Of a stretch of 52,994 nt of DNA, positions 1 through 52,994 are shown one piece after another (within the stretch, counting starts at the first letter, position 1; every line of letters begins with the position of its first letter). Below the pieces are notes generated by a model, which worked only from the letters and a program-made list of their open reading frames with translations, was not told the DNA's origin and made no database searches. The stretch covers positions 1-52,994 of the IMG/VR virus record IMGVR_UViG_3300034104_003611. One strand, written 5' to 3'. This stretch comes from a virus. The position numbers and the translations under genes were made by a program.

Positions 1-13
1 GGTGTTTCGCAGG
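1..13. repeat. Left copy of 13-bp terminal direct repeat (probable cos end)
   Basis: Bases 1-13 (GGTGTTTCGCAGG) are identical to the last 13 bases of the window. On circularisation the single copy sits in a hyphenated inverted repeat, GCCTGC-9 nt-GCAGGC (52975-52980 and 52990 through base 14). Rotational symmetry around a short overhang is typical of cosN sites cut by lambda-type terminase, and a GpA-type terminase is encoded here. A short assembly overlap is the alternative explanation. Confidence 0.6.
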
Positions 14-74
14 CACACGCAAACGCCAGCGTCTCGCCTATCGGGTAGGTTTCCCGCGAATCCCCGCCTATTCG

Positions 75-105
75 TTGGAAACCGGTGGATCGGCGCCCCT
101 ATAGT
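75..105 (+). promoter_or_regulatory. Candidate sigma70-like promoter of the left-arm operon
   Basis: TTGGAA (75-80) and TATAGT (100-105) are separated by 19 bp, slightly longer than ideal, and precede the first gene at 139. The same stretch contains two direct copies of GTTTCCACTG (104-113 and 118-127), 14 bp apart, which could bind a regulator or the terminase. Bases 14-138 hold no other gene. Confidence 0.35.
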
Positions 106-138
106 TTCCACTGAACGGTTTCCACTGGGTAATTCGGG

Positions 139-891
139 ATGAGATCTACCCTGACGCCCGCCATGGCGAAGCGCATTGAGCTATGGCCTGTCAGCAAACT
201 CGTCGCCTACGACAAGAACCCCCGCACCCACAGCCGTGCGCAGGTCTCCCAGCTGGCGGCGTCCATCGTGGAGTTCGGGTTCATCAACCCGATCCTGGTG
301 GACAGCGATGCCGGGATGATTGCGGGGCACGGCCGGTTGGCCGCGGCCAAGGAGCTGGGCCTGACGGAGGTGCCGGTGGTGGTCTTGGACCACCTCTCGC
401 AGGCGCAGAAGCGGGCCTACGTCATCGCGGACAACAAGCTGGCGGAGCTGGCCGGTTGGGACATGGACCTGCTGGCCGGCGAGATGGCCGACCTGCGCGA
501 CTTTGACTTTGACCTGGAGCTGACCGGCTTCTCGGATGCGGAGCTGGGCGGCCTGCTGGACGACCTGGACACCAACGTCCCCACGCCGGTGTTCAACGCT
601 CCGGTGCCCACCATGCCGGCCGCGGCTGGCGCCTCGCCCATCCCTTCAGCTGACACCACGGCGGCCGTTCCTCCCGCCGCTCCCGCCAGCTACGGGGATG
701 AGGATGAGGATGAGGAGGATGACACGTTCACCCTCCCGCCAGCCGCGACCCGCGTGGTGCAGCTGTTCATGAGCCTGGACCAGCACACTGAGTGGGGGCG
801 GATGGTTGACCGCCTGAACAAGCACTACGGCACCAGCAATCAGACCGACTGCGTGTTCGCGGCGCTGAAGGATGTGCTGGAGGGCCTGTGA
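139..891 (+). CDS. ParB-like N-terminal domain protein (ParB/Srx superfamily)
   Basis: This is a 250-aa protein whose residues ~10-110 form a ParB/sulfiredoxin-like domain, with the NPRTHS motif, an AGHGRLAAAKELG segment and the ADNKLAEL ending common in phage ParB-like DNA-binding/nuclease proteins. A Pro/Ala linker and an acidic run (DEDEDEEDD) lead to a C-terminal helical piece of ~55 aa that resembles nothing I know. An in-frame ATG at 163 is an equally good start and would drop eight residues; neither has a clear ribosome site. Its stop overlaps the GTG of the dioxygenase gene (GTGA). Phage ParB-like proteins are often found beside DNA methyltransferases and base-modification enzymes. 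A role in directing or marking modification is inferred, not shown. Confidence 0.8.
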   Translation: MRSTLTPAMAKRIELWPVSKLVAYDKNPRTHSRAQVSQLAASIVEFGFINPILVDSDAGMIAGHGRLAAAKELGLTEVPVVVLDHLSQAQKRAYVIADNKLAELAGWDMDLLAGEMADLRDFDFDLELTGFSDAELGGLLDDLDTNVPTPVFNAPVPTMPAAAGASPIPSADTTAAVPPAAPASYGDEDEDEEDDTFTLPPAATRVVQLFMSLDQHTEWGRMVDRLNKHYGTSNQTDCVFAALKDVLEGL

Positions 892-1793
892 AGATCCTGA
901 CCGCTCCTGTTGAGCTCCCCGATGAGGAGGTGGACCACCTGGCTGGTCACTTCCTGACCCCGGAGCACTACGACCTGCTGGTGGAGGGCGAGAGCTGCCG
1001 GGTGAACAAGCCTGACGGCTCCCCCCTCCTGGTCTACGTCCGCAACGCCATCCCAACGGAGCTGGGCGCCGCGGCCTACGGGATCCTGACGGACACCATC
1101 GACTACGGCGACCAGGGGAGCCGCAACCGCGGCATCGCCGGTGGGTATGACGAGAACGGCAACCTGGCGGTCTACCGGCCCACGCTGAAGGGCACCCGGA
1201 GCAACACCCGCGTGTCAGCCAATCCGGTGCGCAGCGCGATCATCGGCTACTTCGACCGGTACACCCGGATGCCGTTCTGCCGGCTGTGCAACTACACACG
1301 GGACAACCCGGAGCAGTGGGCGGCGCTCCAGCCCTACATCCGGCACGTGGACCGGGTGTTCGCGGAGCACCTACCGGAGCAGTACGCCAGGCAGCGGGAC
1401 ATTGCGGACCGCACCAGCCAGGACTTCGTGATCAAGGACACCGCCTTCACCACCATCACGGTGAATGAGAGCTGGCGGACCGCCACGCACAAGGATGCCG
1501 GGGACTTCCGCGATGGCTTCGGCGTGATGGCGTGCCTCACGTCCGGATCATTCCAGGGCGGCCACCTGGTCATGCCGAAGTACCGGGTGGGCGTGGCGCC
1601 TACGTCCTGTGACGTGCTGCTGTTTGACGTTCACCAGTGGCACGGCAACACCGCGATGGTGGGCAACCCCAAGCGGTTCCGCCGGCTCACGCAGGTGTTC
1701 TACTACCGCGAGAAGATGATCCACTGCGGCACCGCGGTGGAGGAGCTGGACCGGGCCAAGAACCGCAAGCCTGGTGACCCGCTGTGGGATTGA
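888..1793 (+). CDS. TET/JBP-family 2-oxoglutarate/Fe(II) DNA base dioxygenase
   Basis: Protein of 301 aa. The C-terminal half has the double-stranded beta-helix signature of the TET/JBP family: the iron-binding HKD (H201, D203) in a THKDAGD context, a GFGVMACLTSG strand, GGHLVMPKYRV, DVLLFDVHQWHGN with the distal histidine (H252), and an Arg-rich RFRRLTQVFYY segment that would hold the 2-oxoglutarate-binding arginine (about R266). Family members oxidise the 5-methyl group of thymine (JBP) or 5-methylcytosine (TET) in DNA. The start is GTG, overlapping the ParB gene by 4 bp; the end overlaps the next gene by 10 bp, so expression is coupled. No cytosine-5 methyltransferase or hydroxymethylase is recognisable in the window, which favours thymine or host-made 5-methylcytosine as substrate. 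That substrate assignment is inference. Confidence 0.82.
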   Translation: MKILTAPVELPDEEVDHLAGHFLTPEHYDLLVEGESCRVNKPDGSPLLVYVRNAIPTELGAAAYGILTDTIDYGDQGSRNRGIAGGYDENGNLAVYRPTLKGTRSNTRVSANPVRSAIIGYFDRYTRMPFCRLCNYTRDNPEQWAALQPYIRHVDRVFAEHLPEQYARQRDIADRTSQDFVIKDTAFTTITVNESWRTATHKDAGDFRDGFGVMACLTSGSFQGGHLVMPKYRVGVAPTSCDVLLFDVHQWHGNTAMVGNPKRFRRLTQVFYYREKMIHCGTAVEELDRAKNRKPGDPLWD

Positions 1794-2878
1794 CCGAGCA
1801 GCTATCGGCGTTGCGACCGGGCCTGGACTTCCGGCTGCCGGAGCTCCGCAGGGGAGTGTTCCACCAGTTCTACCAATTCCACCTGAAGTACCGGGCGCAC
1901 CCGGGTGCCGTCTACTACGTGCTCCCCTTCCTGGCGGAGCAGCAGGGCTGGACGGCAGAGGAGGCGCTGTGGTTCGCCTTCCTCAATGGCAACACCCAGC
2001 ACCCCGTAACCAGCTGGATCCTCCACCGAAGGTTCCCGGGCCTGGATGCGGCGGAGCCGATGCTGGAGTGGTACCGGGAGAACTACGCCCGGTTGTCCTT
2101 TGACACGGACCGCCGGCACCACAAGAAGATGCTGCCGCAAGCGGTGGAGGGCTACCGCAAGCTGCTGCGCGGCCGCTCCCAGGCGGAGCTGTGGGGCGAG
2201 GCTGCGCAACGTGGCTTCCGGGGCATCTGGGAGGTGGCGACCGCCATCCCGTCCTTTGGCCGGCTGTCAGCGTTCAGCTTCAGCGAGTACCTGCGCATCA
2301 GCGGCGTGGCGTTCGACTGCGACACGCTGTTCCTGGATGACCGCTCCGGCTCCAAGTCACACCGCAACGGCCTGTGCAAGGTGCTGGGGCGTGACGACCT
2401 GGACTGGCACTCCAGCAACCCGGGCTTTGACGGGACCTACTCCCGCGGCACGCTGAACTGGCTGGAGGTGGAGGGCGCAAGGATCCTGGAGGAGGCCCGG
2501 GAGCTGGCTGCCGGCACCGACTACGAGCGCGACGTGAGCTACTTCACGCTGGAGTCGGCGCTGTGCACCTACAAGTCCTGGCACCGGGTGAACCGGCGCT
2601 ACCCCAACGTCTACAACGACATGTTCCATGACCGGATTCGGGCCACTCAGGCCCGCTGGCCCGGGGAGGATTTGGGCGTGTTCTGGGATGCGCGGCGCCG
2701 CTACCTCCCGGATTACCTGCGGCTGGAGGACAACCCGCACGACCCCGGCTGCGTCCCGCTCAAGCAGAACCATTACCGGCTGACCGGCCAAGTAATCATG
2801 ATGGACCGCGACTACCCCGAGTTCCGCAACGACTTCAACGATGCGGTGCGTGACCGGGTCTTCCCCCGCTGGAGGTAG
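1784..2878 (+). CDS. Alpha-glutamyl/putrescinyl-thymine pyrophosphorylase-like amino-acid:DNA transferase
   Basis: A 364-aa, mainly helical protein. The N-terminal third (YVLPFLAEQQGW, EEALWFAFLNG, HPVTSWILHRRFPGL, LSFDTDRRHHKK) follows the pattern of the helical module found in 5-hmdU DNA kinases and aGPT pyrophosphorylases of hypermodifying phages. These enzymes, related to HhH DNA glycosylases, replace the pyrophosphate on an activated 5-hydroxymethyl base with an amine or amino acid. The centre (FSFSEYLRISG, DCDTLFLDDRSGSKSHRNG) and the C-terminus (GCVPLKQNHYRLTG) are also typical of the group. It starts at GTG 1784, inside the end of the dioxygenase gene; a TTG at 1790 is an alternative. 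Position between a base oxidase and a PLP enzyme plus kinase strongly supports the call. Which amine it uses cannot be told. Confidence 0.72.
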   Translation: MGLTEQLSALRPGLDFRLPELRRGVFHQFYQFHLKYRAHPGAVYYVLPFLAEQQGWTAEEALWFAFLNGNTQHPVTSWILHRRFPGLDAAEPMLEWYRENYARLSFDTDRRHHKKMLPQAVEGYRKLLRGRSQAELWGEAAQRGFRGIWEVATAIPSFGRLSAFSFSEYLRISGVAFDCDTLFLDDRSGSKSHRNGLCKVLGRDDLDWHSSNPGFDGTYSRGTLNWLEVEGARILEEARELAAGTDYERDVSYFTLESALCTYKSWHRVNRRYPNVYNDMFHDRIRATQARWPGEDLGVFWDARRRYLPDYLRLEDNPHDPGCVPLKQNHYRLTGQVIMMDRDYPEFRNDFNDAVRDRVFPRWR

Positions 2879-2882
2879 ACCC

Positions 2883-3929
2883 ATGCGCACCATCTTCCCG
2901 GTTCAGTCCCTCGCCCGCTCCCAGGTGCGGTGGGAGGAGTACCTGAACAACCTCACGCCCATCACCCGCGTGAACGGCCGCGCATACAAGCGCGAGGATT
3001 TCTTCGCCCCGCTGGGCTACGGCGGCATCAACGGCTCCAAGCTCCGCCAGCTGGTCTACCTGGTGGACCGCTACCGGCGGCAAGGCGGCCGTGCCGGCCT
3101 GATCACTGGGGCCTCCGTGCTCAGCCCGCAGATCAGCATGGCCGCGCTGGTGGCTGCGCACTATGAGCTGCCGGCGCTGATGGTGCTGGGCGGCAGCAAG
3201 CCCGAAACGTCCATCAAGCACGAGAACGTCGCCATCGCTGCTCGAGCCGGCGCCACCTTCAGCTACGTGCCGGTGGGCTTCAACCCAACGCTCCAGCGGT
3301 CCGTGGGCAAGCTGGCCCAGGAGCCGCAGCTCAAGGACTATTTCCGCCTCCACTACGGCATCACCACCCCGGAAGCGGCCGCGGCCTGGGATGTGGCGGA
3401 GTTCCATGCGGTGGGCGCCCCACAGGCCCGGAACATCCCGGACGACATTGAGCACCTGATCATGCCGGCTGGCTCGTGCAACTCCTGCACGTCCGTCCTG
3501 CTGGGAATCGCCACGCACCGGCCCAAGGCGCTCCGCAAGGTGACGCTGCTGGGGATCGGTCCCACCCGGCTCCGGTGGATTGAGCAGCGGATGGAGAGCA
3601 TCTACCAGGCGTCCGGCGTGGACGTGATGGGCCTGTTCCGCCCCCGCTACCACCAGCACCCGGAGCTGGAGCCGGCGCACCGCGGTGATGCGCCCTACGA
3701 GCTGGAGCACTACGACCTCCACTCCACCGGCTACGTGAAGTACGCCGACAAGAAGCCGTTCAACCTGGATGGGATTGATTTCCACCCGACCTACGAGGGC
3801 AAGTGCCTCACCTACATGGCGGAGCACCGGGACACGTTCTCGGAGTGGTGGGAGGGCGACGGCAAGACCCTGTTCTGGATCGTCGGCTCCAAGCCCACCG
3901 CCGGCGCCATGACCCGCCACCTTCAGTGA
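2883..3929 (+). CDS. PLP-dependent enzyme, fold type II (ACC deaminase/tryptophan synthase beta-like)
   Basis: A 348-aa protein. The predicted Schiff-base lysine is K53 in INGSKLRQLVYLV, matching the GNKxRKL pattern of the ACC deaminase/D-cysteine desulfhydrase group. A Gly/Ser/Cys-rich phosphate-binding loop (PAGSCNSCT, residues 195-203) follows the Rossmann-like middle, and SKPTAG lies near the C-terminus. The start at 2883 is chosen because a perfect GGAGG lies at 2871-2875; an upstream in-frame ATG at 2841 would overlap the previous gene. In phages with hypermodified thymines such enzymes remodel (for example decarboxylate) the amino acid attached to the base. A free amino-acid substrate is the alternative role. 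Confidence 0.78.
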   Translation: MRTIFPVQSLARSQVRWEEYLNNLTPITRVNGRAYKREDFFAPLGYGGINGSKLRQLVYLVDRYRRQGGRAGLITGASVLSPQISMAALVAAHYELPALMVLGGSKPETSIKHENVAIAARAGATFSYVPVGFNPTLQRSVGKLAQEPQLKDYFRLHYGITTPEAAAAWDVAEFHAVGAPQARNIPDDIEHLIMPAGSCNSCTSVLLGIATHRPKALRKVTLLGIGPTRLRWIEQRMESIYQASGVDVMGLFRPRYHQHPELEPAHRGDAPYELEHYDLHSTGYVKYADKKPFNLDGIDFHPTYEGKCLTYMAEHRDTFSEWWEGDGKTLFWIVGSKPTAGAMTRHLQ

Positions 3930-3930
3930 G

Positions 3931-4464
3931 ATGGAGCTGCTGTACCTGATTGGCCCGCCGGGAGCGGGCAAGACCACGCTGCTGGAGAACGCATTGGCGG
4001 GCCGTGAGCGGATTGAGCGGGACAAGCCGCTGGCGCATGAGGAGCTCCCGGAGCTGAATGCCGCCATCCTTGGCCGCCGCCGGCCGCCATTCGGCGGAAC
4101 CGACACGCTCCCCATGAACATCGCCCGCACGGCCGAGAGCTGGATCCGCTCCCGTCCGTTCCAGCTGGTGATTGGTGAGGGTGACCGGCTGGCCTACCCC
4201 GCGTTCTTCACCGCTGCGGTGGAGGCCGGCTACCAGCTCCGGCTGATCTACCTGGGCCTCCCGTCCAAGACTGCTGCGGAGCGGCGTGCTGCCCGGGCGC
4301 ACCAGCACGGCACCGGGCTTCAGAATCCACAGTGGGTAACGGGCCGGGTGACCAAGGCGCAACGCATCGCGCAGGAGTGGGGAGCGGTGATGATCTACGC
4401 CTCGCAGTCGCCGGAAGCCATGACCCGTGAACTGCTGGACGCCGTACCGGCGCTGCGTGCATGA
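3931..4464 (+). CDS. P-loop kinase, probable DNA base (5-hydroxymethylpyrimidine) kinase
   Basis: Small P-loop NTPase of 177 aa with Walker A GPPGAGKTT (K14) at the extreme N-terminus and a likely lid region rich in Arg (ERRAARAHQHG). It starts one base after the PLP gene's stop and overlaps the small terminase gene by ATGA. In ViI- and M6-like phages, P-loop kinases phosphorylate 5-hydroxymethyl bases in DNA, the activation step needed before an aGPT-type transferase can act. The operon context suggests that role here. By sequence alone it could be another nucleoside or nucleotide kinase. Confidence 0.68.
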   Translation: MELLYLIGPPGAGKTTLLENALAGRERIERDKPLAHEELPELNAAILGRRRPPFGGTDTLPMNIARTAESWIRSRPFQLVIGEGDRLAYPAFFTAAVEAGYQLRLIYLGLPSKTAAERRAARAHQHGTGLQNPQWVTGRVTKAQRIAQEWGAVMIYASQSPEAMTRELLDAVPALRA

Positions 4465-5138
4465 GTGAACCCCTCAGCCTGCGCGGCTTTGCCGAATCCC
4501 TGGACCCGCCGGTGTCGCACACCGCGGTGCGCAAGGCGATTGAGGCCGGCCACATCCCGCCAGAGGCGCTGATCTACGACGACAAGGGCCACCGCAAGAT
4601 CGCGGACCCGGAGCTGGCCGCACGGTCGTGGAAAAAGAGCGTGCTGCCCTACGACCGCGGCCGCGGCAAGAAGCTGGGCCCGAAGCCGGATGAAGCGCAG
4701 CCACCGGAGCGGTTTGACTCCGCCGAGGAGCGTGCGCTGAGCCGGGAGCTCCTGGCGGAGGAGCGCGAGGAGCTGCCCGAGGAGCCCGAGGAGGTGGAGC
4801 AACGGGCGGCCGCCAGCGTCCCATCCACGCAGGATGCGGTGCCGCCCTACGCCCGCTCTCGCGCCATCCGGGAGGCATTCGCAGCTCAGATGGCCAAGCT
4901 GGAGTATCAGGAGCGTGCTGGGCAGCTGGTCTCCGCCAATGAGGTGAAGATCAAGTGGTTCGGTGAAGCCCGCCGGATCCGTGATGCACTGCTGAACGTC
5001 CCCGCACGCATCACCGACCAGCTGGCCGGATTGGTGGGCGAGGTCTCACCCGAGAAGCGGCACGCAATCCTGCTGCTGCTCCAACAGGAGCTCAATGTCG
5101 TATTGGAGGAACTGAGCGATGGTGCTGGCGAACGCTGA
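4461..5138 (+). CDS. Terminase small subunit (Nu1-like)
   Basis: A 225-aa protein. The N-terminal ~60 residues look like a winged helix-turn-helix (SLRGFAESL, HTAVRKAIEAGHIP) for binding the packaging site. A very acidic, Glu-rich central linker follows, and the C-terminal helical region (residues ~130-220, RIRDALLNVPARITDQLAG through HAILLLLQQELNVVLEELS) is typical of gpNu1-like subunits that contact the large terminase. It is translationally coupled to the kinase gene (ATGA) and overlaps the large subunit gene by 20 bp. Confidence 0.85.
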   Translation: MSEPLSLRGFAESLDPPVSHTAVRKAIEAGHIPPEALIYDDKGHRKIADPELAARSWKKSVLPYDRGRGKKLGPKPDEAQPPERFDSAEERALSRELLAEEREELPEEPEEVEQRAAASVPSTQDAVPPYARSRAIREAFAAQMAKLEYQERAGQLVSANEVKIKWFGEARRIRDALLNVPARITDQLAGLVGEVSPEKRHAILLLLQQELNVVLEELSDGAGER

Positions 5139-6990
5139 CCGTGATCTGGTCCCCAGCTTTCGCGCTGGGCTACGCCCCGACCCCATCTTGACCGTGAGCG
5201 AGTGGGCGGATGAGCACAGGATGCTCTCCCAGCGGGCATCGGCGGAGCCGGGCAAGTGGCGCACGGAGCGCACGCCGTTCCTGCGCGAGATCATGGACTG
5301 CCTCAGCACCACCTCCCCCGTTCAGCGGGTGGTGTTCATGGCGGGTGCGCAGGTCGGCAAGACGGAGTGCGGCAACAACTGGCTGGGTTACATCATTGAC
5401 GCCACGCCGGGACCGTCGTTGTGCGTGATGCCGACGGTGGACATCGCCAAGCGGTTCTCCAAGCAACGCCTCAACCCGCTGATTGAGGAGTGTCCGCGGC
5501 TCCGGGAGCGGGTGCGGCCGCCGCGTGAACGGGACAGCGGCAACAGCCTCTTCAGCAAGGAGTTCCCCGGTGGGATCTTGATGATCGGCGGGGCCAACTC
5601 CGGTGCGGGCCTCCGCTCCATGCCCATCAAGAACCTGTTCTGTGATGAGGTGGACGCCTACCCGGTGGACCTGGACGGTGAAGGTGACCCGGTGAGCCTG
5701 GCGGAACGCCGCACCACCACCTTCAGCCGGCGCAAGGTGTTCCTGTGTTCCACCCCAACCATCAAGGACTTCAGCCGGATTGAGGCGGAATACCTGGCCA
5801 GCGATCAGCGGCGGTACTTCGTCCCGTGCCCGGACTGCGGCCACATGCAGTGGCTCCAGTTCAGCAACATCCGCTGGCACGACGACGACCCCAAGACCGC
5901 GGCCTACTGCTGCGAGGAATGCGGCGTGCTCATCCCCGAGCGCCACAAGACGGAGATGCTGGCCAAGGGTGAATGGCGGGCTACCGCTCCGTCAGACGGC
6001 ACCACCGCCGGCTTCCACCTCAGCTCCCTCTACTCCCCCCTGGGCTGGAAGAGCTGGGCGGACATTGTGGCGGAGTTCATGAAGGCCAAGTCCGACGCGC
6101 CGATGCTCAAGACCTGGATCAACACCGTCTTGGGCGAGACCTTTGAGGACAACTACGCCAACAAGGTGGGCGCGTCCGCGCTGCTGGAGCGGGTGGAGCT
6201 GTACGAGCCACGGGTGGTGCCGGATGGCGGCCTGGCGCTCACTGTGGGCGTGGACGTTCAGGACAACCGCTTGGCCGTGTCCGTCTGGGCATGGGGCCGC
6301 GAGGAGGAGGGCTGGCTGGTTGATCACCAGGAGATCTACGGCGACCCCGGGCGGCCGGAGCTGTGGCGGCAGCTGGATGAGATCATCCTGGAACCATTCC
6401 CGCACGCCAGCGGCAGCACCCTGCTGCCGGATGTGGTCTGCATCGACTCCGGCGGTCACTTCACCCATGAGGTCTACCAGTACGCCCGGGAGCGGCGCAG
6501 CCAAGGCGTCATCCCCATCAAAGGCGCCAACACCCGCAACAAGCCGGTGATTGGCAAGCCCAGCAAGGTGGACGTGAATGCCCGCGGCCGGGTGTTGAAG
6601 GGTGGAGTGGAGCTCTACACCGTGGGCACGGACACCGCGAAGGTGACGCTGTTCGGCCGGCTGAAGCACAACGAGCCCGGCGCCGGCTACCTCCACTTCC
6701 ACAACGCCTGCACGGAGGAGTATTTCGCGCAGCTGACCTCTGAGAAGCAGCAGGTGCGGTTCGTGCGCGGCTTCGCCATCCGGGAGTTCGTCAAGAAGCC
6801 GAGCGAGCGGAACGAGGCACTGGACACGCTGGTCTACGCCTATGCCGGATTGAATCGCATGTACCAGCTAAGAGATCGCAGAACTATCTGGGATCAGCTG
6901 GAAAAACGCATAAAAGCGCCAGTAGAGAAGCGGCGGCCGTCATCGCTAAGATCAGGAGGAGCTCAGCGCAGCTTCGTCCGCAACTGGTGA
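5119..6990 (+). CDS. Terminase large subunit (GpA family)
   Basis: A 623-aa packaging ATPase-nuclease of the lambda gpA type. Visible features are the N-terminal EWADEHRML/SAEPGKWRTERTPF adenine-binding region, Walker A GAQVGKTE (76-83), Walker B LFCDEVDAY (about D176-E177), coupling motif CSTPT, a CPDCG...CCEECG zinc motif around residues 235-270, and the RNase H-like nuclease with acidic residues in TVGVDVQDN, VCIDSGG and EALDTLVYA. The full family length is present. The last ~100 bp are visibly less GC-rich than the rest. It would cut at the terminal 13-bp site and fill proheads. Confidence 0.97.
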   Translation: MVLANADRDLVPSFRAGLRPDPILTVSEWADEHRMLSQRASAEPGKWRTERTPFLREIMDCLSTTSPVQRVVFMAGAQVGKTECGNNWLGYIIDATPGPSLCVMPTVDIAKRFSKQRLNPLIEECPRLRERVRPPRERDSGNSLFSKEFPGGILMIGGANSGAGLRSMPIKNLFCDEVDAYPVDLDGEGDPVSLAERRTTTFSRRKVFLCSTPTIKDFSRIEAEYLASDQRRYFVPCPDCGHMQWLQFSNIRWHDDDPKTAAYCCEECGVLIPERHKTEMLAKGEWRATAPSDGTTAGFHLSSLYSPLGWKSWADIVAEFMKAKSDAPMLKTWINTVLGETFEDNYANKVGASALLERVELYEPRVVPDGGLALTVGVDVQDNRLAVSVWAWGREEEGWLVDHQEIYGDPGRPELWRQLDEIILEPFPHASGSTLLPDVVCIDSGGHFTHEVYQYARERRSQGVIPIKGANTRNKPVIGKPSKVDVNARGRVLKGGVELYTVGTDTAKVTLFGRLKHNEPGAGYLHFHNACTEEYFAQLTSEKQQVRFVRGFAIREFVKKPSERNEALDTLVYAYAGLNRMYQLRDRRTIWDQLEKRIKAPVEKRRPSSLRSGGAQRSFVRNW

Positions 6991-6993
6991 GCC

Positions 6994-7578
6994 GTGAAGA
7001 TCCCATCGCAACTACGGGCCGGCGACACCATCAAGTGGCTGGACCCGCCCATGCAGGATGCGCTGGGCAATCCCATCAGCAACACCACGCACGCGCTGAC
7101 CTACTACCTCCGCTTCAACGCCGCGTCTGAAGGCGTGACGGTGGTGGCCACCACCAGCGGCAGTGATTGGCTGTCCACCATCCCCGCCAACACCTCCGCC
7201 GGGATGGATGCTGGCACCTGGTACTTCCAGGCGCAGGCCACCGCACTGATTGGCGCCGAGAAGGTCACACTGGGCGCCGGGCAGGTGACGGTGCTGCCCA
7301 GCCTGTCCTACGCCGGCTCCCCCGCGGCGTTTGATGGCCGCTCCCAGGCGCAGAAGGACCTGGAGACCGTTGAGGCTGCTATCCGCTCCCTCAGCTCCGG
7401 CGGTGGCGTTCAGGAGTACCGCATCGGCACCCGGTCCCTGAAACGCTACGACCTGGGTGAGCTCCTCGTGCTCCGCGACAGACTGAAGGCACAAGTGGTC
7501 CGGGAGCAGAAGGCGAACATGATCGCCAACGGCCTGGGCAACCCCCACTCCGTCTTCATTCGCTTCGGTAACCGCTGA
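6994..7578 (+). CDS. gpW-like head-tail joining protein with extra N-terminal beta domain
   Basis: A 194-aa protein with a GTG start. Residues ~115-194 (QKDLETVEAAIRSLSSGGG, YRIGTRSLKRYDLGELLVLRDRL) match the compact gpW fold that plugs the portal in lambda-type heads. gpW itself is only ~68 aa, so the preceding ~110 residues are an added beta-rich domain (AGDTIKWLDPPM, GTWYFQAQA). Position between large terminase and portal is where gpW lies in lambda. The stop overlaps the portal start (TGATG). Confidence 0.75.
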   Translation: MKIPSQLRAGDTIKWLDPPMQDALGNPISNTTHALTYYLRFNAASEGVTVVATTSGSDWLSTIPANTSAGMDAGTWYFQAQATALIGAEKVTLGAGQVTVLPSLSYAGSPAAFDGRSQAQKDLETVEAAIRSLSSGGGVQEYRIGTRSLKRYDLGELLVLRDRLKAQVVREQKANMIANGLGNPHSVFIRFGNR

Positions 7579-9083
7579 TGGGCCTCCGCACTCGGTTGAT
7601 GCAAGCCTTCGGCTTCGGGCCGGCGAAGGAACCGCGCAAGCCCCGCCGGCGCATGTACCAAGGCGCCCGGATCACCCGGCTGACGAGTGATTGGTTCACG
7701 GCGCAAACCTCCGCCGACGCCGAGATCCGCACCAGCATCCGCCTGCTGCGTGACCGCTCCCGCCAGCTGGTCCGGGACAACCCCTACGCACGCCAGGCCA
7801 AGCGCACCACCCAGATCAACGTGGTGGGCCACGGCATCAAGATGCAGGCGCAGGTGCCGATGCTGCGCGGCAAGAAGCTGGATCAGCGGCTCAATGGCGT
7901 GATTGAAACGTCCTGGGAGCGGTGGTGCCGCTCAGATTCCTGCGACGTGGCCGGCGTCAACAGCTTCAACTCCTTTGAAAACCTGATTGCCGGTGCTCTG
8001 CCCGAGTCCGGCGAGATCATCTTCAGGATCGTCCGGCGCAAGTTCGGCCGCAGCAAGGTCCCCATCGCCCTGGAGGTGATTGAGAGCGACCTGCTGGACG
8101 AGGAATACGCCGGCCCAACCTCCGGCAAGGGCCGTGAGTGGCGCATGGGCGTGGAGATTGATGAATGGGGCCGTCCGCTCCGCTATGCCTTCCGCACCCG
8201 TCACCCCGGTGACTACTGGTTCCAAGGCGCTGACCAGGAGAACGTCCGGCACGAGTTCCTCCCTGCCGCGGACGTGATCCACCTGTTCCTTCGTGAGCGC
8301 CCCGGGCAAAACCGCGGTGTGCCCTGGTTCGCGTCGGTGATGGATGACGCGCACCAGCTCCAGGGCTACGAGCAGGCTGCCGTGGTCCGTGCCCGGGCCG
8401 CCAGCTCCCTGATGGGCTTCATCACCACCCCTGAAGGTGAGCTCCAGGCGGATGACGTGGAGGATGGTGAGCGCATCCAGGAGTTTGAGCCTGGCGTGTT
8501 CCGCTACCTGGACCCGGGCCAGCAAATCACCATCCCTAACCTCTCGGCTCCGGACAGCCAGTACGAAATGTTCATCCGCGCCAAGGCCCGCCGGTTCGCC
8601 GCGGGCTTCGGCTGCTCCTACGAGACCCTCAGCCGCGACTTCAGCGAAACCAACTACTCCAGCTCCCGGCTGAGCCTGCTGGAGGACCGTGATCACTGGC
8701 GCGTGATCCAGGGCTACCTGATTGAGAACTTCCACCAGCGGGTGTTTGAGGCGTGGCTGGATGCTGCGGTGCTCTCCGGCGCCCTGGAGCTCCCCGACTA
8801 CGAGCTCCGTCCCGAGCGGTACGACCGTCCCCGCTGGCAGGCCCGCGGCTGGAGCTGGGTGGACCCGCTCAAGGAGGTCCAAGCCTTCCGGGAGGCGGAG
8901 GCGGCCGGCTACCTCACCAAGTCACAGATCGTCGCGCAGCTTGGCGCGGACCTGGACGACAACCTCCAGCAGCTGGCGCAAGAGCAACAGCTGGCCCTGG
9001 ACCTCGGCCTCATGCTGGATGCGGACAAGAAGCCCGCACCGCCGGCTCCCGCTCCCGCCCGCACGGCTGAACCGGAGGCCTGA
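7578..9083 (+). CDS. Portal protein (lambda gpB family)
   Basis: A 501-aa lambda-family portal. Typical segments are SADAEIRTSIRLLRDRSRQLVRDNPYA near the N-terminus (broken here only by length), INVVGHGIKMQAQ, SGEIIFRIVRRKF, ALEVIESDLLDEEY, DVIHLFLRERPGQNRGVPWF, and FAAGFGCSYETLSRDFSET, the conserved crown/stem region. The length is close to lambda gpB (533 aa). It forms the dodecameric DNA gate and is coupled by one-base overlaps to the genes on both sides. Confidence 0.95.
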   Translation: MGLRTRLMQAFGFGPAKEPRKPRRRMYQGARITRLTSDWFTAQTSADAEIRTSIRLLRDRSRQLVRDNPYARQAKRTTQINVVGHGIKMQAQVPMLRGKKLDQRLNGVIETSWERWCRSDSCDVAGVNSFNSFENLIAGALPESGEIIFRIVRRKFGRSKVPIALEVIESDLLDEEYAGPTSGKGREWRMGVEIDEWGRPLRYAFRTRHPGDYWFQGADQENVRHEFLPAADVIHLFLRERPGQNRGVPWFASVMDDAHQLQGYEQAAVVRARAASSLMGFITTPEGELQADDVEDGERIQEFEPGVFRYLDPGQQITIPNLSAPDSQYEMFIRAKARRFAAGFGCSYETLSRDFSETNYSSSRLSLLEDRDHWRVIQGYLIENFHQRVFEAWLDAAVLSGALELPDYELRPERYDRPRWQARGWSWVDPLKEVQAFREAEAAGYLTKSQIVAQLGADLDDNLQQLAQEQQLALDLGLMLDADKKPAPPAPAPARTAEPEA

Positions 9084-11698
9084 TGAGCACTGAAATGAAC
9101 CTGATGCCCACCGAGGGGATGCGCGAGGAGGCGCTGCGCTACCGCGCATGGAAGGCGGAAGGCCGGAGCGGTGGAACTGAGGTCGCCGCACGCCGCGCCT
9201 CGCAGATCCTGTCTGGTGACGAGCTGAGCCCAGACACGGTGATCACCATGGCGGCCTGGTTCGCCCGGCACGAGAGCGACAAGAAGGCTGAAGGCTTCCG
9301 GCCTGGAGAGAAGGGCTACCCCTCCCCCGGCCGTGTCGCATGGGCCGCATGGGGTGGAGATCCCGGTCAAACATGGGCCACTGCGAAGGCTCAAACCATC
9401 AAAGATGCCGAAGATAGACTTATGACAACGTCCGATACGCCGACCGTGGAGAACGAAAAGGCCCCGGGCCAGCAGCTGAAGACTGGCGACTACGTGAGTT
9501 GGGGCAGCTCCGGCGGCACCGCTCGCGGCCGGATTGAGAAGATCATCCGTGAAGGCACCCTCAACGTGCCCGACTCCAGCTTTGAGATTGAGGCGACGGA
9601 GGATGACCCCGCCGCACTGATCCGCGTGTTCCAAGAAGGCGCAGACGGATGGGAGCCGAGCGACCGCCTGGTGGGCCACAAGCTATCCACCCTCTCCAAG
9701 ATTGAACCGCTCCGCGCTGCCGAGGAGGCCGAGGAGCCTGGCGAGGAAGATGACGAGGACGAGGAGCTAGAGGTGGAGGTGATCATCCCCTCCGGCCGCT
9801 CCCTGCCGCTCAAGGAGCTCCAGAAGCGCGGCAAAGGTGGCAACCTCATCCAGCGCCGCGAAGCCAGCGTCCAGATCCGCGCCGGTGAAGGCGATGAGAT
9901 GGAGTTCAGCTTCAGCTCTGAGCAGCCGGTGGAGCGGTACTTCGGCACCGAGATCCTCTCCCACGAGGCTGGTTCCGCCAACCTGGAGCGGCTCAACAAC
10001 GGCGCTCCCTTCCTGTGGAACCACGACCGCGATGCCGTGATCGGCGTGGTCCAGAGCGCACGGATGGGCGGTGACCGCCGTGGCTATTCCAAGGTCAAGT
10101 GGTCCCGCAACGCCATGGCGCAAGAGAAGCGCCAAGACGTGGCAGACGGCATCCTGCGCAACGTCTCCTTTGCCTACTCAATCGACGAAGTAGAGGAGCG
10201 TGGCGAGAACATCATCGTCACCAAATGGACTCCGCTGGAAGTGAGCCTGGTCTCAATTCCTGCGGATGCCAGCGTGGGCCTGGGACGTGCTCTCCAGGAA
10301 GGCGATAGCATGAGCGAAGAGGTCCCTGCTGTTCCGGCAGAGATCGCCACCGATTCCGACGCTCCCGTTGAGGGCGTGGCGGAAGAACCAGCGGCCACAG
10401 CCGCATCACCCACCCCTCAACCTAACTCTGAGGTTCCCATGGAGAACACCCCTGACGTGGAGGTGATCCGGTCGAAGGCCGCTGAGGCCGAGCGCACCCG
10501 TATCGCCCAGATTTCCGCCCTTGGCGAGAAGTTCGGCATGGCCGATCTGGCTCGTGAACTGATCGACGGCGGCAAAGATCTCACCGAAGCCCGCACTGCG
10601 ATCCTGGAGAAAATGGAAGCCCGTTCCAGCAAGTCCGCTGCTCACCGCATTGCTGAGCCCAAGGGTTCTGAAGTCGGCCTGAACGACAAGGAGACCCGCA
10701 GCTACAGCTTCCTGCGCGCCCTGAACTACCTCGCCAACCCCGGCGACAAGCAGGCCGCTGAAGCCGCTGCCTTTGAGCGTGAGGTGTCTGACGCCGCCGC
10801 CAAGGCATACGGCAAGCCCGCCAACGGCCTGATGGTGCCCAATGAGGTGCTCCGTCGTGACCTGACCGCCGGCACCAACTCCGCCGGTGGTTTCACCGTC
10901 GCCACCGACCTGCTGGCCGGCAGCTTCATTGAGCTGCTGCGCAACAAGCTGGCCCTGGCTCAGGTGGGCGCCACCATCCTCTCCGGCCTCCAGGGCAACA
11001 TTGCTATTCCCAAGCAGTCGGCAGCCTCAACTGCCTACTGGGTTGGTGAGGGCAACGCTCCCACCGAGAGCCAGCAGACCCTGGAGCAGGTCACCATGTC
11101 GCCCAAGACCGTGGGCGCCTACGTGGACTACTCCCGCCGCCTGCTGCTCCAGAGCTCCATCGACGTGGAGCAGATGGTGCGCAACGACCTCGCCCGCGTG
11201 ATCGCGCTCGAGATCGACCGTGCCGGCCTCTACGGCTCCGGTTCCTCCAACCAGCCCAAGGGCCTGATCAACCAGACCGGCATCAACACCGTCTCCCTGA
11301 CCAACTACGGCACCTTTGCTGAGCTGATCAGCATGGAGACCGAGGTGGCCAAGGACAACGCCGACGCCGGCTCGCTGTTCTACCTGATGAACGCTGCTGC
11401 CCGCGGCGCTCTGAAGTCCACTCCTAAGTCCGCCTCCGCCGTGGCCGCTGGCTTCGTGTACGAGGACGACGAGGTGAACGGCTACCCCGTGATCGTGTCC
11501 AACCAGCTCAGCCTGGATGACATCATCTTCGGTGCCTTTGATCAGATGATCATGGGCATGTGGAGCGGCCTGGACCTCACCCTGGACCCCTACGCTGGCG
11601 CCACCTCCGGCACCGTGCGCATCGTGGCTCTCCAGGACGTGGACTTCGCCATCAAGCAGGCTGGCGCCTTCTGCTACGGCACCGGCGCTCTCTCCTGA
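9083..11698 (+). CDS. Fused prohead protease and HK97-fold major capsid protein
   Basis: One 871-aa frame carries two head functions. Residues 1-~125 (GYPSPGRVAWAAWGGDPG) and a KOW/Tudor-like segment (TGDYVSWGSSGGTARGRIEKI, ~135-215, split here by length) precede an HK97/U35-type serine protease at ~250-405 with likely catalytic H314 (FLWNHD) and S362 (NVSFAYS). Residues ~450-580 are a charged helical, delta-domain-like region, followed by the capsid fold: FTVATDLLAGSFIELLRNK, AYWVGEGNAP, ALEIDRAGLYGSG, PKGLINQTGI, FGAFDQMIMGMW. An internal ATG at 10310 with a good ribosome site could make the capsid precursor separately. No separate scaffold or decoration gene is seen. Confidence 0.93.
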   Translation: MSTEMNLMPTEGMREEALRYRAWKAEGRSGGTEVAARRASQILSGDELSPDTVITMAAWFARHESDKKAEGFRPGEKGYPSPGRVAWAAWGGDPGQTWATAKAQTIKDAEDRLMTTSDTPTVENEKAPGQQLKTGDYVSWGSSGGTARGRIEKIIREGTLNVPDSSFEIEATEDDPAALIRVFQEGADGWEPSDRLVGHKLSTLSKIEPLRAAEEAEEPGEEDDEDEELEVEVIIPSGRSLPLKELQKRGKGGNLIQRREASVQIRAGEGDEMEFSFSSEQPVERYFGTEILSHEAGSANLERLNNGAPFLWNHDRDAVIGVVQSARMGGDRRGYSKVKWSRNAMAQEKRQDVADGILRNVSFAYSIDEVEERGENIIVTKWTPLEVSLVSIPADASVGLGRALQEGDSMSEEVPAVPAEIATDSDAPVEGVAEEPAATAASPTPQPNSEVPMENTPDVEVIRSKAAEAERTRIAQISALGEKFGMADLARELIDGGKDLTEARTAILEKMEARSSKSAAHRIAEPKGSEVGLNDKETRSYSFLRALNYLANPGDKQAAEAAAFEREVSDAAAKAYGKPANGLMVPNEVLRRDLTAGTNSAGGFTVATDLLAGSFIELLRNKLALAQVGATILSGLQGNIAIPKQSAASTAYWVGEGNAPTESQQTLEQVTMSPKTVGAYVDYSRRLLLQSSIDVEQMVRNDLARVIALEIDRAGLYGSGSSNQPKGLINQTGINTVSLTNYGTFAELISMETEVAKDNADAGSLFYLMNAAARGALKSTPKSASAVAAGFVYEDDEVNGYPVIVSNQLSLDDIIFGAFDQMIMGMWSGLDLTLDPYAGATSGTVRIVALQDVDFAIKQAGAFCYGTGALS
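10296..10312 (+). promoter_or_regulatory. Internal ribosome site and start for a separate capsid precursor
   Basis: AGGAAGG at 10296-10302 is followed by a 7-nt spacer and ATG (10310), in frame with the fused gene (residue 410), just after the protease domain ends. Initiation here would give a 462-aa protein beginning MSEEVPAVPAE, close to the usual size of an HK97-type capsid precursor with its delta domain. A second in-frame ATG at 10439 has a weaker TGAGG. Confidence 0.5.
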
Positions 11699-11700
11699 GC

Positions 11701-12711
11701 ATGATCGCTGGGCTGATCAAGGCCAAGCGGAACTACAACCCCTCCCTGGTTTCGGCCGGGGAGGGCTTTCTGTTGGCGTACCGCTCTGAGGCCAAGGACT
11801 TCACCGTCAGCGAGATCGTGCTGGCGGAGCTGGACCGGGACATGAACGTGCTGAGCAATCAGCGGCTCAAGGTCCCCGGAGTGGAGGCGCATCATTCCCT
11901 GGAGGATCCCCGGCTGTTCTGGCACCGGGACCGGCTTCACATCGCCTTCAGCATCGCCCACTACGGCACCAAGCACGGCTGGCGGTGCGTGCAGGCTTAC
12001 GGCCGGCTGAGCAAGCGCAAGAACTGGACCCTGCCCAAGGTTCACGTCCCGTCCTATGGCGTGAATGACTGGAGCTCCAAGGAGAAAAACTGGACGTTTT
12101 TTGAGGCCGAAGGTGCGCTCCGCTGCATCTACGACATGGGCGCCTCCGGCTGGCGCGTCCTGGAGCTGGATGAAGACCGCGTGGTGGAGGAGTGGCGCCA
12201 CAACCCGGTGGCCTGGGCTCACGGCCGCATGTCCGGCGGCTCCCCCGCGGTGCCGTGGCGAGATCACCTCCTGACGGCCTTCCACTCCTGGGAGAAGCAC
12301 CAAGCCCGCAGCCGGGTGTATCACATGGCTTTCCTGGCCCTTGACGCCACCGCTCCGCACGCTCCCCGTCTCATCTCCCCGGGACCCGTCCTGACCGCTC
12401 AGGCGGAATGGGGCCGCCCCGCTGGTGAGAAGTGGGCACCGCTGTGTGTCTTCCCCGGTGGCCTGGAGGTTCAGGATGACCGTGCGCTGGTGGCCTACGG
12501 CCAGAATGACGTGAGCCTGGCGGTGGATGAGTTCACCATCCCCGAGCTGGTCCCGGTCCGCTCCCGTCCCACGCACCGCAATGAGATCCTGGTGCGCCTC
12601 ACCGGCTCCGTCCTGGTGAAGGGTCAGCCCGCGTATCCTGGGACTGAGGTGGCGCTGCTCCGCGCAGATGCTGCTGACCTGATTGCCCGGGGCAAGGCGG
12701 TGGCGCTGTGA
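11701..12711 (+). CDS. Glycosidase-like five-bladed beta-propeller with C-terminal phage connector-type tail
   Basis: A 336-aa protein. The sequence resembles GH43/GH130-type beta-propellers: HHSLEDPRLFW, FSIAHYGTKHGW, KNWTFFEAEGALRCIYDM, AWAHGRMSGGSPAV, and FPGGLEVQDDRALVAYGQND in order. The last ~45 residues (VKGQPAYPGTEVALLRADAAD region) look like the small domain found in short phage head-completion proteins, so the propeller is probably fused to a virion-associating tail. It sits between the capsid gene and the FII-like connector, where lambda-type phages often place decoration genes. A glycan-binding or glycan-cleaving virion decoration is plausible; activity is unproven. Start is ATG 11701, three bases after the capsid stop. 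Confidence 0.6.
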   Translation: MIAGLIKAKRNYNPSLVSAGEGFLLAYRSEAKDFTVSEIVLAELDRDMNVLSNQRLKVPGVEAHHSLEDPRLFWHRDRLHIAFSIAHYGTKHGWRCVQAYGRLSKRKNWTLPKVHVPSYGVNDWSSKEKNWTFFEAEGALRCIYDMGASGWRVLELDEDRVVEEWRHNPVAWAHGRMSGGSPAVPWRDHLLTAFHSWEKHQARSRVYHMAFLALDATAPHAPRLISPGPVLTAQAEWGRPAGEKWAPLCVFPGGLEVQDDRALVAYGQNDVSLAVDEFTIPELVPVRSRPTHRNEILVRLTGSVLVKGQPAYPGTEVALLRADAADLIARGKAVAL

Positions 12712-12980
12712 ATGAAGATCTGAGCGTGTTCCTCAACGACTTTGGCGTGACCTGCACCGCCGGAGCTGTGACCGGCTTGGGCATCTTGGACATGCCGGGG
12801 CAGGTAATCGCTGACGGCATGGTGATCACCACCGACTACAGCTTGCTGGTCCGCACGGCGGATTTCGGCGGCTTGCTCTACGGCGACAGCATCACCGTCA
12901 ACGGCACGGCCTACACCGTCCGGGAGGCCCGGAAGCTGGATGACGGAGTGTTCTCGGAATTGCTGTTGCAGGCCCCGTAA
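12708..12980 (+). CDS. Head-tail attachment protein (lambda gpFII-like)
   Basis: A 90-aa protein starting at GTG 12708 (GTGA overlap with the propeller gene); the ATG at 12712 is in another frame. The pattern FLNDFGVTCTAGAVTGLGI, then TDYSLLVRTADFGGL, GDSITVNGTAYTVREARKLDDG and a final FSELLLQ fits the gpFII/Phage_attach family, which forms the joint onto which the tail docks. Length and position agree. Confidence 0.75.
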   Translation: MNEDLSVFLNDFGVTCTAGAVTGLGILDMPGQVIADGMVITTDYSLLVRTADFGGLLYGDSITVNGTAYTVREARKLDDGVFSELLLQAP

Positions 12981-13016
12981 CTCACGCCTTTGCCCGCGCT
13001 CTGGCCCCTCCCCCGC

Positions 13017-13027
13017 CGCTAATCTGC
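13017..13027 (+). promoter_or_regulatory. CGCTAATCTGC motif upstream of tail genes
   Basis: The 11-mer CGCTAATCTGC lies just upstream of the ATG at 13032 and recurs, reverse-complemented, at 33890-33900 just upstream of the small minus-strand gene ending at 33885. It contains a TAATCT box that could be a -10 element, though the short distance to both starts makes this uncertain. It lies in a 51-bp gap with no other feature. Confidence 0.2.
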
Positions 13028-13031
13028 TGCC

Positions 13032-13457
13032 ATGGCTACCCGACGCGAAACCATCCTGGCGGCAGTCCGCACGGCGCTGATTGGCACCGCTGGCGTGGGC
13101 ACGCGCATTTACCGCTCCCGGGTGGAGCCGGTGGCCCGGGCCGAGTCCCCCGCCGTGGTGGTGGAACCGCTGACGGATGAGGCGGACAACTCCGTGGTGC
13201 CCAAGCTGGATTGGCGGCTGATTGTCCGGATTGCGGTGATTGTCCGCGGCGTGGTCCCGGATCAGCAGGCGGATCCTGTTGTAGAGGACATCCACAAGAA
13301 GTTGCTGAGTGACGCCACGCTCACCGGGATGGTGACTGAAATAGTCCCTGTGCGCGTGACCTTCGATAGCATGGATGCAGACCAGCCGGCGGGCGTGGTG
13401 TTGATGGATTATTCCATCCGCTACCGCACCCAAGCGGCCGACCTCTCACTGACTTGA
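13032..13457 (+). CDS. Tail terminator protein (lambda gpU-like)
   Basis: A 141-aa protein with the arrangement of gpU/tail-completion proteins: N-terminal helix RETILAAVRTALIG, strand PAVVVEPLTDEAD, the central LDWRLIVRIAVIVRG strand pair, HKKLLSD helix and a C-terminal ...VVLMDYSIRYRTQ strand. It would cap the tail tube and join it to the head. It comes directly before the tail tube genes, as U precedes V in lambda. Confidence 0.72.
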   Translation: MATRRETILAAVRTALIGTAGVGTRIYRSRVEPVARAESPAVVVEPLTDEADNSVVPKLDWRLIVRIAVIVRGVVPDQQADPVVEDIHKKLLSDATLTGMVTEIVPVRVTFDSMDADQPAGVVLMDYSIRYRTQAADLSLT

Positions 13458-13465
13458 GGCGTAGC

Positions 13466-13666
13466 ATGGTGGACGAACATCACGGCAAGGGCGGCACCTA
13501 TACGGTCAACCCCAAGTCTGGCAAGCGCGAGCTGGTGGAAGGATCCCGCACGGAACCCGCCCCCGCTCAAGCAGTGCTGGAGGAGGAGGCCGCACCGGCC
13601 GCTGCCCCCAAGGCCGCCCAACCCAAGGCTCCAGAGCCTGCCCCCAACACCTCCACCGAGTCTTGA
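13466..13666 (+). CDS. Small hypothetical protein of the tail module
   Basis: A 66-aa protein starting at ATG 13466; a TTG at 13454 would add four residues. The N-terminus GKGGTYTVNPKSGKRELVEG resembles short proteins that often precede the tail tube gene in phages. The C-terminal half is low-complexity Pro/Ala/Glu. Function unknown; the position between tail terminator and tail tube suggests a tail-related role. Confidence 0.65.
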   Translation: MVDEHHGKGGTYTVNPKSGKRELVEGSRTEPAPAQAVLEEEAAPAAAPKAAQPKAPEPAPNTSTES

Positions 13667-13677
13667 GGTAACCGGCG

Positions 13678-14625
13678 ATGCCCCTCCTCTATAACAAGCG
13701 AGCTCTACTCGCCAAAACCGAGACCGTCTACGGTACGGACCCCACCCCCACCGGCGCGTCCAACGCGATCCTGGTGCGCAACCTGGAGATCCAGCCGATT
13801 GACGCTGAGCAGGTCAGCCGTGACCTGGTGCGTCCCTACCTGGGTGCCAGCGACATTCTGATCTCCAACGTCCGCAGCCGTGTCACCTTCGAGGTGGAGA
13901 TGGCTGGGTCGGGGACTGCCGGAACCGCTCCCAAGTACGGCCCCATCCTGAAGGCTTGCGGAATGGCGGAGACCATCACCGCCAGCACCAAGGTCACCTA
14001 CACCCCGGTGTCGGAGTCCTTCAGCTCCTGCACCATCTACGTCAACGTGGATGGCGTGAACCACAAGATCACCGGTTGCCGCGGCACGGTGAGCCTGAGC
14101 ATGGCCGTGGGTCAGATCCCCGTCTATCAGTTCGAGCTGATGGGCGTGTACAACGGCCCCACCGACGTGAGCTTCTCGACCGTCTCCGCCAGCTACAGCG
14201 GCTTCCAGAACCCCCTGGTGTTCAACAATACCAACAGCTCCGCTTTCCAGTTCCACAGCTACGCAGCGGAGCTGCAAAGCCTGGAGCTGCAGGTGGGCAT
14301 GGACATGGTGTACCGGGAGCTGGTCGGCAACACCAAGGAGGTGCTGCTCACCGACCGCGCCACCACTGGCACCGTCCAGTTTGATGCGGTGCTGATGGCC
14401 ACCAAGAACTACTTCACGGCCGCCACCACCTCCGCCACCGGCAACTGCACCGTCACGCACGGCCTCGCCGCCGGCAACACGGTGAAGCTCACCGTACCGC
14501 GGGCTAACATCACGACCGTCAACTACGTCGAGCAGAACCGGGTGACCCAATACACCATCCCGTTCACTGCGCTCCCGTCCAACAACGGAACGGGTGACGA
14601 CGAGTTCAGCATTGAGGTCTTCTAA
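13678..14625 (+). CDS. Major tail tube protein (lambda gpV-like)
   Basis: A 315-aa beta-rich protein. The N-terminus LLAKTETVYGTDPTPT, then RDLVRPYLGAS, VTFEVEMAGSGTAGTAPKYG, GPILKACGMAET and GCRGTVSLSMAVGQIPVYQF are characteristic of siphophage tail tube proteins. It is longer than lambda gpV (246 aa); residues ~225-315 add extra beta strands. A GAGG lies upstream of the start. It polymerises into hexameric rings around the tape measure. Confidence 0.85.
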   Translation: MPLLYNKRALLAKTETVYGTDPTPTGASNAILVRNLEIQPIDAEQVSRDLVRPYLGASDILISNVRSRVTFEVEMAGSGTAGTAPKYGPILKACGMAETITASTKVTYTPVSESFSSCTIYVNVDGVNHKITGCRGTVSLSMAVGQIPVYQFELMGVYNGPTDVSFSTVSASYSGFQNPLVFNNTNSSAFQFHSYAAELQSLELQVGMDMVYRELVGNTKEVLLTDRATTGTVQFDAVLMATKNYFTAATTSATGNCTVTHGLAAGNTVKLTVPRANITTVNYVEQNRVTQYTIPFTALPSNNGTGDDEFSIEVF

Positions 14626-14969
14626 TGCCCTTCGTTCTGTCCCAGAGCGACTCCTACACCTGGCCGGTCGCCGTTGAGTTCCCCATCGACGGCGGCCGGT
14701 TTGAAAAGCAAACCTTTGACGCTCAGTTCAAGAGGATTTCCCAGCCCCGCATCCGCGAGATCTGGGACCTCATCCAGACCGGCGAGCTGGGCGATGACGA
14801 CCTGTGCCATGAGGTGCTGGTCGGCTGGAGCGGCATCCAGGACGGCAAGGGCGGTGAAGTCCCCTACAGCGAGAAGGCCAAGACCGACTTGCTGGGCGTC
14901 CCGCTCGTTGCCAGTGCCCTGGTCACGGCCTGGTTGGACAGTCTGAACAAGGGCAAGCGAAAAAACTAA
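14625..14969 (+). CDS. Tail assembly chaperone, short form (lambda gpG-like)
   Basis: A 114-aa protein overlapping the tube gene's stop (TAATG). It has the gpG plan: a beta-rich N-terminus (TWPVAVEFPIDGGRFEKQTF), conserved helices (RISQPRIREIWDLIQTGE, DDDLCHEVLVGWSGI) and a C-terminus that ends KGKRKN at a canonical -1 slippery site. It coats the tape measure protein before tube polymerisation. Confidence 0.85.
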   Translation: MPFVLSQSDSYTWPVAVEFPIDGGRFEKQTFDAQFKRISQPRIREIWDLIQTGELGDDDLCHEVLVGWSGIQDGKGGEVPYSEKAKTDLLGVPLVASALVTAWLDSLNKGKRKN

Positions 14970-15283
14970 CCGAGGCCGCTGAACACTGGGTCGGCGGCAG
15001 GGTAGAGGATCAGACGGCGGAAGACCTGGCGGTGTTCGGCATCCAGGTTGACCTCCCGGGCTCAGATGAGTTTGAGGTCTGGCCGGAAAACTGGGATGCG
15101 GTGGTCATGTGGAGCCGCATCCAAACCCAGTGGAGAGTGGGCGCCGCGGGAGCGATTGGCCTGGATTACTCCGTGCTGGCGTGGCTCTTTAGGATGTACG
15201 AAGTAGAGGACCCGCGCTCACTGCTGGAAGACCTTCAGGTCATGGAAGGCGCGGCGCTGGTGGCCATGAACAAGGACGACTGA
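14625..15283 (+). CDS. Tail assembly chaperone GT, made by -1 frameshift
   Basis: Slippage at 14960-14966 joins G to a T extension of about 105 aa (LTEAAEHWVGG... to ...ALVAMNKDD). The T part resembles DUF1799-type gpT proteins (WPENWDAVVMWSRIQTQWRVG is in its centre, split here by length) and has no ribosome site or good start of its own; the first ATG would be internal, at 15032. GT recruits the tail tube protein to the G-coated tape measure. The T frame is continuous from the slip site to the stop five bases before the tape measure ATG. Confidence 0.85.
14960..14966 (+). promoter_or_regulatory. Programmed -1 ribosomal frameshift site AAAAAAC
   Basis: In the G frame the sequence reads A AAA AAC with TAA as the very next codon, a textbook -1 slippery heptamer. 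After slippage, translation continues in the frame starting CTA ACC, which stays open to 15283. Position and outcome match the G/GT frameshift of lambda and most long-tailed phages, where the heptamer is GGGAAAG. Confidence 0.88.
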
Positions 15284-15288
15284 GACCC

Positions 15289-18200
15289 ATGGCTCTGAAC
15301 TTCCCCGCGGCACTCAGGATCAACGCTGAGGTTCAAGGCAGCCAGAACCTCAGCGCCCTGGCGCGGTCCCTTCAGAGCCTCTCCGCTACGTCCAAGGTCG
15401 CCGAACGGGACCTGGACAAGATCTACAACGAGACCCGGAAGCTGAGCCAGGCGGCCGGCAACTCCATCTCCAGCATCAACAATCAGATCAAGGCGCTTCA
15501 GGCGCTCCGGAATGAGGCTGTCATCGGCAGCCGGCAGTTCAACTTCTACACCCAGCAGCTAAAGGGCCTGGATGCCCAGCTGGCCAAGGTCAACGCCCCC
15601 ACCGGCGGAGGTGGCGGCGGTGGCGGCTTCATGGCCCTGGCGGGCGGCCTCAAGGGCCTGGCGGGCCTGGCGCTGGCCGGCGGCACGTTGCAGATCGTCC
15701 GCGGGATTTCAGATGCCGGCATGGAGGCGGAGTCGGCGCAGGTCCGGCTGAAGGCGCTGACGGACACCTACGGCGAGTACAACGCCGCAATGCAGACGGC
15801 GGAGCGCGTCCAACGGACCCTGCGGCTGGGCACGACTGAGGCCACTGACGGATTCGCCAAGCTCTACGCCGGCCTCCGCCCCACCGGCGTGAGCCTCAAG
15901 GAGATTGAGACCATCATGGTCGGCTTCGGCGCTGCGGCCCGCTCCAGCGGCGCCACGGCGCAAGAGACCGCCTCGGCCATGATCCAGCTGAAGCAGTCGC
16001 TGGTGTCCGGCCGGGCACAGGGCGACGAGCTCCGCTCCCTGTTGGAAAACGCCCCTGCCCTGGGTCAGGCGGTGGCGGAGCAGATGACCAAGATGGGCAC
16101 CTTCGGCAAGGTGACCCGGATGCAGCTCAAGGAGCTGGGCTCGGAGGGCAAGATCAGCACCGACGTGCTGATTGAGGCGCTGAAGCAGCTGGGCGAAACG
16201 GAGCTGCCCAAGCTCAACAAGTCCTTTGATACCGGCCAGCAGGCCGTCACGGACTTTCAGAACGCCACCAAGGATCTCTACATCGAGATCAGCAAGCTGT
16301 TTGGCCCCACGGTGATCGCGGGCCTGAAGGGTCTGACGGCATTGCTCAAGGGCGGGGCCGATGCGTTGAAGGGATTCAACAAGCAAAACGACAGCATCAA
16401 CCGCGCCAAGGAACAGGCTGCCAAGGAGACCCGCGAGAAGTTCCCCGGCCTGGAAGGGCAATTCCCTGTGACGCCCCGTGCGTCTGACTTCTATTGGACG
16501 CGCTCGCACCAGATCTTTGAAGAGAACAAGAGGGCGGAGGCGGACAAGCCGAACGCCGACCAGCTGAAGGCGCAGCGGGATGCGGAGGCAGAGCGCGAGG
16601 CAGCCCGGGCGGCAGCCCGCAAGCAGGCCATGGCGGATGAGGTCAAGATCCGCCAGGACGCCGAGGAGCGGCTCGCTGATGCTGCGGAGAACCATGCCCG
16701 GGAGCTGGCGGAGTTCCGCAAGCAGACCGCCAAGCAGGCCGCTGACATGGAGCGCGACCTGGGTGATCAGCGGCTCCAGATGGAGCGGAGCATTGGGGAG
16801 GCCCGTCGCCGGATCGCCGCCACCGAGAAGGACATGGCGCTGGAGAGCGAGAAGCAGCGCCGCGCAGCTCTGGGCCTGAGCACCGAGGCCATTGACTTCC
16901 AAAAGCAGCTCAACGATCAGACCCGCCGGTTCACGGAGGAGAACATCAAGATTGAGCAGCAGGCCAGTGACCGGAGCCGGGACCTGGCCCGCAAGCTGGA
17001 GGAGTTCAAGCTCCAGGTGTCGGACGGCATCGGACGGATACAGGAGGGCTACGCCCGCAAGGTCTCGGACATTCTCCAGGACGCCGGCAAGAAGCTGGCC
17101 GCCAGCATGGAGAAAGGCGCCAGCAACGCCGCGGCCACTCTCTCCTCCGCCGGCCCCGGCACCGCCACCCAGGGATCCGTCCCGGCCGGAACCCTCGGCA
17201 CCGAGAAGCTGGTCCAGCTGGCCCGCTCCGCCGGCTTCAATTCCAATGACGCCGCGATCATGGCCGCCATCGCTATGGCGGAATCGGGCGGACGCTCCAG
17301 CGCCCACAACAACAACGCCGCCACTGGCGACAACAGCTACGGCCTGTGGCAGATCAACATGCTGGGCGGCATGGGTCCGGAGCGGCGTCGGCAGTTTGGA
17401 ATCAACAGCGACCTTGAGCTGTTTGACCCCGCCACCAACGCCAACGCCGCCAAGGCCGTCTTCGGCTCTCAGGGCTTTGGTGCCTGGTCCGTCTACAAGT
17501 CTGGCGCCTACAAGCAGTACCTGCCTGCCGCGCAGGCGGCTGCGGCCGCCGGTGCCGCCTCCGGCACCCCATACCGCGTGGGCGACACCATCCCCGAATC
17601 CGCCACCCGCGCTCCTGCCCCGGGCAGCTTTAGCGGTGAGGCGGCCGGGATCATCGGCAGGCTCACCGGAGCGGTGGACAAGACGAAGGAGCTCAGTGAG
17701 ACCGACAAGCGGGCGCAGCAAGAAGCCAACATCAACCAGCTCATCGCTGACCGGCAATCGGCGCTCACCCAGGTCACGTCCCAACTGGACGGCCAAACCA
17801 AGAGCATTGGCGACCAGCTCCGCGACCAGACCCGGCTTGGCGAGCTGATCCGCTCCGGTATCAACCCGGAGGTAGCCAAGGCACGCGTGGATGCGGAGAG
17901 CACGGCACGCACGGAGCTGGGCAAGCTGAACGTGCTCCGGGATCAGCTGACCCTGGATCTTCAGGGCAACACCCTGACGGAGGAGCAGCGCATCAAGATT
18001 GAGAAGATCCTGGCCGACACCATCCAGCGCCAGCAGGCGCAGAAGGGCATCGTGGATGGCGTGGCGCAGGAGACCCAGAAGCTGCAGCAGCTCACCGAGG
18101 CCCAGCAGCGGGCCAAGGCGCTGGCAGACGGCATCGCGGGAGCCATCGGTAACGGCCTCGGCTCCGCCATGGACGTGCTGATCAACGGCACGGAGAACTG

Positions 18201-18663
18201 GGGCAAGAGCCTCCGGGAGATCGGCGCCACCGTCCTGAAGGACATTGCCCGCCAGGTCTTGCAGATCATGGTCATCCAGCCCATCGTGAAGGGCATCTCG
18301 GCTGGCCTGGGCGGCCTCTTCAAGTTTGAGGACGGCGGCATCATGACCGCCGGTGGCCCGGTTCCGCTGCGCAAGTACGCATCCGGCGGCATTGCCAACA
18401 GCCCCCAGCTGGCGCTCTACGGCGAGGGCAGCCAGCCGGAGGCTTATGTCCCCCTCCCGGATGGTCGCCGGATCCCCGTAGCCATGAGCGGCAAGGGCGC
18501 CGGCGGCAGCAGCACCAACGTCACGGTGAACGTGGACGCCTCCGGCAACTCCCAGGTGAGTGGGAATGCCGGACAGGCGGACGCGCTGGGCCGTGCCGTC
18601 TCCCAGGCCGTGCAGAATGAGATCCTCCGCCAGAAGCGTCCTGGCGGCTTGCTGGCAGCCTGA
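15289..18663 (+). CDS. Tape measure protein with lytic transglycosylase domain (lambda gpH-like)
   Basis: A 1124-aa protein. Residues ~60-260 contain the tape measure core (SAQVRLKALTDTYGEYNAAM, RSLLENAPALGQAVAEQM), with a Gly-rich hinge at ~104-112. A long charged coiled coil covers ~400-600. A lysozyme/SLT-like domain follows at ~639-747 (probable catalytic E665 in AMAESGGRSS, then NSYGLWQINMLGG). More coiled coil leads to a gpH-type C-terminus (FEDGGIMTAGGPVP, ASGGIANSPQLALYGEG, AYVPLPDGRRIPV). At ~1.5 angstrom per residue a tail near 165 nm would be expected. The muralytic domain probably helps the tail tip cross the host wall. Confidence 0.92.
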   Translation: MALNFPAALRINAEVQGSQNLSALARSLQSLSATSKVAERDLDKIYNETRKLSQAAGNSISSINNQIKALQALRNEAVIGSRQFNFYTQQLKGLDAQLAKVNAPTGGGGGGGGFMALAGGLKGLAGLALAGGTLQIVRGISDAGMEAESAQVRLKALTDTYGEYNAAMQTAERVQRTLRLGTTEATDGFAKLYAGLRPTGVSLKEIETIMVGFGAAARSSGATAQETASAMIQLKQSLVSGRAQGDELRSLLENAPALGQAVAEQMTKMGTFGKVTRMQLKELGSEGKISTDVLIEALKQLGETELPKLNKSFDTGQQAVTDFQNATKDLYIEISKLFGPTVIAGLKGLTALLKGGADALKGFNKQNDSINRAKEQAAKETREKFPGLEGQFPVTPRASDFYWTRSHQIFEENKRAEADKPNADQLKAQRDAEAEREAARAAARKQAMADEVKIRQDAEERLADAAENHARELAEFRKQTAKQAADMERDLGDQRLQMERSIGEARRRIAATEKDMALESEKQRRAALGLSTEAIDFQKQLNDQTRRFTEENIKIEQQASDRSRDLARKLEEFKLQVSDGIGRIQEGYARKVSDILQDAGKKLAASMEKGASNAAATLSSAGPGTATQGSVPAGTLGTEKLVQLARSAGFNSNDAAIMAAIAMAESGGRSSAHNNNAATGDNSYGLWQINMLGGMGPERRRQFGINSDLELFDPATNANAAKAVFGSQGFGAWSVYKSGAYKQYLPAAQAAAAAGAASGTPYRVGDTIPESATRAPAPGSFSGEAAGIIGRLTGAVDKTKELSETDKRAQQEANINQLIADRQSALTQVTSQLDGQTKSIGDQLRDQTRLGELIRSGINPEVAKARVDAESTARTELGKLNVLRDQLTLDLQGNTLTEEQRIKIEKILADTIQRQQAQKGIVDGVAQETQKLQQLTEAQQRAKALADGIAGAIGNGLGSAMDVLINGTENWGKSLREIGATVLKDIARQVLQIMVIQPIVKGISAGLGGLFKFEDGGIMTAGGPVPLRKYASGGIANSPQLALYGEGSQPEAYVPLPDGRRIPVAMSGKGAGGSSTNVTVNVDASGNSQVSGNAGQADALGRAVSQAVQNEILRQKRPGGLLAA

Positions 18664-18665
18664 TC

Positions 18666-19010
18666 ATGGCCACCTTCACCTACGTCCCCGAGTATCCGCC
18701 CACGGAGGTCAGCAAGCCCCGGGTGCGCAAAGTGCAGTTCGGTGACGGCTACGAGCAGCGGATCCGCTTTGGCCTGAACACTGACCTGAAGACCTGGCAG
18801 CTGACCTTCAAGGCCCGGGATGACGCCGAAACCACCGGCATCCGCAACTTCCTCCAGGCCCGGGCCGGCGTGGAGTCATTCACCTGGACCCCGCCGCTGT
18901 GGAGTGCGGTGGCGGGCCAGTACGTCTGTGATGAATGGCAGATCACGGCTGACGCCTACAACCTCAACACCATCACCGCCACCTTCCGGCAAGTGGCTGA
19001 GGCGGGCTGA
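18666..19010 (+). CDS. Minor tail protein M (distal tail, lambda gpM-like)
   Basis: A 114-aa protein with the hallmark gpM opening (TFTYVPEYPPTEVSKPRVRK) and FGDGYEQRIRFGLN, followed by a WQLTFKA strand and a C-terminal ITATFRQV. Length equals lambda gpM (109 aa) closely. It follows the tape measure gene by two bases and overlaps L by one, as in lambda. Confidence 0.88.
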   Translation: MATFTYVPEYPPTEVSKPRVRKVQFGDGYEQRIRFGLNTDLKTWQLTFKARDDAETTGIRNFLQARAGVESFTWTPPLWSAVAGQYVCDEWQITADAYNLNTITATFRQVAEAG

Positions 19011-20533
19011 TGGCTGACCAGAAGATTGTCCAGGAGCTCCAGGGCCTCGCCCCCAGCGCCATCATCGAGCTGTTTGAGCTCCGCCTGGTGGCGGCGCTGC
19101 ACGGCTCCAGTGACGTGTACCGGTTCCATGCCGGCGTGAACGGCAAGAGTGACGGCGGCAACATCATTTGGGCCGGTCAGACCTACTCCGCCTTCCCCGT
19201 GGAGGCGACGGGCTTTGAGTGGTCCGGCTCCGGTCAGCTCCCCAAGCCCAAGCTGGTGGTGGCGAACGTCATGGGCACGCTCACCGCCATTTTGCTGGCC
19301 GTGAACGCCATCACCCCGGGCAATGACCTCCTGGGCGCCAAGGTGATCCGCCGCCGGACGCTGGCCAAGTACCTGGATGCCGCCAATTTCACTGGCGGCA
19401 ATGCTTCAGCGGACAGCACCGCCGAGTTCCCCGAGGAGATCTACTACATCAGCCGCAAGATCAGCGAGACCCGCGACGTGGTGGAGTTTGAGCTGGCGGC
19501 CACCTTTGACCTCCAGGGCGTCCGTGCGCCCAAGCGCAGGTGCATCAGCAACGTCTGCCAGTGGAACTACCGGGACGCCACCACCTGCGGCTACAACCGG
19601 GCCTCCTACTTCACCGCGGAAGACAAGACCATCCACACCGGCAGTGGCGCCCCGGACGGAGACCTGGGCGCCAACGGTGACTTTTACTACGACCTCGCCA
19701 ACGACCTCTACTACGGCCCCAAGGCAGGCCCGTGGGGCAGCGGGGTGCCCAAGAGCAGTGTGCTGGACGTGGACGTGTGCGGCAAGACGCTGGACAGCTG
19801 TGACCTCCGCTTCGGGCCGGCACGGGTGACTGGGACCGTCACTCAAGGCAGCACCACCTTGGGCAGCCTCAGCACCACAGAGCTCAGCCGGATTGCGGTG
19901 GGCGACCCCATCCGCGGTCACGGCCTCCCCTCCAACGCCACAGTGGCCGGCAAGAGCAGCAGCTCGCTCACGCTCTCGGTGGCAGCCACCTCCGGCACCA
20001 CCGTCACCAAGACCGGCACCGTTCTGGTGGCCGTGTCCGGCGTGGAAGACGGCACCACCATGACCGTCTCCAGCACCACAGGGCTGGTCCCGGGCATGGT
20101 CGTCAGCGGCGCCAACATCCCCTCCGGCACTCGCATCTCATCCATTGACGGCACCACGCTCACGCTCAGCATCTCTGAGAACACCGCACTGCGCGGAGCA
20201 TCTGTCACCCGCACCGGTACGTTTGAGCGGAGCTACTTCGGCTACCGGATCAACCTGAGCGACACCAGCGGGATCGGAGTCGGGTCCATCGTCACCGGCG
20301 AGAAGATCCGGAAGGGAACCAAGGTTGAATCACTCAATGCCGGTAGCTACGTCATGATCAACAAGGAGCCGCAGGCGGATGACGGCGACCAGCTGACGGC
20401 CACGTTCTACACGGGCCTGGTCCCAACCTCCTCCACCTACACCTTCACCGGCTCCACCGCCTACACCGTCCGCCCCCGTGATCTGGCGTCGTATCCCTAC
20501 GGTTCCTTCCCCGGCGTGGGAGGCTACGTGTGA
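19010..20533 (+). CDS. Minor tail protein L with large beta-repeat insertion
   Basis: A 507-aa protein, more than twice lambda gpL (232 aa). The gpL core is present: [45 protein letters not shown], and five cysteines at 178, 183, 193, 257 and 264 that fit gpL's iron-sulfur domain ([23 protein letters not shown]). Two insertions interrupt it: Gxx[15 protein letters not shown] at ~205-250, a module seen in tail fibres, and about 190 residues (273-465) of three imperfect beta repeats (for example [20 protein letters not shown]). The native end [11 protein letters not shown] then resumes. The inserts probably decorate the tail tip. Confidence 0.88.
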
Positions 20534-21246
20534 TCAGTGCTGCGGTGCAGGCTGCGGCGCTGGCTCACGCCAAGGCGGAGGACCCGCGTGAGGCGTGCGG
20601 CCTGGTTGCGGTGATCAAAGGCCGGGAGCGGTATGTCCCCTGCTCCAACCTGGCCGAGGGTGACGAGTTCTTCATCCTGGACCCGGACGACTGGGCCAGA
20701 ACGGAGGATCGCGGTGAGATCCTGGCGGTGGTTCATAGCCACCCGCACACCCCGCCGGAACCCAGCACGGCAGACCGCGTGGCGTGTGAAGCGTCTGGGC
20801 TCCCGTGGTGGATCGTCAACCCGCGCACCGGTGAGTGGGGCGGCTGCCGTCCGGAGGGATACCAGGCTCCGCTCACGGGACGCTGCTGGGTGTGGGGCGT
20901 GACGGACTGCTGGACGCTGGCCCGCGACTGGTACGCCCGGGAGTTGGAGCTGGAGCTGCCCGACTTTGAGCGGCCGGCCAAGGCGGCTGACTTCCTGGCG
21001 GACCCCCTCTTTGACCAGTGCTGGCCGCAGGCGGGCTTCCGGGAGCTGACGGCAGCGGAGCAGCTCCGCCACGGTGACTTCCTGCTCATCTCCCTGGGAT
21101 CCCCGGGCCTCAATCACTGCGCGGTCTACCTGGGTCAGCAGGAGATCCTCCACCACGTTGAGGGCCGGCTCAGCAGCCGCGATCAGCTGGGTGGCTGGCT
21201 CTTAGAATCGGTCGGGAGGAGGCTGCGCCATGCTTCGCAGGATTAA
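20530..21246 (+). CDS. Tail tip assembly protein K (JAMM + NlpC/P60)
   Basis: A 238-aa, two-domain gpK-like protein. The N-terminal JAB/MPN metalloprotease domain has E21 and [14 protein letters not shown] (H69, H71, D82). The C-terminal NlpC/P60 domain has C127 in [12 protein letters not shown] and H196 in LNHCAVYLG. It starts at GTG 20530 overlapping L. In lambda gpK acts with gpI in making the tail tip; the peptidase domains may cut peptidoglycan or process tail proteins. Confidence 0.9.
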
Positions 21247-21838
21247 GCTCTACGGCCCACTGGCGAAGTTCATCGGAAAGCGGGAGCTCCAGGCCGATGT
21301 AGCTACCCCCGCCGAGGCAGTGCGCTTCCTGGTGGCCAACTGGCCGGAGCTGGAGAAGCACATGGCCGACCAGTTCTACAAGGTGGCTCTGGGCAAGGAG
21401 GAGCTGGAGATTGGAGACCACCCGGAGCAGCTCCACTACCCAGCTGGACAAAGTGACATTCGGATCATCCCCGTGGCCGCCGGCGCCGGCAAGATTGGGC
21501 GGATCCTGGCCGGCGTGGCGCTGATTGCGCTGACCATCGTGACGGGTGGCTTTGGCGGTGCGGCCATCGGCCTGTTTGGCGCCGGCACCATGACGGTCGC
21601 CAGCCTGGCGGTGGGAATTGGTGCCAGCCTGATCCTGGGAGGTGTGGCGGAGCTGCTGATGCCGGTGCCCAAGCCGCCAACCGTGGGGCGAGACTCGGAA
21701 GACGACCCCCGCAAGTCCTACAGCTTCAGCGGCATCCAGAACACCGCACGCAACGGCGTGCCGGTGCCCATCGTCTACGGGCAGACCTTGGTTGGTTCGG
21801 TTACGGTCAGCCAAGCTGTTGATGTGGCGGACATCTGA
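21230..21838 (+). CDS. Tail assembly protein I (lambda gpI-like)
   Basis: A 202-aa protein with an N-terminal ubiquitin-like beta-grasp region ([36 protein letters not shown]), a hydrophobic Gly/Ala-rich middle (residues ~85-145) and the conserved C-terminal [17 protein letters not shown] that marks gpI proteins. It overlaps K by 17 bp and J by one base (TGATG). Confidence 0.88.
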
Positions 21839-24800
21839 TGCCTGAAACCGACAGAGACAATCTCAACAACACGTCCTACGCCGAGATCATTGACTTGATC
21901 TCGGAGGGTGAGATTGAGGGTTTTGCTACTCCCTCCGCCGCAGGGATGACCCGCGACACGGCTGAATACAACCTGGCGCTGCTGAAGGACATTTATCTCA
22001 ACAACACGCAGATCCTCACGCAAACTGAAACGGTCCGGACCGGCACCTACACCCAATCTGGCGGCAACATTGTCGTCACCTTCGCCAACCACCGCTTCGC
22101 GGTAGGGCAAAAGATCAGCCTGTGGATCAACTCCGGCGCAGCGGCAGGTGCCGGGGAGCTCCGCACTGTCACGTCCGTCACCAGCAACACCTTCACCCTT
22201 GCAGCCAGCGGAGCCAGCACCGCCAGCGGCAGTTGCGCGTTTGTGCGCGGGAGCGCCTACAACTTCGTCGGCGCGACAGTCCGCACCCGCTACGGCACCC
22301 GCACTCAGCGGGTGATGGTGCTGCCCACCGGCAGCGGCTACGTCAGCAACGAGGTCCCGGTCAATGAGGTGATTGAGAGGGACTACCCCATCGTCCGGAT
22401 GATCACGGACGAGAGCGTGGACACGGTGCGCGTCACCATCGCCGTCCCCCAGCTTCAGCAGTTTGACTCGGACGGGGACATTCGCGGGCAGAGCTTCCAG
22501 TTCGCCATTGATGTTCAGTACGACGGCGGGCCGTGGTCTTCAGTCCGCAACTCCCCTTTTACCGTCAAAGGCCGCACCGCGGACCTGTACCAGCGCGACT
22601 ACATGATCACGCTGGATGAAGACGCCAACTATCCCGTTGGGATCCGCGTGCGCCGGCTCTCCGCAGATTCAACCAACCCCAAGTACATCAACGCCTTCAC
22701 CTGGTCTTCCTACACCGAGATCACATCCCGGCGCCTCCGCTATCCGCACAGCGCACTGGTGGGGATGCGGGTGAATGCGGAGCAGTTCAACTCCATCCCG
22801 ACCCGCGCCTACCTGATCCGCGGGCGGAAGATCAAGCTGCCGTCCAACGCTGAGGTCAACCTGTCCAGCGGCCGCGTGACCTATACGGGCGTGTGGGATG
22901 GGACCTTTGCCGCAGCCGAGCAGTGGTGCAGTGATCCGGCGTGGATCCTCTACGACCTCCTGCTGTCCAAGCGGTACGGGTTTGGGGATCACGTCACCGC
23001 CGCCAGCTTGGACAAGTGGGCGTTCTACTCCGCCAGCCAATACTGCAACGAGCTGGTCCCAACCGGCTTCGGCGGCACCGAGCCGCGCTTCAGCTGCAAC
23101 GTCAACATCCAGACCTCGGAGGAGGCTTTCAAGCTCATCAACGACCTGTGCTCCGTCTTCCGGGCCATGCCGTACTGGAGCACCGGCGCCCTGACGCTGG
23201 GCCAGGACCGGCCAGCCAGCCCCGCCTACCTGTTCACGCTGGCGAACGTGGACGAGGCCGGTTTCACCTACACCGGCAGCGACACCCGCGTGCGCCCCAC
23301 CGTGGCGTTGGTTTCCTACCTGGACCTGGACACCCGGGAGATTTCCTACGAGCAGGTGGAAGACCGCGCCGCGATTGCCAAGTACGGCGTCCAGACCACC
23401 CAGATTTCGGCGTTCGCCTGCACCTCCCGCGGCCAAGCAAACCGCATTGGTGAGTGGCTGCTGTACTCCGCGCAGTACGAGACCGAGGTGGTGAAGTTCA
23501 CCGCCAGCATTGATGCCGGCACGGTGGTGCGTCCGGGGCAGATCATTGAGATAGCGGACCCGGTGCGGGCCGGCGTGCGCCGCGGCGGGCGTATTGCCGC
23601 GGCCACTACCACCACCATCACGGTGGACAGTGCCACGGACCTCCCCGGGAGCGGCGGGACCGTCTCCGTGATCATGAAGGACGGCACGGTGCAAAGCCGC
23701 ACCATGACCGGCCGCAGTGGCACCGTCATCACCCTCAGCAGCGCACTGACCGCAGCACCAGGCGTCAACTCCGTCTGGGTCTACAGCGGCGGTGGTGCGC
23801 AGACCTCGCAGTGGCGGGTGATTGCGGTTGAGGAGGAGGACGGCCTGCGCTACGGCGTCACCGCACTCTCCTACAACGGCAGCAAGTACGCCTATGTGGA
23901 GCGGGACCGGCCGTTGGCGTTCCGCGATGTCACTCAGCTGGACCAGGTGCCGGCTGCTCCCACTGGCCTGAAGCTGTCTGAAACGCTCTACACCTACCAA
24001 GCAGAGGTGCGGGCGAAGGTGATTGCTAACTGGCAGCCGCGCTCCGGCGTGAACTACTACCGGGTGCGGTGGCGCAAGGGCAACGGCAACTGGAACACCG
24101 TCACCGTCCAAGGGCCTGACTACGAGATCCTGAACATCAGCCCAGGCGAGTTTGACCTGGAGATCTACAGCCTCAGCGCCACCGGCAAGGCGTCGTCCTC
24201 AGCCCTGACGGGGACCATCAATGCGCTGGGCAAGACCGCTCCACCCAGCAACGTCACCGGGCTGACGGCGGTGATCGACAAGGACCTGGGCGTGACGCTC
24301 AGCTGGACCCCGGTGACGGACCTGGACCTGAAGGACTACGAGATCAGGTCCGGCGGCAACAACTGGGAGGATTCCAGCTTCCTGGCCTACGTCAAGACCA
24401 GCCGCTATGTGCTGGGCCTGCTGGACCCGAGCACCACTGTCTACCGGGTCAAGGCACGGGACACCAGCAACGTGGTGAGCCAGACGGCCGCCAGCCGCAC
24501 CGTGACCATCACTCCGCCTGGTGCTCCATCTGTCTCGTTCAGCATTGAGGATCCGGTCGCGGCCATCACCTGGACCACGCCCACCGGCAGCTACACCCCT
24601 GACTACTACGAGCTCCGCTACGGCGGGACCTTTGGCGCCGGCACGTCCGTGGCGCGGGTCTACGGCAACAGCTTCAACGTTCCAATCACCTGGACCGGTT
24701 CCCGGACGTTCTGGGTAGCAGGCGTGGACCCCGCTGGGAACACGGGCACTGCCGGATCAGTAGTGGTCGCCACCACGGCGGCCGCAGCCCCTTCTGTTTC

Positions 24801-26316
24801 TGCCGCGTTCTACGGCCGGACCTGCGCCCTGACCTGGAACCCGGTCAGCGGCAGCCTCCGGACGGTGTTCTACGAGATCCGGCAGGGAAGCACGTGGGCT
24901 GCCGCCACCAAGGTGGCCAAGATCAGCTCAGACGGCACCGGCTACTCCCTGGACGCCAGCTGGTCTGGCGCCCGGACGTTCTGGGTGGCGGCGGTGGATG
25001 CGGTGGGGAACTACGGCACCCCCGGCAGCGTGGTAGCGACCGTGGTGCCGGCTCCGGCGCCATCGCTGAGCACAGCCTTCAACGGCGGTGAGGTCCAGAT
25101 CAGCTGGCAACCGGTGCGGGGCACGCTGGAGGTGGCCTACTACGAGGTACGCCGCGGCAGCACCTTCGCCACCGCCACGCTCCAGGGTCGGGTGAACGCC
25201 ACCTACTTCGCCAAGATTGTGGACTGGGGCCAATCCGAGCGGTTCTGGGTGGTAGCCGTGGACATCAACGGCCTCTACAGCGGATCCTCCGGCTACGGCA
25301 CGGAAGTGTCCGTCGACATTGTGGTTCCGGCTCCCAGTCAGCCGACGATCACGCAGCAGGTGGTGGACAACAACGTCCTACTGCGCTGGACCGACTGCAC
25401 CACCGTGTTGCCGGTGAACACCTTTGAGCTCCGCCGGGGAGCAACCTGGGAGACTGCCGCGGTCATCGGCACCAAGTCCGGATTGTTCACGACCGTCTTT
25501 GAGACGGTGGCGGGCTCGTTCAAGTACTGGCTGGCGGCGATTGACACCGCAGGCAATTACGGCACTCCCGGAAGCGTCGTAGCCAGCGTCAACCATCCGC
25601 CCGACTACGTCCTGAAACTGGACCAGAACTCAACCTTCAGCGGCACCAAGGTCAACGCCAAGCTGGATGCGGGCATACTGACGCTGGGCCTGGATCTGAC
25701 TGAGACGTATCAGGATCATTTCACCAGCCGGAGCTGGACCACTCCTCAGCAGCAGATCAACGCTGGGTTTCCTCGCTGGGTGATGCCGTCCACCACTTCT
25801 GCCTCCTACGAGGAGATCGTGGACTACGGCGCGGTGGTGCCATCCAGCAAGGTTGCTCAGGTCCTGACCAGCACCGTGGTGGCCGGGGCGTTCTCCGTGA
25901 CGCCCAAGATCAGCGTGCGCAAGCTGACCACCGATGCGTGGACTGACTACGCCGGAGTGGATCAGGTCTACACCACTGATTTCCGCTACATCAAGTTCCG
26001 GTACGACTTCAGCAGTTCCGGCGGCGATGACTTGATGGAGCTGACCAGCCTGAACTACCGGCTGGACTCCAAGCTGCGGAACGACTTTGGAACGGCCACC
26101 GCGAACGCCGGTGATACAGGTGGAACCACGGTGAACTTCACCATCAACTTCGTTGACGTGGAAGCCATCAGCGTGACACCGTCCGGGACCGTCCCCAGGA
26201 TCGCCATCTATGATTTCGTGGACGCCCCTAACCCGACGAGCTTCAAGGTGCTGCTCTTTGACACCAGCGGCAACCGCGTGAGCGGGGCGTTCAGCTGGAG
26301 CGCCCGAGGAGTCTAA
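21838..26316 (+). CDS. Central tail tip / host specificity protein J
   Basis: A 1492-aa gpJ-like protein (lambda J is 1132 aa). The N-terminus has the family opening (NTSYAEIIDLISEGEIEGF, KDIYLNNTQIL) but ~80 residues of beta module (GTYTQSGGNIVVTFANHRF... SNTFTLAASGAS) are inserted before NFVGATVRTRYGT. HDII-like regions, WILYDLLLSKRYGFG and the SCNVNIQTSEEAFKLINDL stretch follow. About residues 895-1255 form four tandem FN3-like repeats sharing YYEVRRGSTW, FWVAAVD and GNYGTPGSV. The C-terminal ~230 residues are probably the receptor-binding part. It is the last lambda-type tail gene. Confidence 0.93.
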   Translation: MPETDRDNLNNTSYAEIIDLISEGEIEGFATPSAAGMTRDTAEYNLALLKDIYLNNTQILTQTETVRTGTYTQSGGNIVVTFANHRFAVGQKISLWINSGAAAGAGELRTVTSVTSNTFTLAASGASTASGSCAFVRGSAYNFVGATVRTRYGTRTQRVMVLPTGSGYVSNEVPVNEVIERDYPIVRMITDESVDTVRVTIAVPQLQQFDSDGDIRGQSFQFAIDVQYDGGPWSSVRNSPFTVKGRTADLYQRDYMITLDEDANYPVGIRVRRLSADSTNPKYINAFTWSSYTEITSRRLRYPHSALVGMRVNAEQFNSIPTRAYLIRGRKIKLPSNAEVNLSSGRVTYTGVWDGTFAAAEQWCSDPAWILYDLLLSKRYGFGDHVTAASLDKWAFYSASQYCNELVPTGFGGTEPRFSCNVNIQTSEEAFKLINDLCSVFRAMPYWSTGALTLGQDRPASPAYLFTLANVDEAGFTYTGSDTRVRPTVALVSYLDLDTREISYEQVEDRAAIAKYGVQTTQISAFACTSRGQANRIGEWLLYSAQYETEVVKFTASIDAGTVVRPGQIIEIADPVRAGVRRGGRIAAATTTTITVDSATDLPGSGGTVSVIMKDGTVQSRTMTGRSGTVITLSSALTAAPGVNSVWVYSGGGAQTSQWRVIAVEEEDGLRYGVTALSYNGSKYAYVERDRPLAFRDVTQLDQVPAAPTGLKLSETLYTYQAEVRAKVIANWQPRSGVNYYRVRWRKGNGNWNTVTVQGPDYEILNISPGEFDLEIYSLSATGKASSSALTGTINALGKTAPPSNVTGLTAVIDKDLGVTLSWTPVTDLDLKDYEIRSGGNNWEDSSFLAYVKTSRYVLGLLDPSTTVYRVKARDTSNVVSQTAASRTVTITPPGAPSVSFSIEDPVAAITWTTPTGSYTPDYYELRYGGTFGAGTSVARVYGNSFNVPITWTGSRTFWVAGVDPAGNTGTAGSVVVATTAAAAPSVSAAFYGRTCALTWNPVSGSLRTVFYEIRQGSTWAAATKVAKISSDGTGYSLDASWSGARTFWVAAVDAVGNYGTPGSVVATVVPAPAPSLSTAFNGGEVQISWQPVRGTLEVAYYEVRRGSTFATATLQGRVNATYFAKIVDWGQSERFWVVAVDINGLYSGSSGYGTEVSVDIVVPAPSQPTITQQVVDNNVLLRWTDCTTVLPVNTFELRRGATWETAAVIGTKSGLFTTVFETVAGSFKYWLAAIDTAGNYGTPGSVVASVNHPPDYVLKLDQNSTFSGTKVNAKLDAGILTLGLDLTETYQDHFTSRSWTTPQQQINAGFPRWVMPSTTSASYEEIVDYGAVVPSSKVAQVLTSTVVAGAFSVTPKISVRKLTTDAWTDYAGVDQVYTTDFRYIKFRYDFSSSGGDDLMELTSLNYRLDSKLRNDFGTATANAGDTGGTTVNFTINFVDVEAISVTPSGTVPRIAIYDFVDAPNPTSFKVLLFDTSGNRVSGAFSWSARGV

Positions 26317-28097
26317 TGGCCAACTGGAGCAACCCCACCCTCACGTCGCTCTACACCGACTTCCTGACGGAACTGAAGGCGCGGGACGAGGACCTGGCTA
26401 AGCAGTTTGACGGCCAGACCGTCAGCAACTTGGCGACCGGGACGATCCGCTGGTCCAGTTCCGCGAACCGCTGGCAGAAGTGGACCGGCTCCGCCTGGGG
26501 TGAGCTCACCACCACCTATGCGCTGACCGGGCTCAGCACCACCGGCAACGCCAGTATTGGCGGCACGTTGACGGTGACCGGAGCGGCGGCACTGAACGGC
26601 GGCGGCACCAGCACCACCCCGGCCACGGCGGACAACACAACGGCCATCGCCACCACGGCCTACGTCAAGGCGCAGGGCTACGCCGCGCTGGCCTCCCCGA
26701 CGTTCACGGGGACCCCGGCGGCGCCGACTGCGGCCGTAGGCACCAACACGACGCAGCTGGCGACATGCGCCTACGTCAACGCTGAGATCAGCAACGATGC
26801 CGTCCTGAAGACCGGCAGCACCATGACCGGTGCGCTCCAGGTTCCCTCCGGGACGGTGAGCGCCAACGGTATCCAGGTGGGCGCGGCCGGCACGGGCCTT
26901 TACAGCCCGGGCACGGGGATCCTGGCGCTGGCGGCAGATGGCACTGAGGTGCTGCGGGTCACGGCCGCTAACGGCCTGGCACTGGGCTCCACCGGCACCA
27001 ACGTCAACGTTGGCTTCCGGCACACCAAGAACATCACCGGCGGCACCACGGCCTGGGCGCAACTGCTAGACGGCCTGGTCCAGACCGACGTGACCTCAGT
27101 TGCGGCCGGACTGGGCACCAGCATCGGCACGGCGGCCAGCACGGTCCTGACATCCCTGGTCCATTTCCAAGCCGCCACCGGGACCCTGGGCGCCAGCACT
27201 GTCATCACGAACCAGATTGGCTTCAGCGCCAGCAGCACGCTGGCCGGTGCGACGAACGACTACGGGTTCTACGGCGCCATCGGCGCCGGCACCGGCAACT
27301 GGAACTGCTACATGGTGGGCACCGCGCCCAACTACTTCGCCGGGCAGGTGCAGTTGGGCGCGGGCTCCGTCACGGCTCCGTCCCTGAGCACAAACGGTGA
27401 CACCGACACCGGCATCTACTTTCCCGCGGCGGGCCTGCTGGGCTTCACCGTTGACGGTGCGATTGCGGGTGCGTTTGACTCCTTCGGCAACCTGCGGCTC
27501 TACAACGCAGTCGGCACGTTCTACACCAACATCACCAACGCCCCGACCGCCAACCGCACGCTGGCGCTACCGGACGGCAACGTGACGCTGGTAGCCGGCA
27601 CGATGGTGCCCACCACCGGCACGGGCGCTACAGGCACCTGGGGGATCAGCATCTCGCAGAATGCGGCCACCGCGACCACGGCGACGAACTGCTCCAGGAG
27701 CGTAGTGGCCGGTAACGGTATGACAGGTGGTGGTGCTCTGACGGCTGACCGCACGGTCGCGTTGGGCACACCCGGCTCGATCACTGATGCATCCACCAAC
27801 TCAGTTTCAGCCGACAGCCACACTCACGCGCTGGCGGAGAGCTCTGTTCGGCTCCTACTTGCTGATGGCACGACCAACGGCGTCGGAACCTACGCTTGGT
27901 GCGCCACGACAGCGGCGTCGGGTGCAAAAGCTCCAAACTCGACGATTGCCGGTTCAGCCATGCGCTACGCCGACGCCGAGGATGGAACTTTCCAAACCGC
28001 CGCCCCGAGCGGCACCTGGCGCTGCATGGGCGCCACTCGCGGCCCCGCTTCCAACTACGGCACCTTTGGCACCACCCTCTGGCTGCGCATCTCCTAA
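26316..28097 (+). CDS. Tail fibre / side fibre-like protein
   Basis: A 593-aa, Gly/Thr/Ala-rich fibrous protein coupled to J (TAATG). The N-terminus (TLTSLYTDFLTELKARDED, GTIRWSSSANRWQKW) looks like an attachment domain, followed by repeated shaft motifs (GNASIGGTLTVTGAAAL, ASPTFTGTPAAPTAAVGT, TTAYVKAQGYAAL) typical of phage tail fibres. The C-terminal region (MRYADAEDGTFQTAAPSGTW) closely resembles fibre tips in other phages. Likely involved in host recognition. Confidence 0.85.
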   Translation: MANWSNPTLTSLYTDFLTELKARDEDLAKQFDGQTVSNLATGTIRWSSSANRWQKWTGSAWGELTTTYALTGLSTTGNASIGGTLTVTGAAALNGGGTSTTPATADNTTAIATTAYVKAQGYAALASPTFTGTPAAPTAAVGTNTTQLATCAYVNAEISNDAVLKTGSTMTGALQVPSGTVSANGIQVGAAGTGLYSPGTGILALAADGTEVLRVTAANGLALGSTGTNVNVGFRHTKNITGGTTAWAQLLDGLVQTDVTSVAAGLGTSIGTAASTVLTSLVHFQAATGTLGASTVITNQIGFSASSTLAGATNDYGFYGAIGAGTGNWNCYMVGTAPNYFAGQVQLGAGSVTAPSLSTNGDTDTGIYFPAAGLLGFTVDGAIAGAFDSFGNLRLYNAVGTFYTNITNAPTANRTLALPDGNVTLVAGTMVPTTGTGATGTWGISISQNAATATTATNCSRSVVAGNGMTGGGALTADRTVALGTPGSITDASTNSVSADSHTHALAESSVRLLLADGTTNGVGTYAWCATTAASGAKAPNSTIAGSAMRYADAEDGTFQTAAPSGTWRCMGATRGPASNYGTFGTTLWLRIS

Positions 28098-28109
28098 CAG
28101 GATCACTCG

Positions 28110-28499
28110 ATGACTTTCGACTATCGCAACCCGATCTACAACAGATTCGGAACTGTTGACTGTGAAATAAATCATCCGATCTATGGATGGATTCCATTCA
28201 CTGCATCGCCCGAAGACTCAGAACAGCACGGCCGCGATCTTTATCAGAAGATCATCGCAGAGGCGGAGATTGCTCCTGCGATTGAGCCTTCTGATGCTGA
28301 GCTCGCAGCTGAGATTCGGGCTGGGCGTGATCGGCTTCTGGCGCAGTCAGATTGGACGCAGCTGCCAGATGTTCCGGTCGCCACAGCCAAAGCGTGGGCG
28401 ACCTACCGGCAGCAGCTGCGGGACATCACCGCGCAGCCGACCTTCCCTCATAATGTGACCTTGCCTCAGCCGCCGCAACCCGAGATCACCAATGCCTGA
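28110..28499 (+). CDS. Tail fibre assembly-like protein (phage tail APC domain)
   Basis: A 129-aa protein. The C-terminal half (RAGRDRLLAQSDWTQLPD, AWATYRQQLRDIT, FPHNVTLP) is the conserved 'tail assembly chaperone' motif found beside fibre genes in many phages. The N-terminal ~60 residues (NPIYNRFGTVDCEINHPIYG) are coded in noticeably AT-richer DNA, suggesting the domains have separate histories. It lies directly after the fibre gene. Confidence 0.8.
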   Translation: MTFDYRNPIYNRFGTVDCEINHPIYGWIPFTASPEDSEQHGRDLYQKIIAEAEIAPAIEPSDAELAAEIRAGRDRLLAQSDWTQLPDVPVATAKAWATYRQQLRDITAQPTFPHNVTLPQPPQPEITNA

Positions 28500-28671
28500 T
28501 CCCAAGCAGAAGCTCACCGAGTTGATTGAGGCGTATGCGGTAGCACGCGCCACCGGGAATGCCTTGCTGGTCCAGTCCGCCGGAGCGGGCCTGATTGGCT
28601 TCCTGGAGACCATCACCATCACCACCGACGTAGAGGTGGAACCGGCGGAGGCGGATGGCGGTCAAGGCTAA
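28492..28671 (+). CDS. Small hypothetical protein
   Basis: A 59-aa frame starting at ATG 28492, overlapping the previous gene's end by 8 bp and the next gene's start by 17 bp. It has an amphipathic N-terminal helix (KLTELIEAYAVARATGN) and an acidic tail. No family recognised. The tight packing in the fibre-lysis block is the main support. Confidence 0.6.
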   Translation: MPDPKQKLTELIEAYAVARATGNALLVQSAGAGLIGFLETITITTDVEVEPAEADGGQG

Positions 28672-28807
28672 AACCGGCTCCTTGGGGCGGGTCCTGCACG
28701 TGGCGGGCCGCCCCAAGCGGACCCGCCAAGGTCGGTCCATCAACACACACCTCGGTGCAACATCCCGTAACCGGGCTAAGAAGAGGTACAGAGGCCAAGG
28801 CCGGTAG
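28655..28807 (+). CDS. Small, very basic late protein
   Basis: A 50-aa protein, about 30% Arg/Lys (GRPKRTRQGRSIN, SRNRAKKRYRGQGR), with no acidic residues. It overlaps both neighbours. Short basic proteins with this GRPKRTxQGRS...KRYRGQG pattern recur in late regions of cyanophage-like genomes, as far as I recall. A nucleic-acid-binding virion component is possible, but the function is unknown. Confidence 0.6.
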   Translation: MAVKAKTGSLGRVLHVAGRPKRTRQGRSINTHLGATSRNRAKKRYRGQGR

Positions 28808-28947
28808 TGGACCACGAAAACCGCGAGAACTGGCGCAAGATCAAGGAGGCGCTGGAAGCCGCGGGCAAAACCGATAACTGGTACTACCGGCGTGCCGTTG
28901 CCATCCTCAACGGCCTGCCGGATCCTCTGGCTCACCCCTCGGTATGA
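28807..28947 (+). CDS. Small hypothetical protein
   Basis: A 46-aa frame starting at GTG 28807, overlapping the previous stop by one base (TAGTG) and the next gene by ATGA. Aromatic and charged, with a predicted helix (NRENWRKIKEALEAAG) followed by WYYRRAVAILNGLPDP. Not recognised. Confidence 0.55.
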   Translation: MDHENRENWRKIKEALEAAGKTDNWYYRRAVAILNGLPDPLAHPSV

Positions 28948-29243
28948 TCCAGGGATCGGGCAGCGGCCACATGGAGCGCGAAGTATCTCACGCTGAGATC
29001 TACCGGGAGCTGGGAGTGCTCCAGGGCAAGATGGACAGCCTGCTGCTCCATCGCACCAAGGACGAGCAGGACAAGACAGACGTGTTTCGCCGTCTGGGCA
29101 TCCTGGAGAACCGCATGGCGCAGGTGCTGCTGATTGCGGTGCTGGCCAGCTTGATCCTCCCCTCCATCATTTCCTTCATCACAGAGCGGACCCGCCTGGA
29201 GCTGCATCAGGCCCCGGCTCCCGCTTTGACGCCATCTCGATAA
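28944..29243 (+). CDS. Coiled-coil, single-TM protein of the lysis region
   Basis: A 99-aa protein. Residues ~12-58 form a charged coiled coil (AEIYRELGVLQGKMDSLLLH, DVFRRLGILENRMAQ) followed by one strongly hydrophobic helix (VLLIAVLASLILPSIISFI, ~60-79) and a short polar tail. Such a layout next to a holin-like gene and endolysin fits a holin partner, antiholin or spanin-like component. The exact role is not determined. Confidence 0.65.
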   Translation: MIQGSGSGHMEREVSHAEIYRELGVLQGKMDSLLLHRTKDEQDKTDVFRRLGILENRMAQVLLIAVLASLILPSIISFITERTRLELHQAPAPALTPSR

Positions 29244-29267
29244 CCTGGGGGCACCCGAGCCAGCCCG

Positions 29268-29453
29268 ATGGACCGCTTTGCTGACTACATCGCTTTGATC
29301 GTTGCCATTCACGGTGTGGCCGTGGTGATCGTCAACATGACGCCCACCCCCAAGGACAACGAGGCGCTGACCACCTACACCAGGCTGGGCGTGAAGCTGT
29401 ACCGGGCGCTGGAGATCCTGGCCGGCATCATCACCCCCCTGGCTAAGCGATGA
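29268..29453 (+). CDS. Small holin-like membrane protein
   Basis: A 61-aa protein with a hydrophobic N-terminal helix (DYIALIVAIHGVAVVIVNM) and a second moderately hydrophobic C-terminal helix (LEILAGIITPLA) around a polar middle. It ends in an ATGA overlap with the endolysin gene. Size, topology and position fit a small holin, though no family motif is visible. Confidence 0.6.
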   Translation: MDRFADYIALIVAIHGVAVVIVNMTPTPKDNEALTTYTRLGVKLYRALEILAGIITPLAKR

Positions 29454-30511
29454 GCGCCCGCCTCACCGAGTACGTCAAGCACACCAACCTGGCCCTGGCG
29501 CATCACCTGGCGTTCTGGAACCGGGTGGAGCAGCTCCTGCCGCCGGACGCGCTGAAGGATGGCGGTGAGCTCCGCTCCATGTGGCTGGCGGCCGCTCCCC
29601 CCAAGACCCCGCTGAGCCTGGAACCGGGGCTGAAGCTGATCCGGGAGTTTGAGGGCTGCGAGCTGGAGGCTTACGACGACGGCGTGGGCGTCTGGACCAT
29701 CGGCTGGGGCAACACCCGCCACATTGACGGCACCCCGGTCAAGAAGGGCGACAAGATCAGCCGGGAGCTGGCGGACGAGATGCTGTCCGCCACGGTGGAG
29801 CATCAGGTCATCCCGGCGCTGTCCAAGAGCATCCCCTACTGGGCGGAGATGAGCGCCAACCAGCGCGGTGCCCTGACCTCCTTTGCCTACAACCTGGGCT
29901 GGCATTTCTACGGGCGGGAGGACTTCAAGACCATCTCTGCCGCGCTGCGTGAGAGGCGGTGGAAGGATGTGCCGGCGGCCATGATGCTCTACCGCAACCC
30001 CGGCTCCAACGTGGAGGCTGGCCTGAAGCGGCGGAGGGCGGCGGAGGGCAACCTGTGGGCGTCCGGCATCCAGCAGCAGCAGGGCGGCGTCCGATTCACC
30101 CCCTCCTCCCCGTTCAGCACCCGGGTCACCCCGCACATCACCTACGGCGAGTTTGCGCTGGGCCAGGAGGCGCGGCGCTTCACCGCTCAGCATCAGTGCG
30201 ACACCGCGGTGGAGCTGGCGGAGTTCATGGAGCGTGCGCGGCGCGAGTTCGGCGGCAAGGCCGTGCAGATCACCTCCGGCTACCGTCCCGCAGCCATCAA
30301 CCGCTCCGTGGGTGGCGCCAGTGGCTCCGAGCACCTCTACGACGCTCCCGGAGTGGGAGCGGTGGACTTCCTGATTGACGGCGTGGACATCTACACGCTT
30401 CAGGCATGGTGCGATAAGTTCTGGCCGTACAGCCTGGGATACGGCGCCCCCAAGGGCTTCGTCCACCTGGGCATCCGCAATGGTCGCCCCAGGGTGCGCT
30501 GGGACTACTGA
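29450..30511 (+). CDS. Bifunctional endolysin: GH24 lysozyme + M15 D-Ala-D-Ala carboxypeptidase
   Basis: A 353-aa protein with two cell-wall domains. Residues ~55-205 are a T4/P22-type GH24 lysozyme: catalytic E68 (REFEGCELEAYDD) and T83 (VWTIGWGNT), then QRGALTSFAYNLG and RRRAAEGNLW. Residues ~225-353 are an M15 zinc peptidase: TSGYRP, SEHLYDAPGVGAVDF with H295 and D306, and H339 in FVHLG. No signal peptide is seen, so release depends on a holin; the two upstream membrane proteins are candidates. Confidence 0.92.
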   Translation: MSARLTEYVKHTNLALAHHLAFWNRVEQLLPPDALKDGGELRSMWLAAAPPKTPLSLEPGLKLIREFEGCELEAYDDGVGVWTIGWGNTRHIDGTPVKKGDKISRELADEMLSATVEHQVIPALSKSIPYWAEMSANQRGALTSFAYNLGWHFYGREDFKTISAALRERRWKDVPAAMMLYRNPGSNVEAGLKRRRAAEGNLWASGIQQQQGGVRFTPSSPFSTRVTPHITYGEFALGQEARRFTAQHQCDTAVELAEFMERARREFGGKAVQITSGYRPAAINRSVGGASGSEHLYDAPGVGAVDFLIDGVDIYTLQAWCDKFWPYSLGYGAPKGFVHLGIRNGRPRVRWDY

Positions 30512-30684
30512 TGAACATGCGTGCGGTAGCCCGGGAGATCGCCCCGGGCCTGACCCAGCTGATCCGGCTGGACAGCGGAGTGACGGTGTGGATGGCCACG
30601 CGCACTCCAGAGGTACTCTTCACCTACGACGAGCAGCACGCCCGACGCTGGCTGGCGGCTCCCCCCTCTCACCCCAAGGCATGA
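30511..30684 (+). CDS. Small hypothetical protein between endolysin and dCTP deaminase
   Basis: A 57-aa frame whose ATG (30511) overlaps the endolysin's TGA and whose TGA overlaps the ATG of dCTP deaminase, so it links both by translational coupling. Contains a VTVWMATRTPEVLFTYDEQ strand-like region. No family recognised. Confidence 0.6.
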   Translation: MNMRAVAREIAPGLTQLIRLDSGVTVWMATRTPEVLFTYDEQHARRWLAAPPSHPKA

Positions 30685-32375
30685 TCCTTCCTGACCACGA
30701 GATCCGCCGCCTGTGCCTTCAACACAGCCTGGTGAAGCCGTTCCGCGAGGAGCTCCTGAACCCGGCCTCGCTGGATCTGACCCTCGGGGAGCGTCTGCTG
30801 GTGGAGCAGGAGGAGCACGAGTGTCTCCAGATCCACAGCATTGCTGACCGGACTGCTGACGACCCGTTCCTGCTGATGCCCGGGCAATTCGTCCTGGCGG
30901 AGACTGCTGAGACCTTCAACCTGCCCAACCACGTGGCGGGGCAGTTCGTGCTCAAATCCAGCCGTGCGCGGGAGGGCCTGGAGCACCTCCTGGCTGGGTA
31001 CTGCGACCCCGGGTGGAACGGCAGCCGGCTCACCCTGGAGCTCCAGAACGCCAGGCGCTACCACCCCGTCCGGCTGTGGCCGGGGATGAAGATTGGCCAG
31101 ATGGTGTTCCACCTGATCTCCGGCGAGGTTGAGCGGAGCTACGCCGTCACCGGCCGGTACAACGGGGATGGAGCCGTCACCGCCAGCAAGGGCTGAGGTG
31201 ATCAACCGAGTGGTCTTAGCGGCGTGCGCGGCCGCGGCCTCGGTGATGAGGTGTGCGTAGCGGTTGGTGGTGGCGGCGCTGGTGTGACCCAGCAGCTGCC
31301 CCACGGCCGGCAGGTTGAGTCCGCCGTAGCTGATGGCGTAGGAGGCGAAGCTATGGCGCAGGTCATGGACACGCAGGTTCTTGATCTGCGCGACCTCGAG
31401 GACCTGAAGCCAGAGCCGGCGGTAGCCGTTGAAGGGCTTGGTGGGATCCTGACCGGGAATGATCCAGGGGCTGTCCGAGAACTGACGCAGCTGGATCAGC
31501 AGGTCAATGGCCTCCGGCGGCAGGTGGATGGTGCGGTGCTCCCCCGTGCGGCCTCCCGTCTTGTGGTGCTCCGGCGGGATGGCAATGACCCCGGCGTCCA
31601 TCTCCACCCATTCCCACCGGCATTCCATGATCTCGCGGAGCCTGGCGCCGGTGAAAAGCAGAAGGCGCACGAGGCACGCGAAAAGCCACCGCTGAGGCGT
31701 GTTGACCCACTGGTCCAGGGCTTGGCCTAGGCGAACGATTTCAGCGGGCCGGAGGTAGCGCCGACGCGCCTTGTCCTGCTTCACCTTCACCAGCCGGCAG
31801 GGATTGGTGTGTTGCGGCCGCAGGCCCCAGAGCTCCGCCTGGTTGAAGGCGGCGCTGAGCATCATGCGGATCTTGGTGATGTTGAACTCGGTGCCTCCCG
31901 TCTCGCGCTTGTGCGCCAGCAGGTCCGCAATGTGCGCCGGCGTGACCTCCGGCACCCGCAGCGCCCCCATGAAGGGCAGGACGTGGAGGCGCCAGATGAC
32001 CTCGTAGTTGGCCTGGGTGCCCTTGGCGAGCGTGGGGTAGTGCCGCCGCTCCAGGAGCTCCTGAAACTCGCGCAGCGTGGGGCTGTTGCGCAGCTGCTGG
32101 CGGGCGGTGGTGAGATCCTCCCCCTTGGCCGCGGCACCCAGGATGACGTGCGCCTGCTCCCGGGCCAGCTCCGGCGCAATCACGTCTGCCCGTCCGATCT
32201 TGTGCTGCCGCTCCTTGCCGCTGGGCAGGTCATAGCGCAGGTACCAGGTCTTCACTCCGGAGGGCAGGACCAGCACGCCGAGTCCGGGCACCTTGCCGTC
32301 CCGCAGCCAGTATTTCTTGGAGCTGGGCCTGGCATTGGCGATGGTTGGTTTGGTCAGTGAAGGCTTCTGCTGCAT
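30669..32375 (-). CDS. int: Tyrosine-recombinase integrase (with antisense-overlap extension)
   Basis: The open frame is 568 aa. Residues 1-~394 are a full phage integrase: N-terminal DUF4102-like arm-binding region (VPGLGVLVLPSGVKTWYLRY), core-binding helices (~95-200) and the catalytic domain with R245 (TGARLREI), H337 and R340 (HDLRHSF), H364 (LLGHTSA) and nucleophile Y373 (TTNRYAHL). Normal integrases end soon after this. Here the frame stays open for about 174 more residues, exactly antisense to dCTP deaminase, with a Pro/Val/Leu-rich sequence of no recognisable fold. Either the integrase lost its stop codon or the extension is made. It is transcribed away from the attP-like region directly upstream. 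Confidence 0.9.
   Translation of the reverse strand: MQQKPSLTKPTIANARPSSKKYWLRDGKVPGLGVLVLPSGVKTWYLRYDLPSGKERQHKIGRADVIAPELAREQAHVILGAAAKGEDLTTARQQLRNSPTLREFQELLERRHYPTLAKGTQANYEVIWRLHVLPFMGALRVPEVTPAHIADLLAHKRETGGTEFNITKIRMMLSAAFNQAELWGLRPQHTNPCRLVKVKQDKARRRYLRPAEIVRLGQALDQWVNTPQRWLFACLVRLLLFTGARLREIMECRWEWVEMDAGVIAIPPEHHKTGGRTGEHRTIHLPPEAIDLLIQLRQFSDSPWIIPGQDPTKPFNGYRRLWLQVLEVAQIKNLRVHDLRHSFASYAISYGGLNLPAVGQLLGHTSAATTNRYAHLITEAAAAHAAKTTRLITSALAGGDGSIPVVPAGDGVAPLNLAGDQVEHHLANLHPRPQPDGVVAPGVLELQGEPAAVPPGVAVPSQEVLQALPRTAGFEHELPRHVVGQVEGLSSLRQDELPGHQQERVVSSPVSNAVDLETLVLLLLHQQTLPEGQIQRGRVQELLAERLHQAVLKAQAADLVVRKDHALG
30681..31196 (+). CDS. dcd: dCTP deaminase
   Basis: A 171-aa protein of the dUTPase/dCTP deaminase fold. 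Key motifs are LNPASLDLTLG, LMPGQFVLAETAETF, VLKSSRAREGL (phosphate binding), CDPGWNGSRLTLELQN with the catalytic glutamate, and LWPGMKIGQMVFH. It converts dCTP to dUTP (or dUMP if bifunctional), feeding thymidylate synthesis by the ThyX encoded at 34.2 kb. The start ATG 30681 overlaps the preceding stop. The whole gene is overlapped antisense by the open extension of the integrase frame. Confidence 0.93.
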   Translation: MILPDHEIRRLCLQHSLVKPFREELLNPASLDLTLGERLLVEQEEHECLQIHSIADRTADDPFLLMPGQFVLAETAETFNLPNHVAGQFVLKSSRAREGLEHLLAGYCDPGWNGSRLTLELQNARRYHPVRLWPGMKIGQMVFHLISGEVERSYAVTGRYNGDGAVTASKG

Positions 32376-32650
32376 GGTGGTTTCCGTTCCCGCTGCATTC
32401 CCGCTGATTTCCCGAAGGAGCCGGGACTATCGCTGAAGATGCGTGAAAAGGAAACCAGGCGAAGCCACTGAGATTCAACAGAACCGGGAACCGGCGTGAA
32501 CATCCGGGATCCCCCGGGATACTGCTGAATACCGGGGAACAAGGTGAAGGTGGACGGCCATGCGGAGGAGGTTTTGGCCGCAGTTTCAATGGCTTAGCTC
32601 CTCCACCATTCCCCCGAATCAGCTCATTCCCGCTGTATTCCCGCTGCCTT
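32376..32650. other. Probable attP region with two arm-site clusters
   Basis: Directly upstream of the integrase are three TTCCCG-type repeats at 32387, 32398 and 32409 (the first two are TTCCCGCTG, the third TTCCCGAAG). A second cluster has TTCCCGCTG at 32627 and 32638. Within each cluster the period is 11 bp, one helical turn, and the clusters are 240 bp apart. This looks like arm-type integrase sites flanking a core. CTCCTCCACCA at 32598-32608 recalls a tRNA 3' end and could be part of the core, but this is speculative. No gene occupies 32376-32623. Confidence 0.5.
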
Positions 32651-32809
32651 GCCGCCGGCCTCTGCCGGATCCCACAGCTGCTCCATCTCCCATTCATCCA
32701 GCGCATGGGTCTCTGCCCAGTGCTGCGCGGCGATGTGCGTTGGGAAGGGTCCCACGTGCCAGGAGCCGCGGCTGTCGGCTGGGCGGTGGACGGTGAGGTA
32801 GTAGGTCAT
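32624..32809 (-). CDS. Small hypothetical protein upstream of attP
   Basis: A 61-aa protein (MTYYLTVHRPADSRG, GPFPTHIAAQHWAETHALDE) with an aromatic beta-type opening and a helical acidic middle. Its last codons overlap the right arm-site cluster. No family identified; small proteins with this look are common in phage early regions. An excisionase role is conceivable from position but is not supported by motif. Confidence 0.5.
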   Translation of the reverse strand: MTYYLTVHRPADSRGSWHVGPFPTHIAAQHWAETHALDEWEMEQLWDPAEAGGKAAGIQRE

Positions 32810-32829
32810 GGCGGAATGGTGACGGTGGC

Positions 32830-32835
32830 TACGAT
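32830..32835 (+). promoter_or_regulatory. Possible -10 box TACGAT
   Basis: TACGAT in the context GGCTACGATGTGAG lies 22 bp before the ATG at 32858. Similar GCTACGCTG sequences occur in the gaps at about 33378 and 52067. GGCTACGCTG-like -10 boxes would suit a GC-rich genome, but no matching -35 is evident. Confidence 0.25.
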
Positions 32836-32857
32836 GTGAGGGCCAGGCCGGGGAGGC

Positions 32858-33076
32858 ATGGACCAGTCAGAACCGGCTCCCCTGGATCTCAGGCGCAACA
32901 CCTACCTCATTGAGATTGAGGCGAAGGTGCTGGTGCGGAGCTCCCGGGACCCTGAGCAGCTTTGCGCGGACATCTGTTCGCGCATCAGCGAACACGTCGG
33001 ACGGGATGAGGACATCCTGGATCTGGGCGTGGAAGCGTACACATTGCATGACGGTTCTTGTGGATCATCAGATTGA
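32858..33076 (+). CDS. Small hypothetical protein preceding HNH gene
   Basis: A 72-aa protein with a beta strand-rich start (RRNTYLIEIEAKVLVRSS) and a helix (PEQLCADICSRISEHVG). GGGAGG lies only one base before the ATG, unusually close. It overlaps the HNH gene by 29 bp. Together these two are a plus-strand island between minus-strand genes. Function unknown. Confidence 0.5.
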   Translation: MDQSEPAPLDLRRNTYLIEIEAKVLVRSSRDPEQLCADICSRISEHVGRDEDILDLGVEAYTLHDGSCGSSD

Positions 33077-33374
33077 CGGTTCGGAGCTGATCCACAAGCG
33101 GACAACCAAGACCCGGTTCCGCAAGGGCATCTTTGAGGCGTGGGGTGGAGAGTGCTGCTACTGCGGCAAGCCGGCCGACACGCTGGATCATGTGAACCCC
33201 AAGCTGAAGGGTGGACTGACGGTGCGGGAGAACCTGGTGCCGGCGTGCGCTCCGTGCAACCGGGCCAAGGGGCACCTGGAGGTGTTCGGCTGGTGGCGGA
33301 ACTCGGGCCACTGGGACCCCATGCAGCAGCAGCGGCTGATTAACTGGCTGTTGAAGGACGGCAAGCAGCACTAA
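33048..33374 (+). CDS. HNH endonuclease
   Basis: A 108-aa protein. The HNH domain (residues ~25-85) has two zinc CxxC pairs (CCYCGK, CAPCNRAKG), LDHVNPKLKGG with the general-base histidine, and ENLVPACAPCN with the structural Asn. Free-standing HNH proteins in phages act as homing or packaging-associated nucleases. It is far from the terminase and between integrase and early genes, so a homing/moron role is more likely. Start ATG 33048. Confidence 0.85.
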   Translation: MTVLVDHQIDGSELIHKRTTKTRFRKGIFEAWGGECCYCGKPADTLDHVNPKLKGGLTVRENLVPACAPCNRAKGHLEVFGWWRNSGHWDPMQQQRLINWLLKDGKQH

Positions 33375-33479
33375 GGCGCTACGCTGACGGTCCAGTTGTT
33401 TCTTAACCGCTGGGCGTCCGTAGCTGGCCGGCTGCGGTGAGGCTGACACCGCGTGAGGACCAGCCACCGGCCAACCCAT

Positions 33480-33566
33480 TCACGGCAGGATCCGGCTGAA
33501 CACCCACAGCGCGATCAGGCACGTCGCCCAATACTCCAGCACCAACGCCAGCACGTCACGCAGCAT
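33480..33566 (-). CDS. 28-residue single-TM peptide
   Basis: Peptide MLRDVLALVLEYWATCLIAL continuing to ...FSRILP, almost entirely one hydrophobic helix. Its ATG overlaps the stop of the preceding minus gene (TAATG), which supports translation despite the tiny size. It is the last gene of the minus-strand early block. Bases 33375-33479 hold no other gene. Confidence 0.45.
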   Translation of the reverse strand: MLRDVLALVLEYWATCLIALWVFSRILP

Positions 33567-33739
33567 TACTGGGCTAGCAGGTGATCCAGGTAGAGCTCCG
33601 CTTGCCACAGGTCGCTGGAGTAGCGGCACATGCCCTGGGCGCAGGAGCGGTAGTAGAGCTCCCCTCCGTCAGCCGGCTCCAGCGTCTCAATGAAGCCGCC
33701 GTCCCGGTCCGTGCGGGAGATGACCACCGGCTCCGTCAT
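33566..33739 (-). CDS. Small hypothetical protein
   Basis: A 57-aa protein (VISRTDRDGGFIETLEPADG, YYRSCAQGMCRYSS) with two cysteines and a C-terminal helix (LWQAELYLDHLLAQ). It overlaps both neighbours by 1-4 bp (ATGA upstream, TAATG downstream), indicating one translationally coupled chain of three genes. Not recognised. Confidence 0.55.
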   Translation of the reverse strand: MTEPVVISRTDRDGGFIETLEPADGGELYYRSCAQGMCRYSSDLWQAELYLDHLLAQ

Positions 33740-33885
33740 GGCCACAGCAGGATCCAGGTGAGTTTGAGCGCGACCCGCAGCCGGGTGGCGAAGGACAGCT
33801 GGCCGCGGCCAATGTCCAGCAGGCCCCAGAAGTGCGCAGGCGCCAAGCGAATCCGCTGGCGGAGCGGCAGTTCAAACATGCTCAT
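33736..33885 (-). CDS. Small membrane-associated protein
   Basis: A 49-aa protein with a basic amphipathic N-terminus (LPLRQRIRLAPAHFWGLLD) and a hydrophobic C-terminal helix (VALKLTWILLWP). Coupled to the next gene by ATGA. Probably membrane-bound; function unknown. Confidence 0.5.
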   Translation of the reverse strand: MSMFELPLRQRIRLAPAHFWGLLDIGRGQLSFATRLRVALKLTWILLWP

Positions 33886-33894
33886 GCCCGCAGA

Positions 33895-34173
33895 TTAGCG
33901 AGCCGTCCCGTTCAATCGGTCCGCTACCAGCTGGGCGTACCCGGCGATGTCATGCCAGGAATCGGCGTAGTCCGGGTCACCGTTGATGATCCGGCCGATC
34001 TTGTGGCAGATCATCTCCAGGGCCTCCTGCTGGTCGTCCGCCAGGGTGCGGTTGCGGATCTCCAGCTGGTCACGGATCACCCCTTTCAGCTCCTGCGTCA
34101 CCAGAGCGTGGCCGATGAAGGTGCCGTAGCGGCTCCCCCGCTCCTCCAGCGTGGCGGTGAGGTCAGTCGTCAT
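33895..34173 (-). CDS. DUF6378-like phage protein
   Basis: A 92-aa helical protein with ERGSRYGTFIGHA, EALEMICHKIGRIINGDPDY and SWHDIAGYAQLVADRL. This E-R-x-x-x-Y-G...K-x-x-R...G-x-x...D-x-W-x-D-x-A-G-Y pattern is widespread in phages and resembles the all-alpha NTP pyrophosphohydrolase-associated families. It starts at ATG 34171-34173 and overlaps the end of thyX by 11 bp, so a nucleotide-pool role is a reasonable guess. Confidence 0.75.
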   Translation of the reverse strand: MTTDLTATLEERGSRYGTFIGHALVTQELKGVIRDQLEIRNRTLADDQQEALEMICHKIGRIINGDPDYADSWHDIAGYAQLVADRLNGTAR

Positions 34174-34792
34174 GGAAGGCTGCCTCAGCGATGACGGGGA
34201 ACAACTCGGTGAAGATCTCGCGGCAGGCCTGGGCGACCTGACGGTGCTCCAGTTGGGTGCCCGGGTCCGTCCGCACATTGATGTAGTGAATCCAGGAGCG
34301 CAGGGTGCCGTGCATGTAGAGAGTGGTGGGCGTACACAGCGGCAGGATCCGGCGTGCGGTCTCCCGGGCCACTCCCTGGCGCAGGAGCTCCCAGTAGAGC
34401 TCATAGGCACCGTTGATCACCCGGTCCGCGGCGCTGTGCATGACCCGCTGCACCTCCAGGTCCAGGTCGTCATGGCTGGCCTGGCGGTTGGCCTCATCCT
34501 GCCTCCGGAAGGCCGGCACCTGTGCCCGGGAGCTCCGGGCATAGCGGGTGCTGAACTCCTGGAAGCTGAACGAGCGGTGGCGGAGGATCTGGGCCGCGAT
34601 GTCCCGCTCCGTTGAGATCTCCACGCACATGGAGGCCATCTCAAACGGGCTCCAGTGCTCATGGCGGATGAGGTAGCGGAGCAGCTTGGGAGCGGTCTCC
34701 TGGTTGTCCTGGTTGGTTGGGTTGGACACCCGGGCCATCTTGACGATCAACCGCTCAGCGTCTGGCGTGGCGTGGATCAACGTGACGCTCAC
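34163..34792 (-). CDS. thyX: Flavin-dependent thymidylate synthase
   Basis: A 209-aa ThyX. The signature motif is RHRSFSFQEFSTRY, with an upstream PFEMASMCVEIS and downstream RRILPLCTPTTLYMHGTLRS and HINVRTDPGTQLEHRQVA (C-terminal substrate-binding arginine region). It methylates dUMP to dTMP with methylene-THF, FAD and NADPH. GTG 34792 is preferred: it has GGGGAGG five bases upstream and overlaps the previous stop (GTGA); GTG 34798 would add two residues. It pairs with the phage dCTP deaminase and could raise the thymidine pool for the base-modification operon. Confidence 0.96.
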   Translation of the reverse strand: MSVTLIHATPDAERLIVKMARVSNPTNQDNQETAPKLLRYLIRHEHWSPFEMASMCVEISTERDIAAQILRHRSFSFQEFSTRYARSSRAQVPAFRRQDEANRQASHDDLDLEVQRVMHSAADRVINGAYELYWELLRQGVARETARRILPLCTPTTLYMHGTLRSWIHYINVRTDPGTQLEHRQVAQACREIFTELFPVIAEAAFHDD

Positions 34793-35076
34793 GCCCACCT
34801 CCCCAGGAGGTACTTGCGACAGACGGCGATGGCGGCTTTGGCCTGAGGCTCGGTCATCACGGATTGCGTCTCATCTATCCCGGTCATCACGTCCGCCAGC
34901 AGCTGCTGGTAGTCGGTGTCGCGGAAGTTGGCTGCCAGCTCCCGGGCGAACTCCTCCCACAAGCCGGTGTAGGTGCAGCGGAGCGGGTGACCGTAAGGCA
35001 GCTGGTCCCGACCGGAGTGCTGGTAGAGCGACTCCAGCATGTCAGCGCGTTGCTGATCCAGTTGGAATGACTTCAT
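34789..35076 (-). CDS. Hypothetical protein, coupled to thyX
   Basis: A 95-aa, mostly helical protein (QQRADMLESLYQHSG, LWEEFARELAANFRDTDYQQ, PQAKAAIAVCRKYLLGRW). The start MKSFQLDQQ is chosen at 35076 because the upstream frame runs through the neighbouring gene. GTGA overlap with thyX. No family recognised. Confidence 0.65.
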   Translation of the reverse strand: MKSFQLDQQRADMLESLYQHSGRDQLPYGHPLRCTYTGLWEEFARELAANFRDTDYQQLLADVMTGIDETQSVMTEPQAKAAIAVCRKYLLGRWA

Positions 35077-35257
35077 TGGCGTGAATACGGGCGAACTCAA
35101 GGGCCTCAGAACGGGTGCCCAGTGCCGGACCCCACCAGACGGTAGAACCATCAAACACCCAGGGTCTGTGCCAGGTGTCGGGTCCCCAGATGAGCTGGTG
35201 GGAGCCGTAACAGGGATGGCGTTGACCGGCGTAGATGCCGGCCTCAGCGCGAATCAT
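35042..35257 (-). CDS. Hypothetical protein
   Basis: A 71-aa protein rich in aromatic residues (HPCYGSHQLIWGPDTWHRPW, TVWWGPALGTRSEALEF) and ending in a helix. Start MIRAEAGIYAG at 35257 overlaps the next upstream gene by 14 bp. Overlaps the downstream gene by 35 bp. Unknown function. Confidence 0.55.
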   Translation of the reverse strand: MIRAEAGIYAGQRHPCYGSHQLIWGPDTWHRPWVFDGSTVWWGPALGTRSEALEFARIHANEVIPTGSATR

Positions 35258-35441
35258 GGAGCTGGGAGATGGCGTGGAGGATGGCGACGCACTCACGGTG
35301 CTCCGCCGAACGCACGTCAAGGTCCTGCTGGCGCAGTTTGATGATGGCGCGGATGCGCTCCCGCTCGTGCTGTGCTCCGGCAGAGAACTGACCGGAGTCG
35401 GAGATCAGTGCTTCAAGGCGTCGGCGGGTGGCGTCCATCAT
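35244..35441 (-). CDS. Small coiled-coil hypothetical protein
   Basis: A 65-aa, highly charged helical protein (MDATRRRLEALISD, HERERIRAIIKLRQQDLDVR). Its ATGATG start overlaps the upstream TGA. No family recognised. Confidence 0.55.
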   Translation of the reverse strand: MMDATRRRLEALISDSGQFSAGAQHERERIRAIIKLRQQDLDVRSAEHRECVAILHAISQLHDSR

Positions 35442-35605
35442 TGATGTGCGGTGGTGGGTTCCTCAGGGTTGATCCACTCAATCTCGTCCCAGAAGGGCAG
35501 CCAGGAGTGGAAGGTCTCAAGGCGGGCTTCTGCGAGGGTCCGTGCCCACACGCACTCAATGACGTTGGCGGAGCGGATCTGGAAGTAGAAGCGGCGTGGT
35601 GTCAC
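35438..35605 (-). CDS. Small hypothetical protein
   Basis: A 55-aa protein starting at GTG 35605 with an AGGAGG ribosome site seven bases upstream (inside the preceding gene). Pattern TPRRFYFQIRSANVIECVWA followed by LAEARLETFHSWLPF suggests a beta-beta-alpha fold. Unknown function. Confidence 0.6.
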   Translation of the reverse strand: MTPRRFYFQIRSANVIECVWARTLAEARLETFHSWLPFWDEIEWINPEEPTTAHQ

Positions 35606-35730
35606 CGGCGAACCTCCTGCTGAGTGCCGGAGTGAGTGACGGTGGGCTGGTTGCCAGCTTCGACGCCAATCATGGCGAAGACGGAAGCAGCGATCAGCAG
35701 GCAGATGGCGTTGTTGATGCGGTCAATCAC
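35602..35730 (-). CDS. Small single-TM protein
   Basis: A 42-aa protein with a hydrophobic N-terminal helix (INNAICLLIAASVFAMIGV) and a polar Gln/Thr-rich tail. GTG start overlaps the upstream TGA by 4 bp. It follows a gene for a signal-peptide protein, so the two may act together at the membrane. Unknown function. Confidence 0.5.
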   Translation of the reverse strand: MIDRINNAICLLIAASVFAMIGVEAGNQPTVTHSGTQQEVRR

Positions 35731-35999
35731 TTGGATACCTCAGGGCAGAGAGACACGACCAAGCGGCCAGCAGCTATCGCGTCTGTGCTGACCTGCTTGC
35801 CGTTGTAGTCAACCTTGATGGACTCGCGGGTGCTGGACCAGGCTTCGTCCATGGCGACCCGGCGGGCCTGGGACGTGTCAACACCCATGTTGCGGAGCTC
35901 GCAGTACCTGGTGGCGTAGATGCTGGGGTAGAAGGATTGTGCGGAGGCGGGGATGGCGGTCGCCAGCGTCAGAGCCGCAGCGGTCAGGAGTTTGGTCAT
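35727..35999 (-). CDS. Small exported protein with signal peptide
   Basis: A 90-aa protein. Residues 1-20 are a clear Sec signal peptide (MTKLLTAAALTLATAIPASA, cleavage before Q21). The ~70-aa mature part has two cysteines (YCELRNMG and SLCPEV) that could form a disulfide, with a helical middle. Exported small phage proteins sometimes exclude superinfecting phages or alter the envelope; that role is only a guess. Confidence 0.65.
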   Translation of the reverse strand: MTKLLTAAALTLATAIPASAQSFYPSIYATRYCELRNMGVDTSQARRVAMDEAWSSTRESIKVDYNGKQVSTDAIAAGRLVVSLCPEVSK

Positions 36000-36058
36000 T
36001 CGGGTTGAGGTGAGCGGAGTGACCGGGATTGGGCGCGGCTCCCGGTGGCCGCGGCCGC

Positions 36059-36373
36059 TCAGGCCAGGAGATCCAGGCCGTTGGCGTTGAGCCAGGAGGG
36101 CACCTGGGACTGGAGGCTCAGGCCGTCACGCAGCATGGCGGCGACGAGCTGAGCGGCCTGCCAGGGAGTGGCGCGGCGGAGCGCCATGGAGAGGGTGCCG
36201 CCGATCCGGCCGGTGGTGTCGGCGTAGCGCACACCCTGGGCAAGCAGCTGGACGGTGAAGTCGCTGCTGAAGTCCCCGAGGATGACGAGCTGGGAGTTAG
36301 CCTGCTCGGCCTGCTTGCGGGGCAGCCGGTCGGCTGCGGAGAGGGTGCTGAGGACCGCGGTGGCGGTTTGCAT
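36059..36373 (-). CDS. Hypothetical protein
   Basis: A 104-aa, Ala/Leu/Gln-rich protein (STLSAADRLPRKQAEQANSQ, LVILGDFSSDFTVQLLAQGV, WQAAQLVAAMLRDGLSL). Preceded by an intergenic promoter cassette and a GCGGGC-TCTG-GCCCGC hairpin (36381-36396) eight bases before the start, which could modulate translation. Not recognised. Confidence 0.65.
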   Translation of the reverse strand: MQTATAVLSTLSAADRLPRKQAEQANSQLVILGDFSSDFTVQLLAQGVRYADTTGRIGGTLSMALRRATPWQAAQLVAAMLRDGLSLQSQVPSWLNANGLDLLA

Positions 36374-36412
36374 TTGAGTGGCGGGCTCTGGCCCGCTGAG
36401 TGGAGCTCTCCG

Positions 36413-36478
36413 CCCCGGTGAACCTACTTTAACCCCAGCGGAAGGAACCGGCGCCGCTTTCAGGGCCGGTTCGTCAAC
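36413..36478 (-). promoter_or_regulatory. Intergenic cassette, copy A
   Basis: On the minus strand this reads AACCGG-14 nt-CCGGTT (inverted repeat containing GGCGCC), then GGGGTTAAAGTAGGTTCACC. The core ACTTTAACCCC is at 36426-36436 on the plus strand. Four sister copies lie before other minus-strand genes. The TTAAAGT box probably serves as a -10 element. Confidence 0.5.
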
Positions 36479-36762
36479 CGGCTGAGCGGAGTGGGATCAA
36501 AGTGCAGGTCCCGCTCCACCTTCAGCCCGAAGGGTCCGGTGAGGTTCTCCAGCTCCGGGAGATGGAAGTAGCCGAGCTCCTCCTCCAGTCCCTGGACCAG
36601 CCCGAAGCATTCCCCCGTGGCCGGGTCCATCTCCGTGACGTACCAGGTCCAGTTGCTCCAGGGTGTAAACAACTTGAGGTGAGCGATGGCCTCCATGCCC
36701 TTGCCGTCTTGGCCGTAGAGCGGAGGCAGCTTGGCGGCGATGGCCTTGGTGATCAGCTTCAT
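36460..36762 (-). CDS. DUF2958 protein
   Basis: A 100-aa protein matching the DUF2958 pattern: LITKAIAAKLPPLYGQDGKG, HLKLFTPWSNWTWYVTEMDP, GECFGLVQGLEEELGYFHLP, ELENLTGPFGLKVERDLHF. The family is common in phages, plasmids and integrative elements; its function is unknown. Its last codons lie in the left edge of cassette A. Confidence 0.85.
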   Translation of the reverse strand: MKLITKAIAAKLPPLYGQDGKGMEAIAHLKLFTPWSNWTWYVTEMDPATGECFGLVQGLEEELGYFHLPELENLTGPFGLKVERDLHFDPTPLSRLTNRP

Positions 36763-36929
36763 GGGAATGGGTTGCTCCAGGTGAAGGCTTGGCGGTCGGT
36801 GATCTGTTTGCTGCGGTGAAGGCTGTCCACGAAGTCACACCAGGCGCACCGTTTGGCGGTGGGATCGTTCCGGATGCCCGTGGCGCTCCATTCCTCCAGG
36901 AACACCGCGACAGCTTGGCGCTTAGTCAT
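36759..36929 (-). CDS. Small CxxC protein
   Basis: A 56-aa protein with a helical start (TKRQAVAVFLEEWSATG) and a CAWCDF motif that might bind zinc. ATGA overlaps on both sides. No family recognised. Confidence 0.6.
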   Translation of the reverse strand: MTKRQAVAVFLEEWSATGIRNDPTAKRCAWCDFVDSLHRSKQITDRQAFTWSNPFP

Positions 36930-37162
36930 CGGCAGGGCTCCAGGTTCATGGCGTTGACGGCGGAGCTGGACCCGTCATCCCAGGCCACGCGGACCAGCAG
37001 GATGCTGCCGAGCGGTTCTTGGCCGGTGACGGTGCCCCGGGCGAAGGGTCCGTAGGACGTGGGCGCCACCGGGCCGGTGTATTGGCAGGTGGATTGGAGG
37101 AATGCCTTGTTGAACCGGCAGCGGACGCCGGGGAGGAGTTTGGTGGCGGTGGTGGTGGTCAT
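36926..37162 (-). CDS. Small beta-rich hypothetical protein
   Basis: A 78-aa protein with an SH3/KOW-like strand pattern (PGVRCRFNKAF, GPFARGTVTGQEPLGSILLV, RVAWDDGSSSAVNAMNLEPC). The G-x-V...V-x-W-D-D-G arrangement resembles small phage domains that bind nucleic acid or protein. Start ATG 37162 chosen for the overlap with the upstream stop. Confidence 0.6.
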   Translation of the reverse strand: MTTTTATKLLPGVRCRFNKAFLQSTCQYTGPVAPTSYGPFARGTVTGQEPLGSILLVRVAWDDGSSSAVNAMNLEPCR

Positions 37163-37401
37163 TTGGGATCCGGGATCAGGAAGTCGTAGGTGAGGCAGTC
37201 GCACGCCAGCACCCCGTATGGGCGGGCGTCGTGGTGGGTGATGAACTCCGGCTCATCGGAGCAGCTGACTGGGCCTGGGAGGTTCTCGCCGGTCATCACC
37301 GCCATCAGCTGGCGTTCGTCTTCATCCTCCAGGCCGGTGAAGTCGCCATTGATCAGCGCCGAAGCCCAGTGGGCCGGCAGGGTGTATTGGATCAGGTTCA
37401 T
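37159..37401 (-). CDS. DUF6926-like protein
   Basis: An 80-aa protein with the opening IQYTLPAHWASALINGDFTG, GENLPGPVSCSDEPEF and ACDCLTYDFL. The 'LPxHWASxLINGD' signature recurs in many phages and mobile elements as a domain of unknown function. ATGA overlap with the gene downstream. Confidence 0.7.
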   Translation of the reverse strand: MNLIQYTLPAHWASALINGDFTGLEDEDERQLMAVMTGENLPGPVSCSDEPEFITHHDARPYGVLACDCLTYDFLIPDPK

Positions 37402-37460
37402 GGGTATGGATTCCTAAGTGGCGGCGGACCATAGCCCGGTCCTGCCGCCTGGGGAATGGA

Positions 37461-37688
37461 TCAGACCAGCTGGACCCAGTAGCAGGGGCCGTAGCCAGGA
37501 GCGGTGTCTGTGTCCTCGTGGCTGATCACGAGTCCCTTGGCGATCAGGGCGCCAAGCACGCCGGCGGCGACGTGGCTGTTGTTGAAGGGCTCAAGCTCGT
37601 GGAGCCAGCCGCAGCCGGGCTCGTCCATGCCTTCAGCGATGGAGGCCAGCAGCGCGGCTTCCTTGTCGGTGAGCTGGGTGGTGGTCAT
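37461..37688 (-). CDS. Small winged-helix-like hypothetical protein
   Basis: A 75-aa protein (TDKEAALLASIAEGMDEP, AAGVLGALIAKGLVISHEDT) with the helix-helix-strand pattern of a small winged-helix domain. Could be a DNA-binding regulator, but no diagnostic motif is present. A gap of 59 bp separates it from the next gene. Confidence 0.55.
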   Translation of the reverse strand: MTTTQLTDKEAALLASIAEGMDEPGCGWLHELEPFNNSHVAAGVLGALIAKGLVISHEDTDTAPGYGPCYWVQLV

Positions 37689-37742
37689 GGGTCTTTGGGG
37701 TGGGGTGAGCGGTGCCGGGATGGGCTCCCGGCGGGCCGTGGA

Positions 37743-37904
37743 TCAGAGGTCTTTGGAGGTGATCAGGGCGTTGATCATTTGATCCCAGGCGGCGATGGCC
37801 TCAGCGTTCTCAGGGAACCGACCGGCCATCAGGCTGACGGCATCGCGCAGGGTCAGCAGCTCTGCGTTCTCTTGGATGGTGTGGAGCAGTTCAAGGCGGG
37901 TCAT
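37743..37904 (-). CDS. Small helical hypothetical protein
   Basis: A 53-aa protein (RLELLHTIQENAELLTLRDA, AEAIAAWDQMINALITSKDL). Its 5' leader is the same CCCAAAGACCCATGAC sequence as the gene ending at 37688, and cassette B lies just upstream. Unknown function. Confidence 0.55.
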   Translation of the reverse strand: MTRLELLHTIQENAELLTLRDAVSLMAGRFPENAEAIAAWDQMINALITSKDL

Positions 37905-37933
37905 GGGTCTTTGGGGTGGGTGGAGGTCTCTCG

Positions 37934-38003
37934 CCCCCGGTGAACCTACTTTAACCCCCGGGGAGAGAACCGGCGCCGCTTTCGGGTCCGGTTTGCGGAT
38001 CGG
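37934..38003 (-). promoter_or_regulatory. Intergenic cassette, copy B
   Basis: The closest relative of copy A: AACCGG-14 nt-CCGGTT, then GGGGGTTAAAGTAGGTTCACC. Core at 37948-37954 on the plus strand (ACTTTAA). It lies before the gene starting at 37904 and overlaps the last ~17 codons of the upstream gene, whose stop TAA is part of the core. Confidence 0.5.
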
Positions 38004-38241
38004 CCCCCACTCCCAGGAGCTCCGCCAGACGGGTGGAGGGCACCCGCTCACCGTCGACCCAGAACCGCACCTGGCCCTGGACGAACCGGGCCAGCAGCTC
38101 CCGCTCATTCACGGTCCACCGGAGTGAGGTGTGGTGAGGCAGTCCCAGCAGCCAGAGCGCATCCGAGCGGCTCCGGCAGTGGTTGCCCATCCGGCGCACC
38201 ACCTTGCGCAGGTGGCCGCGGCTGGTGACGGTGAGCTTCAT
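37951..38241 (-). CDS. Hypothetical protein, possible HTH
   Basis: A 96-aa basic protein (LRKVVRRMGNHCRSRSDALW, LRWTVNERELLARFVQGQVR, FWVDGERVPSTRLAELLGVG). The C-terminal VPSTRLAELLGV segment looks like a short DNA-binding helix-turn-helix of the 'margin of XRE' type, so a regulator is possible. The last ~17 codons are contributed by cassette B, so the natural C-terminus may be recently extended. Confidence 0.55.
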   Translation of the reverse strand: MKLTVTSRGHLRKVVRRMGNHCRSRSDALWLLGLPHHTSLRWTVNERELLARFVQGQVRFWVDGERVPSTRLAELLGVGADPQTGPESGAGSLPGG

Positions 38242-38594
38242 CAGATGTGGTAGGTGAACAATCCGGCGAACCAGTCCAGGGCGTCCTGCTGCTCCTCCGT
38301 CAGGCTCGGGACCCGGAGGTCATTCACCAGCAGGTCCACGGCCTCCGGCTCAAACATTCCATCCAGCTCCCCGACTACCTCCACGGTGGGGCCGTTGCCG
38401 CCCACCAGGAGCCGGAACTCATCCGGCATCATCGGTGCCCCGGGGCCGGTCCACCCGGAGCGGACGGCGATGGAGTAGCAAAGTGCCCGGGTGGCCTCTT
38501 CAATGTCATCCCGGCTCACGTCGTAGTCGCAGCCCAGCAGGGCATCCCGGTGAGCCTGGACCAGGGTGTGTAGCCAGGCTTGCGCGTCATCCAT
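38241..38594 (-). CDS. Hypothetical protein
   Basis: A 117-aa acidic protein (AWLHTLVQAHRDALLGCDYD, DDIEEATRALCYSIAVRSGW, EFRLLVGGNGPTVEVVGELD, EEQQDALDWFAGLFTYHI). Length and composition suit a globular cytoplasmic protein; similar proteins of unknown function are common in phages. One-base overlap with the downstream gene. Confidence 0.65.
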   Translation of the reverse strand: MDDAQAWLHTLVQAHRDALLGCDYDVSRDDIEEATRALCYSIAVRSGWTGPGAPMMPDEFRLLVGGNGPTVEVVGELDGMFEPEAVDLLVNDLRVPSLTEEQQDALDWFAGLFTYHI

Positions 38595-38597
38595 GGA

Positions 38598-38789
38598 TCA
38601 GCGGGCAGAGAAGATGGGCCAGTGCTTGGAAGCTGCCATGCGGCGCATCCCAGCGGCGCTGGTGGCGGGCACCTCCTCGCACACCAGGATCTTGCCATTG
38701 CGGAGCTTCACGAAGTCATAGGTGTCATCACCTGAGACGGTGTAGCGGTACTCGGTGTTGTTGGGAGCGGAGATGGTGAAGTCGGTCAT
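38598..38789 (-). CDS. Small beta-rich hypothetical protein
   Basis: A 63-aa protein (FTISAPNNTEYRYTVSGDDT, FVKLRNGKILVCEEVPAT). Its start codon is joined directly to cassette C through the sequence GCAACGGACCCATG. Unknown function. Confidence 0.6.
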   Translation of the reverse strand: MTDFTISAPNNTEYRYTVSGDDTYDFVKLRNGKILVCEEVPATSAAGMRRMAASKHWPIFSAR

Positions 38790-38864
38790 GGGTCCGTTGC
38801 GGATGAACAGATCTTAACCCGGGGAGAGATCAGCGGCGCCTCTCCCGGGTCCGGTTCGTCAGCC
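38790..38864 (-). promoter_or_regulatory. Intergenic cassette, copy C
   Basis: Reads GAACCGGACCC, then a GGGAGA...TCTCTCCC inverted repeat around GGCGCC, then GGGTTAAGATCTGTTCATCCGC on the minus strand, running to GCAACGGACCCATG. Core ATCTTAACCC at 38811-38820. The hairpin arms differ from those of copies A and B while the symmetry is kept. Confidence 0.5.
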
Positions 38865-39119
38865 GGCCGCGTCAGCGGCGTGGGTTGCCCAGTCCATCAG
38901 GTACGCATGAAGCTCGCGCAGCTTGGTGAATGCCTCCTCCCGCTCGGCCCGGGCAGAGCTCCAGGCCGCATCGCCCTGTGGGTAGAAGTCACGGGCGTTG
39001 CAGGTGGCCTGGGCCAGGGCCTCCGTGGCAGCGGTGATGGCCTTGGCGGCTGCCCAATACTCATCCATCAGGGTGCTGGCGCCGGTGCCGTTGAGGTGGA
39101 TGGTGGGAAGGGTGGTCAT
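38859..39119 (-). CDS. Helical hypothetical protein
   Basis: An 86-aa, mostly helical protein (TLMDEYWAAAKAITAATEAL, ARAEREEAFTKLRELHAYLM). Start ATG 39119 within CCGGACCCATGAC, the common leader of this block. Unknown function. Confidence 0.6.
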   Translation of the reverse strand: MTTLPTIHLNGTGASTLMDEYWAAAKAITAATEALAQATCNARDFYPQGDAAWSSARAEREEAFTKLRELHAYLMDWATHAADAAG

Positions 39120-39150
39120 GGGTCCGGTGGGGTGAGGTGAGCGGAGCGGA

Positions 39151-39318
39151 TCAGGCGGCGAGCAGCTGGCGCTCAAGGTCGGCGGCCTCGGTCACCAGGG
39201 CGAGGTACTGCTGGAGCATCACCTCGCGGGTCTCGGGCTCGTTGCTGAACTGAGCGATCAGGCCAGCCAGGTTGCTTTGAGCTTGGCGGTTGAAGCGGAG
39301 GCGGGCTTGAAGGGTCAT
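39151..39318 (-). CDS. Small helical hypothetical protein
   Basis: A 55-aa protein (LQARLRFNRQAQSNLAGLIA, EVMLQQYLALVTEAADLERQ), probably two helices. Its start follows cassette D directly (GCAACGGACCCATG). Unknown function. Confidence 0.55.
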   Translation of the reverse strand: MTLQARLRFNRQAQSNLAGLIAQFSNEPETREVMLQQYLALVTEAADLERQLLAA

Positions 39319-39395
39319 GGGTCCGTTGCGCGTGAAACTATCTTAACCCCCGCGGAGATCAGCGGCGCCGGTTCCGGGTCCGGTTTGTGAATCGG
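39319..39395 (-). promoter_or_regulatory. Intergenic cassette, copy D
   Basis: On the minus strand: GATTCACAAACCGGACCC, GGCGCCGCTGATCTCCGCG, GGGGGTTAAGATAGTTTCAC and GCAACGGACCCATG. Core ATCTTAACCC at 39340-39349. Best matched to copy C in the 3' half and to copy E in the 5' half, a mosaic pattern that suggests recombination among copies. Confidence 0.5.
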
Positions 39396-39399
39396 CCCC

Positions 39400-39546
39400 T
39401 CAGTGCGGTCCCGCTTCCCACTCCGCCAACCTGGCCTTCACGTTCTCCAGCTCCCACTCCGCCTCCGCCAGCCGGCGGTTCAGCTCATGGATCGCAGCCG
39501 TGGCCTGGTTGCACCAGTCCTGTAGGTCCTGTTCGTATTCAGTCAT
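39400..39546 (-). CDS. Small coiled-coil protein
   Basis: A 48-aa protein that is essentially one helix (QATAAIHELNRRLAEAEWEL, ENVKARLAEWEAGP). ATGA overlap with the upstream zinc-ribbon gene. Unknown function. Confidence 0.55.
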   Translation of the reverse strand: MTEYEQDLQDWCNQATAAIHELNRRLAEAEWELENVKARLAEWEAGPH

Positions 39547-39863
39547 GGCCCTGGATCAAAGGTGGAACATTCAGACGCAAAGGTGCCCCCGGCTTCAGGT
39601 ATCTCCAACCCGCAGCCGTCCGGACCCCAGTGCTTGCACTCCGTGCAGTAGGAGCTGGTCCCGGCTCCCACCAGGCCCCGAATCCGCTCACGGGTCGCCC
39701 GGAGCTCCTTGAGCTCATCCAGCAGCTCACGCTTCACCTCGTAGACCGTGGTGATGTGGCCGCAGTTGGAGCACCTCCGGCGGATCCTCCGGGCATCACC
39801 TCCCATGGTGGGGTGGCTCTCAGTGGAGTTGAACCTGGGGTAGCGGCACACCGGGCAGCTCAC
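39543..39863 (-). CDS. Double zinc-ribbon protein, NrdR-like N-terminus
   Basis: A 106-aa protein. Residues 1-45 (CPVC...RRIRRRCSNCGHITTVYEV) match the zinc ribbon of the NrdR/DUF family. A helical link follows (RELLDELKELRATRERI), and a second Cys cluster (YCTECKHWGPDGCGLEI ... SECSTF) binds a further metal. NrdR proper also has an ATP-cone, absent here. A DNA- or RNA-binding regulatory role is plausible. Confidence 0.7.
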   Translation of the reverse strand: MSCPVCRYPRFNSTESHPTMGGDARRIRRRCSNCGHITTVYEVKRELLDELKELRATRERIRGLVGAGTSSYCTECKHWGPDGCGLEIPEAGGTFASECSTFDPGP

Positions 39864-40060
39864 TCCACCTCCTCAAGCTGCTGGGCCAGCTCCAGCAGCG
39901 CGTCAGCGGAGATGAAGGCACCGGCCTCCCCTTGGTACTTGGTGGCGTTGGCGACGGCAGCCCGCAGCGTGGCCGCGGCTCCCCGGGCGGCACGGTTGGA
40001 TGAGATCCGGCCGATGCCCATCATGGCGGCGGCCGTCACCTCACGGATGGCGGTGTTCAT
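39860..40060 (-). CDS. Small Ala-rich helical protein
   Basis: A 66-aa protein (NTAIREVTAAAMMGIGRISS, GAAATLRAAVANATKYQGEA, ADALLELAQQLEEVE). ATGA overlaps on both sides. Unknown function. Confidence 0.55.
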   Translation of the reverse strand: MNTAIREVTAAAMMGIGRISSNRAARGAAATLRAAVANATKYQGEAGAFISADALLELAQQLEEVE

Positions 40061-40146
40061 GTGTTCAGGGTGCGGTAGATCAAGGCCAGCAGGATGACGC
40101 TGAGCAGCGCAGCGCAGCTCAGGTAGAGGGCTTCAGGGAATGTCAT
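40057..40146 (-). CDS. 29-residue single-TM peptide
   Basis: Tiny peptide, nearly all one hydrophobic helix (EALYLSCAALLSVILLALIY). Its stop overlaps the downstream ATG (ATGA) and its start overlaps the upstream gene by 14 bp, which supports real translation. Function unknown. Confidence 0.45.
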   Translation of the reverse strand: MTFPEALYLSCAALLSVILLALIYRTLNT

Positions 40147-40312
40147 GGGCCAGGACAGCACGGGCAAAGCGCAGCAGCGCAGCGTTGGCCGGGGCGGTGG
40201 ACTCCTCCAGCGGCACGCGGTCCGGGTGGCAGGCGGCAGCCAGGCGGATCCCAGACAGCAGTCCGGTAACGTGAGCGATCTCCAGCAGCCGCTCGTCGGT
40301 GAGGTCAGGCAT
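40133..40312 (-). CDS. Small hypothetical protein
   Basis: A 59-aa helical protein (LTDERLLEIAHVTGLLSGIR, ANAALLRFARAVLAHDIP). The ATG at 40312 is preferred; a GTG six bases upstream would add two residues. The C-terminal LLRFARAVLA also occurs in the next gene upstream as QFARAVLAR, suggesting a shared short helical module. Confidence 0.6.
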   Translation of the reverse strand: MPDLTDERLLEIAHVTGLLSGIRLAAACHPDRVPLEESTAPANAALLRFARAVLAHDIP

Positions 40313-40757
40313 CGCCACCCTCCATGTGGGCTGCCGCCTGCTCAGCCCACCTCAGTAGGTCACCGACCCGAACGAGCTGCTCGCCGGTGTCTGTCACGCG
40401 CCAGTGGACGGAGGCGGTATCGCGCAGGGCCTGGTTGATCACCTCGCGGATCAGGTCGGCTCTGGCTTTGTTGAAAAGCTGGCGTTTAAGCTGATCCTCG
40501 ACAGAGGCCGGCTCCCTGTCGTCGGACACAGCCGGTTCATCTGAACTATCTGGAGATCCTGGATAGTTGCCCCAGCGGGCAAGAACGGCGCGGGCGAATT
40601 GAAAAGCGCCTTGCTCTTCACTTGTATCCCAACTGTCGTGCCACAGTTCGCGCAGATCTTCATCCATGGGCGGCACCAGCTGGGTCCGGCAGGCGGCTAG
40701 GTGTTCCGCGACGGCGGCTGCCATGGCGGCCTGCTGCTCGTGTGTGAACTCAAGCAT
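40305..40757 (-). CDS. Hypothetical protein
   Basis: A 150-aa protein (FTHEQQAAMAAAVAEHLAAC, LWHDSWDTSEEQGAFQFARA, LKRQLFNKARADLIREVINQ). Two helical halves around a Ser/Asp/Glu-rich linker. ATG 40757 is preferred, with the upstream gene's stop overlapping; an in-frame ATG lies two codons earlier. Unknown function. Confidence 0.6.
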   Translation of the reverse strand: MLEFTHEQQAAMAAAVAEHLAACRTQLVPPMDEDLRELWHDSWDTSEEQGAFQFARAVLARWGNYPGSPDSSDEPAVSDDREPASVEDQLKRQLFNKARADLIREVINQALRDTASVHWRVTDTGEQLVRVGDLLRWAEQAAAHMEGGDA

Positions 40758-41028
40758 TGGCACCCTCCAGCTCGGCAGCGATGGCTAGGAGCTTGGCGCG
40801 GATGTCTCCATTGCGCAGGATCTTTCCGTCAGCCATGCCCTCGGCATAGCGGTCTCCGTCCTTTCGAGGCGGGTCGTAGAACTCTGAGGTCACCTGATCC
40901 GCAGCAGTGCGAAGGGCAGCGGCGATGGCAATCAGATCGTCATCGACATGGCTATGCCCCATTGGAGCCTTGAGAAAGGCATCCAGAACAGCCCGTGCAG
41001 CGGGGCTCAGTGGGGTGGGGTTAGTCAT
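40750..41028 (-). CDS. Hypothetical protein
   Basis: A 92-aa protein (LSPAARAVLDAFLKAPMGHS, LIAIAAALRTAADQVTSEFY, GDIRAKLLAIAAELEGANA), similar in style to many short phage proteins that start 'LSPAAQAVLDAF'. Start 41028 overlaps the AT-rich upstream gene's TGA. Unknown function. Confidence 0.65.
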   Translation of the reverse strand: MTNPTPLSPAARAVLDAFLKAPMGHSHVDDDLIAIAAALRTAADQVTSEFYDPPRKDGDRYAEGMADGKILRNGDIRAKLLAIAAELEGANA

Positions 41029-41186
41029 AGGTTGCGGGGTGGTAGGCCGATCCACACGGTGTGCAATTCGTCGCAGGCACGTTTTAGTCTTTGCGTATCA
41101 AACCAATAGTCAAAAAATGTCTCATAAGTGTTGGCGTTAATCTCTCTGATGATGATTGTTTTTTGGTGTTTGTGATAAGTGGCCAT
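41025..41186 (-). CDS. Small AT-rich hypothetical protein (likely foreign)
   Basis: A 53-aa protein (MATYHKHQKTIIIREINANT, YETFFDYWFDTQRLKRACDE, LHTVWIGLPPRNL). Its codons are far richer in A and T than its neighbours (AAA, ATC/ATT, TTT, ACA), giving a visible local drop in GC over 41085-41195. ATGA overlap with the downstream gene shows integration into the operon. No family recognised. Probably acquired recently from a lower-GC source. Confidence 0.6.
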   Translation of the reverse strand: MATYHKHQKTIIIREINANTYETFFDYWFDTQRLKRACDELHTVWIGLPPRNL

Positions 41187-41198
41187 GGTGAATAGTGG

Positions 41199-41570
41199 TT
41201 AATTAGGAAGCTGCTCCAGGGCGCGGCGGATGGTGTTGTAGGTGTTCTGTTTATCCTTGGGGTCAGGGTTGCCGTAGATGTAAGTATCAAGTGCGTTGTA
41301 AGCCTGCTCCTTCAGGCTCGGCGGCTGGGGGCGGCGGGCGGCATGGAGACGTTGAGGCATAGGCCAGCCGTCTTCTCCCTCCAGCCACTCACAGCACGCC
41401 TCCAGCTCCTGATCAGCGCCCCAGCGGGCGGCCTCAGTTGCCAGCATCTGCAACCGATTGGTGGTGACCGTCACGACCGCCATCTTTGTAATCGGGGTGA
41501 CGACCTCAGGGGTTTTGAGCCACTGATCGAGCAGCTCGGGCGGCGGGGTGATCGGGTGTTGTTCAGTCAT
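41199..41570 (-). CDS. Hypothetical protein
   Basis: A 123-aa protein. It opens with PPPELLDQWLKTPE and ends with KEQAYNALDTYIYGNPDPK and TIRRALEQLPN, a combination common in hypothetical proteins of phages of cyanobacteria and others (PELVQQWL start, RRALEALP end). Middle contains RWGADQELEACCEWL. ATGA overlap upstream. Function unknown. Confidence 0.7.
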   Translation of the reverse strand: MTEQHPITPPPELLDQWLKTPEVVTPITKMAVVTVTTNRLQMLATEAARWGADQELEACCEWLEGEDGWPMPQRLHAARRPQPPSLKEQAYNALDTYIYGNPDPKDKQNTYNTIRRALEQLPN

Positions 41571-41770
41571 GGTTCTTGGTGGATGACTTCTCGCTTGATT
41601 GGATTGGCGTCTGCCTGGCGCAGCTCATGGATCTGCCCCTTGGCGGCCTTGAGGCTGAGGAAGCAGCCAGCGTCCTCCCACCACCACAGCACTCGCCTCT
41701 CGACCTGATAGATGGGCATCGCTGGGTTCACGCAGCTGGGTCGCCGGATGATGCGGTAGCGAGTGCTCAC
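41567..41770 (-). CDS. Small hypothetical protein
   Basis: A 67-aa basic, aromatic protein (YRIIRRPSCVNPAMPIYQVE, RRVLWWWEDAGCFLSLKAAK). Beta strands followed by a helix. ATGA overlaps on both sides. Unknown function. Confidence 0.6.
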   Translation of the reverse strand: MSTRYRIIRRPSCVNPAMPIYQVERRVLWWWEDAGCFLSLKAAKGQIHELRQADANPIKREVIHQEP

Positions 41771-41946
41771 GGCTTCACCATCCCGCAGAACATGAAGCGG
41801 CTTGGGTTCTCTGGGTCCTGGAGGTAGTTGCCGTAGGTCAGTCCCTCCGGGCCGAAGATCGGCATCTGGAGCCGCGGGGAGCTCCCGTAGTGCCAGCGCA
41901 CCTCGCGGCCGTCAGCCGGGCCGCCAATCAGGTAAATCACGCTCAT
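41767..41946 (-). CDS. Small hypothetical protein
   Basis: A 59-aa protein with the opening VIYLIGGPADGREVRWHYGS, a 'GGPxDG' start that recurs in many short phage proteins of unknown function. Start 41946 chosen for the ATGA overlap with the gene upstream. Confidence 0.65.
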   Translation of the reverse strand: MSVIYLIGGPADGREVRWHYGSSPRLQMPIFGPEGLTYGNYLQDPENPSRFMFCGMVKP

Positions 41947-42266
41947 CCCCGCACCCTCCACACCGGCTGCCGGCGGGCGTGGCTGCGTGGGTCCCGGGAC
42001 TTGCTCAGCCGGCCGGTGTCGGTGATCACTCCGGCGCTCACAAGGCTGTGCGTCAGCCCACCCCAGGCGTTGGGGTGGTGCGGCGTGATGCCGTGCTCCT
42101 CGCACAGCAGCCGCCAATCCTCCGCCAGCACCTCCTGCCCTGCCAGGCACTCCTGGATCAGGCCGGTGGCGGCGTCTTGCCACCGGCCACCAGCGGCCTC
42201 CAGTACCTGCGCGATGCCTTGATCACGCAGGGCCTCCCCTTGCTCAAATAACGGTCCAAGGCTCAT
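41943..42266 (-). CDS. Hypothetical protein with winged-helix look (DUF-like)
   Basis: A 107-aa protein. QGEALRDQGIAQVLEAAGGR at the start, AEDWRLLCEEHGITPHHPNA and SLVSAGVITDTGRLSKSRDP at the end resemble a phage protein family with a compact winged-helix plan (a 'VWRVR' C-terminal strand). Could bind DNA. Start ATG 42266. Confidence 0.65.
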   Translation of the reverse strand: MSLGPLFEQGEALRDQGIAQVLEAAGGRWQDAATGLIQECLAGQEVLAEDWRLLCEEHGITPHHPNAWGGLTHSLVSAGVITDTGRLSKSRDPRSHARRQPVWRVRG

Positions 42267-42505
42267 GCGGCCTCCACCGTGGCGCTGGGCCAGCGGTTCT
42301 GTGCATAGCGGAGCGCCTCCCGTTGGCTGGGAGCCGGCAGGGTGATCAGCATGGGTCGTTCGTTGGGTCGGCGCACTCTCAGCCGGTACGGGCGGGTGCG
42401 TTGGTCGCGGTGTGGACGGCTGATGCCGTCGCCCAGGTTCGGCTGTTCGATGTTGAACCAAGTCAGGACGACGGCGAAGTCGGTCTTGCGTTCGTTGGAG
42501 GGCAT
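42263..42505 (-). CDS. Small hypothetical protein
   Basis: An 80-aa basic protein (RPYRLRVRRPNERPMLITLP, PSQREALRYAQNRWPSATVE), strand-strand-helix. ATGA overlap with the downstream gene; 43-bp overlap with the upstream one. Unknown function. Confidence 0.55.
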   Translation of the reverse strand: MPSNERKTDFAVVLTWFNIEQPNLGDGISRPHRDQRTRPYRLRVRRPNERPMLITLPAPSQREALRYAQNRWPSATVEAA

Positions 42506-42615
42506 TGTTCAAGGATCAGGCGGGCGTACTCCAGGACAGGATCGGTGCCGCGGGTGGTGGCGCGGAACAACGCCACGTCCCACAGCTCATGCAGTTGCTC
42601 ATCGGTGGGGTCCAT
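42463..42615 (-). CDS. Small hypothetical protein
   Basis: A 50-aa protein (TDEQLHELWDVALFRATTRG, DPVLEYARLILEQ). The 'DEQLxELW...VLEYARLIL' pattern occurs in small phage proteins and is echoed by the DLRELWHDSWD...FARAVL region of the gene at 40305-40757. Start 42615 overlaps the preceding stop. Confidence 0.6.
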   Translation of the reverse strand: MDPTDEQLHELWDVALFRATTRGTDPVLEYARLILEQCPPTNARPTSPSS

Positions 42616-42797
42616 CAGCGCGATGCGCGGTACGACCGTTCTAAGGATTTCCGGGTGTCTTGGCTCACCGTCTTGCGGATAACCCACGCCACCGGCTCCT
42701 CGGCAGCGCGAACCAGGATCCCCTCCACCCGTGGCGAGCGGATCAACAGCTGGACCAGCAGGGCCTCATACCAGCGGAGGAACTGCCGTGGCTTCAC
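42615..42797 (-). CDS. Small basic hypothetical protein
   Basis: A 60-aa protein with a helical start (RQFLRWYEALLVQLLIRSPR) and a basic end (SQDTRKSLERSYRASR). Overlaps both neighbours. Unknown function. Confidence 0.55.
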   Translation of the reverse strand: MKPRQFLRWYEALLVQLLIRSPRVEGILVRAAEEPVAWVIRKTVSQDTRKSLERSYRASR

Positions 42798-43477
42798 AGC
42801 ACCACCTCCCGCCGCTCCGTCGGCGTGGTCCAGAAGTATTCATCCTCCCCACCCAGCCGTCCCCACTTGGGAGCGTGCTCCACGTTGAAGTAACGGGTGC
42901 TGACCTTGAAATCGGGCGTCAGGAGCTCCTCCGGCGTGAGTGAGCTGTCCACCATCCGGCAGCGGTTGTTGGGGTACGCACCGATCTGCCCGTTGGCCAG
43001 CACCACCACGTTGTGGGACTTGTGCTCATCCGGGACCTCAGCGAACTCCGCGTCGATCTCGTTGATGTGCGGGTGGTAGTTGTCGAGCGTGAACAGGTAG
43101 CTCCCGGGCATCACGCCATGGGAGCGGGTCCGGACCTCAAACGCCATGTTGGCGATCAAGGTCTTGTGGATCACGGTGATGCCGGTGTCGAAGCTGTTCC
43201 AGAACTGGAGGTCAGCCAGCGGCAGGTCCGGTGACGGTGGCGGCGGGCCGTCTGGGTAGTCGCTGTCCCATGCCAGGAAGGCACTGATGGGCAGCTTGTC
43301 GTAGAGGGCGCCGTACTGGGTGAGGTAGGTCTCAAAGTAGAGCGCACGGCCGGGGAGTGATTTGGCCGCCACCCAGTAGCCCGGTGTGTACTCACCGTGG
43401 CCGCGGCGGAGGTCATAGAGGTACTCCTTGCGCACCCAGACCTTCACGGGTGGGACATTGATCAGCAGCGTGCTCAT
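42794..43477 (-). CDS. Conserved phage hypothetical protein
   Basis: A 227-aa protein, the largest unknown in this block. Distinct segments are VPPVKVWVRKEYLYDLRRGH, ALYFETYLTQYGALYDKLPI, WNSFDTGITVIHKTLIANM, GSYLFTLDNYHP, VPDEHKSHNVVVLANGQIGA and YPNNRCRMVDSSLTPEELLT. I recall this as a family found across cyanophage and other phage genomes, without assigned function. It is well conserved in pattern, so likely under selection. Confidence 0.75.
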   Translation of the reverse strand: MSTLLINVPPVKVWVRKEYLYDLRRGHGEYTPGYWVAAKSLPGRALYFETYLTQYGALYDKLPISAFLAWDSDYPDGPPPPSPDLPLADLQFWNSFDTGITVIHKTLIANMAFEVRTRSHGVMPGSYLFTLDNYHPHINEIDAEFAEVPDEHKSHNVVVLANGQIGAYPNNRCRMVDSSLTPEELLTPDFKVSTRYFNVEHAPKWGRLGGEDEYFWTTPTERREVVL

Positions 43478-43752
43478 GCGTTGCGCTCCCAGAGCGGGCG
43501 AGAGGAGAGGATGATCTGTGAGATGCGGTAGAGGTGCCCTTCACCGTTCATGACGGTGTAGTGAGGCCAGGCCAGGCCGGCCACGCGGTCCACAATCAGG
43601 CCGGTGCCAATCCAGTCCCTGACGTAGACCGAATCCCCGGGCTGGTACTTCCAGACGGGCTGGCGGACGCCGTGGGGCCTGTAGGTGGAGCGGTGATTGG
43701 AGGTGGATACCACGGGCACCACGGTGTCGTTGGTGAGGATGATTTGGTTCAT
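43474..43752 (-). CDS. Small KOW/SH3-like hypothetical protein
   Basis: A 92-aa protein whose PVWKYQPGDSVYVRDWIGTG followed by LIVDRVAGLAWPHYTVMNGE and HLYRISQIIL matches a small SH3/KOW-like beta barrel. ATGA overlap downstream. Could bind nucleic acid or protein. Confidence 0.6.
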   Translation of the reverse strand: MNQIILTNDTVVPVVSTSNHRSTYRPHGVRQPVWKYQPGDSVYVRDWIGTGLIVDRVAGLAWPHYTVMNGEGHLYRISQIILSSRPLWERNA

Positions 43753-43755
43753 GGG

Positions 43756-43977
43756 TCAGGAGTTAGCGGCGAGGCACTCAAGCTGATAGCGGGCGTCTTC
43801 GCGGGTCATGATCACGTCCGCCAGCGTCACGCACTCCATCAGGTCCGACTCCAGGCACTTGGCCTCCCAACGCCAGGCGGCATCGTCCAGCTTGGCGATG
43901 GCATCCCAGATGAAGTCCGTGGCCTGGTCCCACAGTGTGAGCTCAGGGGTGGTCAGTGCGTGGCGGGTGGTGGTCAT
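43756..43977 (-). CDS. Small helical hypothetical protein
   Basis: A 73-aa protein (TLWDQATDFIWDAIAKLDDA, AWRWEAKCLESDLMECVTLA). Start directly follows cassette E (GCAACGGACCCATG). Unknown function. Confidence 0.6.
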   Translation of the reverse strand: MTTTRHALTTPELTLWDQATDFIWDAIAKLDDAAWRWEAKCLESDLMECVTLADVIMTREDARYQLECLAANS

Positions 43978-44053
43978 GGGTCCGTTGCTGACCCCCAGAC
44001 TTTAACCCCGGCGCCCGGGTCCGGCGCCTCTCTCAGGGTCCGGTTTGAGAATC
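43978..44053 (-). promoter_or_regulatory. Intergenic cassette, copy E
   Basis: On the minus strand GATTCTCAAACCGGACCCTG, then a GGCGCCGGACCCGGGCGCC hairpin, then GGGGTTAAAGTCTGGGGG and GCAACGGACCCATG. Core at 43999-44009 on the plus strand. Its upstream edge supplies the last codons (QTGP and stop) of the small gene at 44033-44143. Confidence 0.5.
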
Positions 44054-44143
44054 GTCCTCCCACTTCCATGGCAGGCTCGCCCACCACGCTCCCATCAGGA
44101 ATCCCACTGAGCCCATGATCCAAGTCACCAGCCACCAGGTCAT
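44033..44143 (-). CDS. 36-residue Trp-rich membrane peptide
   Basis: Peptide MTWWLVTWIMGSVGFLMGAW continuing to a short acidic tail; one hydrophobic helix with six tryptophans. ATG overlaps the upstream regulator's end (ATGA). The tail QTGP comes from the cassette. Function unknown. Confidence 0.45.
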   Translation of the reverse strand: MTWWLVTWIMGSVGFLMGAWWASLPWKWEDDSQTGP

Positions 44144-44475
44144 ACGTGCGCCCACAACTTCCGCCGGACAATCCGGCTCACCGTGTCCTTGCTGATCCCG
44201 TACCGCTGGGCCAGCTCCTCGCGTCCCGTCCCCCGTCCCGCCTGCTCACGCAGTTCTTTCACCTGCTCCTCCGTCAGCCTGGCCGATACGTTCCGGCTCC
44301 CAGCCGGACCCCGCGGCGCCACCGGCTCCGGTGTCATCACCTGATCCAGGTGCTCCACCGTGTAGAACTTCCCACCACACGTCAGACACACCCGGCGCCG
44401 GCGTGTAGTGGCTGGGCCAGTCTGTCGGGTCCAAACTTGAGCAAGTTCCTTTGATTGGCAGTGGGGGCAATTCAT
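44140..44475 (-). CDS. Zinc-ribbon + helix-turn-helix protein, possible regulator
   Basis: A 111-aa protein. Residues 1-45 form an NrdR-like zinc ribbon (CPHC, TRRRRVCLTCGGKFYTVE). After a linker, residues ~67-108 hold a homeodomain-like HTH (LTEEQVKELREQAGRGTGRE, ELAQRYGISKDTVSRIVRRK). The two domains suggest a sequence-specific transcription factor. It is a candidate controller of the early promoters or of lysogeny, given that no CI-like repressor is seen. Its start codon overlaps the start of a divergent gene. Confidence 0.7.
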   Translation of the reverse strand: MNCPHCQSKELAQVWTRQTGPATTRRRRVCLTCGGKFYTVEHLDQVMTPEPVAPRGPAGSRNVSARLTEEQVKELREQAGRGTGREELAQRYGISKDTVSRIVRRKLWAHV

Positions 44476-44716
44476 GGATTTCGGTCAGTGGTTGATCCCC
44501 AGGGTTCCCCTTGAAGAGGAGCTGCGGATCGAAAAGGAATGCCGGGAGGCAGCCGCCGATGGTGGTCCAAGGTTGGCTGCTCTCCTCAGGCTTTGCTACT
44601 CACAGCAGGATGCTCTTCAGCGGGCCACGAACGAGATCATGCGCCTGGAGCTCCTGCTGATGGATGCTCAGAACGGGGGGAGCTCCTCCCCGCCGAATGC
44701 ATCCGCCAGTGATTGA
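44474..44716 (+). CDS. Divergent hypothetical protein
   Basis: An 80-aa protein on the opposite strand to its neighbours (RLAALLRLCYSQQDALQRAT, NEIMRLELLLMDAQ). The central helical pattern resembles small phage proteins I have seen in cyanophage-like genomes. Its ATG (44474) overlaps the ATG of the minus-strand regulator by two bases, and its 3' end overlaps the SSB gene by 49 bp. If real, its promoter must lie inside the regulator gene. Confidence 0.5.
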   Translation: MDFGQWLIPRVPLEEELRIEKECREAAADGGPRLAALLRLCYSQQDALQRATNEIMRLELLLMDAQNGGSSSPPNASASD

Positions 44717-45099
44717 GCGCCACGCTGGACGGTCTGAGCGGCCTGGGTGGCCTGCGCAGGCTGATCACCCTTGCTGGCCCATCCCTCCACTGAGGCGTTC
44801 TTCATCACCACTCCCCGGCGCACTTCGCCGGTGTTCTTGTCCGTCCACTCCTCCTGGGCCACGACCCCCGTGCAGCACACCGGGGCACCCTTCTTGAGGA
44901 AGTCCGCGCAGTATTCCGCCTGCTTGCCCCACACCTCCACCTTCACCCAGAAGGCTGGGGCGTCGGTGTAGGAGCCGTCCTGTGCTTTGCGCTTGGGTTG
45001 GCGCACCGCCACACTCAGGCTGCAAGTCATCTGCCCGCTCTCAAATGAGCGGAGCTCCGGGTCACGGCCAAGGTTGCCGGTCAGGGTTGCGTTGAACAT
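44668..45099 (-). CDS. ssb: Single-stranded DNA-binding protein
   Basis: A 143-aa OB-fold SSB. Motifs are NATLTGNLGRDPELR, SLSVAVRQPKRKA, PAFWVKVEVWGKQAEYCADF, LKKGAPVCCTGVVAQEEWTD and MKNASVEGWASKGD. The short Gln/Ala-rich linker ends in GGEELPPF, resembling the acidic-Pro-Phe tip that recruits partners. It binds ssDNA during replication and recombination with the neighbouring Sak4-like ATPase and exonuclease. One-base overlap with the upstream HTH gene. Confidence 0.92.
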   Translation of the reverse strand: MFNATLTGNLGRDPELRSFESGQMTCSLSVAVRQPKRKAQDGSYTDAPAFWVKVEVWGKQAEYCADFLKKGAPVCCTGVVAQEEWTDKNTGEVRRGVVMKNASVEGWASKGDQPAQATQAAQTVQRGAQSLADAFGGEELPPF

Positions 45100-45341
45100 C
45101 AGTTGCGTTGCGATGGGGTGTTGTTTGGGAAGCCGCGCATGTTGCGCTGCTCGTAGTTGATGACCTCGGCCAGTGGGTAGAGCACCCGGCCGCCGGCCTT
45201 GAAGTAACGGGGACCTCGCCCCTGGGATCGCCAGTTGTCGAGCGTGCTCAAGCTGACGATGTTGCGCCAGCGTTCCACCAGCTCCTTGGCGGTGAGGTAG
45301 TTAGAACATGTCTTCAGCGGCGACTGGGGCAGGGTGCTCAT
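45099..45341 (-). CDS. Excisionase-like (MerR/AlpA-type) HTH protein
   Basis: An 80-aa protein with a MerR/HTH_17 fold: YLTAKELVERW, STLDNWRSQGRGPRYFKAGG and RVLYPLAEVINYE, the pattern of phage excisionases and small DNA-binding regulators. It lies between the SSB gene and the recombination ATPase rather than next to integrase. It could act as Xis or as an early regulator. It overlaps the ATPase gene by 41 bp. Confidence 0.75.
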   Translation of the reverse strand: MSTLPQSPLKTCSNYLTAKELVERWRNIVSLSTLDNWRSQGRGPRYFKAGGRVLYPLAEVINYEQRNMRGFPNNTPSQRN

Positions 45342-46257
45342 CTGGAGCTGCTTCCTTGATTTGCCGGTTCAGTTCCTCAACGGGTGCCGGCTTCGGTGGC
45401 GTCAGTGCCTCCAGGCGGGCCTGGAGCATTCCACTTAGCTGCTGGTGGTCTTCCGCACTCACGTGCCCAGCCTTCAGCCGCTCATCCAGCAACCCGCGCA
45501 CCTTCTCCAGTTGCTCTGGCTTGGTGGCGCCGGTGATGGCTTGGCGTGCCTTCTTGACCAGTTCACTCTCAGCCTTGGGCGTGTCCCCATCGCTGAGCCA
45601 GGTGGCGAGCTCCTTGCCGAACTCCTCCCCCGGGAACTGAATGAGACGATCTTGGAACTTGCCGGAGCGGTCCTTGATCACGTTCACGATGTGATCCGTG
45701 CTGAGCTCAAACAGCACGTCAAACTCGTACTCAATGCCCTTGCCCTGCTCCGGGCTCATCCCCACCCGCACGGGCCGGCTCTTGCCGCCGTTGCCGGTTT
45801 CGGTCTGCCATTCCGTCTTGGCCCGCATCGTCGCAATGACGTGGCCCGGGAAGTCCAGGATGGCGTCCACCAGCAGCCGCTGCTTGGGCGTCCCCTCACT
45901 CCACGCTGACCAGGTGTTGCCGCGGTACTTGGCGTTGGCCAGCCGGTCGATCTCCGTCAGCAGCTCACTCCACGCATGGCTGAGGCTGTCGATGATCACC
46001 ACGTCATAGTGGCCGGCCGCTTCCTTGAGCGTGTTGACGTAGCTGGCGATGCTCTTGTCGTGGAGCTCCGCCACATCGAACGTGAACCGGTCGGCGTACT
46101 TGCTGGCGCTGCCGCGCTCAGAATCAATCACCGCGATGGACCCGCCCATGCCCGCAGCAATGCGCAGGCTGGTGAAGGTCTTGCCGGCCCCGGATGGGCC
46201 GAAGATCGCGGCACGGAGCTTCGCTTGGCTCTTGGTGGCCTTCTTGAATGCTCCCAT
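45301..46257 (-). CDS. Sak4-like RecA-fold ATPase (single-strand annealing recombinase)
   Basis: A 318-aa protein. Walker A is GPSGAGKT (residues 20-27), IAVIDSERGSASKYAD and VVIIDSLSHAWSEL hold Walker B, and LVDAILDFPGHVIATMRAKT is typical of the AAA_24/Sak4 group. The C-terminus (~230-318) is a charged helical region (LLDERLKAGHVSAEDHQQLS). In phages Sak4 proteins work with SSB in recombination; both and an exonuclease are adjacent, forming a full module. Confidence 0.88.
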   Translation of the reverse strand: MGAFKKATKSQAKLRAAIFGPSGAGKTFTSLRIAAGMGGSIAVIDSERGSASKYADRFTFDVAELHDKSIASYVNTLKEAAGHYDVVIIDSLSHAWSELLTEIDRLANAKYRGNTWSAWSEGTPKQRLLVDAILDFPGHVIATMRAKTEWQTETGNGGKSRPVRVGMSPEQGKGIEYEFDVLFELSTDHIVNVIKDRSGKFQDRLIQFPGEEFGKELATWLSDGDTPKAESELVKKARQAITGATKPEQLEKVRGLLDERLKAGHVSAEDHQQLSGMLQARLEALTPPKPAPVEELNRQIKEAAPDEHPAPVAAEDMF

Positions 46258-47159
46258 CAGAAGTCAATCTCCAGAACGTGTGAATCGGTGTGTTGCTGAG
46301 CCCATCGCGGGAGGTCGATGAGCTCAATGGTGTCGCTGTACCCGGGCCACTGATCAGCGGACCGGCATTCAGCAATCAGCCGCATGTTGGCCGCGGCTTC
46401 TGCCCGTCCCTGCTCCACCATTGCGGAGGAGGCTGCGTAGACCGCCGCGAGGTATGGCCTCCGCTTCTCAACCGCGATGAACAGGAACTGCTCGGCACCC
46501 AGGGCATCGCCGTAGAACGCTGCCTGGACGTGGTACCTGAAGTTGGCCACAGACTTGGCGAACCCCCTGGGGCTCGCATCCTCCGTGGTCTTCACGTCCG
46601 CGATGATCCGCCGGTCGGCGCTGTGCCAATCCGGTCGGCACTTGCACTCCAGCCCGGTGGCCGGATCCGTCCACAGGTAGGACTGCTCACGCACTCCACC
46701 CTGTCCCAGCAGGAATGCCGCCGCGGGATGCTGACGGACCGCATGGGCCATCAGCTGGACCCGCTCCGCATCCTCCCGGCTCAGCACGATCTTGCTGGCC
46801 GCGGCAGCGTCAAACGCATCCCAGAACTCGATGGCCTCAAGTGTGGCCGCCGATGGCTTGGCTGCGTTGCGCTGGGTGATGCTGGGTCGCCGGGGAGCAT
46901 CCACCGGTGGCAGGATGATCTGCTCATCCCACAACTCCGGCTCCAACACCGCCGTGTGGAGTGCCGTGCCGAGCTGCATGGCATCCGTGGGCGGCTCCGG
47001 CTCCCGGGCCGGATCCACGTACCGGCTCCAGTAATGGGCCGGGCTGCGGTTCACCTCATCAAGGTGCGATTTGGAGATCACGGTGGTCAACCCGTGGTAC
47101 TCCGCGTTGGTGAGCGCAGGTGTCCTCAGCATGGAACCCGCACCCTCTGCAAGTGGCAT
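46257..47159 (-). CDS. Exonuclease VIII/RecE-like PD-(D/E)XK nuclease
   Basis: A 300-aa protein. SHLDEVNRSPAHYWSRYVDP and GTALHTAVLEPELWDE are the N-terminal signatures of this family. The catalytic core is CKCRPDWHSADRRIIADVKT (Asp in RPDW, then D-x-K in ADVKTT) followed by RYHVQAAFYGDAL. It is expected to resect dsDNA ends, producing ssDNA for Sak4/SSB. First gene of this minus operon; ATG 47159 was used, with an alternative ATG nine codons later. Confidence 0.9.
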   Translation of the reverse strand: MPLAEGAGSMLRTPALTNAEYHGLTTVISKSHLDEVNRSPAHYWSRYVDPAREPEPPTDAMQLGTALHTAVLEPELWDEQIILPPVDAPRRPSITQRNAAKPSAATLEAIEFWDAFDAAAASKIVLSREDAERVQLMAHAVRQHPAAAFLLGQGGVREQSYLWTDPATGLECKCRPDWHSADRRIIADVKTTEDASPRGFAKSVANFRYHVQAAFYGDALGAEQFLFIAVEKRRPYLAAVYAASSAMVEQGRAEAAANMRLIAECRSADQWPGYSDTIELIDLPRWAQQHTDSHVLEIDF

Positions 47160-47320
47160 AGAGGCGCCTTAGTCTTTGGGCTCCGGAACTTTAACCCCTC
47201 GTCACGCCGTTTCACCGTTTCCCCCATCTCTTCGCTGAAGTTCCCGGCTTTTACCGGGTTTCACTTTGGCGATGGCCGTCCAGTCCCTGCTAATACTTCC
47301 CACGACCGGAGGCAACAGAT
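47160..47320. promoter_or_regulatory. Divergent control region between recombination and replication operons
   Basis: This 161-bp gap drives genes both ways. Leftward, the minus strand has GGGGTTAAAGT (plus coordinates 47188-47198), the same core as the dispersed cassettes. Rightward, TTGGCG (about 47265-47270) and TAATAC (47291-47296) could form a promoter with a slightly long spacer. The gap also contains CCGG-6 nt-CCGG and several GTTTCAC/GTTTCCC repeats that could be operators. A GGAGG at 47308-47312 serves the TTG start at 47321. Confidence 0.5.
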
Positions 47321-48709
47321 TTGTCGATTCCCACGCTCCGTCCCTACCAATCCCGAGCGGTGGCGGATCTCCGTGATGCCTACCGGCAGGGCTCCCGTGC
47401 TCCTCTCCTGGTCCTGCCCACCGGTGGCGGGAAGACGGTCGTGTTCAGCCACGTGGCGCACGGGGCATCATCCCGCGGCCACCATGTCCTGGTGCTGGTT
47501 CATCGGCGTGAATTGATCCGGCAGGCCAGCAGCAAGCTGGGCCAGCTCGGGGTACAGCATGGAGTCATCGCTGCTGGATTCCCAGCCAACGACGGCTCAG
47601 TGCAAGTCGCTTCGGTCCAGACCCTGGCCCGTCGCCTCGGGCGCACCGACTGGGCACCCGATCTCATTGTCATTGACGAGGCCCACCACGCCGTGGCCGG
47701 CACCTGGTCCAAGGTGCTGGATCACTGGCCCGCTGCGCTCCGCCTGGGCGTCACAGCCACCCCCGTCCGGCAGGACGGCCGTGGGCTGAGCACCATGTTT
47801 GACCGTCTCGTCCAAGGCCCCACGGTCCGGGACCTCACTGCACAAGGATTCCTCTCACCGGCGCGAATTTACGCACCACCCGTTAAAGCGGATTTGCGCA
47901 ATCTCACGAAAAGGGCCGGTGATTATCAATCAGATGAGGCAAGTCGTCGCATGGACCGGCCAACAGTTACCGGTGATGCGATTAGCCATTACCAACGGCT
48001 ATGTCAGGGTGCGCCTGCCATCGCCTTCTGCTGCACCGCCTCCCACGCCGAGCACGTTGCAGAGCAGTTCCGCTCCGCCGGCATCCGGGCCGCCACCATC
48101 CTCGGCACCACGCCGGTGGAGGAGCGTGAGCAGCTGATCCGTGACCTCGCCACCGGTGCCCTTCAGGTCATGGTGTCCGTGGACGTGATCTCGGAAGGCA
48201 CAGACATCCCCGCCGTCACGGCCGCCATCCTCCTCCGCCCCACCATGTCCGAGGGCCTCTACCTCCAGCAGGTGGGCCGCGTGCTCCGCCCCGCACCCGG
48301 CAAGGCTGAGGCTCTGATCCTGGATCACGTCGGCAACGTCATCACCCATGGTTTCCCGGATGATGACCGTGATTGGAGCCTGGATGGCCGTGAAGACGGT
48401 GGTGGCCGTGTTGACGCTGAGAAGGCCCCCATCGTCCGGCAGTGCGGCGTGTGCTTTGCCGCCTTCCCACCGCAACCCGTCTGCCCCGTCTGCGGCACTC
48501 CCTCCCAGCTCTCGGTGCGTGAGATCCAGCAGCGTGAAGGTGAGCTGGAGGAGCTCCGCCGGGAGCAGCTCCGCCGTGAACAACGGCGCCAAGTAGGCTC
48601 CGCACGCACCCTGGATGAGCTGCTCGCTGTGGCCCGCCAGCGTGGCTACCACCCCAACTGGGCCAGAAGGCTCTACGCCGCACGAGGAGGCACCAATGCC
48701 GCTGGGTGA
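47321..48709 (+). CDS. Superfamily 2 DEAD/DEAH helicase
   Basis: A 462-aa SF2 helicase starting at TTG 47321, supported by GGAGG eight bases upstream. Motifs: RPYQSRAV (Q-like), LPTGGGKTV (I), VLVHRRELIRQ (Ia), IVIDEAHHAVAG (II, DEAH), LGVTATPVR (III), and in the second domain AIAFCCTASHAEHV, MVSVDVISEGTDIP (V) and QQVGRVLRPAPGK (VI). A zinc knuckle (CGVCFAAFPPQPVCPVCG) lies near 375-395. It is first in the replication operon and probably unwinds DNA or recombination intermediates. Confidence 0.95.
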   Translation: MSIPTLRPYQSRAVADLRDAYRQGSRAPLLVLPTGGGKTVVFSHVAHGASSRGHHVLVLVHRRELIRQASSKLGQLGVQHGVIAAGFPANDGSVQVASVQTLARRLGRTDWAPDLIVIDEAHHAVAGTWSKVLDHWPAALRLGVTATPVRQDGRGLSTMFDRLVQGPTVRDLTAQGFLSPARIYAPPVKADLRNLTKRAGDYQSDEASRRMDRPTVTGDAISHYQRLCQGAPAIAFCCTASHAEHVAEQFRSAGIRAATILGTTPVEEREQLIRDLATGALQVMVSVDVISEGTDIPAVTAAILLRPTMSEGLYLQQVGRVLRPAPGKAEALILDHVGNVITHGFPDDDRDWSLDGREDGGGRVDAEKAPIVRQCGVCFAAFPPQPVCPVCGTPSQLSVREIQQREGELEELRREQLRREQRRQVGSARTLDELLAVARQRGYHPNWARRLYAARGGTNAAG

Positions 48710-48953
48710 TCCCACCTTGACCCGTGAGGAGCTCCCGGGTGGAGCCGAACCCGCCTTCACCCACCCCGGGCAGGCTCACTTCGCCAACCGCACTTCGGGA
48801 CTGACCTGCGCTGACTGCTGCCACCATGTCGCAAGGTCCGACCGTTCCCGCGGTCTGTTCTGCCTCAAGGCCAAGGAGTTCGCTGGCCGGTGGCTCCCCG
48901 CCGTCCCGCCATCGGCCTCTGCCTGCAAGTACCTCCAGCGCCGCACCCCGTGA
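48696..48953 (+). CDS. Small Cys-rich hypothetical protein
   Basis: An 85-aa protein starting at ATG 48696 with GAGGAGG six bases upstream. A cluster of Cys/His (CADCCHHV, GLFCLKAKEF, ACKYLQR) suggests a metal-binding fold, perhaps iron-sulfur or zinc. It overlaps the helicase gene by 14 bp and the nuclease gene by GTGA. Unknown function in replication. Confidence 0.65.
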   Translation: MPLGDPTLTREELPGGAEPAFTHPGQAHFANRTSGLTCADCCHHVARSDRSRGLFCLKAKEFAGRWLPAVPPSASACKYLQRRTP

Positions 48954-49339
48954 GCAACACCGAGACCGTCATCCAGCAGCGCATCCGCCTGGCCCTGGGT
49001 CAGGTGCCGGGGCTCCGCCTGTTCCGCAACAACACCGGCTCCCTCCCGGATCCGCGCACCGGCCGCCTGGTCACCTTCGGCCTGGCCAAGGGCTCCGCTG
49101 ACCTGGTGGGCTGGCGCACCGTCACCGTCACCCCGGACATGGTGGGCCAGCGCATCGCACTGTTCGTGTCCATGGAGATCAAGACCTCCACCGGGCGCCT
49201 CTCCGCACCGCAACGCCACTGGCTCCAAGCAGTCCAGGCCGATGGCGGAATCGCCGGCGTGGTCCGCTCTGAAGCAGAAGCGCAGGCCCTGGTTTCCGAT
49301 TTTGCCTCCGTCAGCCAGAATCTCCGCGGACCCCAATGA
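48950..49339 (+). CDS. VRR-NUC domain nuclease
   Basis: A 129-aa protein of the VRR-NUC family (PD-(D/E)XK fold): ETVIQQRIRLAL, LFRNNTGS, GLAKGSADLVGW with the catalytic Asp, SMEIKTSTGR with E-x-K, and PQRHWLQAVQADGGIAGVV. Stand-alone phage VRR-NUC proteins are seen beside helicases and primases and may resolve branched DNA. GTG start overlaps the previous stop. Confidence 0.9.
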   Translation: MSNTETVIQQRIRLALGQVPGLRLFRNNTGSLPDPRTGRLVTFGLAKGSADLVGWRTVTVTPDMVGQRIALFVSMEIKTSTGRLSAPQRHWLQAVQADGGIAGVVRSEAEAQALVSDFASVSQNLRGPQ

Positions 49340-49372
49340 CCCAAGTGACCAATCTCACCGTGGAGGCAGCTT

Positions 49373-51523
49373 GTGGCTGACCTCCTGGAGCAACTCGCTG
49401 CGCTCCCCGATTCCTGGGGCTTGGTAGCGGTCGGAGCTGACAAGCGCCCCTACCAGCCTGAATGGCAAAAGCACCCCCTCACCAAGGAGCTGGTGGCGGC
49501 CGAGATCATCGCCGGCCGCGCCAAGGCCGTGGGCGTGATTGCTGGTCCAGCCTCCGGTGGCCTGCTGTTCGTTGACCATGACGGCCTCGGGGCCTCCACC
49601 GTCCTCGAGCAGTGCGGAGCGCCCCGCCGCGAGCTCCCAAAGTCTTGGGCTGTCACATCCGGCCGGGATGCCCGCTTCCAGATCATCTACCGCGTGCCGG
49701 AGGCGTTCTGGCCCCAGATCAAAACCAAACGCATCAAGTCCCCCGTCGACGGTGAGCAGCTGGAGCTCCGGTGGACCGGGTGCCAGTCCGTCGTGCTCGG
49801 CGCTCACCCCTCCACCGCCGGCTACCGCTGGATGAAGGGCCGCTCACCCGCCGATCTCCCCCTGGCGGATGCTCCGTCCGTCCTGCTCCAGCAGATGATG
49901 CGGCAGCCGGAGCAACCGCCCCTCCCTCTCACGCCCGTCACCGTTGTGGCTGGTGGTGGCACGGTCCCACTGTTGGAGTTCATCGCCAAGGACTCCCGCC
50001 AGCTGATTGAATCCGGCGGCACACCAGGCTTCTGGAATGATGACCAGCTCCGCCTGGCCCTGGACCTGATCGGCACCGAGGAGTGGATCCGCCGGCAAGG
50101 CGCCACCCCAGACCTCACCGCCAAGGATGCCTACGCGCAGCACATCACTGCCGCACGGCTCCTGGCACCAGACTTCAGCGAACGCAAAGCATGGCATCGC
50201 TTTGAGGGTGCCCCGGAGCACAACCCCACTCCGTCCACCCCGGAAGACAAGCTGCTGGACCGGCTCCGCTTCCACAGCCGCCGCAGCCTCATCCCGCCCA
50301 ACCCACGCCGGATGCAGCAGGCCGCTCCACAGCCAGCACCCGCCGCTTCGCAGACTGCGGCTGCGGCGACTGTTGGCCGCGGCGATGGACGCCTCCAGAA
50401 GCTGGACCCGGACGACCTCATCAACCTGCTGCGCGTCGGGCAGTTCGGGGAGCTCCGCTGGAACGTCTTCACGCAGCAGATTGAGCTGGACCGCAAGCCC
50501 ATAGAGCAGATTGAGCTCTACTACCTGAAACTCGCGCAGCTCGGCTTCAAGGTCTCCAAGGAGCTGGCTGTGGATGCCATCGTCCACGTGGCACACGAGA
50601 CCACCTACGACCCAGTGCGTGAGTACCTGGATGGTGTGGCCGCCACCGTCCCACCCACCTCCATTGATCACCTCGCCACGGCCTACCTCCGCCGCGGTGA
50701 TGAGCCCGGCACCATCTACGACGAGATGATCAAGCGGACCCTCATCGCCGCCGTCCGCCGCATCTACGAACCCGGTTCCAAGCACGACTCCGCCTGCGTG
50801 CTGCTGGGTGATCAGGGCTGCGGTAAGTCCACGTTCTGGCGCAACCTGGGTGGGACCTGGTTCTCCGACGCGCTCCGGGACATCAGCTCCAAGGATGACC
50901 TGATGGTGCTGCACCGCTCCTGGATCATGGAGTGGGCGGAGCTGGACTACGTGACCTCCCGCAAGCACGCCGGTCAGGTCAAGGCGTTCCTCTCCCAGTC
51001 AGTTGATTTCTTCCGCCTGCCCTACGCACGCAACACCGAGGAGTTTCGCCGCCGCACCGTCATCGTTGGTTCCACCAACCGTGACACCGGCTTCTTGGTG
51101 GACGACACCGGCAACCGCCGCTTCTGGGTCATCCCCGTCACCGCTACCCAGTCCGACATGATTGACGTGGATGGCTTGCTGATGGAGCGGGATGCCATCT
51201 GGTCCGCTGCGGTCCATGCCTACCGCAACCGCGAACGCAACCACCTCACCGCCAAGCAGCAGATCCAAGTGGAACGGGAGAACGCCAACTACATGGTCAA
51301 CAACCCCTGGCAGACCGTGGTGCAGTCGTACCTGGAGCGGCGTGCCTCCATTGAGCCGCTGACCGTGGAGGAGCTTCTGACCCAGGCCATCATGAAGCCG
51401 GTGGAGCGCCAAACCCGCGCCGATCAGATCCAGGTTGGTCAGCTGCTCAAGGACCTCGGCTACGAGCGCCGCAGGGAGGCCACTGGCCGCCGTCGGTGGA
51501 TCTACGCACCCCGGTTGGACTGA
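49373..51523 (+). CDS. Prim-pol / VirE-type primase-helicase
   Basis: A 716-aa protein with a GTG start behind GGAGG. Residues ~1-170 are a prim-pol domain (VGVIAGPASGGLLFVDHDG with the metal-binding Asp pair, SWAVTSGRDARFQIIYRVPE, RWTGCQSVVLGAHPSTAGYR). A linker region leads to a VirE/SF3-like helicase from about residue 420: GDQGCGKSTFWRNL (Walker A), RSWIMEWAELDYV, and IVGSTNRDTGFLVDDTGNRR. A C-terminal winged-helix-like end is VGQLLKDLGYERRRE. It would prime and unwind DNA at the iteron region immediately downstream. Confidence 0.93.
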   Translation: MADLLEQLAALPDSWGLVAVGADKRPYQPEWQKHPLTKELVAAEIIAGRAKAVGVIAGPASGGLLFVDHDGLGASTVLEQCGAPRRELPKSWAVTSGRDARFQIIYRVPEAFWPQIKTKRIKSPVDGEQLELRWTGCQSVVLGAHPSTAGYRWMKGRSPADLPLADAPSVLLQQMMRQPEQPPLPLTPVTVVAGGGTVPLLEFIAKDSRQLIESGGTPGFWNDDQLRLALDLIGTEEWIRRQGATPDLTAKDAYAQHITAARLLAPDFSERKAWHRFEGAPEHNPTPSTPEDKLLDRLRFHSRRSLIPPNPRRMQQAAPQPAPAASQTAAAATVGRGDGRLQKLDPDDLINLLRVGQFGELRWNVFTQQIELDRKPIEQIELYYLKLAQLGFKVSKELAVDAIVHVAHETTYDPVREYLDGVAATVPPTSIDHLATAYLRRGDEPGTIYDEMIKRTLIAAVRRIYEPGSKHDSACVLLGDQGCGKSTFWRNLGGTWFSDALRDISSKDDLMVLHRSWIMEWAELDYVTSRKHAGQVKAFLSQSVDFFRLPYARNTEEFRRRTVIVGSTNRDTGFLVDDTGNRRFWVIPVTATQSDMIDVDGLLMERDAIWSAAVHAYRNRERNHLTAKQQIQVERENANYMVNNPWQTVVQSYLERRASIEPLTVEELLTQAIMKPVERQTRADQIQVGQLLKDLGYERRREATGRRRWIYAPRLD

Positions 51524-51529
51524 CCCAGC

Positions 51530-51890
51530 CGTCCTATCTCCCTCCGCCCCGGTGCCACGCCGGGGCTTTTTTTTGCCCGCCGCCGTCCCAACGTCCCAAC
51601 GTCCTATCTGTTTCGCAGACTTTCCCCGTCCTATCTCCACGGCCGCTTGGGGTAGATAGGACGGCCAAAAAGCATTGCAGTGACTGAGGTTTGCGGCATC
51701 CGTCCTATCTCCGTCCGTCCTATCTGCTGCCTCAGACTCTCCGGGTATTTCTCCCCCTCCTCCCCCTCTCCCCTTTATTACTACTTCTATAGAAATAGAT
51801 AGGACGATAGGACGGACAGCTGAGAGCCCTTCTGCCGCAGTGGCCCTCGCCGTCCCAACCCCCCTCACCAGATAGGACGGAGATAGGACG
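51530..51890. repeat. Iteron array CGTCCTATCT, candidate replication origin
   Basis: In a gap of 384 bp without genes, CGTCCTATCT occurs forward at 51530, 51600, 51627, 51701 and 51716 and inverted (AGATAGGACG) at 51654, 51797, 51870 and 51881, with a tenth, one-mismatch inverted copy at 51806. Several CGTCCCAAC partial copies adjoin them. Between the forward and inverted groups lie a pyrimidine tract (51750-51773) and an AT-rich stretch (51774-51800), which could be the unwinding element. The position right behind the primase-helicase gene supports an origin; a regulator-binding array is the alternative. Confidence 0.6.
51546..51574 (+). terminator. Rho-independent terminator after primase-helicase
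   Basis: GCCCCGG-7 nt-CCGGGGC (51546-51552 with 51560-51566) is a perfect 7-bp GC stem directly followed by eight T residues (51567-51574). It ends transcription of the replication operon 23 bp after the stop codon and lies inside the iteron region. Confidence 0.92.
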
Positions 51891-51907
51891 GCCCTACCAT
51901 CACCCCC

Positions 51908-52063
51908 ATGGACTTCCGCCGCGGCCAACCAGTCCGGGTGTTCATGGGTGCTGGCTGGGCCAAGGGCACCTACATCCGCCACAACGGCTCCGCCTTCCTG
52001 GTTGAGCTGCCCAACCGCGGCACCATCGCCGTCTACGACCCCCGGAACATCCGCCCCGGTTGA
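51908..52063 (+). CDS. Small SH3-like protein
   Basis: A 51-aa protein (MDFRRGQPVRVFMGAGWAKG, TYIRHNGSAFLVELPNRGTI, AVYDPRNIRPG), all strands, matching a tiny SH3/KOW-like barrel. It is directly behind the iteron array, so a DNA-related role near the origin is tempting but unproven. No ribosome site is obvious. Confidence 0.6.
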   Translation: MDFRRGQPVRVFMGAGWAKGTYIRHNGSAFLVELPNRGTIAVYDPRNIRPG

Positions 52064-52134
52064 CCGGCTACGCTGGCAGTGGTCTTTTGGGTCCACCCCA
52101 CCTCTGGTCCGGTGGGGCTTCACTCTTCGGCGCC

Positions 52135-52845
52135 ATGGCCACTCGCTCCGTCACCTCGGACATTGACCGGATGAGCGAGCGGCTCCGCGTCCTCACCGAC
52201 ACCCAGGTGCGCTACGCCGTCGCCCGGGCCATGACCCAGGCCGTCATCGCCACCCGTGACCAGCTCAAGGCTGAGCTGCCCAGCTACATCGACCGCCCCA
52301 CCCGCTGGACCATCAACGCCGCCTACGCACGCTTCGCCCGCCCCACTGAGCTCGTCGCAGAGGTGGGCCTGCGCACTGATGGCGCCAACTCCGCCGGCCG
52401 CTACCTCCAGCCCCTCATCCGTGGCCTCCGCCCACAGGTGAAGCCCGTAGACCGCTCCGCTGCCGCAGCAGCCAAGGTCGCCCCCAACGCCTCCCTCATC
52501 CCCACCAAAGGCGCTGGCCTGATCAACCAGTACGGCAACGTCAGCCTGTCCAACTACGCCAAGATCATCGGCGGTGCCCGTGACAAGCAGGGCGGCTACT
52601 TCATCGCCCCCGTCAAGCGTGGCTCGTCCACCATGGCCGTCTTCCAGCGCACCACCGGCTTCATCAGCCGCACCTCCACCCTGGAGTCCTCCGTGCGCCG
52701 CCTGTTCACCATTGACCCCACCCCCGCGCTCCGCCAGAAGCGCCTCCCCCTGGAGCAGCTCCTGGACAAGGGCTTCAGCCGCCACTGGCCTGGCGCACTC
52801 CGCTCCAGCCTCACCGCTGAGCTCCAGCGGGCCGGCTTCAGGTAG
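52135..52845 (+). CDS. Minor tail protein Z-like protein
   Basis: A 236-aa protein with the gpZ plan: helical DIDRMSERLRVLTDTQVRYA and VARAMTQAVIATRDQLKAEL, then TRWTINAAYARFARPTE, LINQYGNVSLSNYAKIIGG, YFIAPV, MAVFQRTTGF and a helical end. Lambda gpZ (192 aa) acts at the head-tail junction and its gene lies between FII and U. No Z gene is found at that place here; this one stands alone at the right end, next to cos. Start ATG 52135 was used. Confidence 0.55.
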   Translation: MATRSVTSDIDRMSERLRVLTDTQVRYAVARAMTQAVIATRDQLKAELPSYIDRPTRWTINAAYARFARPTELVAEVGLRTDGANSAGRYLQPLIRGLRPQVKPVDRSAAAAAKVAPNASLIPTKGAGLINQYGNVSLSNYAKIIGGARDKQGGYFIAPVKRGSSTMAVFQRTTGFISRTSTLESSVRRLFTIDPTPALRQKRLPLEQLLDKGFSRHWPGALRSSLTAELQRAGFR

Positions 52846-52851
52846 CCAGCC

Positions 52852-52966
52852 CTAGTCCCTCTAGGCGCCCCCAGCCCCGCTAGAGCTCCGCCACTAGGCC
52901 CTCGCCCCTAGTCCCCCTAGGGCTCTCCGCCCCCTCTAGGCCCCCTAGGGCTGCGGGTCCCTCTAG
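52852..52966. repeat. Array of nine CTAG tetranucleotides beside the terminus
   Basis: CTAG occurs at 52852, 52861, 52880, 52894, 52908, 52917, 52936, 52945 and 52963: nine in 115 bp. Spacings are 9, 19, 14, 14, 9, 19, 9 and 18 bp. Many are embedded in CCCTAG or CTCTAGG. CTAG is normally rare in bacterial and phage DNA. The array lies non-coding between the last gene and the terminal repeat, where terminase-recognition (cosQ/cosB-like) sites are expected. Confidence 0.7.
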
Positions 52967-52981
52967 GGGCCTCGGCCTGCA

Positions 52982-52994
52982 GGTGTTTCGCAGG
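52982..52994. repeat. Right copy of 13-bp terminal direct repeat
   Basis: GGTGTTTCGCAGG, identical to bases 1-13. Filled-in cohesive ends of a cos phage would give exactly this arrangement. The repeat is preceded by GCCTGC (52975-52980), the left half of the inverted repeat described at the left end. Confidence 0.6.

Follow-up and report, generated by a model that had tools for sequence, protein, structure and literature searches.

Known and predicted routes to hypermodified bases in phages

In the phages M6 and ViI, a DNA kinase phosphorylates the 5hmdU of the DNA, and transferases modify it further (PMC6449724). Salmonella phage ViI, whose base is 5-NeOmdU, and the other ViI-type phages encoding an amino acid:DNA transferase (ADDT) begin at the nucleotide level with a TS-type dUMP hydroxymethylase; ViI has a PF18748 kinase, its own polymerase and scattered genes. 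Pseudomonas phage M6 (5-NedU) has a clustered PF18724 ADDT (gp51), PLP enzyme (gp52) and kinase, the last belonging to PF18748 and accompanied by a helical partner, besides a TS-type hydroxymethylase (gp58) and a radical-SAM-like protein (gp53).

TET/JBP enzymes oxidise a 5-methyl group, on T in the case of JBP and on 5mC in the case of TET. To our knowledge, the kinetoplastid JBPs are the only such enzymes for which hydroxylation of thymine has been proven. According to a prediction reportedly made by Iyer, Zhang, Burroughs and Aravind (NAR 2013), further enzymes build on hydroxymethyl pyrimidines that TET/JBP enzymes have made. Cluster B mycobacteriophages such as Zemanar carry genes for a ParB-like protein, a TET, an ADDT and a PF18751 kinase in this order upstream of the terminase, together with a family-A DNA polymerase. 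Phage TETs are said in a review to act typically on 5mdC (PMC11404850), and in the system of Burke et al. (2021), as it is cited in PMC11404850 and PMC12730594, a phage TET acts on 5mC together with a C5-methyltransferase and glycosyltransferases. In Rhodococcus phage Tonitrus (2025), a 'thymidine hypermodification system' is known from annotation alone (PMC11955845). TET-based systems of the kind described below are already predicted, and already annotated in Tonitrus; added here is a test of exclusion and exchange between TET and the TS-type hydroxymethylase, which the 2013 prediction did not include.

A five-gene operon adjoining the terminase genes

The window, that is, the whole stretch of 52,994 nt that was analysed, is the complete genome of a lambda-type temperate phage, which is represented by metagenome sequence only. 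Five genes lie head to tail on the plus strand at 139–4464, with overlaps of 4–10 nt or gaps of 1–4 nt, and are followed on the same strand by terS (4461–5138; PHROG 57, 1e-16), which overlaps the last of them by 4 nt, and by terL of the lambda gpA type (5119–6990; PF05876, 8e-99; PF20454, 1e-96). The initial annotation had described five tightly spaced or overlapping genes joined to the terminase genes, coding for a ParB-like protein, a TET/JBP dioxygenase with an HKD motif and a distal His, an aGPT-Pplase-like transferase, a fold-type-II PLP enzyme and a P-loop kinase. All five open reading frames exist as described, and the profile searches bear out each assignment.

The ParB-like protein (139–891) has a GxGR motif and matches PF02195 (ParB_N, 3.4e-8) as well as PHROG 620 (1e-55) and PHROG 498 (ParB-DNA methyltransferase, 7e-56); it is possibly a DNA-loading or targeting adaptor. 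The 2-oxoglutarate/Fe(II) dioxygenase (888–1793) matches PF12851 (Tet_JBP) at 3.4e-22. The third product (1784–2878), the ADDT or aGPT-Pplase2, scores 61.5 bits to PF18724 (1.3e-16; curated cut-off 26.2) and 3e-81 to PHROG 3271. The PLP enzyme (2883–3929) matches PHROG 3650 at 1e-95. Its frame is open from 2841, and an AGGAGG-like site precedes the ATG at 2883. As its PALP (PF00291) score of 24 bits (3e-5) lies under the Pfam cut-off of 35, we describe it by fold and lysine and not by PF00291 membership. The kinase (3931–4464; Ploopntkinase3) matches PF18751 at 7e-31 and has an intact Walker A motif with its consensus residues kept.

With a probability of roughly 0.7, we read these genes as a post-replicative DNA hypermodification operon whose five steps would end in an aminoalkyl thymine. 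The genome would be copied by the host polymerase from ordinary dTTP, and some thymines in the DNA would then be converted by TET/JBP 5-methyl hydroxylation to 5-hydroxymethyluracil. The P-loop kinase would phosphorylate the hydroxymethyl group, an amino acid would displace the phosphate through the ADDT, and the PLP enzyme would tailor the product, most likely by decarboxylation, to an aminoalkyl thymine, for example the one known from ViI, with its 5-(2-aminoethoxy)methyl group. Loading or targeting of the enzymes on phage DNA ahead of packaging is probably the task of the ParB-like protein, and the modified product would block restriction enzymes; in M6 and ViI, resistance to restriction was seen at sites with TG or TC. 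Judged from sequence, the operon thus probably oxidises thymines in finished DNA and then adds an amino-acid-derived side chain, which would be a natural alternative to the route by which well-studied phages build such bases.

Transferase, PLP enzyme and kinase

The ADDT is 49% identical to gp3 of Zemanar and 27% identical to the ADDTs of Ackermannviridae, the group of ViI; M6 gp51 also matches PF18724 (1e-46), and both the ADDT and the PLP enzyme of M6 are only remotely similar to those found here. No relative of the protein was found in a scan against bacterial genomes. Its predicted substrate is DNA with phosphorylated 5hmU, to which it would transfer an amino acid.

The kinase is proposed to be a 5-hydroxymethyl-pyrimidine DNA kinase. 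Its family, PF18751, differs from that of the ViI and M6 5-hmdU DNA kinases, PF18748, to which this genome gave no match; this counts against the proposed pathway. PHROG 800 bears the name of terminase small subunit, a function that we rejected for this protein as terS is the next gene; gp4 of Zemanar, annotated in that way, is likewise a PF18751 kinase. Gene fusions of TET with ADDT (record L005), of PLP enzyme with ADDT (L018, L063, L075, L077) and of ADDT with kinase (L050, L054, L072) tie the steps of the pathway to one another.

A PLP gene between ADDT and kinase distinguishes the present operon from that of Zemanar. The AlphaFold model of its product (pLDDT 96) matches D-cysteine desulfhydrase (E 3e-12) and also ACC deaminase. 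Its Schiff-base lysine, K53, is invariant and falls, when the two are aligned, in the region of ACC deaminase that holds the G-x-K-L-R lysine. Since the enzyme is about 44% identical to Vi01_182 of phage ViI, a ViI-like aminoethoxymethyl product is suggested, and we propose that the protein is a putative decarboxylase or tailoring enzyme. The kinase-transferase-PLP logic would then be shared with ViI, with the genes gathered here in one operon. It is conceivable, though less likely than not, that the enzyme performs elimination, racemisation or substitution in place of decarboxylation and that the final base is one so far undescribed: the two closest solved folds catalyse elimination or ring opening, and the tailoring slot varies among related operons, being occupied by a PLP enzyme, a glutamine amidotransferase with an acetyltransferase, a beta-hydroxylase-like protein, an acetyltransferase or an amidoligase. 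Against this stands the likeness to the enzyme of a 5-NeOmdU phage (PMC6449724), and a ViI-like base is more likely than a wholly new one.

Thymine as the probable substrate of the TET enzyme

The AlphaFold model of the TET protein (pLDDT 91) gave a Z score of 22.4 to TET2 vs. about 14 to AlkB, and an AlkB-type oxygenase was rejected for this product. PDB searches with the single TET or ADDT sequence gave no match; profiles were needed. The iron ligands H201-x-D203 and H252 and the 2-oxoglutarate-binding R266 are invariant in 76 sequences. Three residues after the Asp of HxD, 54 of these have Asp and 22 Asn. The window protein has HxDxxD, the pattern of NgTet1, whereas that of Zemanar is of the HxDxxN type. 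Because the partner genes are alike in both groups and known 5mC enzymes carry either residue, this position is no guide to T vs. 5mC.

Across 50 ADDT-bearing virus records, many of them fragments, TET was present in 35 and a TS-type hydroxymethylase in seven, with no record having both (Fisher p=6e-5). The exclusion persisted when ADDTs were clustered at 90% and 70% identity (p=7e-4 and 3e-4, respectively); at 60% identity the groups were too few for it to show (p=1). On the ADDT tree, the TET/TS label requires at least eight changes by parsimony, of which at least four to five are forced by well-supported branches; the TET record L018, for example, is sister to the TS record L060. The TS-type proteins encoded by ADDT phages are homologous to the M6 enzyme, and the dUMP-recognition Asn is kept in them where the alignment covers it. 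These results support the earlier proposal that a TET takes the place of a hydroxymethylase working at the nucleotide level. On the simplest reading, the TET would hydroxylate thymine in DNA and thereby replace the dUMP hydroxymethylase of ViI and M6.

The genome itself gave no match to a TS-type hydroxymethylase (PF00303) or to a C5-cytosine methyltransferase (PF00145). It does encode ThyX, a flavin-dependent thymidylate synthase (34163–34798, minus strand; PF02511, 4.5e-48), which is a source of ordinary dTMP and distinct from a ThyA-type hydroxymethylase. Searches of the window for DNA polymerases of families A, B and III-alpha found none. Polymerases of families A and III-alpha occur in none of the 18 large TET records vs. 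six of seven TS records; with family B counted, the figures are 4/18 vs. 6/7 (p=0.007). As four of the large TET records encode a family-B polymerase, dependence on the host polymerase is no general rule.

In a competing account, which we consider unlikely, 5mC made by a methyltransferase of the host or of a superinfecting element is oxidised by the TET to 5hmC, from which kinase, ADDT and PLP enzyme then build an aminoalkyl cytosine. Every TET structure matched is that of an enzyme for 5mC or its oxidation products, with 6mA as a further substrate of CcTet; this counts against thymine, and the NgTet1-like pattern of the window protein points the same way. For characterised phage TETs, the reported substrate is 5mdC, and C5-methyltransferases and glycosyltransferases accompany them (PMC11404850, PMC12730594). 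The system of Burke et al., as those two papers present it, likewise uses a phage TET/JBP oxygenase for hypermodification; the present operon differs from it in having ADDT, PLP enzyme and kinase in place of a C5-methyltransferase and glycosyltransferases. PF00145 does stand beside TET in a few records (L021, L046, L024). Yet C5-methyltransferases are rare there (2/35 TET records), the partner exchanged with TET on the ADDT tree is a dUMP-type and not a dCMP-type hydroxymethylase, the PLP enzyme is of the thymidine-modifying ViI type, and dependence on host 5mC would confine the modification to few host sites.

Genomic context thus favours T, and we predict that the window TET is a thymine 5-methyl hydroxylase acting on DNA. 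For phages at large, it seems fairly probable that a TET/JBP branch hydroxylates T, not 5mC, in replicated DNA and has repeatedly and interchangeably replaced the dUMP hydroxymethylase, in company with a PF18751 kinase and a variable tailoring slot. If this is true, the hypermodified T would be compatible with the host polymerase and the ordinary dNTP pool, so that five genes would be enough for a temperate phage to carry the route. Thanks to the exchange with dUMP hydroxymethylases, the question of the substrate is open to direct test, and a large natural set of enzymes comes into view with which aminoalkyl and other groups could be attached to thymine once the DNA has been made.

Conservation of the operon and ends of the genome

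The operon proteins keep the consensus residue at every position that is at least 95% conserved in the family alignments, and dN/dS is 0.13–0.21 against a relative with about 83–96% protein identity, in agreement with purifying selection. The whole gene set was found again in dozens of unrelated viral contigs and is therefore not a chance assembly. That the genes are relics or serve another role, for example in modifying host DNA or RNA, while virion DNA stays unmodified, is highly improbable: position beside terS and terL alone is no proof of action on phage DNA, but the catalytic residues are intact, the genes have the dN/dS values given above, the entire set recurs, with fusions, in many unrelated phages, and the proteins are homologous to proven DNA-base enzymes. 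A megablast of the start of the window against phages matched nothing beyond 61 bp within the PLP gene.

Both ends of the record carry the same 13-bp repeat, GGTGTTTCGCAGG, at 1–13 and, as an exact copy, at 52,982–52,994, resembling a cos-type genome end. In the relatives L002 and L003, one copy of the repeat bridges the two flanks that form the ends here, so that the record represents a unit-length genome. Three GTTTCCA/TGGAAAC copies (starting at 76, 104 and 118; 76–127) lie in the stretch that separates the first gene from the genome end, where terminase-binding (cosB-type) repeats would be placed, and by position may have this function; the same arrangement is present in L002.

Gene content of the proposed modification operon

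The operon at 139-4464 consists of five genes, overlapping or separated by 1-4 nt, that lead into terS (4461) and terL (5119). Pfam and PHROGs assigned their products to ParB_N (139-891), Tet_JBP (TET; 888-1793), the amino acid:DNA transferase family (ADDT; 1784-2878), a PALP-like PLP enzyme (2883-3929), and Ploopntkinase3 (3931-4464). The PLP product gave the weakest Pfam assignment (24 bits vs. a cut-off of 35), which was secured by PHROG 3650 (1e-95), an ACC deaminase profile match (4e-9), and an AlphaFold model (pLDDT 95.8) matching D-cysteine desulfhydrase (3e-12). The TET model (pLDDT 91) matched TET2 (Z 22.4), CMD1 (19.9), and NgTet1 (19.2), with AlkB-type structures at approximately 14. 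In alignments of 47-98 relatives, all positions of at least 95% conservation, including 31 in ADDT, are kept in the window proteins; conserved residues found there include TET H201, D203, H252, and R266, PLP K53, and kinase G8, G13, and K14. Comparison with the related record L002 gave dN/dS values of 0.13-0.21 for the five genes. The ParB/TET/aGPT/PLP/kinase set proposed in the initial annotation is borne out by Pfam, PHROGs, models, and conserved residues, and the profile searches placed the third and fourth products in the families named there.

Genome completeness

The window spans an entire IMG/VR virus record (52,994 bases), and an exact 13-bp terminal repeat, GGTGTTTCGCAGG, is present at 1-13 and 52982-52994. 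Since regions homologous to the right and left ends of the window are joined via one copy of this repeat in the relatives L002 and L003, the record represents one full genome length bounded by a cos-like end, which fits its lambda-type terminase. Absences from this complete genome are therefore meaningful: C5-cytosine methyltransferase (PF00145), TS-type hydroxymethylase (PF00303), and DNA polymerases of families A, B, and III-alpha are all missing. The genome does encode an integrase, a VapE-like primase/helicase, a RecA-like Sak4 protein, an exonuclease, SSB, and ThyX, whose product is ordinary dTMP. Three copies of GTTTCCA/TGGAAAC, the only ones in the genome, lie at 76-127, after the cos-like end and ahead of the first gene; the trio is kept in L002, and its position resembles that of the lambda cosB repeats. 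The frame at 42794-43477 (-) matches PHROG 3704 'ferredoxin' (6.5e-94) without any Pfam match.

Probable origin of the hydroxymethyl base

If TET makes the hydroxymethyl base of ADDT pathways, no joint need for TET and a dUMP hydroxymethylase is expected. Among 50 ADDT records, most of them fragments, TET was found in 35, PF00303 in seven, and both in none (p=6e-5). The exclusion held after ADDT clustering at 90% (p=0.0007) and 70% (p=0.0003); clustering at 60% left too few groups and gave p=1. Neither enzyme was detected in the ADDT records L009, L025, L028, and L074. A quick tree of 55 ADDTs, with support by SH-aLRT only, gave at least 8 changes between the TET and TS states by parsimony, at least 4-5 of them forced by starred branches; the TS state of SFP10 and TSW001 was presumed from their group. 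The TS-type proteins of ADDT records are homologues of M6 gp58, and the alignments examined show Asn at their dUMP-type position; C5-methyltransferases occur in 2/35 TET records vs. 2/15 without TET. Because of this exclusion and exchange, the dUMP-type Asn, and the rarity of C5-methyltransferases, the common intermediate appears to be 5hmU in DNA, which in turn points to thymine as the TET substrate. The residue three positions after the HxD Asp is Asp or Asn, and substrate recognition is not readable from the TET sequence. The earlier idea that TET stands in place of a nucleotide-level hydroxymethylase is thus supported by the 0/50 co-occurrence and the exchanges on the tree.

Likely product and variation of the tailoring slot

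In phage ViI DNA, 5-NeOmdU replaces approximately 43% of T (PMC6449724). The window PLP enzyme shares 44% identity with ViI Vi01_182 along most of the protein; single-sequence search found no relative in M6, and the PLP profile matched M6 gp52 weakly. The window ADDT is closer to Ackermannviridae (27%) than to M6. The amino acid in ViI is presumably serine. By analogy, our best guess is that the operon would attach an amino acid, probably serine, and then decarboxylate it to a 5-(2-aminoethoxy)methyl-type base; a different final base is possible.

The ParB-TET-(tailoring gene)-ADDT-kinase set recurs widely among the viral loci retrieved (80 by ADDT protein query, 31 by TET query). After rough dereplication, TET loci with sufficient flank had ADDT nearby in 40/49 cases, a kinase nearby in 39/49, and ParB directly upstream in 26/40. 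The search biased these counts towards ADDT; the TET-seeded set alone gave 13/19 for ADDT and 13/19 for the kinase. Single open frames fuse TET+ADDT, PLP+ADDT, and ADDT+kinase. One of these, in the TS-type record L063 (7853-11140), encodes 1096 aa, with PLP and ADDT domains after an N-terminal part of ~290 aa without assignment. The slot held by the PLP gene varies: besides PLP enzymes we found a glutamine amidotransferase + acetyltransferase pair between TET and ADDT (L092 6819-7881 and similar loci), an aspartyl/asparaginyl beta-hydroxylase-like protein between ADDT and kinase (L095 2689-3936), an acetyltransferase, and an amidoligase.

Relation to known systems

In M6 and ViI, 5hmdU is incorporated, then phosphorylated and modified within DNA (PMC6449724); phage TETs in the literature are linked to 5mC (PMC11404850, PMC12730594). 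A five-gene set published for phage Tonitrus is described almost as the window operon would be (PMC11955845). The kinase belongs to PF18748 in ViI and M6 and to PF18751 in the window and the cluster B mycobacteriophages Zemanar and Acadian. TET-initiated systems were reportedly predicted by Iyer et al. in 2013, and with the Tonitrus set published, the window operon is a complete, well-defined example of these predicted, chemically unproven systems. The present analysis adds that TET and dUMP hydroxymethylase exclude and replace each other, that the kinase family changes, and that the tailoring slot is variable.

The same neighbourhood reads ParB-TET-ADDT-kinase in Zemanar and ParB-TET-glycosyltransferase-PIG-L deacetylase-kinase in Acadian. 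Acadian gp2-gp5 (L086 813-3588) comprise a TET annotated as queuine tRNA-ribosyltransferase, a TET-associated glycosyltransferase, the PIG-L deacetylase, and the PF18751-family kinase, which together would decorate the shared starting point in another way. Zemanar gp4 (L082 2875-3465; PHROG 800), annotated as terminase small subunit, is a PF18751 P-loop kinase, and M6 gp54, likewise annotated, belongs to PF18748.
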